Shown piece by piece: positions 1 to 36,626 of a stretch of 36,626 bases of DNA. Numbering within the stretch: position 1 is the stretch's first letter; each line of letters starts with the position of its first letter. The notes under the pieces were generated by a model. That model was not told the DNA's origin. It did no database searches and worked only from the letters and a program-made list of their open reading frames with translations. Source of the stretch: Dehalococcoidia bacterium (GTDB taxonomy: Bacteria > Chloroflexota > Dehalococcoidia > Lucifugimonadales > UBA3495); NCBI GenBank assembly GCA_022450395.1, contig JAKUQE010000030.1, positions 1 to 36,626 of the forward strand, in the 5' to 3' direction. Position numbers and translations under genes: made by a program.

Positions 1-501
1 TATGTCTTTATGCTCCCCTTTTTTGCGCCTTACTTTGGGCGCCAGCAACAAGATGCGGCTGCCTTCGGGCAAGGACATGATGGCGTCGGCGATCTGCTGA
101 ACCGTCTGCTTTTCCACCGGTTTCCCGCATTTGGTGCAGTGAGGCGTCCCCAGCCGGGCAAAAAGCAGCCGCATGTAGTCGTAAATCTCTGTCACCGTGC
201 CCACGGTTGACCGGGGGTTGTGGGACACGCCCTTCTGGTCGATGGATATGGCCGGTGAAAGCCCTTCTATGTAATCGACGTCCGGCTTATCCATGCGTCC
301 CAAGAATTGGCGGGCGTAAGCGGATAGCGACTCCACGTAACGCCTCTGACCCTCGGCGTAGATCGTGTCGAAGGCCAGAGAGCTCTTGCCGGACCCGGAC
401 ACGCCGGTGATCACCACCAGCTTCTCCCGGGGAATGGAGATCTCGATGTTTTTTAGGTTGTGTTCGCGGGCGCCTTTGATAACGATGAATTCCTGGGGCA
501 T
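1..501 (-). CDS. uvrA: UvrA, excinuclease ABC subunit A (N-terminal part, cut by window edge)
   Basis: UvrA is the damage-sensing ATPase of nucleotide excision repair; it loads UvrB on DNA lesions in the cytoplasm. The 167 codons visible begin [19 protein letters not shown], the usual UvrA start. They contain the Walker A motif GVSGSGKS at residues 33-40, the segment [20 protein letters not shown] typical of UvrA after the first P-loop, the [10 protein letters not shown]-loop region, and the CTKCGKPV pair that opens the first zinc module. The start ATG is at 501; the reading frame stays open to base 1, so about 780 residues of a normal UvrA (about 940) lie outside the window. It is transcribed away from the toxin-antitoxin genes; the 158-base gap holds the promoters of both. 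No clear LexA box was seen in front of it. The identification is secure. Confidence 0.96.
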
Positions 502-610
502 CACACCACACCTATCACATATTCAACATGGAGTATTTTAGCACTCAACGCCTTGGGAATCATGGGGTACCAAGACCAGATGAGGCGATCGAATCAGCGG
601 GTAGCGATAT

Positions 611-649
611 TGTGCGTCTTAGTGCTATAGTGTGCAAATAATGGCACTA
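611..649 (+). promoter_or_regulatory. Probable operator of the toxin-antitoxin pair: phased GTGC boxes and TAGTGC/GCACTA inverted repeat
   Basis: Three GTGC boxes begin at 612, 622 and 632, exactly one helical turn apart. The second lies in TAGTGC (620-625), which forms a perfect inverted repeat with GCACTA (644-649), just in front of the AGGAG ribosome-binding site (649-653). A further copy of the half-site, TAGCACT at 539-545, is the exact reverse complement of AGTGCTA at 621-627 and lies on the uvrA side of the gap. Autoregulated antitoxins usually bind such sites; which protein binds here is inference. Confidence 0.45.
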
Positions 650-659
650 GGAGTCCAAA

Positions 660-1151
660 ATGGACATCGGAAGAGAAGACTATGAGGCAGGTGTTTATGG
701 TAACTCGCTAGAGCTTGTGATGCAATCTTTGTCGAGCGGCAATCCACTTACCAATAGGCAGATTCAAACGGAAACCGGCCTGAATGATGAAACGTTGCAC
801 TTAGCCCTGACAAAGCTTGAGGAACGTGGGAAAATTCGATGGAAATGGCTTGGGCCTTCCCCGGTTTGCGTATCCATAAACGCGCCGCCTCCCCAGGAAT
901 GGTACACCATCGATGAATCGGCTGGTTACCTTCGCGTTTCGAGACGTACGATGTATAAACTTATCAAAGACGGCCAACTGCTAGCCTACCGCGTCGGCAC
1001 GGGAGGACACCGCAGGTTCAGGCGGGACGACCTAGAGCGATTAATGAAGCCTGAAGAATTTGAGTCTGTCGATACGATGACGGCGGCGGCTGACCCGGTG
1101 TTGGCTGAGCTTTGGGACAACGAGAAGGGTGCAGCATACGACAGCCTATAA
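660..1151 (+). CDS. Antitoxin with winged-helix plus excisionase-type (HTH_17) DNA-binding domains
   Basis: Predicted antitoxin and autorepressor of the toxin gene that overlaps its 3' end. Residues about 20-75 look like a winged helix (LTNRQIQTETGLNDETLHLA, then KLEERGKIRWKW). Residues about 81-131 are an excisionase/MerR-type helix-turn-helix (WYTIDESAGYLRVSRRTMYK, then GTGGHRRFRRDDLERLM). The C-terminus, DPVLAELWDNEKGAAYDSL, resembles the toxin-wrapping tails of MazE/VapB-type antitoxins (LWDNEEDAVYD-like). The ATG at 660 has AGGAG six bases upstream. The stop overlaps the toxin start by 23 bases, so translation is probably coupled. The HTH_17 fold alone could suggest a phage excisionase or a BldC-like regulator, but the tail and the toxin next door favour an antitoxin. 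Having two DNA-binding modules in one antitoxin is unusual. Confidence 0.82.
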   Translation: MDIGREDYEAGVYGNSLELVMQSLSSGNPLTNRQIQTETGLNDETLHLALTKLEERGKIRWKWLGPSPVCVSINAPPPQEWYTIDESAGYLRVSRRTMYKLIKDGQLLAYRVGTGGHRRFRRDDLERLMKPEEFESVDTMTAAADPVLAELWDNEKGAAYDSL

Positions 1152-1482
1152 TCGAGGCGACGTGGTCCTAGTAAATTTCTTGTTCAGCGAGGAGACATGG
1201 GCAAAACGGCGTCCGGCCATTCTCGTGAGTTCAAATGTCTACCAAAGAGGGCGGCGTGGGGTGATATCCGCCGCGGTCACCAGCAACACAAACCGGATCT
1301 TGGCCGGAGACTCCCTTATCACTGACTGGCAAGAGGCCGGCCTTCTCTTTCCTTCGGTCGCTACCGGCGTGATTCGGACCATCAAGCAAGGGATGATTGC
1401 CCGGACGTTGGGCAGCCTTTCATACCGGGACATGGACGCCGTCGACCAACGTTTAAGACTGATTCTCGACCTGGAGAGCTAA
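1129..1482 (+). CDS. MazF/PemK-family mRNA interferase toxin
   Basis: Type II toxin of the PemK/MazF fold, a ribosome-independent endoribonuclease that cuts mRNA at short motifs. The 117 residues match the family length. RGDVVLVNF near residue 9 is the opening strand; KRRPAILVSSN carries the conserved arginine-proline of the active site; SAAVTSNT supplies the conserved threonine/serine strand. The start is GTG at 1129, inside the antitoxin gene; the GAGAAGG just before it is very close, so translation probably depends on coupling to the antitoxin. The closest alternative would be a broken homologue, but all core strands are present and the frame is intact. The RNA target cannot be read from the sequence. 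Confidence 0.9.
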   Translation: MQHTTAYNRGDVVLVNFLFSEETWAKRRPAILVSSNVYQRGRRGVISAAVTSNTNRILAGDSLITDWQEAGLLFPSVATGVIRTIKQGMIARTLGSLSYRDMDAVDQRLRLILDLES

Positions 1483-1483
1483 C

Positions 1484-2299
1484 TTGCCGATCGGCCAACT
1501 ATTTAAAGCCCCCAAGGTCCTCATCGGCGTGGTGCACCTGCCACCCCTACCCGGATCACCCGGTTGGAGAGGGGACATGGGGTGGGTGTTAGACCGGGCT
1601 CAAGAAGAGGCCTCGGTTCTGGAGCACGGTGGCGCCTCCGGCATCATCGTTGAGAATTTCGGGGACGTTCCCTTCCGCATCGGCCCGGTGGAACCCGACA
1701 CCGTGGCAGCTATGACGCTGGCGGTGGCACGGGTGAAGCAAGGCACTGACCTTCCGGTGGGCGTGAACATGCTGCGAAACGACGCCAGGTCCGCTCTGGG
1801 AGTGGCAGCCGCTACCGGAGCGGATTTTATCCGGGTGAATGTCCATTACGGTGTTATGGCCGCCGAAGAGGGAATGGTCCAGGGGGATGCCTACCAGACC
1901 CTGCGCCACCGCAAATCTCTGGGCGTTGAGGTGAAGATCCTGGCCGACGTATTGGTCAAACACGCGGTCCCCGTCGGTCCCCAGGACCTGGGGCAGATGG
2001 CTCAGGAGACCACCTATCGAGGATTGGCCGATGGGTTGATAGTCAGCGGCCCGGTCACCGGACAGCCCGCCGAGGAGTCCGACGTGGCGGTGGTCCGAGA
2101 TGCGGTGCCCGATGGGTTCTTGTTAGTCGGAAGTGGTGTAAACGAGGCAAACGCGGCCCGGCTACTGGCGGAGGCTGACGGGGCTATCGTGGGGACCAGC
2201 TTGAAACGGGATGGGATCGTGGGCAACCTCATCGACCCGGAACGGGTCAAGCGGCTGGCGGAAATCATCCACGAGTTAGGGCCGTATAGGTCATCCTAA
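1484..2299 (+). CDS. BtpA/SgcQ family TIM-barrel protein
   Basis: Member of the BtpA family, named from a cyanobacterial protein needed for photosystem I accumulation; in non-photosynthetic bacteria the family has the fold of phosphate-binding TIM barrels and an uncertain enzymatic role. Signature stretches are VLIGVVHLPPLPGSPG near the N-terminus, GASGIIVENFGDVPF, VGVNMLRNDARSALGVAAA, GADFIRVNVHYGV, and the C-terminal phosphate-binding-like segments GLIVSGPVTG and VGSGVNEANAARLL. At 271 residues it has normal length. The start is TTG at 1484, one base after the toxin stop codon, with GGAG at 1473-1476. It is therefore probably co-transcribed with the toxin-antitoxin pair, an odd combination. 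No photosynthesis genes are nearby, so the photosystem role should not be assumed. Confidence 0.88.
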   Translation: MPIGQLFKAPKVLIGVVHLPPLPGSPGWRGDMGWVLDRAQEEASVLEHGGASGIIVENFGDVPFRIGPVEPDTVAAMTLAVARVKQGTDLPVGVNMLRNDARSALGVAAATGADFIRVNVHYGVMAAEEGMVQGDAYQTLRHRKSLGVEVKILADVLVKHAVPVGPQDLGQMAQETTYRGLADGLIVSGPVTGQPAEESDVAVVRDAVPDGFLLVGSGVNEANAARLLAEADGAIVGTSLKRDGIVGNLIDPERVKRLAEIIHELGPYRSS

Positions 2300-2356
2300 A
2301 TCGGTGATTTACCCGCGAAGACGGGATTCTGCAGACTGGTGGCGAAGGCCCTTATC

Positions 2357-2383
2357 CCGTTCGTGGTGAGTTTGTCGAACCAC
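2357..2383 (+). repeat. Family A short repeat (single arm)
   Basis: One copy of the widespread element with core GTGGTGAGTTTGTCGAACC. It lies in the 146-base gap between the convergent BtpA and dehydrogenase genes. Other copies are at 11848-11915, 20156-20180, 22090-22174 and 33765-33792. Here only one arm is present, so it cannot form the long hairpin seen in the paired copies. Confidence 0.8.
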
Positions 2384-2445
2384 CGCACCGCCTTCCGAGT
2401 TAAGATTCGAGCCATCCGTGACGTCCGAAATCTCAAGACAAACCA

Positions 2446-3351
2446 CTATGCAGGCTTCCGCTCCACCACGCACCCTGCCTGCTCTTCCAGCAGCATAACG
2501 GTGGCGGCCGAATCCATGTCCCCCAGGCCTTTGTCCACGGCCTGCTTGACAAAGCGGTAGGCCAGATCGGCGGCGGGCGTCTCAACGCCCAATTCCCTGG
2601 TCAGGTCCTGAATCAGGCCCATGTCCTTAAGGAACACCTTGATCTGGGTACGGACCCCATCGAAGTCCCGGTCCAGCATCACCGGGGCGTTGCGGTCCAG
2701 CATGAAGCTGTGCCCCCACCCCGAGTTGACTACCTCAAACACCAGGGCCGGGTCCGCCCCGGCTTTCGCTCCCACCACCATGGCCTCGGCGGCGGCGACC
2801 GAATGGATGCCAACTAGAAGCTGGTTGACCAACTTCACGACAGTTCCGGTACCCGTGGGGCCGATGTGCCGGACGGTTGTGCCCATGGCGTCGAAGGATG
2901 GCAAGGCCCGCTGATAAGCCTCCGCTGCGCCTCCCGCCATGATGGTCAACGTGCCATCGGCGGCCCGCTCGGTGCCCCCGCTTATGGGCGCATCCAGAAA
3001 GAAGGCGCCCTTGGCTTCGGCGGCGGCGGCGCAGGCCTTGGAGGTCGCCATCCCCACGGTGCTATGGTCAACGAGGACCTGCCTCGGCTTGGCGTTGGCT
3101 ACTATCCCGTCATCGCCCAAGAATATCTCTTCCGAAGTCGCCACATCCGGCAAACACGCTAGGACGACGTCGGCCACCCGGACCACTTCGGCCACCGACG
3201 TTGCAGCCCGCGCTCCATCCGACGCGATCTCCTGAACCTTACTCTGGCTGCGGTTATGTACCGTCAGATCGAACCCAGCCGCCAGCAGCCGGTACGACAT
3301 GGGCAATCCCATGCGGCCAAGGCCGATAAACCCTACTTTAGTCGCCGCCAT
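2446..3351 (-). CDS. NAD(P)-dependent beta-hydroxyacid dehydrogenase (3-hydroxyisobutyrate dehydrogenase family)
   Basis: Oxidoreductase of the 3-hydroxyisobutyrate dehydrogenase / tartronate semialdehyde reductase family, which interconverts beta-hydroxyacids and semialdehydes. Visible features: N-terminal Rossmann motif VGFIGLGRMGLPM, the substrate-binding segment FLDAPISGG, and the catalytic lysine helix VVKLVNQLLVG. From the ATG at 3351, which has GGGAGA upstream, it has 301 residues, the family norm; the frame is open for 14 further codons upstream but these have no ribosome-binding site. The next gene upstream in the same direction is a class III aminotransferase, separated by a palindromic repeat. 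A joint role in amino acid or beta-alanine-type catabolism is possible but unproven. The window has a second family member at 21152; the two differ clearly. Substrate unknown. Confidence 0.88.
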   Translation of the reverse strand: MAATKVGFIGLGRMGLPMSYRLLAAGFDLTVHNRSQSKVQEIASDGARAATSVAEVVRVADVVLACLPDVATSEEIFLGDDGIVANAKPRQVLVDHSTVGMATSKACAAAAEAKGAFFLDAPISGGTERAADGTLTIMAGGAAEAYQRALPSFDAMGTTVRHIGPTGTGTVVKLVNQLLVGIHSVAAAEAMVVGAKAGADPALVFEVVNSGWGHSFMLDRNAPVMLDRDFDGVRTQIKVFLKDMGLIQDLTRELGVETPAADLAYRFVKQAVDKGLGDMDSAATVMLLEEQAGCVVERKPA

Positions 3352-3371
3352 GTTTATCTCCCGATTAATTT

Positions 3372-3429
3372 GCCACAGAGACACGGAGGACACGGAGTTT
3401 TTTTATTTTTTCTCTGTGCCCTCTGTGGC
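3372..3429. repeat. Family E palindrome (CACAGAG... / ...CTCTGTG hairpin)
   Basis: The left arm GCCACAGAGACACGGAGGAC and the right arm CTCTGTGCCCTCTGTGGC are near-perfect reverse complements around a T-rich centre with a run of seven T. It fills most of the gap between the aminotransferase stop and the dehydrogenase start, both on the minus strand. It could act as an attenuator or RNA hairpin between the two genes. Elements of this CACAGAG type are common between genes in uncultured bacteria. Confidence 0.8.
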
Positions 3430-3446
3430 TCTATGGTTATAAACCT

Positions 3447-4826
3447 TTACTCCGCACCGAGGTCGCGGGCGGTTTGGGTGATTACCTTGTCGAAGACGGT
3501 GACTATTTCGTCGATCTCGCCGGCGGTCACGCATAGGGGTGGGGCGATGTTCATGGCGTCGCCGCCCCGCAGGATGATTCCGTTATCGGAAAATCCTTGG
3601 GTGAGACGCGCTCCCAGGTTTGCTTCGGCGGGGAAGGGTTCCTTGGTCTGCCGGTCCTTGACGATATCCAGGCCGCAGAGCAAACCCAATCCACGGACGT
3701 CACCGATGATCTGGTGCTTCTCTTTCAGCTCTTCCAGACCGTCCAAGAGGTACCGGCCCATGCGAGCCGAGTTCTCCACCATGCCCTCTTCTTCCATGAT
3801 CTGGATGTTCTTGAGAGCAGCGGCCGCCGCCACCGGGTGCCCACCGAAGGTGATGACGTGCTTGAACGCGGCCTGGGGGCTGCCCACGAATGCGTCGGCG
3901 ATAGGCTTTCTCAGGATGGCCCCGCCCATGGGTATATACCCGCTGGTGAGGCCCTTGGCCACCGTCATGATGTCCGGAGTGATGCCCCAATGATCACAGG
4001 CGAACATCTTGCCGGTGCGCCCGAAGCCGGTGATGACTTCATCGGCGATGAGCAAACACCCATAGCGGTCGCATATCTCCCGTAGCATCGGCCAGTAGTT
4101 GGGTCCAGGCACCACCGCCCCATAAGGGCTGGAGATTGGCTCAGCAACCACTGCGGCCACCGTGTCCGGACCTTGAAACTTTATGATTTCCTCAATGGCG
4201 TTGGCGCAACGCTCGGCGCACTCTTCCGGTGTTGTCCCGCCGTACTCACAGCGATAGGGGTGAGGCTGGGGCCCGTGGAAAAATCCGGGCATCATTGGTT
4301 CATAGTCTTGCTTGGGAAAACCCGGCGTGCCACCCAAGGCCAGAGCGCCCATGGTCGCCCCATGATAGGAGCCTTTCCTGCTGATGAACTTGTACCGGGT
4401 AGGCTCCCCTACCCGCTTGAAATAGGCCCGAGCCAGCTTTATGGCAGTCTCCACCGACTCCGATCCTCCGCTGGTGAAGAAGCATCGGGACAGATCGCCG
4501 GGAGTGATACTGGCGATCTTTTCCGCCAGGAGGACGGCAGGCTCGTTGGTGGTGCCCATTGGCATATAAGTTAGCTTAAGCATCTGGGCGTAGGCGGCAT
4601 CGGCGATCTCGTGGCGCCCATACCCCACGTTCTTCAGCCAAAGACCGGACATGGCGTCGATGTATTCGTTGCCCCGGGCATCCGTAACGTGAACACCCTT
4701 ACCCTCGACGAATATCTGGGGCTCGCCCTTCTCCGCCATGTCGCTGGGTTCTCTCAGATACACCCACAGATGCTCCAGGGCAGACTCCGTCAGTGCATCT
4801 ACTTCCGTTTCGGTATGGGTTGCCAT
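3447..4826 (-). CDS. Class III (omega) aminotransferase, PLP-dependent
   Basis: Pyridoxal-phosphate enzyme of the ornithine/beta-alanine/taurine aminotransferase group, moving the amino group of a terminal amine to pyruvate or 2-oxoglutarate. The 459 residues match the family. Seen: DARGNEYIDAMSGLW (N-terminal strand), FFTSGGSESVETAIKLAR (phosphate-binding loop), SYHGATMGALALGG, LLIADEVITGFGRTGKMF with the cofactor-ring aspartate, and the Schiff-base lysine in TVAKGLTSGYIPMGG. The glycine-rich HVITFGGHPVAAAAALKN completes the site. Start ATG 4826 follows a GGAGA-type site. Exact substrate cannot be assigned from sequence alone; taurine-pyruvate or beta-alanine-pyruvate aminotransferase are the nearest types. 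The family E hairpin separates it from the dehydrogenase downstream. Confidence 0.92.
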   Translation of the reverse strand: MATHTETEVDALTESALEHLWVYLREPSDMAEKGEPQIFVEGKGVHVTDARGNEYIDAMSGLWLKNVGYGRHEIADAAYAQMLKLTYMPMGTTNEPAVLLAEKIASITPGDLSRCFFTSGGSESVETAIKLARAYFKRVGEPTRYKFISRKGSYHGATMGALALGGTPGFPKQDYEPMMPGFFHGPQPHPYRCEYGGTTPEECAERCANAIEEIIKFQGPDTVAAVVAEPISSPYGAVVPGPNYWPMLREICDRYGCLLIADEVITGFGRTGKMFACDHWGITPDIMTVAKGLTSGYIPMGGAILRKPIADAFVGSPQAAFKHVITFGGHPVAAAAALKNIQIMEEEGMVENSARMGRYLLDGLEELKEKHQIIGDVRGLGLLCGLDIVKDRQTKEPFPAEANLGARLTQGFSDNGIILRGGDAMNIAPPLCVTAGEIDEIVTVFDKVITQTARDLGAE

Positions 4827-4841
4827 GATTTCTCCTTTTGT

Positions 4842-4876
4842 TAGCTATCAGCTTTAAGCGGTCAGACATCAGCGGT
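4842..4876. repeat. Family D repeat (GCTATCAGC/GTCAG type)
   Basis: Short element built from TAGCTATCAGC and GGTCAGACATCAGC, lying between the phosphatase and aminotransferase genes. Related copies occur at 6343-6373, 26882-26907 and 28871-28897. The two last copies each stand immediately before a family B palindrome. Confidence 0.55.
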
Positions 4877-4889
4877 TTGATGCGAAACG

Positions 4890-5315
4890 TCATCCCGCTT
4901 CTGTGACCAATTCTTGTACTCTCCGTTTGATCTCGTCGTATAGAGGGCGGGCCGAATCGGGCCCCATGCCTCGAGTGTCTTGGATGGTCCAGACGACAAC
5001 TTTGTCGCTGTTCCGAAGATAGTCCGGCCAAGTATCCTCATCGGCGATGACGATAACTTTGCCGGCCTCTTGAACCATCTCGAGGGTTAGCTGGTCCCGA
5101 GTTTTTTCGGAGATGTCTGCCCCTTGCTCACTCATATACGAGATCGCCGAGCTACCCCCATCTTTCAAGCGCCTGCTGGACGGCTTTGTTCTTTCGACGA
5201 TCTCGTCGGCGCGGGTGCCGGCGCTCGTTGCGGGTTCGTTGGAAAGTTGATTGAACAAAGCCTCGGCGACTTGGCTTCGGCCCATATTGGCGTTACAGAC
5301 GAAGAGAACTTTCAT
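4890..5315 (-). CDS. Low-molecular-weight phosphotyrosine phosphatase / arsenate reductase family protein
   Basis: Small cytosolic phosphatase-fold protein. The N-terminus MKVLFVCNANMGRSQVAEAL contains the CX5R P-loop (Cys, NANMG, Arg) of low-molecular-weight tyrosine phosphatases and thioredoxin-type arsenate reductases. The general-acid Asp region is near WTIQDTRGMGPD; the spacing DTRGM is like arsenate-reductase relatives. The ATG at 5315 overlaps the stop of the upstream oxidoreductase (ATGA), so the two are translationally coupled. The frame is open upstream through the neighbouring gene, but those extra residues are a shadow of that gene. No arsenic-resistance genes (ArsR, ArsB) are near, so the arsenate role is uncertain. 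Length 141 residues is normal. Confidence 0.82.
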   Translation of the reverse strand: MKVLFVCNANMGRSQVAEALFNQLSNEPATSAGTRADEIVERTKPSSRRLKDGGSSAISYMSEQGADISEKTRDQLTLEMVQEAGKVIVIADEDTWPDYLRNSDKVVVWTIQDTRGMGPDSARPLYDEIKRRVQELVTEAG

Positions 5316-6190
5316 AGCTGGGGCAACACCTCCCGCGCCAGCATCTCCATGGCGTGGGCCGTTTCCTCTACGCTGCGGGTGTTGGGAGTGGATACGACCA
5401 GCCTTCCCACTCCCAACTCCTGGTAGGTCCGAGCCTTTTCCAGGATCTCGCCGGGCTCGGTACCCAGGGAATACCGGCCGGCACGGCCGGCGCCCAAAGG
5501 CGCGCTGACCGACACCGGAATCTCGGATGGATCTCGGCCGGCCGCCTCGGCTTGCCGGGCAAGATAGCGGATACCTTCGCTCAATTCTTCCGGTGGCAAC
5601 GCAGTGGGGTGCCAGCCGTTCCCGGCGCGCGCCGCCCGGCGGATGGCCACCCGGCTGGACCCTCCGATTATCAGGGGAATGTGGGGTTTCTGCGTTGGCT
5701 TGGGGGAGAATTTCATGCCGGAAAAACTGTGGAACCTCCCTTGGAAACTCGGATCTTGTTGGGTCCACAGTTCCTTCATGATCGCGATGCTCTCATCGGT
5801 TATGGCGCCCCGCTCGGCGAAGGGGCTGCCCATTGCCTCCATCTCGTTCTCCACTGCCCCAACGCCCACGCCCAACACCAACCGGCCGCCGGACATCACG
5901 TCCAACGTTGCCGCCGTCTTGGCCAGATTGATGGGGTTGTGGTAAGGCAGCACCAGGACGCTGGTGCCCAGCAAAACCTTTTTGGTGGTGGCGGCTACGT
6001 AGCTGAGCACGGTCAACGGCTCGTAGTAGGGCTTATCGCCGATGCGCTCAAAGACGTGGCCTGCGTTGAAAACGTGGTCGCTGGCCCACACCGACTCGAA
6101 ACCCAACTCCTCGGCCCGAACGGCCATCTGCAAAAGGGCCTGTATGTCTTCGATGCCCTGATTATTGGCTAACGAAAAACCGATTTCCAT
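5312..6190 (-). CDS. LLM-class F420-dependent oxidoreductase (luciferase-like)
   Basis: TIM-barrel flavin/F420 oxidoreductase of the bacterial luciferase-like superfamily. The start MEIGFSLANNQG, the stretch AEELGFESVWASDHVF, the strand VLLGTSVLVLPYHNPINLAK, the phrase TLDVMSGGRLVLGVGVGAVE and IPLIIGGSSRVAIRRAARAG are typical of the F420-dependent TIGR-type subfamilies. At 292 residues it has the usual length. ATG at 6190 has GGAG seven bases upstream. Its stop overlaps the phosphatase start by four bases. Substrate unknown. A second, longer and distantly related LLM protein lies at 32477. Large numbers of such flavin enzymes are a known feature of SAR202 Chloroflexota, which fits the proposed host. 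Confidence 0.9.
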   Translation of the reverse strand: MEIGFSLANNQGIEDIQALLQMAVRAEELGFESVWASDHVFNAGHVFERIGDKPYYEPLTVLSYVAATTKKVLLGTSVLVLPYHNPINLAKTAATLDVMSGGRLVLGVGVGAVENEMEAMGSPFAERGAITDESIAIMKELWTQQDPSFQGRFHSFSGMKFSPKPTQKPHIPLIIGGSSRVAIRRAARAGNGWHPTALPPEELSEGIRYLARQAEAAGRDPSEIPVSVSAPLGAGRAGRYSLGTEPGEILEKARTYQELGVGRLVVSTPNTRSVEETAHAMEMLAREVLPQL

Positions 6191-6342
6191 GGTGAGGCTC
6201 CAGGTTTAGTTGCATACCGTAATAGGGTTAATCTGCTACGCGGAACCCAGTGTAACACCGGCCAAGAACGGCCACAATTCAGCGTAACCGCAACGAGTCT
6301 GCCAACGTAGTCACCACGCGGTTGAAGCCCCGCTACGTTTAC

Positions 6343-6373
6343 GATAAGCTGACCGATGATAGCTGAAAGCTGA
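6343..6373. repeat. Family D repeat
   Basis: ATAAGCTGACCGATGATAGC followed by TGAAAGCTGA, the same GATAGCTGA/GTCAGC word set as the other family D copies, in the divergent gap before the FAD/Fe-S oxidase. It ends about 20 bases before that gene's start codon and so lies in its leader. Weakest of the copies. Confidence 0.45.
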
Positions 6374-6393
6374 ACGCTCCTAAAGAGGTGTCA

Positions 6394-9333
6394 ATGGCCT
6401 CCACCACGGCAACCCGGGTTCACGGTAAAGAACGAGAAGAATTGGCGGAGATCCTGCGGAAGCGGGTCTCCGGAGAGGTCCGTTTCGACGCCTTCTCCAG
6501 GGTGCTGTACAGCACCGACGCCAGCATCTACCAGATGGAGCCAGTGGGAGTGGTGATTCCCCGGAACGTGGACGATGTGCTGGCGGTGATGGAGGTCGCG
6601 CGAGAGAACAATATCCCGGTGCTTCCCCGGGGCGGCGGGACTAGCCTGGCCGGCCAAACGGTCAACCATGCGATAGTCCTAGACTTCAGCAAATACCTCA
6701 ACCAGGTGCTGGAAACCAACCCCGAAGAAGGCTGGGCAAGGGTCCAACCGGGAATCGTCCTTGACCAGCTCAACCGGCAACTTGCCCCCCATGGGTTGAT
6801 GTACGCCCCCGACCCCACCACTTCCAGCCGCGCCTGTATCGGCGGAGGCATCGGCAACAACACCTGTGGCGCCCATTCGGTGATCTACGGCAAATCTCTG
6901 GATCACATCTTAGAAGTGGACGCCGTACTTACCGACGGCTCCCAAGCCCATTTCAGGACCCTGGAATCCCACGAACTGGAGGCCAAGCTGAGCGGAACTG
7001 GGCTGGAAGCGGACATCTACCGGGGCGTCCGGCGCATCGCCCAGGACAACCTTCAGGAGATCAAGACCCGTTACCCCAACATCATGCGGCGGGTCAGCGG
7101 CTACAACCTGGACGAGTTTTTAAGTGACGACTCCTTCAACATGACGCGCATGGTCGTGGGGTCCGAGGGGACACTCTGCGTGGTCACCGAGGCCAAGGTC
7201 AATCTGGTGCCCCGGCCAACTATGACGGCATTGTCGATCCTCCATTTCGCCGATATCGTGCAAGCCAGCGAAGCCATCGTGAAGGTGCTGCAACACAGTC
7301 CATCCTCGGTGGAGGTAATGGACAACATTCTACTCCAACGGTCCCGGGAGTCCCTTGGCCACTCCGCAGACCTGTCCTTCATCGAAGGCGACCCAGGAGC
7401 ATTGCTGGCAGTGGAGTTTTACGGCGAGTCGGAAGCGGAGTTAATCGCGAAAACCCGCTCCCTGAAAGACGACATCGAGGGCAAGGGCTTGGCCTACGCC
7501 TGCGTCAACGTGCTGGACCAGCCGGGCCAGAACCGGGTTTGGAACCTCAGAAAGGGTGGATTGGGTTTGCTCATGAGCATCCACGGCGACGCCAAACCCC
7601 TGCCCTTTGTTGAGGACACGGCGGTTGATCCGGAGAAACTGGGGCCCTTCGTGCGTAGGTTCGATGAGATCGTGCGCAGCCACGGCACTGAGGCCGCCTA
7701 CTACGGCCATGCCAGCGTGGGTTGTCTGCACATCCGTCCCTTGGTCAGCCTGAAAGACTCGCAAGGCGTGGCCACCATGGTCGCCATCTCCGACGAGATC
7801 AGCGACCTAGTGAAAGAGTTCGGCGGCTCCCTGAGCGGGGAGCACGGCGACGGGATAGTGCGGGGCGTTTACACCGAAAAGATGTTCGGGCCGGAGATAT
7901 ACCAGGCATTCCAGGAACTAAAGAATACTTTCGACCCTCAAGGAATCATGAATCCCGGCAAGATCATCAATTGCCCGCCGATGACCGAGAACCTGCGTTA
8001 CGGCCCAGACTATCAAGCCCATTCCATCACGTCCAAGCTGGACTTTTCCACCGACACCAACTTTGCGGGCGCGGTGGAGATGTGCAACGGCATGGGCGCA
8101 TGCCGCAAGCTGGAGGGCACCATGTGCCCTTCATACATGGCTACCCGCGATGAAGAGCACTCTACCCGGGGCCGGGCCAACCTACTGCGCGCCGCTATGT
8201 CGGGGGCATTGCCGGAAGGTACAATGACCAGCAGACGGCTGTTCGACGCTCTAGACCTTTGCCTTGAGTGCAAAGGATGCAAAGCAGACTGCGACTCCGG
8301 CGTGGACATGGCCAAACTCAAGTACGAGTTCTTGGACCACTACTTCCAAGCCAACGGGCTACCTTTCAGAAACAAGATCTTCGGCCGCATCAACCTGGTT
8401 AGTCAGTGGGGCAGCCGGTTCGCCCCATTGTCCAACTGGGCTTCCCAAAATCCCATCGGCAGATTCTTCGCCGGGCTGGTGCTGGGGATCCATCCACGCC
8501 GGTCACTGCCATCCTTCGCCAGGGAAACCTTGCCCAAGTGGTTTGAACGGCGGGACCAAACCTCCCTTTCCTCCCCCTTTGGTAAAGGGGGACCGAGGGG
8601 GATTTCCGTTACGACAAATACTGTCGTCCTGTTCAACGACACCTTCATGAACTACAACTATCCCCAAGTGGGAAAGGCCGCAGTGGAGCTGCTTGAGGCT
8701 GCCGGGCTCCGAGTCGTATTGGCCAACGGCGGCTGCTGCGGCCGGCCAATGTTATCCAAGGGTATGCTAGACGAGGCGTCGGCCCACGCCCGCGCCAACG
8801 TGGACCTGCTCTACCCCTACGCCGAACAAGGCATACCAATCATCGGTTGTGAACCGAGTTGTCTACTGACCTTCCGCGACGAGTACCCCGAGTTGGTCAA
8901 GAACGACAAGGCCCAAAAGGTGGCCGAGAACAGCTACATGATCGACGAATTTCTGACGATGCTGGCTGAAAAAGGGGAACTGCGACTGGAATTCAAGGAC
9001 CTGGGGAAAAAGATCCTGTTCCACGGCCATTGCCACCAGAAGTCCCTGGTGGGTACCGACTCCTCTTTGGCCGCCTTGCGGCTGCCGCCGGGCAACGAGG
9101 TGGAGTTGATCAACGCCGGTTGCTGCGGCATGGCCGGGTCCTTCGGATTCGAGAAGGAACATTACCAGCTTTCCATGGACATCGGGGCCCAAGCGCTATT
9201 CCCGGCGGTGAACGCCAAGGGTGAGGACTGGGAAGTAGCGGTGATGGGGGTGTCCTGCCGCCAGCAGATCGAGCATGGCACGGGCCGTCCGGCCCGCCAC
9301 TTGGTCGAAGTGCTCCGGGACTCCCTGGCCTGA
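6394..9333 (+). CDS. FAD-linked oxidase fused to Fe-S/CCG domains (GlcD-GlcF type, YdiJ-like)
   Basis: Membrane-associated 2-hydroxyacid dehydrogenase type protein joining GlcD and GlcF functions in one chain of 979 residues. Order: FAD_binding_4 domain (about 35-215; VLPRGGGTSLAGQTV, SRACIGGGIGNNTCGAHS), FAD-oxidase C domain (about 250-530; SGEHGDGIVRGVYTEKMFG), a ferredoxin-like region with CNGMGACRKLEGTMCP and CLECKGCKADCDSGVD, then two CCG domains (NGGCCGRPM with GCEPSC; HGHCHQKSL with NAGCCGMAGSFG). These bind FAD and 4Fe-4S clusters and pass electrons from D-lactate, glycolate or a similar acid to the quinone pool. GTG at 6388 is in frame, but ATG 6394 has AGAGG at better spacing. Residues about 727-738 are encoded by a family B palindrome, in the linker before the first CCG domain; the frame survives. 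Substrate undetermined. Confidence 0.93.
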   Translation: MASTTATRVHGKEREELAEILRKRVSGEVRFDAFSRVLYSTDASIYQMEPVGVVIPRNVDDVLAVMEVARENNIPVLPRGGGTSLAGQTVNHAIVLDFSKYLNQVLETNPEEGWARVQPGIVLDQLNRQLAPHGLMYAPDPTTSSRACIGGGIGNNTCGAHSVIYGKSLDHILEVDAVLTDGSQAHFRTLESHELEAKLSGTGLEADIYRGVRRIAQDNLQEIKTRYPNIMRRVSGYNLDEFLSDDSFNMTRMVVGSEGTLCVVTEAKVNLVPRPTMTALSILHFADIVQASEAIVKVLQHSPSSVEVMDNILLQRSRESLGHSADLSFIEGDPGALLAVEFYGESEAELIAKTRSLKDDIEGKGLAYACVNVLDQPGQNRVWNLRKGGLGLLMSIHGDAKPLPFVEDTAVDPEKLGPFVRRFDEIVRSHGTEAAYYGHASVGCLHIRPLVSLKDSQGVATMVAISDEISDLVKEFGGSLSGEHGDGIVRGVYTEKMFGPEIYQAFQELKNTFDPQGIMNPGKIINCPPMTENLRYGPDYQAHSITSKLDFSTDTNFAGAVEMCNGMGACRKLEGTMCPSYMATRDEEHSTRGRANLLRAAMSGALPEGTMTSRRLFDALDLCLECKGCKADCDSGVDMAKLKYEFLDHYFQANGLPFRNKIFGRINLVSQWGSRFAPLSNWASQNPIGRFFAGLVLGIHPRRSLPSFARETLPKWFERRDQTSLSSPFGKGGPRGISVTTNTVVLFNDTFMNYNYPQVGKAAVELLEAAGLRVVLANGGCCGRPMLSKGMLDEASAHARANVDLLYPYAEQGIPIIGCEPSCLLTFRDEYPELVKNDKAQKVAENSYMIDEFLTMLAEKGELRLEFKDLGKKILFHGHCHQKSLVGTDSSLAALRLPPGNEVELINAGCCGMAGSFGFEKEHYQLSMDIGAQALFPAVNAKGEDWEVAVMGVSCRQQIEHGTGRPARHLVEVLRDSLA
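8572..8607. repeat. Family B palindrome inside the FAD/Fe-S oxidase gene, in frame
   Basis: TCCCCCTTTGGTAAAGGGGG followed by a second G-run (GAGGGGGATTTCC), as in the other family B copies. Here it encodes SPFGKGGPRGIS within the oxidase, between LPKWFERRDQ and the strand TVVLFNDTF. It does not interrupt the frame and falls in a linker rather than a cluster-binding domain. Confidence 0.85.
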
Positions 9334-9386
9334 AGCGCAAGTCTGGCGGTGAACGTGACGGCGGGCCGACGGTGTCCGAATAGAAG

Positions 9387-9425
9387 GGGGCGGCAAATTT
9401 TGGCATCCGGTTGCGCCGCCGCCCC
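9387..9425. terminator. Possible bidirectional terminator hairpin
   Basis: GGGGCGGC at 9387-9394 pairs perfectly with GCCGCCCC at 9418-9425 around a 23-base loop containing AAATTTT. It lies in the 102-base gap between two convergent genes, where a shared terminator is expected. There is no strong T-run after the stem in either direction, so Rho-independent function is uncertain. Confidence 0.35.
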
Positions 9426-9435
9426 GGTTCACCCT

Positions 9436-10341
9436 CTAATTCCCCACCGGCACCGGCACACCCGCGATCTTGCACTGAACGCTGCCTAGGGTGTTGCGGG
9501 ATGTGAAGAAAAGGGTCTTCCAATCGTCGCCGCCGAAGGCGACATTGGTGGTCGCGGTCTCGCCATGGGCGATGGTGCCCAGGTGCTTGCCGCTGGGATC
9601 CAGGACCCAGACGCCGCCGGAGCCGCCGCAGTAAACGTTCCCTTCCACGTCTACTTTCATGCCGTCGGGCACTCCCGGCCTGTCTCCCGACAGGTCGGCA
9701 AAGACCCGCTCGGACTGGATAGCCAGCGTGCCGTTGGGCAGCATATCGAAGGCGCGGATATGCCCTTTCCTGGTATCGTTGATGTACAGCACGCTTTCGT
9801 CGGGGGAAAACGCCAGACCGTTGGGGACGATAAAGTCGCCCACCAGCAGGGTCAAAGTCCCCAGGTCGGGCGTAACACGATACACGCCGGAGAAAGTCAG
9901 GTCCCACTGCTCCCGAGGCAAGGGACTGGTCCAGGGGTCGGTGAAGTAGATGGCCCCATCGGACTTGACGATCACGTCGTTGGGCCGGTTCAACCGTTGA
10001 CCGTTGAAGCTGTTAGCCACCACGGTGATACTGCCGTCAGGCTCTTGACGGGTCACCCGGCGGCTGTCGTGCTCGGCGGCCAATAGCCGTCCCTGCAGGT
10101 CCCGGGTAAGGCCGTTGGCCCGGTTGGTCGGCTCTTGGAAGAGGGTCACACCCTGGCCTTGGGCCCATTTCATCCGCCGGTTGTTGTGGATGTCGCTGAA
10201 GAGAAGGTAACTACCCTCCTTCCACCATAGCGGTCCTTCCGCCGGGCCTTCGCCGCCACCGTAGCCCTCTCCCAATTTTTCGATATTTTGACCGGATGAC
10301 ACGATTCGCTCTAACTCAGGCGCATTTTGTTCTATAGGCAT
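9436..10341 (-). CDS. SMP-30/gluconolactonase/LRE family beta-propeller hydrolase
   Basis: Six-bladed beta-propeller of the SMP-30/gluconolactonase family, metal-dependent lactone hydrolases. Signatures: EGPLWWKEGSYLLFSDIHNN with the first metal-ligand Glu, RLNRPNDVIVKSDGAIYFTDP with the Asn ligand, and NGLAFSPDESVLYINDT with the Asp ligand; further PDGMKVDVEGNVYCGG. At 301 residues it is normal length. The start ATG 10341 has AGGAG six bases upstream. A TATAAT box lies at 10388-10393 (reverse complement) but without a good -35. Substrate may be a sugar lactone; no sugar pathway genes are adjacent to settle it. The gene is convergent with the oxidase. Confidence 0.9.
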   Translation of the reverse strand: MPIEQNAPELERIVSSGQNIEKLGEGYGGGEGPAEGPLWWKEGSYLLFSDIHNNRRMKWAQGQGVTLFQEPTNRANGLTRDLQGRLLAAEHDSRRVTRQEPDGSITVVANSFNGQRLNRPNDVIVKSDGAIYFTDPWTSPLPREQWDLTFSGVYRVTPDLGTLTLLVGDFIVPNGLAFSPDESVLYINDTRKGHIRAFDMLPNGTLAIQSERVFADLSGDRPGVPDGMKVDVEGNVYCGGSGGVWVLDPSGKHLGTIAHGETATTNVAFGGDDWKTLFFTSRNTLGSVQCKIAGVPVPVGN

Positions 10342-10416
10342 CTAAATCTCCTAATCTTGCAAACTGCTCGTGGCTGAACCACCGGGCATTATAATACCAA
10401 TTTCGTGCCAGCGACG

Positions 10417-10486
10417 GCCCTCACCCCGACCCCGATTCCATCGGTGTCTCCCCTCTCCCAGTGGGAGAGGGGCCGGGGGTGAGGGC
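10417..10486. repeat. Family C palindrome (GCCCTCACCCC ... GGGGTGAGGGC)
   Basis: The outer arms GCCCTCACCCC and GGGGGTGAGGGC and the inner arms CCCCTCTCCC and GGGAGAGGGG form a nested hairpin of about 70 bases in the gap between SMP-30 and the VOC gene. The same element occurs inside dnaE2 at 31641-31701. Confidence 0.85.
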
Positions 10487-10616
10487 ACACGGCATCCGGA
10501 ACACTTGCCACTCCTCAGAGCAGTCAATATAATGCCGTCATTCCACACAGCTTCACGTCCAAGATACAATCCATGATTGAAGATTGGCAAATACGGCAGG
10601 CTGAAGGAGGACCAAC

Positions 10617-10976
10617 ATGGCATTCAAGCTGAATCACGTCCATCTCAAGACCCCGGACCCGCAGAAGACAGCCCAGTTTTACGTGGACACTTTGGGGGCC
10701 AAGATCATCGGAGAAGCCGGTGCGAACGGGCTGCGCTTGGACCTGCACGGCCTCACGCTGAACGTCACCAGATTCATCGAAAGCCAGAAGCACGAGCAGA
10801 AGTACGGTATCGAGCACATAGCCCTCGATACCGACGACATGCCCGCTTTGGTTGCAAAACTCAAGGCCAGCGGGGCCAAGATTCTAGAGGAGACCACCGT
10901 GGGCAACGGCCGAAAGGTCTGCTTCTTCGAAGGCCCGGACGGTGTGCATCTAGAGTTCCTGGAAGTAGTCGATTAG
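10617..10976 (+). CDS. VOC superfamily (glyoxalase/dioxygenase-like) protein
   Basis: Vicinal-oxygen-chelate fold protein of 119 residues with paired beta-alpha-beta-beta-beta units. Start MAFKLNHVHLKTPDPQKTAQ is the usual opening with a metal-ligand His in the first strand; EHIALDTDDMP opens the second module, and the end VCFFEGPDGVHLEFLEVV carries the last ligand Glu. Candidate metal ligands are thus the first-strand His, EHIA His and LEFLE Glu. A GAAGGAGG site precedes the ATG at 10617. The family covers glyoxalase I, fosfomycin resistance proteins, dioxygenases and epimerases; the exact reaction is not readable. It stands alone, the next gene starting 171 bases later. Confidence 0.88.
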   Translation: MAFKLNHVHLKTPDPQKTAQFYVDTLGAKIIGEAGANGLRLDLHGLTLNVTRFIESQKHEQKYGIEHIALDTDDMPALVAKLKASGAKILEETTVGNGRKVCFFEGPDGVHLEFLEVVD

Positions 10977-11147
10977 CTTACCGGCCAGGCCTTGACCGGC
11001 CCCGCAACTAGGCGATCCAGGCCGGAGACTTGTTCTGCAGCGTGATCAGGACGAATGGTGTGGGAACGCGCCGTTCTTCATGAAGTTATCGGACTGCAGG
11101 TTGATATATAGGTCGGCACCCCATCCCGGAGCAAGGAGAGGTAATAC

Positions 11148-11798
11148 ATGCTTTATGAATTAAGGGTTTACGATGCCAGAGCAGGCAAACTGCCGGCGCT
11201 TAACGACCGCTTTGCCAACCATACCACCGGATTTTTCAAGGACCACGGCATCGGTATCATCGGGTTCTGGACCGCTGAGATCGGCACAAGTAATCAACTC
11301 ACCTATATGTTGAGCTTCGACAGCATGGCGGACCGGGAAGAGAAATGGGCCGCCTTTGGCGCCGACCCGAGATGGCAGGAAGTGAGGGCCGAGACGGAGA
11401 AGGACGGCCCTTTCGTCGATTCCGTCCAAAACAGCTTTTTACGGCTCACTCCCTACTCTCCGGAACCGCATATGACTACCGCCATCCAGGAGATGCGGGT
11501 TTACACCGCCATGCCCGGCAAGTTCCCCGCGTTGAACGAGCGATTCGCCAACCACACCATGAACCTGTTTGAAAAGCACGGTATCGAGAACGTGGGTTAT
11601 TGGACGGCCGACGTGGGCACCAGTAACCAGCTCACCTACATGTTGGGGTACGACGGTCTGGGTGACCGGGAAGAGAAATGGGGAGCGTTCGGCTCGGACC
11701 CGGAATGGCACAAGGCCCGTGCCGCCTCGGAGGTCGACGGCCCTCTAAACCGCAGGGCTCAAAACAGTATCTTGCGAAGAACGTCCTATTCTCCATAG
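11148..11798 (+). CDS. NIPSNAP family protein with two tandem NIPSNAP domains
   Basis: Ferredoxin-like alpha+beta barrel protein made of two NIPSNAP domains. Residues 1-108 (MLYELRVYDARAGKLPALND) and 110-216 (AIQEMRVYTAMPGKFPALNE) are copies of one unit: both contain RFANHT, FWTA/YWTADVGTSNQLTYML, DREEKW-AFG and end in a Leu/Arg-rich SPYSP or TSYSP tail. Human NIPSNAPs act in mitochondria, but the bacterial role is unknown; many sit in catabolic clusters, and the fold resembles small dimeric oxygenases. The ATG at 11148 has GGAGAGG upstream. The duplication is recent enough that long identical strings remain. No partner gene is obvious. Confidence 0.9.
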   Translation: MLYELRVYDARAGKLPALNDRFANHTTGFFKDHGIGIIGFWTAEIGTSNQLTYMLSFDSMADREEKWAAFGADPRWQEVRAETEKDGPFVDSVQNSFLRLTPYSPEPHMTTAIQEMRVYTAMPGKFPALNERFANHTMNLFEKHGIENVGYWTADVGTSNQLTYMLGYDGLGDREEKWGAFGSDPEWHKARAASEVDGPLNRRAQNSILRRTSYSP

Positions 11799-11847
11799 GC
11801 GGACGCTTCGCCCGTCGCTTTAAACGATTGTGGATGCGCCGATTAAG

Positions 11848-11915
11848 CCCTTCGACAAGCTCAGACGAACGGTTAAAAAATTCTGCTAACGTTCGTGGTG
11901 AGCCTGTCGAACCAC
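11848..11915. repeat. Family A paired palindrome (long hairpin)
   Basis: The left arm CCCTTCGACAAGCTCAGACG (11848-11867 and on to CGG) and the right arm GTTCGTGGTGAGCCTGTCGA (from 11891, ending ACCAC) are near reverse complements around an 18-base A-rich loop. It lies between the NIPSNAP and MFS genes, both on the plus strand, and can form a long stem in the transcript. Confidence 0.85.
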
Positions 11916-12019
11916 TTTTCGGTACGGTTTACAGATAGCCTGGCCAGGGACCTTCGTATAGTTCGGGCACAGTGATTGGCCCGGCGGGCCGTGAGATCTG
12001 CCGCACGGCCTCGGAATTT

Positions 12020-12024
12020 AGGAG
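12020..12024 (+). promoter_or_regulatory. Ribosome-binding site that decides the MFS start
   Basis: AGGAG, eight bases before GTG at 12033. The TTG further upstream at 11976 and the ATG at 12066 in the same frame have no comparable site, so GTG 12033 is preferred. Confidence 0.6.
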
Positions 12025-12032
12025 CAACGTTC

Positions 12033-13325
12033 GTGTCCAGCCTAACTAAATTGGGGCATGGAATCATGTCCCGATACTTGGCATCCATGGAATACCCGGA
12101 ATATCGTAAATTATGGCTGGCCACACTGTGCTCCCAGTCGGCTTCCTGGGCCTTGATCGTAGCCCGAGCCGCCCTGGTGTTTAATATGACCGGCTCGGCC
12201 ACATGGACCGGAGCCGTCACCTTCGCCGCTATGATTCCCTCGGTGTTGGTGTCGCCCGTGGCCGGATACCTGGCCGACCGTTTCGACCGCCGCACGGTGT
12301 TAGCCTATGCATATCTGGTCAACGTGGGCGATAACCTGGTTCTGGCCATCCTGGTGGTGACTGGACTGGTCGAACCTTGGCATGTATTGATCTTGTCGGC
12401 CATCACCGGTTCGGGCCGGTCTACCCAGATGCCCGCCGCCCAGGCATTACTGGCCAACATGGTGCCCCGAGAGCGGCTGCTGAACGCCGTCGCCTTATAT
12501 CAGGCTACTTTCCACGGCTCCCGGTTCGTGGGCCCCTTCCTGATTCTGGTGGTGCTCTGGGCCACCGGCCACCAGGACTGGGTTTTCTTCTTGTGCGCCG
12601 GTCTCTATGTTCTTGGTTTTACCACGATCTTGACGGTAAAAACCGCGTCTCGGGGTGCGATGCAAGCGGGGAAGTTCCGGGAGATGTTCTTGGGTAACTT
12701 GATGGCCGGGCTGAGCTATATGTACCGGCATCCCTTGATCCTTTCCCTGGTGCTGCTGGTGGTAGCTCATTGCGGCATGACGATGTCCTTCGAGTCCCTT
12801 TTCCCAGTATTCGCCCAGGACAAATTGAACATGGAAGGCAGCGCCGCGGTCCTGAACGGGTTCAGCTACCTAATGGTGGCCTTTGGAGTAGCGGCCCTGG
12901 TGGCGGCGTTGATGTTAGCCGGCGTGAGAAGCGAGGCGGCAAGGGGCAGATGGTTGCTTGGGCTTGGGGTATTCAGCGGCGCCAGCGCCGTTGCTTTAGC
13001 TATGTCGCCCAACCTTCCCTTGGCCATCTTGTCGGTGGCGGCGATGGGTTTTGCCCAGGGCGGGTTCATGACGCTGAGCCATGCCTTGCTCCAGACCATC
13101 GCGCCGGACGAGATCAGGGGCCGGATGCTGGGTGTCTACAGTTGGCACACCAACGGCACGATGGCCGGTTTCAACTTGGTCAACGGGGCGCTGGCTGGGT
13201 TGACCGGTTTGTCGGCGCCACTGATCCTGGGAGCCGGCGGATTAGCATTCTTGGTGATAATGACGCTAAGCTTCGGCCGCGTCCCTCTGCGCCAGCTTTA
13301 CGCCCGAGGCGTGGCGGCAACCTAA
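12033..13325 (+). CDS. MFS transporter (EntS-like, MFS_3 family)
   Basis: Inner-membrane permease of the major facilitator superfamily, group of the enterobactin exporter EntS and related drug/metabolite exporters. From GTG 12033 it has 430 residues; the conserved opening is YLASMEYPEYRKLWLATLCS. About 12 hydrophobic segments can be followed. The cytoplasmic loop 2-3 motif is GYLADRFDRRTVL, the usual G-x-LADR-D-RR signature; motif C-like glycine-rich helices follow (LILSAITGSGRSTQMPAAQA, LLNAVALYQATFHGSRFVGP). The C-half has GFAQGGFMTLSHALLQ and PDEIRGRMLGVYSW, matching the RGR loop of this family. Substrate not assignable; no siderophore genes are near. Confidence 0.9.
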   Translation: MSSLTKLGHGIMSRYLASMEYPEYRKLWLATLCSQSASWALIVARAALVFNMTGSATWTGAVTFAAMIPSVLVSPVAGYLADRFDRRTVLAYAYLVNVGDNLVLAILVVTGLVEPWHVLILSAITGSGRSTQMPAAQALLANMVPRERLLNAVALYQATFHGSRFVGPFLILVVLWATGHQDWVFFLCAGLYVLGFTTILTVKTASRGAMQAGKFREMFLGNLMAGLSYMYRHPLILSLVLLVVAHCGMTMSFESLFPVFAQDKLNMEGSAAVLNGFSYLMVAFGVAALVAALMLAGVRSEAARGRWLLGLGVFSGASAVALAMSPNLPLAILSVAAMGFAQGGFMTLSHALLQTIAPDEIRGRMLGVYSWHTNGTMAGFNLVNGALAGLTGLSAPLILGAGGLAFLVIMTLSFGRVPLRQLYARGVAAT

Positions 13326-13374
13326 CCGGAGAGCAAGCACACCATCGCCGTATTTACCATCTGATTCAGACCGG

Positions 13375-13452
13375 TTACATGGTATTGGCTTCGATGGCCC
13401 GAATCAATTCCGATGGGGTGGGGTCTAGGAGTATGTTATCCATGCTGGGCAT
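13375..13452 (-). pseudogene. Possible remnant of a GNAT-like gene
   Basis: A minus-strand reading frame ends with MPSMDNILLDPTPSELIRAI and then EANTM before a stop at 13375. The string MDNILLDPTPSELIRAIEAN resembles the N-terminus of some GNAT acetyltransferases, but only 26 codons are present and no acetyl-CoA-binding motif follows. The frame is open upstream without a start. It may be a decayed gene end in the 262-base gap between the MFS and deacetylase genes. Recognition rests on one short string and is weak. Confidence 0.22.
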
Positions 13453-13587
13453 GCTCGGCGGCTCCCCCGTCAGGTTTATCCGGGCCAGGCTGATCTTCCG
13501 AAACGGGAGAGACGGCAGATTGATCCTTGAGACTATACAGGCGCTATCCGGACCCGATACTACGCCACATAGACCTATCTATATCAG

Positions 13588-14487
13588 TTACGATGACGCC
13601 GGTTGACTGTAATGTTCTAGCCACCAGCGGGCTATATCGATGCGCCGGGCGAACCAGACATCGGGAAACCCATTGGCGTACTCCAGGAACCGCCGCACGG
13701 CCCGAGAACGGCCAGGACGGCCGGCGATGCGGCAGTGGAGGCCGACGGACATCATCTTTGGATGGGTCTGCCCCTCCTCATATAGACAGTCAAAGGTTTC
13801 TTTCAGATATTCGTAGAAGCCCTCGATAGAGACCAGACCCCCTCGCCAGAACCTGGCGTCATTCGTCTCAAAACTGTAAGGGACCACCAGCCAGGGTTTT
13901 TCCCGGACGGTAACGAAATAAGGCAGGTCGTCGTTCATGGAGCCGCTGTCGTATAGAAATCCCCCTTCTTCCACCACCAAGTCCCGGGTATTTATGCTGG
14001 GACCGTAGCGGGTGAACCAGCCCAAGGGCCTTTCACCAGTGGTTTTGCGCAGGGAGTCGACAGCCATCTGGATGGCCCGGCGCTCGGACTCCTTGTCCAT
14101 CAGGTGGTATTCCTCCCACCGGTAGCCGTGGCCGCACACTTCGTGTCCGCGGGCAATGACCTCCTTGGCTACTTCAGGGTTACGTTCCATAGCCAAGGCG
14201 CAGCTAAAGAAGGTGGACTTTACCTGATACCGGTCCAACAGGTCTAAAAGCCGCCAAACCCCAACCCGGCTGCCATATTCGAAGAACGACTCGTTGAACA
14301 GGTCCCGCTGGTCCGTGGGTACCGGTGAAGCCACTTCATTGTTTGTTTCGTGGTGGGGGCTCCCGTCCAGCAAGGAATACTCCGAGCCCTCTTCGTAATT
14401 TATAACGACGGATATGGCGATCTTAGCGTCGTTGGGCCAGCGCACCTGAGGCGGCGTCCGGCCGTATCCAATGAAATCCCGTTCCAT
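13588..14487 (-). CDS. Polysaccharide deacetylase family protein, PuuE-allantoinase-like
   Basis: NodB-fold carbohydrate esterase 4 relative. The opening YGRTPPQVRWPNDAKIAIS and the strand VVINYEEGSEYSLLDG are typical of the PuuE/cyclic-imide hydrolase branch, where the usual TFDDG motif is replaced by NYEEG. Other matches: VKSTFFSCALAMERNPEVAK, ARGHEVCGHGYRWEEYHLM with the histidine pair, GWFTRYGPSINTRDL, and a C-terminal SVGLHCRIAGRPGRSRAVRR. These proteins hydrolyse allantoin or cyclic imides, or similar amides, rather than sugars. At 299 residues it matches the family (about 300). No purine-degradation genes are near, so substrate is open. Start ATG 14487 has AGGA upstream. Confidence 0.85.
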   Translation of the reverse strand: MERDFIGYGRTPPQVRWPNDAKIAISVVINYEEGSEYSLLDGSPHHETNNEVASPVPTDQRDLFNESFFEYGSRVGVWRLLDLLDRYQVKSTFFSCALAMERNPEVAKEVIARGHEVCGHGYRWEEYHLMDKESERRAIQMAVDSLRKTTGERPLGWFTRYGPSINTRDLVVEEGGFLYDSGSMNDDLPYFVTVREKPWLVVPYSFETNDARFWRGGLVSIEGFYEYLKETFDCLYEEGQTHPKMMSVGLHCRIAGRPGRSRAVRRFLEYANGFPDVWFARRIDIARWWLEHYSQPASS

Positions 14488-14591
14488 GCTCCCTAATCCT
14501 CCTACCGCCGGCCCTGATAGCTGGGCCGGAAATCATTCCAGTTATGCCGGACCATGTTAGCGGTTATACATTGGACAGACAAACGGCGCGA

Positions 14592-14885
14592 TCAACCTTC
14601 GATTGTCAGGTTTACCACGTCAGCCCCGAAGGACTGCCAGATCCCCGTCTCGTTGGCGGTGGACTCGCCAATCTTGAAAATAATGGTGCGCCCCGAGAAA
14701 GAAACAGTCCCCAACTGGAAAACCTTGAGATTGTAGGAACCGGCGGCCACGACACCCTCTCCCACCGGCTCTGAGAAACCCTCAACCCATGCGGTAATCA
14801 CCGTGCCATCCGGCGCCGGCGCGCCACCAACGGTTGCGGTACCGGCGAATACGTGGGGAGCGATGGTAGTCTGCCGCTCCGGCAA
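14592..14885 (-). CDS. C-terminal part of frameshifted membrane-anchored beta-sandwich protein
   Basis: This is the second half of the gene that starts at 15183. It carries a beta-sandwich repeat reading HVFAGTATVGGAPAPDGTVI, then TAWVEGF, SYNLKVFQ, IIFKIGESTANETGIWQSFG and ADVVNLTI. Domains of this form (small beta-sandwich, starting P-H-x-F-x-G-x-A) are frequent in secreted Chloroflexota proteins; function is unknown. The Pro/Thr linker PTATPEPTATPAPQPLP, coded in this frame at about 14884-14932, joins it to the first part. A one-base shift at 14927-14936 would restore a single protein of about 195 residues. Confidence 0.6.
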   Translation of the reverse strand: MPERQTTIAPHVFAGTATVGGAPAPDGTVITAWVEGFSEPVGEGVVAAGSYNLKVFQLGTVSFSGRTIIFKIGESTANETGIWQSFGADVVNLTIEG

Positions 14886-15183
14886 CGGTTGCGGAGCGGG
14901 CGTGGCCGTCGGCTCGGGCGTGGCTGTTGGGAAAGGTCAACACGCCGTCACCGGGAACTAGCTCTTGGCCCACCTGACCAGCCACAAAGTTCGGCGGTTG
15001 GACCCCGTCTTCCCGAGGCCGGTCTGTGTCCACCCAGTTGATCACCTCTTCCAGCGTGATATTGGGCCTCGCCAAATCCGGTCCGCCACCACGGACGATC
15101 AGAATAACCACAGCGATGGCGACGATGGCGGCGACTGCGCCAACGCCTATTCTGATATTGATCAACTTGCGTTTGCTTAGCAT
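14782..15183 (-). CDS. N-terminal part of frameshifted membrane-anchored protein
   Basis: Starts MLSKRKLINIRIGVGAVAAI, with a positively charged start and one hydrophobic helix (GVGAVAAIVAIAVVILIV), so the protein is anchored with its C-part outside. After a short region (TLEEVINWVDTDRPREDG, NFVAGQVGQELVPGDGVLTF) the reading should enter a Pro/Thr linker, but the frame shifts; the remaining residues to 14782 are out-of-frame. Ends 33 bases after the CHASE2 gene stop, so it is the last gene of that minus-strand unit. Either a real frameshift mutation, a sequencing error in a short homopolymer, or (less likely) programmed frameshifting. Confidence 0.6.
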   Translation of the reverse strand: MLSKRKLINIRIGVGAVAAIVAIAVVILIVRGGGPDLARPNITLEEVINWVDTDRPREDGVQPPNFVAGQVGQELVPGDGVLTFPNSHARADGHARSATVAGAADYHRSPRIRRYRNRWWRAGAGWHGDYRMG

Positions 15184-15216
15184 ATCCGTTTCAGTCCGGC
15201 GAAGAGACCGGTGAAG

Positions 15217-16614
15217 CTAATGGGCGGGGATATCCGATTCGGAGGCCACGCCTTCCACTTCGTAAAGGTCCACCTGTTGCTGCCTGCCCCTTATATCAAC
15301 GCTGCCCAAACTTCGCAATCGGCTCATGTGTTTTACCCTTTCACGAGTGGTGCCGCTGATCAAGACGGAGGCGCCGTACTCCTTGGTCAGGTCCTGCAAC
15401 CGGGCCGCCAGGTTTACCGTGTCGCCGATGACGGTGTAGTCCATTCGCCGCGACGAGCCTATGTTGCCCACCATGACTTCACCGGTGTGGATGGCCACAC
15501 CGATGCGCAACGGCTCATCGGATCGTTCCTGCCATAGGTCTTGCAGCTCGTCTAGGCGGTCTCGCATCTCGATGGCAGTGCGAACTGCTTGTTCCGGATG
15601 GTTTTCATGGTATTGGGGCGCGCCGAAAAAAACTAGTATGCCGTCCCCTTCGAATTTGTCCACCGTGCCGCCGTGGCGGAAGATGATCTCCGTCATCACC
15701 GTCAGATACTGATTGAGCAAGTTCACCACGACTTCCGGGTCCAGTTTCTCGGAAAGAGAGGTGAATCCTCGAATGTCGGAGAACAGGACGCTGAGTTCGG
15801 CGCGTTTGCTCCCCAGCTGGGCGTCGACGGGGTTCTTCAACATCTCTTTCACGATGTCCGGAGGCAGATAACGGGACAGCATGGAACGGGCTTGCCACTT
15901 TTCCAGTTGTTCCACGCCAACCCGGTCGGCCAAGGCGACACCGTAACCAGAAACCAAGGCGGCCAACGGCCCGGCCAGGGGCAGGAGATAATCCGCGCCC
16001 GCGAACAAGCCAAACCAACCTCCGGTCAGGCCCGCGAGAAGCAACACCGCTCCACCAAATCCGTACAACGGTCTGGGGAACCGGCCCAAGGCCATGGCGG
16101 CGATGGCCACCAAGGCGACCAGGATTATCCTTTGATACCCCGGGGTGGCCCCGATAAAGGAGTCGCTGAGAATGGTGTCGGCGGCGGCGGCGTGAAATTC
16201 CACGCCGGCCATCCTTTGCGTACCCGAGTAGGGAGTGGGCAGCAAGTCCTCGGAACTCGGATCGGTGACGCCGATGAAGACGATCTTGTCCTTGAGCCGT
16301 GAGGAGAAATCTTCGGCGCCCCGCAGAACATCGCCGGCCTGCCATGTGGGATAGGTCCCCGGACCGCCCCGGAAATTCACTAGGAATCTTCCACCGGGCG
16401 CTTTTACCCTGGCCCCGCCGCGGAATTGTACGTCGCCTCCGGCCAGAGGACGGTTCGGAAGGTCCGCGCCTTGCAGTTTAGCCACCGCCTCCAGGGCCAG
16501 CGAGTAAACGAACCGGCCCTCTTTATCCTGTCCGAAGGGTATGTAGCGCCGGAGCACGCCATCCTGGTCCAACCGAACCCCCACCAGCCCCAGCGAACCG
16601 CCGGCCCCGGCCAA
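15217..16614 (-). CDS. C-terminal part of CHASE2-adenylate cyclase (class III nucleotide cyclase)
   Basis: Continues the protein begun at 17218 after a one-base frameshift near 16628-16637. It holds the rest of the CHASE2 sensor (GRFLVNFRGGPGTYPTWQAG, IVFIGVTDPSSEDLLPTPYS, AGVEFHAAAADTIL), three membrane helices around residues 165-240, and a class III cyclase domain. Catalytic marks: LFSDIRGFTSLSEKLDPE with the metal-binding Asp, GGTVDKFEGDGILVFFGAP with the substrate Lys and second Asp, and DYTVIGDTVNLAARLQ with the transition-state Asn and Arg. Lys and Asp/Thr at these sites favour ATP as substrate, so cAMP is the likely product. The frame is open from the TTG at 16614, which has no good ribosome-binding site. 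Confidence 0.85.
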   Translation of the reverse strand: MAGAGGSLGLVGVRLDQDGVLRRYIPFGQDKEGRFVYSLALEAVAKLQGADLPNRPLAGGDVQFRGGARVKAPGGRFLVNFRGGPGTYPTWQAGDVLRGAEDFSSRLKDKIVFIGVTDPSSEDLLPTPYSGTQRMAGVEFHAAAADTILSDSFIGATPGYQRIILVALVAIAAMALGRFPRPLYGFGGAVLLLAGLTGGWFGLFAGADYLLPLAGPLAALVSGYGVALADRVGVEQLEKWQARSMLSRYLPPDIVKEMLKNPVDAQLGSKRAELSVLFSDIRGFTSLSEKLDPEVVVNLLNQYLTVMTEIIFRHGGTVDKFEGDGILVFFGAPQYHENHPEQAVRTAIEMRDRLDELQDLWQERSDEPLRIGVAIHTGEVMVGNIGSSRRMDYTVIGDTVNLAARLQDLTKEYGASVLISGTTRERVKHMSRLRSLGSVDIRGRQQQVDLYEVEGVASESDIPAH

Positions 16615-16615
16615 C

Positions 16616-17218
16616 TCAGGATAAGGTTTGGGAAAGGCCGACCACCCGTTTTCCGGTCACGGTTTGGGCCGCCAGAACCACATGGACCCCATTATCCACC
16701 GCCCGCCTAACCGAGCCGGCTAGCTCGGAGTCCTGGGCCTTCGCCGATGCCGCCCCGGAAGAGATCAGGTCGAAGCCGGCGTTGCCGGGACCGATCACCT
16801 TGGTCCCTTCCCGAGTCTGAATCCGCAGTTCCTCACCGGACAGCACATGGTAGAGATAGGGCTGGATCTCGGCGAACTGGTCGCGGGTGAACACCGCCTC
16901 GGTATTGCTGCGTTCGGTGTACAAGATATCGATGGCGATGACCGCGGGCCCGTGGCTGCTTACCTGATCGATCAGCCGGGCCATCAAACTTCTCGGCCAA
17001 GGCCACCGGGGAGCGCCGCGTTCGAAGTCTTGCTGGGTGATCGCCACGATGGCCAGTTCGGGCCGAGGCTCCCTGGGCCCACGCCATTGGAAAGCCCGGT
17101 CCAAGAAGAAGAGGTCCGGTTGCCGGAACACGTCGAACCCTGACAGCAAACAGAGGATAAGGGTAAGAGGAAGGCTGTAGACCAAGAACAGCCGTTTCAA
17201 AGAGAAGGCTTTCAGCAA
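16616..17218 (-). CDS. N-terminal part of CHASE2-adenylate cyclase (frameshifted)
   Basis: Begins MLKAFSLKRLFLVYSLPLTL with one membrane helix, then the start of the extracellular CHASE2 domain: DVFRQPDLFFLDRAFQWRGP, LAIVAITQQDFERGAPRWPW, VSSHGPAVIAIDILYTERSN. The open frame stops at 16616 after VTGKRVVG, whereas the +1 frame continues with PKPYPELAGAGGSLGLVGV, a normal CHASE2 sequence. A one-base insertion in CCTTTCCCAA (16628-16637, reverse complement) explains this. The start is TTG at 17218; AGGAAGG lies 11 bases upstream. Whether the cyclase is inactive depends on whether the indel is real. Joined length would be about 665 residues, usual for CHASE2 cyclases. Confidence 0.82.
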   Translation of the reverse strand: MLKAFSLKRLFLVYSLPLTLILCLLSGFDVFRQPDLFFLDRAFQWRGPREPRPELAIVAITQQDFERGAPRWPWPRSLMARLIDQVSSHGPAVIAIDILYTERSNTEAVFTRDQFAEIQPYLYHVLSGEELRIQTREGTKVIGPGNAGFDLISSGAASAKAQDSELAGSVRRAVDNGVHVVLAAQTVTGKRVVGLSQTLS

Positions 17219-17303
17219 CTCCTCGATTACCTTCCTACAGTCGAAAGTAAGTGCTGGGAGTCTGGCCAGGCAGGTTTAGCGCGGGCTGGGCACCGCTAGT
17301 ATA

Positions 17304-17332
17304 ACAATAGAACATGGGCAGCGCAGACTCAA
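17304..17332 (-). promoter_or_regulatory. Candidate promoter of the CHASE2 cyclase
   Basis: Reading the minus strand, TTGAGT (17332-17327) and TATTGT (17309-17304) are 17 bases apart; TATACT follows directly at 17303-17298 and could be an alternative -10. They lie about 85 bases before the cyclase start in the 195-base gap behind the amidase gene. Confidence 0.35.
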
Positions 17333-17413
17333 GCCAGAGGGATTTACGGTACCTCCATCCTCGGCCGGGCTTTAGCTTAGGCGAAAGTCAGCCGCCCAAA
17401 ATTCCAACGGACG

Positions 17414-18829
17414 TCAAGACACCACAGGCCGCTTTTGAATCCAGGGCCGGGCCTCTTCGAAGGCCGCTGAGGCCTGTAATACTAGGGCCTCGGCGCCGTG
17501 GGGTCCGATGATGTGTAGTCCGATGGGAAGGCCGTCGGCGGAGAATCCACAGGGGATGCTGGAGGCCGTTTGCCCAGTCATATTTATCGGAAAGGTGAAG
17601 GGCAGGAAACCCCAGAAAGGCTCAACCTCCTTGCCGCCGATAACCGAGGGCCGGTCTTCGATGGGAAATGCCGTCACGGCCATGGTGGGGGTCAAGAGCA
17701 GGTCGTAATCGTCAAAAAATAGCTCCATCTGACGCCGCAGCACGTCCACTCGAAGCAAGGCGCGGGAAAGGTCCGCCGCGGAAAGCGAGGCCCCGTGCTC
17801 CAACGAGCGAAGCCCGTAATCGGTGAAATCGTCCTTGTGCTCGGGCAGCAGGTGTCCGTAGGAGGTGTAAGCAGCGGTGGCAAAGGCGTCCCAGAAGGCA
17901 TTGAAGGGGTCTTCGATGACCAGTTGGGGTTCCTCAACCACGGCGCCCAGTTCCTGGAAGACCTGAGCAGCCTCGCCCGCGATGCGAGCCACTTCCGGGT
18001 CGACGCCCGCGTATCCCAGGTCGGCGCTCCAGGCGATGCGCAGACCCTTCACGCCCTTCGTGAGTCCAGCCGAGAAGTCGGGCGCATCTTGGCGCAGGGA
18101 AGTGGGGTCTCTGGGGTCGTTGCCAGCCAGTACCTGCAGGAACATGGCCGCGTCGGCCACGGTACGGGACAAGGGCCCCGACTGGGAGAACTGATTGGCG
18201 GCAGGCCGGCCGTACCCACCGAAACGGGGAACGCGGCCCTGGGAGGGTTTGATACCGAAGACGCCGCAAAAACTGGCGGGTATCCGTATGGAACCGCCGC
18301 CGTCGCTGCCGCTGGCCAGGGTACATAGACCTGAGGCCAAAGCCGCCGCCGCGCCGCCGCTGGACCCTCCGGAGGTCCGTTCCGGGTTCCACGGGTTGCG
18401 GCCAGGACCGCCAACCTTGGTTTCGGTGGTGCCCGATAGACCGAACTCAGGGGTGTTGGTCTTACCCAGAATGATTGCCCCGGCCTGGCGGATCCGTTCG
18501 ACCACCACCGAGTCGGCTTCTGGGGTACGGTCTTTGAAGACCGCCGATCCGACAGTAGTGGGAATGCCCTTGGTCATCTCCAGGTCTTTGATGGAAACGG
18601 GGATGCCGTGAAGGGGACCCAAAGAGTCGCCTCGCTGGACCGCTTCCTGGGCGGCACGGGCTTGGTCGATCGCTTGGTCGGGACACAGCGCCAGGTAGGC
18701 GTTCAATCGGGGATCCAGTTGTTCTATGCGTTGGTAGAAGAACTCCACCAACTCGGGGACAGACACCCCTTTCGACCCGATAAGCCGGCGCATCTCAACG
18801 GCTGATGTAAAAGCTAGGTTTGCATCCAT
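17414..18829 (-). CDS. Amidase (amidase signature family, GatA-like)
   Basis: Hydrolase of the amidase signature family, which cleaves amides with a Ser-cisSer-Lys triad. Visible: GIPVSIKDLEMTKGIPTTVG with the catalytic Lys; the Gly/Ser-rich TSGGSSGGAAAALASGLCTL; and the SDGGGSIRIPASFCGVFG segment with the two serines. The C-terminal pocket is typical (GQTASSIPCGFSADGLPIGL, HIIGPHGAEALVLQASAAFE). The ATG at 18829 follows AAGGAG by eight bases; nine extra in-frame codons upstream lack a site. At 471 residues it fits amidases. A role as GatA of tRNA amidation is unlikely because gatB and gatC are not here. Substrate unknown. Confidence 0.93.
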   Translation of the reverse strand: MDANLAFTSAVEMRRLIGSKGVSVPELVEFFYQRIEQLDPRLNAYLALCPDQAIDQARAAQEAVQRGDSLGPLHGIPVSIKDLEMTKGIPTTVGSAVFKDRTPEADSVVVERIRQAGAIILGKTNTPEFGLSGTTETKVGGPGRNPWNPERTSGGSSGGAAAALASGLCTLASGSDGGGSIRIPASFCGVFGIKPSQGRVPRFGGYGRPAANQFSQSGPLSRTVADAAMFLQVLAGNDPRDPTSLRQDAPDFSAGLTKGVKGLRIAWSADLGYAGVDPEVARIAGEAAQVFQELGAVVEEPQLVIEDPFNAFWDAFATAAYTSYGHLLPEHKDDFTDYGLRSLEHGASLSAADLSRALLRVDVLRRQMELFFDDYDLLLTPTMAVTAFPIEDRPSVIGGKEVEPFWGFLPFTFPINMTGQTASSIPCGFSADGLPIGLHIIGPHGAEALVLQASAAFEEARPWIQKRPVVS

Positions 18830-18982
18830 TTTCGGCTCTCCTTTAGGGGTGGTCACTCCTCCGCAGGTTTTATACTGTAGGGGACGCTATGTGGACCAGG
18901 TAAAGGCTCAGTGTAACGGCGCGATCGATAGGGATTATTAAGCGGCTACATCTACCGGTCCGCCATATGACGCGACGCCCGA

Positions 18983-19011
18983 TTGACGCTGTATCGCTCT
19001 CAATCTACAAT
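18983..19011 (+). promoter_or_regulatory. Strong sigma70-type promoter for the AcoX-like gene
   Basis: TTGACG at 18983-18988, 17-base spacer, TACAAT at 19006-19011. Transcription would begin near 19018, giving a leader of about 65 bases. It lies in the divergent gap between the amidase and the AcoX-like gene and points toward the latter. Confidence 0.6.
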
Positions 19012-19082
19012 CGTGCTTATTATAGCAGCCGTGCCAGAGATTCCGGGCGGTATCGCCGTAGCCCAGGATAGGAGATGAAGAC

Positions 19083-20099
19083 TTGCCACTGGTGGGAATG
19101 ATTGCCAATCCGGCGGCCAGCAAGGACATCCGCCGTTTGGTGGCGCAAGGCAGAGTGGTGCCCGATTGGGAAAAAGTGAATACTCTCAAAAGGGCGTTGC
19201 TGGGATTGCAAGCCGTGGGAATCGACCGGGTGGTGGCCATGCCAGATAGCTCCCACCTAGTTGCCCGCGCCAGGGATGACGTCAATCTCTCCCTGGAATT
19301 AGAATCGTTGGACATGCCGGCCCTATACACCGAAGGGGACACCGTTAGGGCCGCCCAAATGATGGAAGAGATGGGCGTTGGCTGCGTGATCACCCTGGGC
19401 GGCGATGGGACGAACCGGGCGGTGGCCAAAGGCAGCGCGGCGATACCCATAGTCGCGGTCTCCACCGGCACCAACAACGTCTTCCCCACCATGATCGAAG
19501 GTACTCTCGCCGGGCTGGCGGCGGGGTTGGTGGTCCAGGGAGAACTGGACCTGAGCCGGGTTACGGTGGTCAGCAAAATGTTGGAGATCTACATCGACGG
19601 GCAATACCAGGATATGGCCCTGATCGACGTGGCCCTATCCAGAGAGCGCTTCGTCGCCACCAGGGCTATCTGGGACATGAGCACCATCTACGAGGTATTC
19701 CTGACCCGCGCGGAGCCGTCTTCCATCGGTCTCTCTTCCATCGGCGCCCGGTTGCAACCATTGTCCTTGGAGGAGGAGGGAGGCCTGTATTACCGGCTTG
19801 CCAACTCAGACGGCGCCGAATCGGCGGGCCGGAATCCAGATAATTCAATAAAAGTTCTGGCGCCCATCGCTCCGGGGATGATCTCGACCGTCCCCATCGC
19901 CGATTGGCGGCTGTTAGAAGATGGAGAGCGGGTGCCGGTGGAGCCCCGCTACTGCACCATCGCCCTGGATGGCGAGCGAAGCATTTCCGTGACGCCCGAA
20001 CACAAAGTTGAGGTGGGCATCAGCCGTAGCGGCCCGCCGGTGGTCCAGGTGGAACTGGTATTGGAGACGGCGGCTAAGCTGGGGCTTTTTAACACGTAG
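19083..20099 (+). CDS. ATP-NAD kinase-fold protein, AcoX family
   Basis: Protein of the NAD-kinase/diacylglycerol-kinase fold, closest to AcoX of acetoin catabolism clusters. N-terminus MPLVGMIANPAASKDIRRLV has the P-loop-like NP motif of this superfamily; the central CVITLGGDGTNRAVAKG is the GGDGTxR signature, and VAVSTGTNNVFPTMIEGTLA the second glycine-rich loop. The C-terminal half is a beta-sandwich (IALDGERSISVTPEHKVEVG). The start is TTG at 19083, with AGGAG eight bases upstream; ATG at 19098 is a fallback. Acetoin dehydrogenase genes (acoA, acoB, acoC) are absent from the window, so the name marks homology only. Length 338 is normal. Confidence 0.85.
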   Translation: MPLVGMIANPAASKDIRRLVAQGRVVPDWEKVNTLKRALLGLQAVGIDRVVAMPDSSHLVARARDDVNLSLELESLDMPALYTEGDTVRAAQMMEEMGVGCVITLGGDGTNRAVAKGSAAIPIVAVSTGTNNVFPTMIEGTLAGLAAGLVVQGELDLSRVTVVSKMLEIYIDGQYQDMALIDVALSRERFVATRAIWDMSTIYEVFLTRAEPSSIGLSSIGARLQPLSLEEEGGLYYRLANSDGAESAGRNPDNSIKVLAPIAPGMISTVPIADWRLLEDGERVPVEPRYCTIALDGERSISVTPEHKVEVGISRSGPPVVQVELVLETAAKLGLFNT

Positions 20100-20155
20100 C
20101 CACGTTGTGCGGTGACGCTCCCCTATTAAGCAATTCCAAAAACCTATATGGCGGG

Positions 20156-20180
20156 TCCTTCGACAGACTCAATACGAACG
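20156..20180. repeat. Family A short repeat (single arm)
   Basis: TCCTTCGACAGACTCAATAC and GAACG follow, the opposite orientation to the arm at 2357-2383. Partner arm absent; degenerate copy in the 208-base gap between the AcoX-like and TauE/SafE genes. Confidence 0.6.
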
Positions 20181-20307
20181 CAGATTAGAATTCCGGCCGT
20201 TTCTAGTGGGCCAGATGGAATCTGGGGGGCCAATCGGCTGGACGACGTTCCCCAACTCGCCGGGGAGCACCACGTAGCCCGCTTTTCAGACCACCTCAGG
20301 AGAATAT

Positions 20308-21048
20308 TTGCTAGCTGGAATTGAACTGGTCATCGCTCTGCTGGCGGTGTTTGTTGCGGCGACGGTTATGGGAACCGTGGGTTTTGGGTTTGGGTTGGTG
20401 GCGGCGCCGGTCATCTTGCTGTTCTTGGAGCCTCAATCGGGGGTGATCGTGGTTAACGGTGTCATCACCATCTTGACAGCATCGGTGGTGGTCCGGACCC
20501 GCCAACACTTGGAGCTAAAGCCGGTGTGGCTGATGTGCGCTGGGGGTGCAGCAGCAGTGCCCATCGGCGTGTTTCTGTTGGCGAATGCCGATGCCGGGGC
20601 TTTGCGCATCGCCATCGGCGTGATAATTCTCGTGTTGGGCTTCATAACCCTGTTCAACATACAGCTACCTATGGTCAAAAGCGCCGCCACGGGTGGCGTG
20701 GTTGGGTTCCTAACGTCGCTGTCCATAACTACTCTGAGCATCGGAGGGCCGTTGGTAGCGATCTACGTCGTGGCTCAACAGTGGCCCCCGCAGAAAATAC
20801 GGACCACTCTGGCCTTTTACTTCGTCCTGTCCTACGTCATAGGATTTGTTTTTTACGCCTGGGCAGGGCTCCTGCACCGAGAGACTCTGGTCAATATCGG
20901 CATCCTTATTCCGGCGATGGTGGCCGGCTTGGCCTTGGCCAGCGTCTTGGCGCGGCGGATCAACCAGCGGATTTTCCGCTATGCCGTGGCGGCGGTCGTG
21001 ATCTCCGGGAGCGTGTTGCTGCTGAGTCGGGAACTTCTACTGAGGTGA
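20308..21048 (+). CDS. TauE/SafE family permease (sulfite/sulfonate exporter type)
   Basis: Small inner-membrane protein of the TauE/SafE family, whose members export sulfite, sulfoacetate or related organosulfur anions. The 246 residues hold about eight hydrophobic helices; glycine-rich half repeats are visible (FVAATVMGTVGFGFGLVAAP near the start; SAATGGVVGFLTSLSITTLS then GGPLVAIYVV in the second half), the two-fold pattern of this family. The start is TTG at 20308 with CAGGAG six bases upstream. No sulfur genes adjoin it, so the anion is unknown. It stands singly between the AcoX-like gene and the GarR-like reductase. Confidence 0.88.
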   Translation: MLAGIELVIALLAVFVAATVMGTVGFGFGLVAAPVILLFLEPQSGVIVVNGVITILTASVVVRTRQHLELKPVWLMCAGGAAAVPIGVFLLANADAGALRIAIGVIILVLGFITLFNIQLPMVKSAATGGVVGFLTSLSITTLSIGGPLVAIYVVAQQWPPQKIRTTLAFYFVLSYVIGFVFYAWAGLLHRETLVNIGILIPAMVAGLALASVLARRINQRIFRYAVAAVVISGSVLLLSRELLLR

Positions 21049-21151
21049 AATCTCCGGTGGTTCTGACAGGTGTTGTGTGATAGAGTTGGATTCCGTTGAG
21101 AGACCTAGCTTCTCAGAAATTAGCCTCGGATCAGCCTAAGGAGACGATGAT

Positions 21152-22048
21152 ATGGCGGAACGAATCGGATTTATCGGACTGGGCATCATGGGAAAGCCCA
21201 TGGCCAAAAACCTGCTGAAAGCCGGCTACGAAGTGACCGTGTACGACATCGTGGGCGAACCCGTGGAGGAGTTGGTCACCGATGGAGCGCAGCGTGCCGC
21301 TTCCAACAAAGAGGTGGCCGCCAACTGCGAAAAAATCATCACGATGGTGCCCGATTCCGCCGAGTCCGAGATGGCCATTCTGGGACCTGACGGGGTGTTG
21401 GAAGGGGCACGTTCCGGTTCCATAGTCATCGACATGAGCTCAATAGCTCCCCTGGTTTCCCAGAAGATAGCCGCCGAATGCGCCAAAAAGGGCGTGGAGA
21501 TGCTGGATGCTCCGGTGAGCGGAGGGGAAGTTGGAGCAATCAATGCCGCCCTGGCGATCATGGTGGGAGGCAAGCAAGAAGTGTTCGACAAATGCTTAGA
21601 TGTGATGAAGACGGTGGGAAGCAACGTGGTATTGACCGGCGACATCGGCGCCGGGGGCATCACCAAACTGGCCAACCAGATCATCGTTGCGGCCAACATC
21701 GAGGCTTTAAGCGAGGCGTTTGTGCTGGCCCAAAAAGCTGGTGTGGACCCGGAAAAGGTGTTCAACGCCATCCGGGGCGGCCTGGCCGGCAGCACGGTCA
21801 TGGAGGCCAAGGGGCCGATGATGCTGGACCGCAACTTCCAAGCGGGATTCCGCATCCGCCTTCACCAGAAGGACCTGCGCAACGTTCTGCAAACCGGGCA
21901 AGAGCTGAACGTGCCTCTGCCGGTGACGGCGCTGGTGCAGCAGATGCTGGGAGCGTTGATAAACGACGGAGAGGGGGACGCCGACCACTCGGCTATTCTG
22001 CACCACTTGGAAGGCATGGCCAAGGTAGAGGTAAAGCGGGGCGGATAG
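21152..22048 (+). CDS. garR: 2-hydroxy-3-oxopropionate reductase (tartronate semialdehyde reductase, GarR-like)
   Basis: Cytosolic NAD(P)H enzyme reducing tartronate semialdehyde to D-glycerate, in glycolate/glucarate/allantoin-derived carbon use. Seen: Rossmann motif RIGFIGLGIMGKPMAKNLLK, VIDMSSIAPL, substrate segment EMLDAPVSGGEVGAINAALA, catalytic Lys in GAGGITKLANQIIVAANIEA, and the C-terminal all-helical domain ending AILHHLEGM. The 298 residues match GarR/GlxR (about 296). ATG at 21152 has AAGGAG seven bases upstream. The GarR assignment within the beta-hydroxyacid dehydrogenases is by overall resemblance; a 3-hydroxyisobutyrate-type substrate remains possible. The fused FAD/Fe-S oxidase at 6394 could supply glyoxylate, but the genes are far apart, so a link is only suggested. 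Confidence 0.85.
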   Translation: MAERIGFIGLGIMGKPMAKNLLKAGYEVTVYDIVGEPVEELVTDGAQRAASNKEVAANCEKIITMVPDSAESEMAILGPDGVLEGARSGSIVIDMSSIAPLVSQKIAAECAKKGVEMLDAPVSGGEVGAINAALAIMVGGKQEVFDKCLDVMKTVGSNVVLTGDIGAGGITKLANQIIVAANIEALSEAFVLAQKAGVDPEKVFNAIRGGLAGSTVMEAKGPMMLDRNFQAGFRIRLHQKDLRNVLQTGQELNVPLPVTALVQQMLGALINDGEGDADHSAILHHLEGMAKVEVKRGG

Positions 22049-22089
22049 GTCTATTTCCTGGCCGGACACCCGGAATGGTTAGACCCCGG

Positions 22090-22174
22090 CCCTTTGACAG
22101 GCTCAGCGCGAGCGAATCAACCCTGATTATCGCGGGACGGATTTCCTCCGTTCGTGGTGAGCTTGTCGAACCAC
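22090..22174. repeat. Family A paired palindrome between convergent genes
   Basis: Left arm CCCTTTGACAGGCTCAGCGC (22090 on) and right arm CCGTTCGTGGTGAGCTTGTC (22148 on, ending GAACCAC), separated by about 31 bases. It lies between the stops of the GarR-like and RidA genes, where it could form a hairpin that ends transcription from both sides. Confidence 0.8.
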
Positions 22175-22195
22175 GGTGCCGGGTATTTGACAGGT

Positions 22196-22666
22196 TTAGT
22201 AGCCCTCCGCAACCTCAACAACGCACTCCACAATAACGGCGGAGTTACCCGGAAGCGCGCCCATGCCCGGTGCGGACCGGCTATGGCGGCCCCGGTCGCC
22301 GAAGAGGGCGACGAATAGGTCCGACGCACCGTCAACCACCCGGGCTTGTTCGCCGAAGTCCGGGGCGCTGTTCACCATCCCGACGACTTTCAGGATGCGG
22401 CTCACCCCGTCCAGATCTCCCAGTTCATCTTTCATTCGGGCCAGCAGGTTCAGGGCGCACCATCGGGCGGCTTCGTATCCTTGCTCCACGGTCAGATCGC
22501 TGCCCAGTTTGCCAGAGATACGCGGGCCATCGGCCGTTCTAGAACCTACTCCGGCCATCCACATGATGTTTCCGCTTCGTGTGACCGGGAGATAGTTCCC
22601 CACAGGGGCAGGAGGCGGGGGCAGGGTATATCCCAGACGAGTCAATTCGGCTTCTATTTCAGGCAC
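22196..22666 (-). CDS. RidA family protein (reactive imine deaminase type)
   Basis: RidA/YjgF-family trimeric protein; classical members hydrolyse reactive enamine/imine intermediates in the cytoplasm. Seen: LPVTRSGNIMWMAGVGSRTA, SGKLGSDLTVEQGYEAARWC, LDGVSRILKVVGMVNSAPDF and the end GNSAVIVECVVEVAEG, the usual RidA layout. At 156 residues it is longer than the roughly 130-residue RidA of E. coli, placing it in the longer RidA group whose substrates are unknown. ATG at 22666; a GGAG-type site lies upstream. Downstream it meets the GarR-like gene across a family A palindrome. It is a single gene with no evident partner. Confidence 0.88.
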   Translation of the reverse strand: MPEIEAELTRLGYTLPPPPAPVGNYLPVTRSGNIMWMAGVGSRTADGPRISGKLGSDLTVEQGYEAARWCALNLLARMKDELGDLDGVSRILKVVGMVNSAPDFGEQARVVDGASDLFVALFGDRGRHSRSAPGMGALPGNSAVIVECVVEVAEGY

Positions 22667-22802
22667 GCATGTCTCCTCAATGTACGTCTTATGCCAGGAT
22701 CTAGGGGTTGCTATTGCCAGCTTTGATCAGCAGTCGCAGACGAAGCAATATGGTGTCCGGCTGATCCAACCGAAGATTCCCAGTGCAAGACTGAGATTCT
22801 TT

Positions 22803-22858
22803 CGTCGCTTCGCTCCTCAGAATGACAGGGCGTCGCTTAGCTCCTCAGAATGACATGA
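22803..22858. repeat. Family F repeat: two tandem 28-base units
   Basis: Two adjacent 28-base units, each starting CGTCGCTT and carrying GCTCCTCAGAATGACA, begin at 22803 and 22831. The element lies between the RidA and enoyl-CoA hydratase genes. A related GATTCTTT lead-in precedes it. Not a CRISPR: units are contiguous, with no spacers. Confidence 0.75.
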
Positions 22859-22883
22859 GAGGGAAAGGGAGGATGATGTGGCT

Positions 22884-23705
22884 CTAGAGGTCTTTGAACC
22901 GGGCGTCGCGCCAGTTCAACGCGGCTCTCAGGCCCTGCTCGTGGCTAATGGTATTGAACTCCTCTTGTTCCGGGTCGGAGGTGATGTCGAAGTGAGTCAT
23001 CAGTTCCAGGTTTTGGTTGATGGCGGACAGGAACCCCATGCCTTCCAGTGCCCGGTTGACCGAGATCTTGGTCATCTTCACACCCATCGGGGAAAGCAAG
23101 GAGATCTTGCGGGCGACTTTTTCGCACTCTGCTATCAAGTCGTCGTGGGGCACGACCCGGCTGACCATCCCGATCCGGGCTGCCTCGTGAGCGTCGATGG
23201 TGTCGCCGGTGAGCAACAACTCTTTGGACCTGGCCAGCCCGACGCTGAATGGGGTGATGAGAAGGGGCGGGCCTACGCCGGCCCTTATTTCCGGCTCACC
23301 CAACACGGCCCGGTCGGACGCGATCTTGATGTCGCAGATCTGAACCAGTTCGCAAGCCCCCGCCAAGGCAAAACCGTTGACAGCGGCGATGACCGGCTTG
23401 CTAAGGTTCCAGACCATCATGAATATGTCTATATGGCTCTTCAGGTGCTTCCGGCGAACATCCGGCTCCTCGCCCTGGGGTGGCGCCCCTCCTGAACCGC
23501 GGTCAAGGTCAAATCCAGCGGAAAATGCCCGGCCAGCGCCGGTAAGAATGACCACGCGGATCTCCGGGTCCAACTCGATGATTTCCAGAGCGTCCCGAAG
23601 TTCTCCCATCAGTTGGGCATTAAGGGCGTTTAGCTTGTCAGGACGGTTCAATGTTAGATAACACGTCGCGTCCTTTCGCTCGTAGATTAGGCACTCGAAA
23701 GCCAA
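22884..23705 (-). CDS. Enoyl-CoA hydratase/isomerase (crotonase family)
   Basis: Crotonase-fold enzyme, 273 residues. It adds water to enoyl-CoA esters, or acts on a related CoA thioester, in the cytoplasm. Key marks: the oxyanion-hole loops ILTGAGRAFSAGFDLDRG and AVNGFALAGACELVQICDIK; both acid residues of hydratases are present, Glu in CELVQICD and, twenty residues on, Glu in LGEPEIRAGVGPP. The insert SGGAPPQGEEPDVRRKHLKS is a variable loop. ATG at 23705. Both Glu present argues for hydratase rather than isomerase or decarboxylase, though ligands alone do not fix substrate. No thiolase or acyl-CoA dehydrogenase is near. Confidence 0.92.
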   Translation of the reverse strand: MAFECLIYERKDATCYLTLNRPDKLNALNAQLMGELRDALEIIELDPEIRVVILTGAGRAFSAGFDLDRGSGGAPPQGEEPDVRRKHLKSHIDIFMMVWNLSKPVIAAVNGFALAGACELVQICDIKIASDRAVLGEPEIRAGVGPPLLITPFSVGLARSKELLLTGDTIDAHEAARIGMVSRVVPHDDLIAECEKVARKISLLSPMGVKMTKISVNRALEGMGFLSAINQNLELMTHFDITSDPEQEEFNTISHEQGLRAALNWRDARFKDL

Positions 23706-23930
23706 GATCTGTCTCCTTGGTTGGACTCAAGTGGAAGTCTGCCTGGACCGTCACGCCGAAATATATCACGCCAGCCTGGCATGAGGCGGCTCTAGGGCAG
23801 AACCAATTTGAACGGACCGGCAGATTGAAGAGCCGCGGCGGTGTTCACGGCGTTAATGCCGTTGTACCACTCTCGGAGGGCCGGTTGCCGCTCCCGCTGG
23901 GAAACCGGGGCCCTCATCTGTTGTGAGCCT

Positions 23931-24626
23931 CTATTTCTTGGTTATCTCGATCCCTTGGATGACGACAGGCTGATTCGGCTTGTTGCCTGGGCCCGCCGGC
24001 ACGGTAGAGATGATATCGGCAACATCCTGGCCTTCCAACACCTTCCCGAATATGGTGTGGTTACCGTTTAAATGGGGAGTGGAAGCCGTCGTGATAAAGA
24101 ACTGGCTGCCGTTGGTGTTGGGGCCGGAATTCGCCATGGCGAGAATACCCGGCTTCTCAAATCCCAATTTAGGGTCTATCTCGTCCTCGAATTTATATCC
24201 CGGTCCCGAGGTGCCCGTGCCGGTGGGGTCGCCGCCTTGAATCATGAAGTTTGGAATCACCCTATGAAATATGATCCCATTATAAAAACCCTCGTTGGCC
24301 AGAAAGACGAAGTTATTCACCGTCTTGGGGGCGGACGCTGGAAATAGCTCGATAACGATGTTGCCTTTGTTGGTCTTGATCTTTGCCGTGTATCCGGCGG
24401 ATGGGTCAATGCTCATCTGCGGAGGGGCGGCGTATTTCTTGGAACTCCCGCCGCCCGTCTGACCTTGGGTTGAGGAAGAGGTGTTCCCAGCTCCCGAAGG
24501 CCTGGCGGTTGGTTGGGCTACCGGCGCGGAAGTTGGCGCGGAAGTAGGCGTGGGAGACGTTGGAAGACTGCAAGCTATCAAGAATAGTGCTGTAGCCAGG
24601 GCGCTGATCAAAATCATCGGTTTCAT
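23931..24626 (-). CDS. Lipoprotein peptidyl-prolyl cis-trans isomerase (cyclophilin)
   Basis: Secreted, lipid-anchored cyclophilin that speeds proline isomerisation in folding outside the membrane. The signal MKPMILISALATALFLIACS ends in a lipobox (LIAC, Cys 19). Then comes a low-complexity Ser/Thr/Pro linker (residues 20-65), and a cyclophilin domain from residue about 75: FHRVIPNFMIQGGDPTGTGT holds the catalytic Arg and the GGD motif, GPNTNGSQFFITTASTPHLN the pocket; HTIFGKVLEG follows. At 231 residues it has normal length for a secreted cyclophilin. AGGAAAGG is upstream of the ATG at 24626. It is separated by 190 bases from the DinB-like gene. Confidence 0.93.
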   Translation of the reverse strand: MKPMILISALATALFLIACSLPTSPTPTSAPTSAPVAQPTARPSGAGNTSSSTQGQTGGGSSKKYAAPPQMSIDPSAGYTAKIKTNKGNIVIELFPASAPKTVNNFVFLANEGFYNGIIFHRVIPNFMIQGGDPTGTGTSGPGYKFEDEIDPKLGFEKPGILAMANSGPNTNGSQFFITTASTPHLNGNHTIFGKVLEGQDVADIISTVPAGPGNKPNQPVVIQGIEITKK

Positions 24627-24816
24627 AGAAGTTCGTCTATACCTTTCCTAAATTATGAATAATATGACGGAGCCGGAGCCGGCAGATGTCGATCTGGCAC
24701 GGGCAATTCTGTCTGTTAAACCGTACGGAAATGATAATCTTCTTTGGTTGCCATCACAAGTCCGGTTACCTATTTCGCTACTGTTTAGGGTCCGTTTTAG
24801 CGGGCTCTAGATCCTA

Positions 24817-25302
24817 TCAGGTCTGGCGAATCAGTCTCAGCGACTCGATTATTTGGCCGGCGTGGAGCCGCACGTGGCGGGCTGTGTACTGTATGACACC
24901 GGCGGCAGTAATGGGGTTATCTTCCCGGTGGCCGGGCCGATCCAATTTCGCTGGGTCGATCGCGCTCACGACATCGACCACCTGGTCGTTGACGGCGTTC
25001 ATCTGCTGGATAAGGCCAGCCAGATCGTCCTGGGAACGGTCCGTTACCGCGGCCAGGCGCTCGTCGTTCTCCACGGCCGTCCGGGTGATCTGAGGGTCGT
25101 CCACTTGGGTGATCAAAACGGCTTTGGAGATCCAGAATGGCTGAAGCTCGGTGATATGGGCCAGCAACTGGACCACGGCCCACTCTCCGGGCTCGGGGAT
25201 CTGATGTGCTTCCGTCTCAGATACCCCTTCGACAGCCGCCAAGACAGCGTCCCTTCCGGAACGCAAGTCTTGTTGAAGTTGTTGATTCTCGCTGCTAATC
25301 AT
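24817..25302 (-). CDS. DinB/YfiT-like (bacillithiol-transferase fold) protein
   Basis: Four-helix metal-binding protein of the DinB superfamily, which includes thiol transferases; it is unrelated to DNA polymerase IV. The metal ligands are visible: His in LLAHITELQPFWIS, and the pair in YTARHVRLHAGQIIESL. The N-terminal helix (LQQDLRSGRDAVLAAVEGVS) and WAVVQLLAHI are typical. At 161 residues it is the usual size. ATG at 25302. Real activity of the family in this phylum is unknown; thiol-dependent detoxification is a general idea only. It sits upstream of the cyclophilin on the same strand, 190 bases away, so a shared transcript is uncertain. Confidence 0.85.
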   Translation of the reverse strand: MISSENQQLQQDLRSGRDAVLAAVEGVSETEAHQIPEPGEWAVVQLLAHITELQPFWISKAVLITQVDDPQITRTAVENDERLAAVTDRSQDDLAGLIQQMNAVNDQVVDVVSAIDPAKLDRPGHREDNPITAAGVIQYTARHVRLHAGQIIESLRLIRQT

Positions 25303-25428
25303 CTGTCAGATCTTCCCGTCAAGTGCGGGATTGCCGGTGGGTGTGGCTGCTCTCTGAATTCTTGGCTGTAGTGGGCCGGAGCATAGCAGAAAGTTTCTCT
25401 ATCGTGAAGTTCGCGTGAAACTTGAAGC

Positions 25429-26766
25429 CTAGAAAGGGTCGTCCCGATCTCGTTCCCGGTCCAACACGTCCGGGTCCTCCCAGGGCTGCAACCCTTCCTC
25501 GGGGTCCAACTTTGATCGGAATCTGCCAACCGTGTATCGGAGCAGCACCGACGTCAGGGCTACCAGGGCCAACAAGCCGATAAGCCACACGTCGAAATAA
25601 ATGAACGGCGATGGTCTGGGGCTGGATACTCTAGCCGGAGCGCGGCGGCCCCGAGAGTCGGCGGACCAGAGTTCTTCAAGTCCGGCAACATCGAATCCGT
25701 AGGTCAATCTCAACCCTTCATCCACTGCGCGGCCTTCCCGGAGCCGGTCCAAGAGGCTTCGGAACCGGTCTTCCCCGTGCTCTTCGATGAGATACGCGAC
25801 CACGCTTTCCGCTTTCAGGTAGAAGTCCCGAATGTCCCGGGGAGTTCCGTGAACCGCCGTCATGGACGTGAGGGGCACGCTCATCGCGCTGAGGCTCTGG
25901 CCGCTATAGGGGTTTGCGCCTGGTTCCATGTAGCTGGCAAACCCCTCATCCAGCCATGCGGGCATCCTGGCGACTCCACCTCTCAAGGTCTGGTGAAGCA
26001 TCACGTGGGCCGACTCGTGGACGATGAGCCTGGGCGACATCCCCAAGCCGACGAATAAGCCGCGTTCCGGGAAAGCAAACCCTTCAAATACATGCTGGTC
26101 AGTGATCGTACGGCTCTGGTGGGGAAAGGCGCCTATGGCTGCCGACCTTTCGTTATAGATGATGCCTTTGATGGGACGGGAGGTGTCCAAACGAAGCATT
26201 GAGGCAAGCCGGCGCAGCTCGACCTCCACCTGACCGGTAACTTCGGCGACCTTGGACCGGGGAATATCGTGATACATCAATATCAAGGGTCCGGCCTGGG
26301 CCTGCTGCCACTGGAAGCGGGTGTCGGTGTACTCCAGAGTTTTGGCCGGGGTTTCATATACGCCACCCTGATCGTCGCGGATCACGTAATAGTACTCAAG
26401 CTGAGCGCCCAGGGGCAGAAAATCCCCGCCAACCGCACTGAGGTTGAAAGTGGCGGTAACCCTCTGTCCAGATTCGAAAGCGGGGTAGGCGTATGACCAA
26501 ACGCGGTTGCCCACCGTACGGTAACGCAGCCGCACCTCAACGATCCGCTGCTGTGACTGGGCGGTTAGGTCGAAGGCGATCAGGCCGGGGAATCGAACGA
26601 CCCATCGGTCCTTGACCACGGTGACCTCTCCGCCGGAGTCCTGGGCCAAGGCCTCCGGTGGAGATTGCAGCGCGATAACGGCCAACGCCGCCACGAGCCC
26701 CAGCGTCAGGAACAGACCTGTCCGTGGCAGCCTCTGCAATAACCAACGTGTGAACGTGGAGAACAT
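25429..26766 (-). CDS. Membrane-anchored zinc metallopeptidase (peptidase MA-like, HEXXH)
   Basis: Secreted gluzincin of 445 residues, held by an N-terminal signal/anchor (LPRTGLFLTLGLVAALAVIA) and a C-terminal helix (FIYFDVWLIGLLALVALTSV). The outside domain begins with a beta-sandwich (residues about 45-150, YYYVIRDDQGGVYETPAKTL). The catalytic core has HESAH (RLIVHESAHVMLHQTL) with the two zinc His and catalytic Glu; the third ligand is Glu in MPAWLDEGFASYMEPG, a peptidase MA/M1-like spacing. Asp/Arg-rich tail is cytoplasmic. ATG at 26766 has AAGGA eight bases upstream; the ATG at 26784 in frame has none. The gene diverges from the SOS-like operon. Substrate unknown. Confidence 0.88.
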   Translation of the reverse strand: MFSTFTRWLLQRLPRTGLFLTLGLVAALAVIALQSPPEALAQDSGGEVTVVKDRWVVRFPGLIAFDLTAQSQQRIVEVRLRYRTVGNRVWSYAYPAFESGQRVTATFNLSAVGGDFLPLGAQLEYYYVIRDDQGGVYETPAKTLEYTDTRFQWQQAQAGPLILMYHDIPRSKVAEVTGQVEVELRRLASMLRLDTSRPIKGIIYNERSAAIGAFPHQSRTITDQHVFEGFAFPERGLFVGLGMSPRLIVHESAHVMLHQTLRGGVARMPAWLDEGFASYMEPGANPYSGQSLSAMSVPLTSMTAVHGTPRDIRDFYLKAESVVAYLIEEHGEDRFRSLLDRLREGRAVDEGLRLTYGFDVAGLEELWSADSRGRRAPARVSSPRPSPFIYFDVWLIGLLALVALTSVLLRYTVGRFRSKLDPEEGLQPWEDPDVLDRERDRDDPF

Positions 26767-26823
26767 CAAGACATTCCTTAGCATCCATTATAACTTGAAT
26801 CGGCTGCGGCTGACCGTGGGGTG

Positions 26824-26853
26824 TTGTTTAGTAGTACATGTGTTCTATATAAT
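26824..26853 (+). promoter_or_regulatory. Promoter for the DUF559-imuB-DUF6504-dnaE2 operon
   Basis: TTGTTT at 26824-26829, 18-base spacer and a perfect TATAAT at 26848-26853, reading toward the operon. Transcription would start near 26860, 140 bases before the DUF559 start. The -35 is weak, as often seen for regulated promoters. A LexA-like box fills the spacer. Confidence 0.5.
26833..26846. promoter_or_regulatory. LexA-like SOS box between -35 and -10
   Basis: AGTACATGTGTTCT matches the Gram-positive-type SOS consensus GAAC-N4-GTTC at seven of eight positions (GTAC-ATGT-GTTC). Placed in the promoter spacer of mutasome genes, it is well sited to repress them until DNA damage. A single such match occurs by chance every few kilobases, so its position is the main argument. 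Confidence 0.45.
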
Positions 26854-26881
26854 GCTAGCCCGGCTGGTGCGAGGGCGGGCC

Positions 26882-26907
26882 TTTAGCTGTCAGCTATCAG
26901 CCGTCAG
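26882..26907. repeat. Family D repeat
   Basis: TTAGCTGTCAGCTATCAGCC, continuing CGTCAG, 36 bases before a family B palindrome, in the leader of the DUF559 gene. The same D-then-B order is seen at 28871-28932. Confidence 0.65.
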
Positions 26908-26942
26908 GGGCTACGAAGAGGTCGATAGTTGGTTGCTGTGGA

Positions 26943-26979
26943 GGAAATCCCCCCAACCCCCCTTTACGAAAGGGGGGCT
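26943..26979. repeat. Family B palindrome, left border of the DUF559 cassette
   Basis: GGAAATCCCCCCAACCCCCC followed by TTTACGAAAGGGGGGC. It is the inverted counterpart of the copy at 27396-27432, which ends the DUF559 gene. The copy at 33686-33723 is nearly identical to it. Confidence 0.9.
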
Positions 26980-26999
26980 ATGAAGAGGTTTATTGGGCG

Positions 27000-27440
27000 G
27001 TGCTTAGATACGACCGAAATTTAAAGCAAGTGGCGCGTGGCTTGCGTAACGGGATGACCCGTAGCGAGCAGATGTTGTGGGCGCGATTGCGTGGGAGGCA
27101 GGTTCAGGGTATTCAGTTTTACCAGCAGAAGCCTCTTGGAGTCTACATTTTGGACTTTTACGCGCCCAAAGCAAGGTTGGTGGTGGAGGTGGATGGGCCG
27201 CAACATTTGGAGTTAGAGCATGGGGAGAATGATGCAAGGCGGGATGCGTATCTGACGGGCGCAGGGCTAAAAGTGCTGCGTTTTAGCAACACGCAGATAT
27301 TCCAAGAACTCAATGAGGTAGTGACGCTGATCTCCAAAGCCCTCATCGAACGAACGCACACATCTCCCCATTTCATAGAAGCAACCCTACTGCTTCCCCC
27401 CTTTCGTAAAGGGGGGCCAGGGGGGATTCCCCACCCCTAA
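27000..27440 (+). CDS. DUF559 (Vsr-like PD-(D/E)XK) endonuclease family protein
   Basis: DUF559-domain protein of 146 residues, an endonuclease-fold family related to Vsr and restriction-type nucleases; true substrates are largely unknown. Seen: LRNGMTRSEQMLWARLRGRQ, GIQFYQQKPLGVYILDFYAP with the first acidic residue (Asp in LDFY), and LVVEVDGPQHLE with the second acidic set; KVLRFSNTQIFQELNEVV completes the fold. The start is GTG at 27000 with AGAGG 11 bases upstream. Its last 15 residues (LPPFRKGGPGGIPHP) are encoded by a family B palindrome. The stop ends one base before the imuB ATG, so it is coupled to imuB. No methyltransferase is near, so a Vsr mismatch-repair role is unsupported. A possible mobile passenger. 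Confidence 0.85.
   Translation: MLRYDRNLKQVARGLRNGMTRSEQMLWARLRGRQVQGIQFYQQKPLGVYILDFYAPKARLVVEVDGPQHLELEHGENDARRDAYLTGAGLKVLRFSNTQIFQELNEVVTLISKALIERTHTSPHFIEATLLLPPFRKGGPGGIPHP
27396..27432. repeat. Family B palindrome, right border of the DUF559 cassette, coding the protein tail
   Basis: CCCCCCTTTCGTAAAGGGGG with the second G-run and ATTCCCC. The copy is inverted relative to 26943-26979. It encodes PPFRKGGPGGIP and lies immediately before the DUF559 stop and the imuB start, which has no other ribosome-binding site. Confidence 0.9.
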
Positions 27441-27441
27441 C

Positions 27442-28623
27442 ATGAACATCGCTTGCGTACTTATCACCCACCTTCCGGTGAAAGCGGAGCAGCGCCGGGA
27501 CCCGGCGCTGCTGGGGCGGCCGGTGGTTATTACCGAGAGCTTCGGCTCCAAGCAGGTAGTCTTGGACAGTTCTCCAGAGGCTCGGGGGGTTACCGCCGGA
27601 ATGTCCCTCCAAGAAGCCGTGTCCCGGAGCAAGGATACAGTTTTGCTTCGGGCCGACGAGCCCTATTACGACTCGGTTTTCACCGAGATGCTCACCTCTC
27701 TGGAGGGAAGGAGCCCCTTGGTGGAAAAGGCCGATTTGGGCTGCGCTTACGTGGGGTTGGATGGGCTGGAAGCCATGTACGGTGGCGAAGCCAGGCTCAT
27801 AACATCCTTGCTCCAAGCGGTGCCCCATCAGTTCAACCCCCGCATCGGCGTGGCCACGGGGAAATTCCCGGCCTACGTCGCCGCGGTAACCAGCAGTGGC
27901 GGACGGGCCAGCAAAGCGCCGGATGACGTGGCCGGGTTCCTGAAAGAGTTTTCCATAGACCTGCTGCCTCTGTCGTGGCAGAACAAGACCCGGTTGCACC
28001 ACTTCGGGTTGCACACCCTGGGGCAACTGGCCGCCCTGCCGGCAGGCTCCATCCAGGCCCAGCTAAGGGCCGAGGGAAGCCGGGCTTGGGCGCTGGCCAA
28101 GGGCATCGATCCCAGTCCGCTGGCGTCCTGGCAGCACGAGGAAGTCGTCTCGGAGTTTCTCACCTTCCCTTCGCCCACCGTCACCCAGCACGCCATCCTA
28201 ACGGCCTTGGCAACGTTGCTGGGCAGGGCTTTCGTTCGCCCGGAGATCAAGGGCCGGTACGTCCGCACCGCTACTATTGAGAGTCGCATCGTCCGGCACG
28301 CTCCTTGGGTCAAGCATTTCCCCTTCAAGGAGTCGGTGGGCAGCAAGGAAAGGGCCCTGTTCTCCCTCAAAAGCCGGTTGGACAACCTGGAACTGCCCGG
28401 CCCTTTGGAGGACATGAAGCTAACCCTGGGCGGGATCACCGGCGAGTCGGGCATCCAGTCCAGTCTCTTCTCGGATGTCCGCAAACGGGAGCAACTCAGG
28501 GAAATGATGCGGCAACTGGAAGTCCTCTTGGGTTGTAAGCCCCCCATCTACCAGATGAAGGAAGTGGAACCTTGGTCCAGAATCCCCGAGAGGCGGCAAG
28601 CTCTAGTCCTATTCGATCCCTAA
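27442..28623 (+). CDS. imuB: ImuB-like Y-family polymerase homologue, catalytically dead
   Basis: Protein of the ImuB type, 393 residues, the scaffold that joins DnaE2 to the beta clamp during error-prone lesion bypass. The Y-family fold is kept (helix-hairpin-helix LRLHHFGLHTLGQLAALPAG type, little finger in residues about 235-350), but the catalytic acids are lost: the first Asp strand reads ACVLITHLPVKAEQ without Asp, and the Asp-Glu pair of SxDExY is replaced in ADLGCAYVGLDGLEAMYG. This loss is typical of ImuB. The C-terminus ends WSRIPERRQALVLFDP. ATG at 27442 lies one base after the DUF559 stop, with no ribosome site but the palindrome's G-runs. ImuA is not seen in this window. Role in the mutasome is by family knowledge. 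Confidence 0.85.
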   Translation: MNIACVLITHLPVKAEQRRDPALLGRPVVITESFGSKQVVLDSSPEARGVTAGMSLQEAVSRSKDTVLLRADEPYYDSVFTEMLTSLEGRSPLVEKADLGCAYVGLDGLEAMYGGEARLITSLLQAVPHQFNPRIGVATGKFPAYVAAVTSSGGRASKAPDDVAGFLKEFSIDLLPLSWQNKTRLHHFGLHTLGQLAALPAGSIQAQLRAEGSRAWALAKGIDPSPLASWQHEEVVSEFLTFPSPTVTQHAILTALATLLGRAFVRPEIKGRYVRTATIESRIVRHAPWVKHFPFKESVGSKERALFSLKSRLDNLELPGPLEDMKLTLGGITGESGIQSSLFSDVRKREQLREMMRQLEVLLGCKPPIYQMKEVEPWSRIPERRQALVLFDP

Positions 28624-28859
28624 ACCTGCCTGCTCTTATACAGGTTGAAGAGGATGCCCATCAACGGCCACTGGCTATCAGCCTGCGGCGCCGCAGGCTG
28701 GGGGTAGCCTCAGTAGACGACCTGTGGGAGATCGACGAAGAGTGGTGGCGGGAGAGTCCCATCGTCCGGAGATATTACCAAGTGACCACCGAAGATGGCA
28801 GGCCCATGACCATCTTTCGTGACCTCGTTTCCGGGGAATGGTACCGGCAGGGAGGGTGA
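28572..28859 (+). CDS. DUF6504 family protein (ImuB-associated)
   Basis: Small protein of 95 codons overlapping the imuB end by 52 bases in another frame. Matching residues: VEEDAHQRPLAISLRRRRLG, VASVDDLWEIDEEWWRESPI, and the end RRYYQVTTEDGRPMTIFRDL then VSGEWYRQ, a signature of the DUF6504 family, often encoded next to or fused to ImuB. The first in-frame start is TTG at 28572; the first 22 residues are poor, so the real start may be later or the protein is made by re-initiation. Alternatively it was once fused to ImuB. Its function is unknown; co-occurrence suggests a mutasome accessory. Confidence 0.7.
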   Translation: MVQNPREAASSSPIRSLNLPALIQVEEDAHQRPLAISLRRRRLGVASVDDLWEIDEEWWRESPIVRRYYQVTTEDGRPMTIFRDLVSGEWYRQGG

Positions 28860-28870
28860 GGGGACAGGGG

Positions 28871-28897
28871 CAGCGATTAGCGGTCAGCTGTCAGCGG
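28871..28897. repeat. Family D repeat
   Basis: CAGCGATTAGCGGTCAGCTG then TCAGCGG, five bases before a family B palindrome, in the gap before dnaE2. Confidence 0.6.
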
Positions 28898-28901
28898 GGC
28901 A

Positions 28902-28932
28902 AAATCCCCCAACCCCCTTTAACAAAGGGGGC
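28902..28932. repeat. Family B palindrome before dnaE2
   Basis: AAATCCCCCAACCCCCTTTA then ACAAAGGGGGC, the same orientation as 26943-26979. It lies in the 208-base gap between DUF6504 and dnaE2, after a family D copy. The rest of this gap has AAGGAGG at about 28979-28985 but no convincing gene. Confidence 0.85.
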
Positions 28933-29067
28933 AGAACAAGTCCTTTCTCCCTTGTGGAGGATGAATGGCAGAACAACTAAGGAGGTGAAAGTTGGCGGGG
29001 CTGTGTGGGACCACCTGGGAGAGATCCTTTGGGTGGCTGGGTCGATGTGATATGACGCGACTAACGC

Positions 29068-32000
29068 ATGAACTCAAGCTACGCCGAACTGCATTGCCAC
29101 AGCAACTACTCATTCCAGGAGGGGGCCTCATCGGTTGAGGACCTGCTGTTTCGCGCCAAGGATCTGGGTTACCGGGCTTTGGCCCTTACCGACCACGACA
29201 ATCTGTGCGGGGCCATGCACTTCGCCCAGGTTGCCCGGACCCTGGAGATTCAAACCATCACCGGAGCGGAGATCACCCTCGATGACGGCTCCCACCTCAC
29301 CCTGCTGGCCGAGACGCAGCAAGGGTACAGCAACCTGTGCAACATCATCTCCTACTCCTACATATCCGGCGGCCGCAAAAACCCGGCCTTCGACATCAAG
29401 CACTTGTCCGAGATGGCTCAAGGACTCATTCTGCTTACCGGATGCCGCCAGGGACAGATCCCCAGCCTGGTAACGGAGGGCCGCCACCGGGAGGCCGAGG
29501 ACCTGTTGCGGCAGTACCTAGACTGGTTCGGCACGGCCAACGTCTTCGTGGAACTGCAACACAACCTGGTCCAGGGAGACACTCCACGCATCCGGCGGCT
29601 GGTGGACTTGGCGAATAGATACGGCGTCTCTCCAGTCGCGACCAATAACGTTCACTACCACATCCCGGAACGCCACCGGCTCCAGGACGCCCTGGTGGCC
29701 ATCAGCCACAACCAGAGCCTGGAAGAAACCCACCGGCAGCGCCGGCCCAACCGGCATTTCCACCTCAAGTCTCCGGAGGAAATGGCGGAGCTGTTCCTGG
29801 AGTGCCCCCAGGCCGTTAAAAACACTCTGCGTATCGCCGACCGGTGCGGCTTCGATATCACCAGGGACATGGGGTACCGCTTCCCCGATTACCCGGTGCC
29901 TGAAGGGTTCACTCCCCAAAGCTTCCTGGAACACCTGTGCCTTCAGGCCGCCAAGCGCCGCTACGGCAGCATCACCGATAGAGTGCAAAACCGGCTGGAC
30001 GAAGAGTTGCGTCTGATAAATAGGCACAACCTGTCGGGGTTTTTCCTGATCTACTACGAAATCATACAGATGGCCCGGGAGATCATGATAGAGCTTGGCC
30101 TGAGCGACGTGGAGATACCCTTGGAAGAGCGCCCTCCCGGAAGAGGCCGCGGTTCTTCGGTGTCCATGCTGGTGGGCTACTTGATCGGCTTGTCTCACAT
30201 CGACCCCCTGAAATACAACCTCTCTCTGGAGCGTTTTCTCTCCGACGATATGGGTTCCGTCCCCGATATAGACCTGGACTTTCCCCGGAACATCCGGGAG
30301 GAGTTGATCAAACGCGTGCATGAAAAGTGGGGCTGGGACCACGCCGCTCTCTCCGGAATGATCAGCACCTACAAGATGAAGGGGGCGATACGCGACCTGG
30401 GCAAGGCGTTGGGGTTGCCCAAGCAAGACGTGGACAAGCTAGCCAAGAGGGTGGATGCCCACAGCGCCCGGGAACTAAAGCTGGAGATGCAGGAGTTACC
30501 CGAGTTTCGGGACAAGACCGATGCCCCGGTCTGGCGTGACCTCATCGACCTGGCGGACCAACTGGATGGGTTTCCCAAGTACCTGGCCCAGCACCCCGGC
30601 GGCATGATCATCAGCTCTTCCCCCCTCACCGACATGGTGCCGGTGCAGCAGTCGGCCATCGACGGCCGCTACATCTGCCACTGGGACAAAGACAGCATCG
30701 ACCAGGCCGGTTTCGTGAAGATCGACTTCCTGGCCCTAGGGGCGTTGTCTCAGATGCAAGAATGCCTTCAGCTTATCGAGGAGCGGGACGGTCACTACAT
30801 CGACCTGAGCCGCATCGACTTTGACGACCAGGCAGTCTACGGAATGATGCACCAGGCCGACACCATCGGAATATTCCAGGTGGAATCGGCGGCCCAGATG
30901 CAGACCGTCCCACGCATCAGGCCCATCAACCTCACCGACATGGCCTACGAGGTAGGAGCGGTCCGCCCCGGAGTCGGCGTCAACGACGGGGTCACCCAGT
31001 TCATACAGCGGCGCACCCAAGGCATTCCATGGGACTACGACCACCCACTGGAACAGCGGGCCCTGGAGCGGACCCTGGGGATCATCCTCTTCCAGGATCA
31101 GGTGAACCATGTGGCGCGGGACGTAGCCGGATTCACTCCCCTTGAGGCCGACCAACTCCGCCGGGCCTTCGGCCGCAAGCATAACCAGTCTCTGATCGCT
31201 TTTTACTGGGAAAAGTTCCGTCAAGGGGCTAGCGAGCGGGGCGTTCCCGGAGACGTAGCCGAGAAGATATTCAAAAAATTCAATGGGCAATACATGTTTC
31301 CCGAGTCCCACGCCTTCGCCTTTGGCGCAACAGCCTACCACATGGCCTGGCTCAAGTACTACCATCCGTTGGAGTTCTTTGTCGCCATCTTCAACCAGCA
31401 ACCCATGGGGTTCTACAACACAGAGACTCTAAAAGAGGACGCTAAGCGGCACGGCATCACCGTAATCAACCCCGACATCAACCTCAGCATGGAAAAGTGC
31501 ACCATCGTGAGTGGTGGACGACCCACCTTTCATCCCCCCTTCGTAAGGGAGGAATTTGAGAGGTATACAGATGGCGAAAGGGGAGAGCCTAATAGCCCCC
31601 CTTTCGTAAAGGGGGGTTGGGGGGATTTCCGGCCCGTCAAGCCCTCACCCCGGCCTTCGGCCTCCCCTCTCCCTGAGGGAGAGGGGGTAGGGGGTGAGGG
31701 CAGCGATGCCCTCCTCTTAGGCTTTCTCTACGTGAAAGGCGTGGGAGCAGCTGCAGCGTCCTCCATAGTCCAGACAAGAGACAGCGGCGGGCCGTTCAGC
31801 AACCTGGGCGACGCGATGGAACGGACCGGGTTGCAGCGGGAAGCTCTTGAGAACCTAGTAGCCGCCGGGGCCTTCGACTCCCTGACTCCAGACCGGCGGA
31901 ATGCGTTGTGGGAGGTGGGGTTGCGTTACCGCCCACATGGCTATCAACAAGCGCTGCCTCTTCCCGTTGAGCAGGACATGGCCGAACTGCCCAAGCAGAC

Positions 32001-32400
32001 CGAATGGGAAATCATGATGGACGAATACCGCACCATGCGGCTTCATCCCAAGGGACACTTGATGACCATGCTGCGGCCTTACCTGGGCCAGGATGTGTTA
32101 AGCAGCCAGGACCTTCTGGGGCGGGCCGATGGCGAAGTGGTGACCGTGGCCGGCATGGTGATTCGCCGGCAACGCCCCCTGTCCAAGGCCGTGTTTCTCA
32201 CCCTGGAAGACGAGTTTGGGCACATCCCCATCGTGGTATGGCCCCAGGCTTTCAAGAAACACCGCATGGACATAAAGGAGCCGGTGCTGATAATCCGAGG
32301 CCAGGTTTCCCGCCGTGAAGGGACCATGAACATAATAGCCCAGCACATTCGAGGCACCCAGGGCTTGCCCCACATGCCCAAGGCCCGTAGCTGGCAATAG
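29068..32400 (+). CDS. dnaE2: DnaE2, error-prone DNA polymerase III alpha subunit
   Basis: Catalytic polymerase of the ImuB-DnaE2 mutasome, used for translesion synthesis and damage-induced mutation. The 1110 residues carry a PHP domain (AELHCHSNYSF at 6-16, ALTDHDN at 39-45, TGCRQGQ, NNVHYH), the palm with catalytic acids PDIDLDFPRNIREELI near residue 399, fingers and thumb, a helix-hairpin-helix (LYVKGVGAAAASSI) and a C-terminal OB fold (VVTVAGMVIRRQRPLSKAVF). PHP and DnaE2-type wording fit the error-prone branch. Residues about 818-879 are an extra segment encoded by palindromic repeats, in frame. The start ATG 29068 has no evident ribosome-binding site; a stop lies in frame upstream. Probable SOS control through the operon promoter. 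Confidence 0.94.
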   Translation: MNSSYAELHCHSNYSFQEGASSVEDLLFRAKDLGYRALALTDHDNLCGAMHFAQVARTLEIQTITGAEITLDDGSHLTLLAETQQGYSNLCNIISYSYISGGRKNPAFDIKHLSEMAQGLILLTGCRQGQIPSLVTEGRHREAEDLLRQYLDWFGTANVFVELQHNLVQGDTPRIRRLVDLANRYGVSPVATNNVHYHIPERHRLQDALVAISHNQSLEETHRQRRPNRHFHLKSPEEMAELFLECPQAVKNTLRIADRCGFDITRDMGYRFPDYPVPEGFTPQSFLEHLCLQAAKRRYGSITDRVQNRLDEELRLINRHNLSGFFLIYYEIIQMAREIMIELGLSDVEIPLEERPPGRGRGSSVSMLVGYLIGLSHIDPLKYNLSLERFLSDDMGSVPDIDLDFPRNIREELIKRVHEKWGWDHAALSGMISTYKMKGAIRDLGKALGLPKQDVDKLAKRVDAHSARELKLEMQELPEFRDKTDAPVWRDLIDLADQLDGFPKYLAQHPGGMIISSSPLTDMVPVQQSAIDGRYICHWDKDSIDQAGFVKIDFLALGALSQMQECLQLIEERDGHYIDLSRIDFDDQAVYGMMHQADTIGIFQVESAAQMQTVPRIRPINLTDMAYEVGAVRPGVGVNDGVTQFIQRRTQGIPWDYDHPLEQRALERTLGIILFQDQVNHVARDVAGFTPLEADQLRRAFGRKHNQSLIAFYWEKFRQGASERGVPGDVAEKIFKKFNGQYMFPESHAFAFGATAYHMAWLKYYHPLEFFVAIFNQQPMGFYNTETLKEDAKRHGITVINPDINLSMEKCTIVSGGRPTFHPPFVREEFERYTDGERGEPNSPPFVKGGWGDFRPVKPSPRPSASPLPEGEGVGGEGSDALLLGFLYVKGVGAAAASSIVQTRDSGGPFSNLGDAMERTGLQREALENLVAAGAFDSLTPDRRNALWEVGLRYRPHGYQQALPLPVEQDMAELPKQTEWEIMMDEYRTMRLHPKGHLMTMLRPYLGQDVLSSQDLLGRADGEVVTVAGMVIRRQRPLSKAVFLTLEDEFGHIPIVVWPQAFKKHRMDIKEPVLIIRGQVSRREGTMNIIAQHIRGTQGLPHMPKARSWQ
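31533..31558. repeat. Degenerate family B palindrome inside dnaE2, in frame
   Basis: TCCCCCCTTCGTAAGGGAGG then AATTTG, encoding HPPFVREEFE. Shorter than the other copies and lacking the long second G-run; probably an older insertion than the copy at 31595. Confidence 0.7.
31595..31630. repeat. Family B palindrome inside dnaE2, in frame
   Basis: GCCCCCCTTTCGTAAAGGGG followed by GGTTGGGGGGATTTCC; it encodes SPPFVKGGWGDF. The frame differs from that of the DUF559 and oxidase copies, yet is also open. Confidence 0.9.
31641..31701. repeat. Family C palindrome inside dnaE2, in frame
   Basis: GCCCTCACCCCGGCCTTCGG, inner arms CCCCTCTCCC / GGGAGAGGGG and closing GGGGTGAGGGC, as in the copy at 10417-10486. 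It encodes PSPRPSASPLPEGEGVGGEG and follows a family B copy by ten bases. Confidence 0.9.
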
Positions 32401-32412
32401 CAAAATTTCCGA

Positions 32413-32440
32413 TTGACACCCTTTGCCCCGATGCTACAAT
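32413..32440 (+). promoter_or_regulatory. Strong sigma70-type promoter of the LLM oxidoreductase
   Basis: Perfect -35 TTGACA at 32413-32418, 16-base spacer, and TACAAT at 32435-32440. It lies 13 bases after dnaE2, so the LLM gene need not be read from the SOS promoter. GGAGG for the next gene is at 32465-32469. Confidence 0.65.
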
Positions 32441-32476
32441 TGCCACGCTCTTAGATAGACCACCGGAGGCGCGCCG

Positions 32477-33661
32477 ATGCAGGTGTTCGGATTCGACCTG
32501 CTCCCCTACCCGGAGCACCTGGACCATCTCAAAGTAGACGGCGAGTTGCCATACCCCCTGCCCAAGCGGCATTTCCGCCCGGAATCGGCCGTGAGCAACT
32601 ACAAGGAGCATCTTGACGCCTGGGCGCTGATGGACAAGTTGGGCTTCGACGGTTTGGGTTTCAACGAGCATCACACCTCGCCTTATGGAATGATGCCCTC
32701 TCCCAACCTCATAGCGGCGGCGGCCTCCCAAAGAACCGATCGGATGAAGCTCCTCATCTACGGCAATTGCTTGCCGATTCACGAGCCGCTACGGTTGGCG
32801 GAAGAGCTGGCGATGCTGGACTGTCTTACCGATGGCCGCCTGATCTCGGGATTTGTCCGGGGAATCCCCCGGGAATACGTCGCCTACGGCGTGGACCAGG
32901 GAGAATCCAGGGCCCGCTTCCAGGAGGCCTGGGAAATCATCAAGCTGGCCTGGTCGGAAGAGGTATTCTCGTACAAAGGGGATTTCTGGAGTTACGACGA
33001 CGTGGCGATCTGGCCTAGGCCAGTGCAACAGCCCCGTCCGCCGGTCTGGGTGCCGGTGACGGTCAGTAAAGAGACCATCGAGTGGGCCGGGCGGGAGAAC
33101 ATCCCCATAACCCCCGGGGCTAACGCCACCCTGGCGGTAAGACAAGACATGATCCGCTTCTACGCCGAATGCCTCGCCAAGAACGGCCACACCATCACAC
33201 CCGATCACGTGGTCTTGGGGGCCAGCGTGTACGTGGCCGACAGCCGGCAACAAGCGATGGAAGAAGCGGGGCCGTACATGCTGTACTTTTTCCACACCCT
33301 GTTCAGTCACGGGAACGTGTCCAACGTGGCCAACCAGCAACGGAGCGGCTACCGCTCCGAATCAGACTACGACTATATCAGACCGGAGAACCGTGAAGCC
33401 TTCATGGGCGCCTTGCAAGGGTTCCGCAGCATGACTCTGGAGGACTTGGAGCGCAACGAACGGGTTTGCTGGGGGTCGCCCGAGGAGGTACGGGACTCAT
33501 TGATAGCCCTGGCCGATACCTTGGGCGGGGGTACTCTGATGCTTAACTTCAACCAAGGCGCCATGCCCCATGACATGTTCGTCCGCAACCTGCAACGGTT
33601 CGGCGAAGAGGTGCTCCCGGCGCTGCAGGCCCATCAGGTAACAACGGTCCCGATCTCTTAG
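32477..33661 (+). CDS. LLM-class flavin-dependent oxidoreductase (luciferase-like monooxygenase)
   Basis: FMN-dependent TIM-barrel monooxygenase of 394 residues in the luciferase superfamily. Seen: MQVFGFDLLPYPEHLDH, DKLGFDGLGFNEHHTSPYGM with the conserved EHH triad, NLIAAAASQRTDRMKLLIYG, EELAMLDCLTDGRLISGFVR, GIPREYVAYGVD, and the variable insert of alkanal-type members; RPENREAFMGALQGF near the end. The EHH/DCLTDGRL pattern is usual for flavin-binding LLM proteins of Chloroflexota and actinobacteria; the substrate is unknown. ATG at 32477 has GGAGG seven bases upstream. Its own promoter makes it a separate unit. It is a different subfamily from the protein at 5312. Confidence 0.92.
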   Translation: MQVFGFDLLPYPEHLDHLKVDGELPYPLPKRHFRPESAVSNYKEHLDAWALMDKLGFDGLGFNEHHTSPYGMMPSPNLIAAAASQRTDRMKLLIYGNCLPIHEPLRLAEELAMLDCLTDGRLISGFVRGIPREYVAYGVDQGESRARFQEAWEIIKLAWSEEVFSYKGDFWSYDDVAIWPRPVQQPRPPVWVPVTVSKETIEWAGRENIPITPGANATLAVRQDMIRFYAECLAKNGHTITPDHVVLGASVYVADSRQQAMEEAGPYMLYFFHTLFSHGNVSNVANQQRSGYRSESDYDYIRPENREAFMGALQGFRSMTLEDLERNERVCWGSPEEVRDSLIALADTLGGGTLMLNFNQGAMPHDMFVRNLQRFGEEVLPALQAHQVTTVPIS

Positions 33662-33685
33662 AACCTATCCTAATTAGGCGAGACG

Positions 33686-33723
33686 GGGGAAATCCCCCCA
33701 ACCCCCCTTTACGAAAGGGGGGC
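33686..33723. repeat. Family B palindrome after the LLM gene
   Basis: GGGGAAATCCCCCCAACCCC then CCTTTACGAAAGGGGGGC, almost identical to the copy at 26943-26979 and in the same orientation. It lies 24 bases after the LLM stop and could shape the 3' end of that transcript. Confidence 0.9.
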
Positions 33724-33764
33724 TTGCCGGTAGCGAAAGTTCTCTGGGTACTAATGAAGTGTCC

Positions 33765-33792
33765 CCCGTTCGTGGCGAGCCTGCCGGACCAC
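33765..33792. repeat. Family A short repeat (single arm)
   Basis: CCCCGTTCGTGGCGAGCCTG then CCGGACCACC, a diverged right arm in the gap before the large secreted protein. Confidence 0.6.
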
Positions 33793-34080
33793 CTACATTG
33801 CTGTTCGAATTAACCCTTTTCCCCCGGACGCATCTCCCAACCACTACAAGCAAACTTTCCCGGGTGTTCCAAAATGCTCTTTATCTGTATCCCAATCAAT
33901 TGAATAATTCTAATTCCGGATACTACAATCATTTAGTAGCCTTTCCACGAAATTGACCTGAACCGGTAAACTCTTTCAAATTCAGCTCCGTACGGTGGAA
34001 CACCGGGCAACTTACCCGGAAATTTCATCGTCGTTATTGAGCAGACCAACGCCCGGTGGTGGCGGTTGGGGAGTGTGTAG
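33793..34080 (+). other. AT-rich leader and promoter region of the large secreted protein
   Basis: The 419-base gap between 33662 and 34080 holds no gene. Its first part has the family B and A repeats. The rest is AT-richer than the surroundings, carries a promoter candidate (33900-33929) and a second one (TTGACC at 33953, TCAAAT at 33976), and a small hairpin CCGGG (34003-34007) / CCCGG (34015-34019). No known riboswitch fold was recognised. Confidence 0.5.
33900..33929 (+). promoter_or_regulatory. Candidate promoter of the large secreted protein
   Basis: TTGAAT at 33900-33905 and TACAAT at 33924-33929, spaced by 18 bases, giving a leader of about 145 bases. Confidence 0.4.
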
Positions 34081-36626
34081 ATGCGGAACCTGGCGACGCC
34101 GCTCAGTGCGGCACTAACAATCTTCCTGGTAGCGATTTTCCTGTCGGCTACCGGTTTGCTTCAATTGGCTTCCGCGCCTCCAGTCCAAGCCGCCGACGAT
34201 CACGCCGACTATCGCAATGAGGCAACCCCTATCAGCACCGCGGGCGGGCAAGTTTCGGGCAATATCGACGCCTCCATCACCGGGATCGACGTGGACTATT
34301 TCTCCTTCCAGGCCCAACGGGGCGTTCGATACACGTTCATCTTGGATCTGGGGACCGTCGAATCAGCTAATATCCAAGTGGTCAACTCCATCACCCGTGG
34401 CATCGGCAGCTCTCCAGGCCAGTTCGCCTACGAGAGGACCGGACAGCGGCTGGTCGATTGGATAGCACGCACGGACGAGACCTACTTCATCGAAGTATCC
34501 GCGGATTGGGACTACCTGACTGCACAGGTCTTTCTGGGAACTTATACCTTGAGGATCAGCGCCGACACCTCTCTTCTGGACCGCCACAGTGATTCCCGGT
34601 CCGCGTCCACTCCGATGGCCTTCGGCAACCAATACCAGGGAGCGATCAGTCCCTGGACTAACCAGCCCGACATCGACGTAGGGGTAAATGGCGGAGATGA
34701 TGAAGACTACTTCTCCTTCCAGGCAAGCCGTGGCGTTAAATATACGGTAGATGCTGAACTAGGCACGGCAACCGGCCTAACCATCTCTGTGCTCACTTCG
34801 GTAGGAGAACTGGAACTCTCAAACGACGGCATCGGCATCTCTCTGGATTGGGTCGCTCCGGCCACCCGCCTTTACCACGTGGTCGTGTCGGGCACCAGCC
34901 GCGTGAGGGAACCCGTGGGAACCTACGCCATCAAGGTCACTGCCGACACCTCTCTGGTCGACCGGCACGCGGAACGGCGTGAAGACGCCACCGCCATCAG
35001 CTTTGGCAACGCCCATCAAGGGGCGATCAGCCCGGCGGACGATCTGGATTTCTTCTCTTTTCAGACGAAAAGAGGGGTCATGTACAGAATCGTAATCGAG
35101 CCGGGAACCGCTGAAGCCGTAGAGATCACGGTACACAAGCCCGTGGTAGGCACGGATGCCTCCACCAGCGGCATAGGAACCAGCCTCGATTGGCTGGCCC
35201 CGGCCGACGGGACCTACTACATCGTTCTTTCCGCGTCGGCCCAGGTTCGTAACGGTGTCGGATCGTATACCCTGCGTGTCGTTGCCGATAACTCGTTGAT
35301 AGACCGTCACAGCGGCAGCCCTGACGATGCGACTGGTATAAATTTCGGAAGCGCGTTGGCCGGCGCCATCAGCCCGGCCAACGACCAGGATTTCTTCGGA
35401 TTCTTGGCCAAGCGGGGTGTGAGCTATACCGTTGAGTCGGCATTAGGCACCGCCGTGGCCGTGAACCTATCGATCACCAACTCCGATTCCAGAATCGAAG
35501 CATCCAACGGTGGCTTGGGCTCCACACTGGAATGGGTCGCGCCCAACGACGGCAATTACTTCATTTCCGTGTCCGCCCCCAGCCAAGTGGCAAACCCCAT
35601 CGGCACCTATACCGTCAAACTAGAAGGGAACAACACCCTACTGGACCGCCACAGTGAAACCCGCAACGACGCCACCCCCGTTAACTTCGGCAACGCCACG
35701 GCCGGCGCGGTCAGCCCACCGGGAGACCTGGATTACTTCTCATTCTCGGCCGAACGCGGCGTCAAATATGGCATCCAGGTTGAGTTGGGCAACATCAAAG
35801 GCGCATCCATCGTCGTCGAAGACCCGGACGGCGCCGTCCTGGCGGCCAGCGATGGCATATCCAAGGATCTGGAATGGATCGCGCCAAACCCCGGAACCTA
35901 CTATATCGTCATCAGCGCTCCCGCCCAACTCAGAGAGGGCATCGGCACCTACACCATCAAAGTCGAAGCTGACACGTCTCTTAGCGACCGCCACGCCGAA
36001 ACTGCGGGAGGGGCCACGCAGACCGGTTTTGGTAACGCCGTGGCCGGCGCGATAAGCCCGATCGACGACGTGGACTACTTCTCTTTCCAGGGCCGAAGGG
36101 GCGTGAAATACAACTTCGAATTGGACTACGGTACCACGTCAGGGGTATCCCTAACGGTGCAAGAAAAAGACCCCGGACCCGATCTGATCGCCAGTAACTA
36201 CGGCGAGGGTTCGGACGTCACTTGGATATCCACGGACACCGAGACGTATTACGTCGTGATCTCCAGATCGCCACGGCTGGCCAACCCCATCGGAACCTAC
36301 TCGCTGACGATCAGGTCCGAATTCAATCTTGAGGACCGGCATCCGGACATACCCACGTGGGCAACGCAGATAGGCTTCGGCAATGCTATCGCCGGAGCAG
36401 TCAGTCCCGCCGACGACTACGACTACTTCTCTTTCCCCGCAGAGAGGGATGAGACTTATACATTGCAGGTCAACCTAGGCACGGCCACGGCAGTGAGGTT
36501 CGAGGTGGTCAACTACGCTACCGGCTTCAGTAAATCCAATTACGGTTCCGGCACAAGCCTGCGGTGGACCGCCCCGGCCACCGGCTCCTACGTTCTGGTA
36601 ATCTCGGCCGCGGACCAAGCCGCCGA
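34081..36626 (+). CDS. Large secreted protein of PPC-like beta-sandwich repeats (cut by window edge)
   Basis: At least 848 residues; no stop in the window. The signal peptide (LSAALTIFLVAIFLSATGLL, then QLASAPPVQA and a likely cut before ADD) directs export. After it come seven repeats with the phrase D-x-D-Y/F-F-S/G-F, preceded by G-N-A-x-x-G-A-I/V-S-P and followed by R-G-V-x-Y-T and by W-x-A-P-x-x-G-T-Y-Y; each ends near ADTSLxDRH. This matches the bacterial pre-peptidase C-terminal (PPC) type beta-sandwich. The Asp codons repeat at 34294, 34705, 35047, 35389, 35731, 36073 and 36421, with four steps of exactly 342 bases (114 residues). ATG at 34081 has GGGGAG seven bases upstream. Role probably surface or cell-wall binding; no catalytic motif is seen in this part. 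Confidence 0.82.
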   Translation, partial: MRNLATPLSAALTIFLVAIFLSATGLLQLASAPPVQAADDHADYRNEATPISTAGGQVSGNIDASITGIDVDYFSFQAQRGVRYTFILDLGTVESANIQVVNSITRGIGSSPGQFAYERTGQRLVDWIARTDETYFIEVSADWDYLTAQVFLGTYTLRISADTSLLDRHSDSRSASTPMAFGNQYQGAISPWTNQPDIDVGVNGGDDEDYFSFQASRGVKYTVDAELGTATGLTISVLTSVGELELSNDGIGISLDWVAPATRLYHVVVSGTSRVREPVGTYAIKVTADTSLVDRHAERREDATAISFGNAHQGAISPADDLDFFSFQTKRGVMYRIVIEPGTAEAVEITVHKPVVGTDASTSGIGTSLDWLAPADGTYYIVLSASAQVRNGVGSYTLRVVADNSLIDRHSGSPDDATGINFGSALAGAISPANDQDFFGFLAKRGVSYTVESALGTAVAVNLSITNSDSRIEASNGGLGSTLEWVAPNDGNYFISVSAPSQVANPIGTYTVKLEGNNTLLDRHSETRNDATPVNFGNATAGAVSPPGDLDYFSFSAERGVKYGIQVELGNIKGASIVVEDPDGAVLAASDGISKDLEWIAPNPGTYYIVISAPAQLREGIGTYTIKVEADTSLSDRHAETAGGATQTGFGNAVAGAISPIDDVDYFSFQGRRGVKYNFELDYGTTSGVSLTVQEKDPGPDLIASNYGEGSDVTWISTDTETYYVVISRSPRLANPIGTYSLTIRSEFNLEDRHPDIPTWATQIGFGNAIAGAVSPADDYDYFSFPAERDETYTLQVNLGTATAVRFEVVNYATGFSKSNYGSGTSLRWTAPATGSYVLVISAADQAA

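Follow-up and report, generated by a model that had tools for sequence, protein, structure and literature searches.

DUF559 nucleases as the probable spreading enzymes of the potential intrastrand-triplex (BoxC/PIT/TM) palindromes that bracket their genes

In this study, we found that DUF559 nuclease genes from many bacterial phyla lie between inverted copies of a palindrome with BoxC/PIT/TM architecture, and that DUF559 is probably the long-missing enzyme by which such triplex-type palindromes are spread. E. coli has been known to harbour BoxC/PIT elements since the 1990s, and since 2015 the count has stood at more than 260 genomes, with no candidate for their spread (PMC4666352). The argument draws on the association of gene and palindrome, their cognate co-variation, palindrome dose, duplicated units that end at palindromes, the presence or absence of palindrome pairs at corresponding sites, and the fold of the protein. 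Association between DUF559 and the palindromes is not causation; we infer from it that the nuclease causes the spread by acting on the palindromes themselves, and we consider it likely that DUF559 spreads its cognate palindromes.

The window, the whole stretch of 36,626 nucleotides analysed here, is one contig of the 4.0-Mb draft genome of a Dehalococcoidia bacterium, and its features are listed in Table 1. The initial annotation had described a DUF559 gene between inverted copies of one palindrome (26943-26979 and 27396-27432), the right copy encoding the protein's own tail; both copies are present, and the tail PPFVKGGQGGF is the translation of the right one. The gene is also less GC-rich in codon use than imuB, as had been said (GC3 0.61 vs 0.77), and the five other sites given for the palindrome comprise four full copies (8572, 28903, 31596, 33692) and one degenerate copy (31534). 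That annotation had overlooked a third arm with mirror symmetry (left, AATCCCCCC; right, GGGGGGATT), which gives a unit of 26946-27428, as well as the position of some copies inside protein-coding genes, two more DUF559 genes in the genome with other palindrome families as flanks, and the membership of the palindromes in the known BoxC/PIT class. From this anatomy, and from duplicated units elsewhere whose similarity stops at the palindromes, palindrome, gene and inverted palindrome are presumed to form one unit.

Table 1. Coordinates of the DUF559 unit and the other palindromes in the window, and of a repeat in genome G005 (positions in the named loci)
Feature	Position	Strand	Remarks
Left triplex-type palindrome, B type	26946..26977	-	Third arm AATCCCCCC 26946-26954; stem CCCCCCTTT/AAAGGGGGG 26957-26977; 9/9 triads obey mirror rule
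Right triplex-type palindrome, B type	27396..27428	+	Inverted vs left copy; stem 27396-27416, linker CCA, third arm GGGGGGATT 27420-27428; 9/9 triads
DUF559 nuclease gene	27000..27440	+	GTG start, 146 aa; PF04480 E 3.9e-32
DUF559 nuclease domain	~27018-27344		Tail after domain encoded by right palindrome
Presumed unit, palindrome - DUF559 gene - inverted palindrome	26946..27428	.	483 bp
B-type palindrome + third arm	8572..8604	+	In frame within FAD-linked oxidase gene (6388-9333)
BoxC-type palindrome + third arm	10450..10485	+	Downstream end, region around SMP-30-like gene; 10/10 triads
B-type palindrome + third arm	28903..28931	-	Between imuB and dnaE2
Degenerate palindrome CCCCCCTTCGTAAGGGAGG	31534..31552	.	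Within dnaE2-like gene
B-type palindrome + third arm	31596..31627	+	In frame within dnaE2-like gene
BoxC-type palindrome + third arm	31664..31700	+	In frame, dnaE2-like gene; 10/10 triads
B-type palindrome + third arm	33692..33722	-	Intergenic
G005 1.3-kb repeat	L032 171-1492; L055 150-1423 and 3251-4558

The palindromes are far too frequent for the composition of the window: the 19-base pattern has 13 strand matches with 0.04 expected, and no shuffle attains 13. Full copies fit a mirror third arm perfectly, e.g., AAAGGGGGG followed by GGGGGGATT, with 8-10 of 8-10 triads in agreement. Palindromes inside coding genes are translated: the copy in the FAD-linked oxidase gene reads SSPFGKGGPRGI, and the dnaE2-like polymerase gene (29068-32400), when compared with Thermus PolIII alpha, shows an in-frame insertion of some 64 residues (window 31489-31707), which consists of three palindromes translated as ...SPPFVKGGWGDF...SPRPSASPLPEGEGVGGEG. 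Protein stretches like SPPFVKGGWGDF or SPLPEGEGVGGEG are best read as translated mobile palindromes, which is a warning for annotation.

The third arm recurs widely at DUF559 loci. Under a mirror rule in which G stands opposite G and A or T opposite A, a G-rich third arm mirroring the second arm was found at 70% of 230 flank hairpins and at 0/230 in shuffled flanks; this is the result of a two-strand test, used in place of a one-strand test that gave a weak result. The linker before the third arm was 3 nt long in 128 of 161 cases (examples are CTG, TTA, and CCG), a mirror model was preferred to a direct copy by 124 to 13 (p 7e-24), and the two third arms of a locus were in mirror orientation in 39/48. 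Judged by their sequence, the palindromes that flank DUF559 are potential intrastrand-triplex elements of BoxC/PIT/TM architecture. The third block mirrors the second both in most of the flank hairpins and in the window copies, and the dispersed copies are numerous, with 58 stems of the window's B type in the whole genome (reversed control pattern, 0) and 81 full elements in Halopseudomonas xiamenensis. Holder et al. (2015) found for the E. coli motif that a triplex is formed in vitro, that strains differ in it and that inverted pairs of it occur, and they reported no mobility activities near BoxC/PIT/TM elements (PMC4666352). The direction of the third arm, inward at most loci outside Chloroflexota and either outward or inward within Chloroflexota, is a point against spread by DUF559.

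The flanks described for one gene by the initial annotation recur at DUF559 genes elsewhere and are locus-specific in sequence. All three DUF559 genes of the genome are flanked on both sides by palindromes, each gene by a family of its own, and at loci L016 and L018 the palindromes on either side of the gene are CCCCTCTCCC/GGGAGAGGGG and of the CCCCCCTTCGTAAGGGGGG type. Two further sets of loci were compared, one of about 90 DUF559 loci from 301 genomes of Chloroflexota and one of 80 loci found by scanning species of bacteria and archaea, where Proteobacteria predominate beside Planctomycetes, Nitrospirae, Desulfobacterota, Bipolaricaulota, Melainabacteria, Brachyspira, and others. With 300 bases taken on each side, a hairpin defined by an effective arm of at least 8 (thresholds chosen by us) and slid positions as controls, hairpins on both sides were present at 75% of 87 standalone DUF559 genes of Chloroflexota (6% of 183 control positions) and at 81% of 64 genes of the second set (7% of 955 controls). 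Inverted similarity between the left and right flanks was found at 57% of the same 87 genes vs 1% of controls, and at 84% of the 64 genes vs 1.6% of the 955 controls. In alignments, the palindrome sequence varies among loci and matches within each locus. About a quarter of the Chloroflexota genes have no hairpins on both sides, which we count against spread by DUF559.

The combined flank measure was positive for 0/7 UvrC-type GIY-YIG genes and for 11% of 19 standalone GIY-YIG genes, the latter being an imperfect negative control with inverted-repeat flanks of other kinds at 5/19. Small genes often end close to hairpins, so that the flanking palindromes might be taken for ordinary terminators or chance hairpins; however, neither the control positions nor the UvrC-type GIY-YIG genes have matched hairpins on both sides, the mirror third arm vanishes on shuffling, and near-identical copies of the elements are spread genome-wide. 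This explanation is next to impossible, and we regard chance hairpins and terminators as ruled out by the slid-window controls and the UvrC-type genes. As a separate observation, some standalone GIY-YIG genes of Chloroflexota (L363, L348, L362, L364, and L365) have inverted repeats or other palindromes as flanks (ACCCCGGCTTTCGCCGGGGT / ATTCCGGCGAAAGCCGGAAT at L363 is one example), which hints at a parallel pairing of nuclease and palindrome. In phages, DUF559 was found in 1 of 50,697 records with the query used, that is, in almost none.

The predicted structure of the DUF559 protein (pLDDT 85) matched NGO0050 of Neisseria gonorrhoeae (3hrl) with Z 16.5, the EDxHD homing endonuclease I-Bth0305I (3r3p) with Z 11.8 over 96 residues, and Vsr (1cw0) with Z 9.6 over 100 residues, and residues E23, D52, E63, D65, H69, and D78 are invariant among 38 sequences. 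The model thus points to an EDxHD/Vsr-type PD-(D/E)XK fold and not to Y1 HUH. From its sequence, YcjD had already been assigned to the PD-(D/E)XK superfamily, close to Vsr (PMC1189080), and a DUF559 intein gene to the EDxHD family (PMC9403480). In the literature searched, which left preprints and most subscription journals outside, no paper linked DUF559 or YcjD to these palindromes. PADLOC matched the nuclease core only weakly, to DpdF and to a methyl-directed restriction enzyme, and we do not read these matches as a role in defence.

The closeness of the predicted fold to Vsr also suits a different explanation, in which DUF559 is a host Vsr-like repair enzyme for mismatches or breaks at triplex-prone palindromes, retained where these are many and adjacent to them by local selection or chance. 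The DUF559 protein VsrA of Caulobacter, linked to DNA damage and reported to act with a solitary cytosine methyltransferase, has been read as Vsr-like repair (PMC12907096); that report agrees with a host function and counts against spread by DUF559. Host repair, however, does not require that three quarters of the genes be bracketed by inverted copies or that several paralogues each have a palindrome of their own, and a duplicated unit ending at palindromes is not expected from it. We consider host repair improbable.

Nuclease and palindrome show cognate co-variation. In genomes with several DUF559 genes, the left flank best matched its own right flank in 34/52 cases. The similarity of proteins followed that of their elements between genomes, with Spearman coefficients of 0.16 for Chloroflexota and 0.42 for the other phyla that both reached the floor of the permutation test, and between paralogues with a coefficient of 0.64; phylogeny is removed only in part by the permutation and Mantel tests of this study. 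Three Halopseudomonas species carry the window's QFYxQ subtype of DUF559; the BoxC pattern is absent from them, and AATCCCCCC-type elements resembling those of the window lie beside the gene. The third arm GGGGGATT was found at 8/8 QFYxQ genes and at 5/160 others, that arm or a matching stem being counted (p 1e-10), and BoxC stems at 0/8 and 86/160, respectively. This pairing of QFYxQ with GGGGGATT spans Chloroflexota and Gammaproteobacteria, and one further QFYxQ locus, L321, has the related arm GAGGGATT. Element type follows nuclease subtype across phyla.

Palindrome numbers also differ between genomes with and without the nuclease. As the initial annotation had expected if the two are linked, there are many fewer palindromes without DUF559 in Chloroflexota, Halopseudomonas, and E. 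coli, in pattern counts that cover two palindrome types only and draft genomes of which some are contaminated. Among the same 301 Chloroflexota genomes, the mean number of BoxC stems per Mb was 10.3 in the 98 with a strong DUF559 gene vs 1.3 in the 159 without (p 2.6e-20), and with labels permuted within families p was 0.0002, the floor of the test. The stem still occurs in 31% of the Chloroflexota genomes without DUF559, and in Halopseudomonas (37 genomes; mean copies 19.9 with DUF559 vs 2.1 without, p 0.005), the genomes G329 and G343 have 28 and 10 full elements with no nuclease detected; both observations speak against spread by DUF559. The elements in nuclease-free genomes could be relics, or be driven by a gene that was missed.

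In E. coli, ycjD, a DUF559 gene, is present in 3,364 of 5,426 genomes. BoxC places were counted with one combined query against the E. coli collection; over 60 evenly sampled records the medians were 16 with ycjD vs 4 without (p 8e-10), these genomes not being independent because ycjD follows phylogroups, namely A, B1, and C (PMC12817139). E. coli K-12, with ycjD and about 23 BoxC copies, is an immediate laboratory test system; BoxC sequence lies at the 3' end of its ycjD, with an intact BoxC copy just downstream. Where E. coli lacks ycjD, the eefRABC efflux operon was seen at the same sapF-fabI site (L408, L409), in agreement with a published report (PMC12817139).

Signs of movement were found for both units and gene-free pairs. 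Genome G111 has two copies of a DUF559 unit of about 590 bp, 93% identical and at unrelated sites, which resemble each other as far as the outer ends of the inverted repeats and no further, and genome G168 has a similar pair of units. At one orthologous site, the gene and its palindromes are present in two species, and a third species has a 90-base spacer in their place. The elements of Halopseudomonas xiamenensis are largely arranged in inverted pairs whose third arms face outward. Gene-free pairs number in the tens and have variable spacers of 49-251 bases; inverted terminal repeats around a gene-free spacer and dispersed copies, as in MITE-like elements, are both seen in Halopseudomonas. 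One Halopseudomonas pair is missing from a sister species with intact flanks, where AGCT-CCCCCTAACC forms a clean empty site; the occupied site has CCCCCT on both sides, equal to the element's own end, which could reflect either duplication of the target or use of a C-run that happened to match. Divergence between the species limited the reading of exact empty-site junctions to 1 of about 25 Halopseudomonas sites, and at the other sites presence or absence was seen without base-level resolution. Across the Halopseudomonas pairs (L227-L266), many of the widely varying spacers share short pieces, e.g., GCACAA near the inner element ends, and a single orientation is common to all simple pairs.

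The DUF559 gene of Halopseudomonas xiamenensis is flanked by two complete gene-free pairs, one on each side, as if it had been inserted or recombined there. This arrangement bears on the main rival explanation, in which the palindromes are landing sites that arise and spread otherwise, and DUF559, as a free-standing homing-type gene, inserts itself into those already present or between them. The homing-endonuclease fold and the existence of palindromes without a nuclease likewise agree with landing sites. Landing sites explain the flanks, but not the dose or the cognate relations: insertion by itself does not account for the higher copy numbers that accompany the nuclease inside families, inside one genus and inside E. 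coli, nor for the covariation of element type and nuclease subtype across phyla, unless the nuclease maintains or multiplies its target. We judge landing sites unlikely.

Genome G005 carries a 1.3-kb repeat, 98-99% identical and insertion-sequence-like, beside DUF559 copies (Table 1), and repeats in Legionella hold a transposase with a DUF559 gene (PMC12308824). Both would suit gene and palindromes being passengers of another transposase that acts in trans, e.g., that of an element of the IS200/IS605-like or some other kind. However, the gene that recurs between the palindromes at nearly all loci is DUF559 itself, and element type covaries with DUF559; a passenger role seems very improbable.

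Considering all the above, we propose a plausible model in which DUF559 proteins would be companion nucleases of potential intrastrand-triplex palindromes (BoxC/PIT/TM), with palindrome, nuclease gene, and inverted palindrome as the autonomous unit. The nuclease would recognise its own palindrome type, probably via stem bases and third arm, and would cut or nick DNA, whereupon repair would copy the palindrome-bounded segment to new places; gene-free inverted pairs and single palindromes may be non-autonomous derivatives moved in trans. For a specific cut-and-copy (homing-like) route the chances are somewhat below even, and we put it forward tentatively. The suggestion of the initial annotation that DUF559 is the mobilising enzyme gains support from the comparisons of flanks and counts, and it is still one that we infer. 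Furthermore, we lean slightly towards DUF559 and triplex palindromes being a separate, phylum-spanning class of minimal mobile elements, with a unit of about 0.5 kb, in which a PD-(D/E)XK (EDxHD-type) nuclease recognises and spreads a triplex-type palindrome, gene-free pairs are parasites, and E. coli YcjD/BoxC is a member. The link gives a testable function to both partners, a widespread nuclease family of hitherto obscure role and elements without known spread.

Several known systems can be compared with the DUF559 units. BoxC/PIT/TM elements share the order of arm, loop, arm, short linker, and mirrored purine third arm, as well as dispersed copies, inverted pairs, and instability between strains, and the second palindrome family of the window is BoxC-like; in contrast, no companion enzyme was known for them before, and the main family of the window, with stem CCCCCCTTT and third arm GGGGGGATT, is another sequence type, tied to a distinct DUF559 subtype. 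Rickettsia palindromic elements are likewise tolerated in frame inside protein-coding genes, a likeness to the dnaE2 copies of the window, and presumably belong to a different sequence class. NGO0050 (PDB 3hrl) and E. coli YcjD belong to the family of the window protein, and copies of triplex-type palindromes adjoin both genes, although the two proteins were deposited or annotated without a function. Besides NGO0050, EDxHD homing endonucleases and Vsr are the closest solved folds, but at the loci examined the DUF559 units lie outside introns and inteins, with dispersed palindromes on either side.

The closest likeness in organisation is to REP/REPIN-RAYT (TnpA-REP), where a small nuclease gene also lies between inverted palindromes, several palindrome types have an enzyme each, and gene-free inverted pairs are non-autonomous units (PMC3116915); an enzyme gene flanked by its own palindromes and gene-free inverted pairs were both found here. 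However, RAYT is a Y1 HUH enzyme, whereas DUF559 (Pfam DUF559) has a predicted EDxHD/Vsr-type PD-(D/E)XK fold; a GTAG or CGTC tag marks REP palindromes (PMC3733652), whereas the DUF559 elements have a mirrored third arm and show GTAG only as a rare linker; and RAYTs are described as single-copy and not self-mobile, whereas DUF559 units were found duplicated. Because enzyme fold and palindrome tag both fail, the DUF559 system is not a member of REP/RAYT, and the resemblance is one of working plan rather than of membership, which fits the earlier description of an analogous but unrelated system. If true, it would be a second nuclease-palindrome partnership beside REP/RAYT, with an unrelated enzyme and a different DNA structure.
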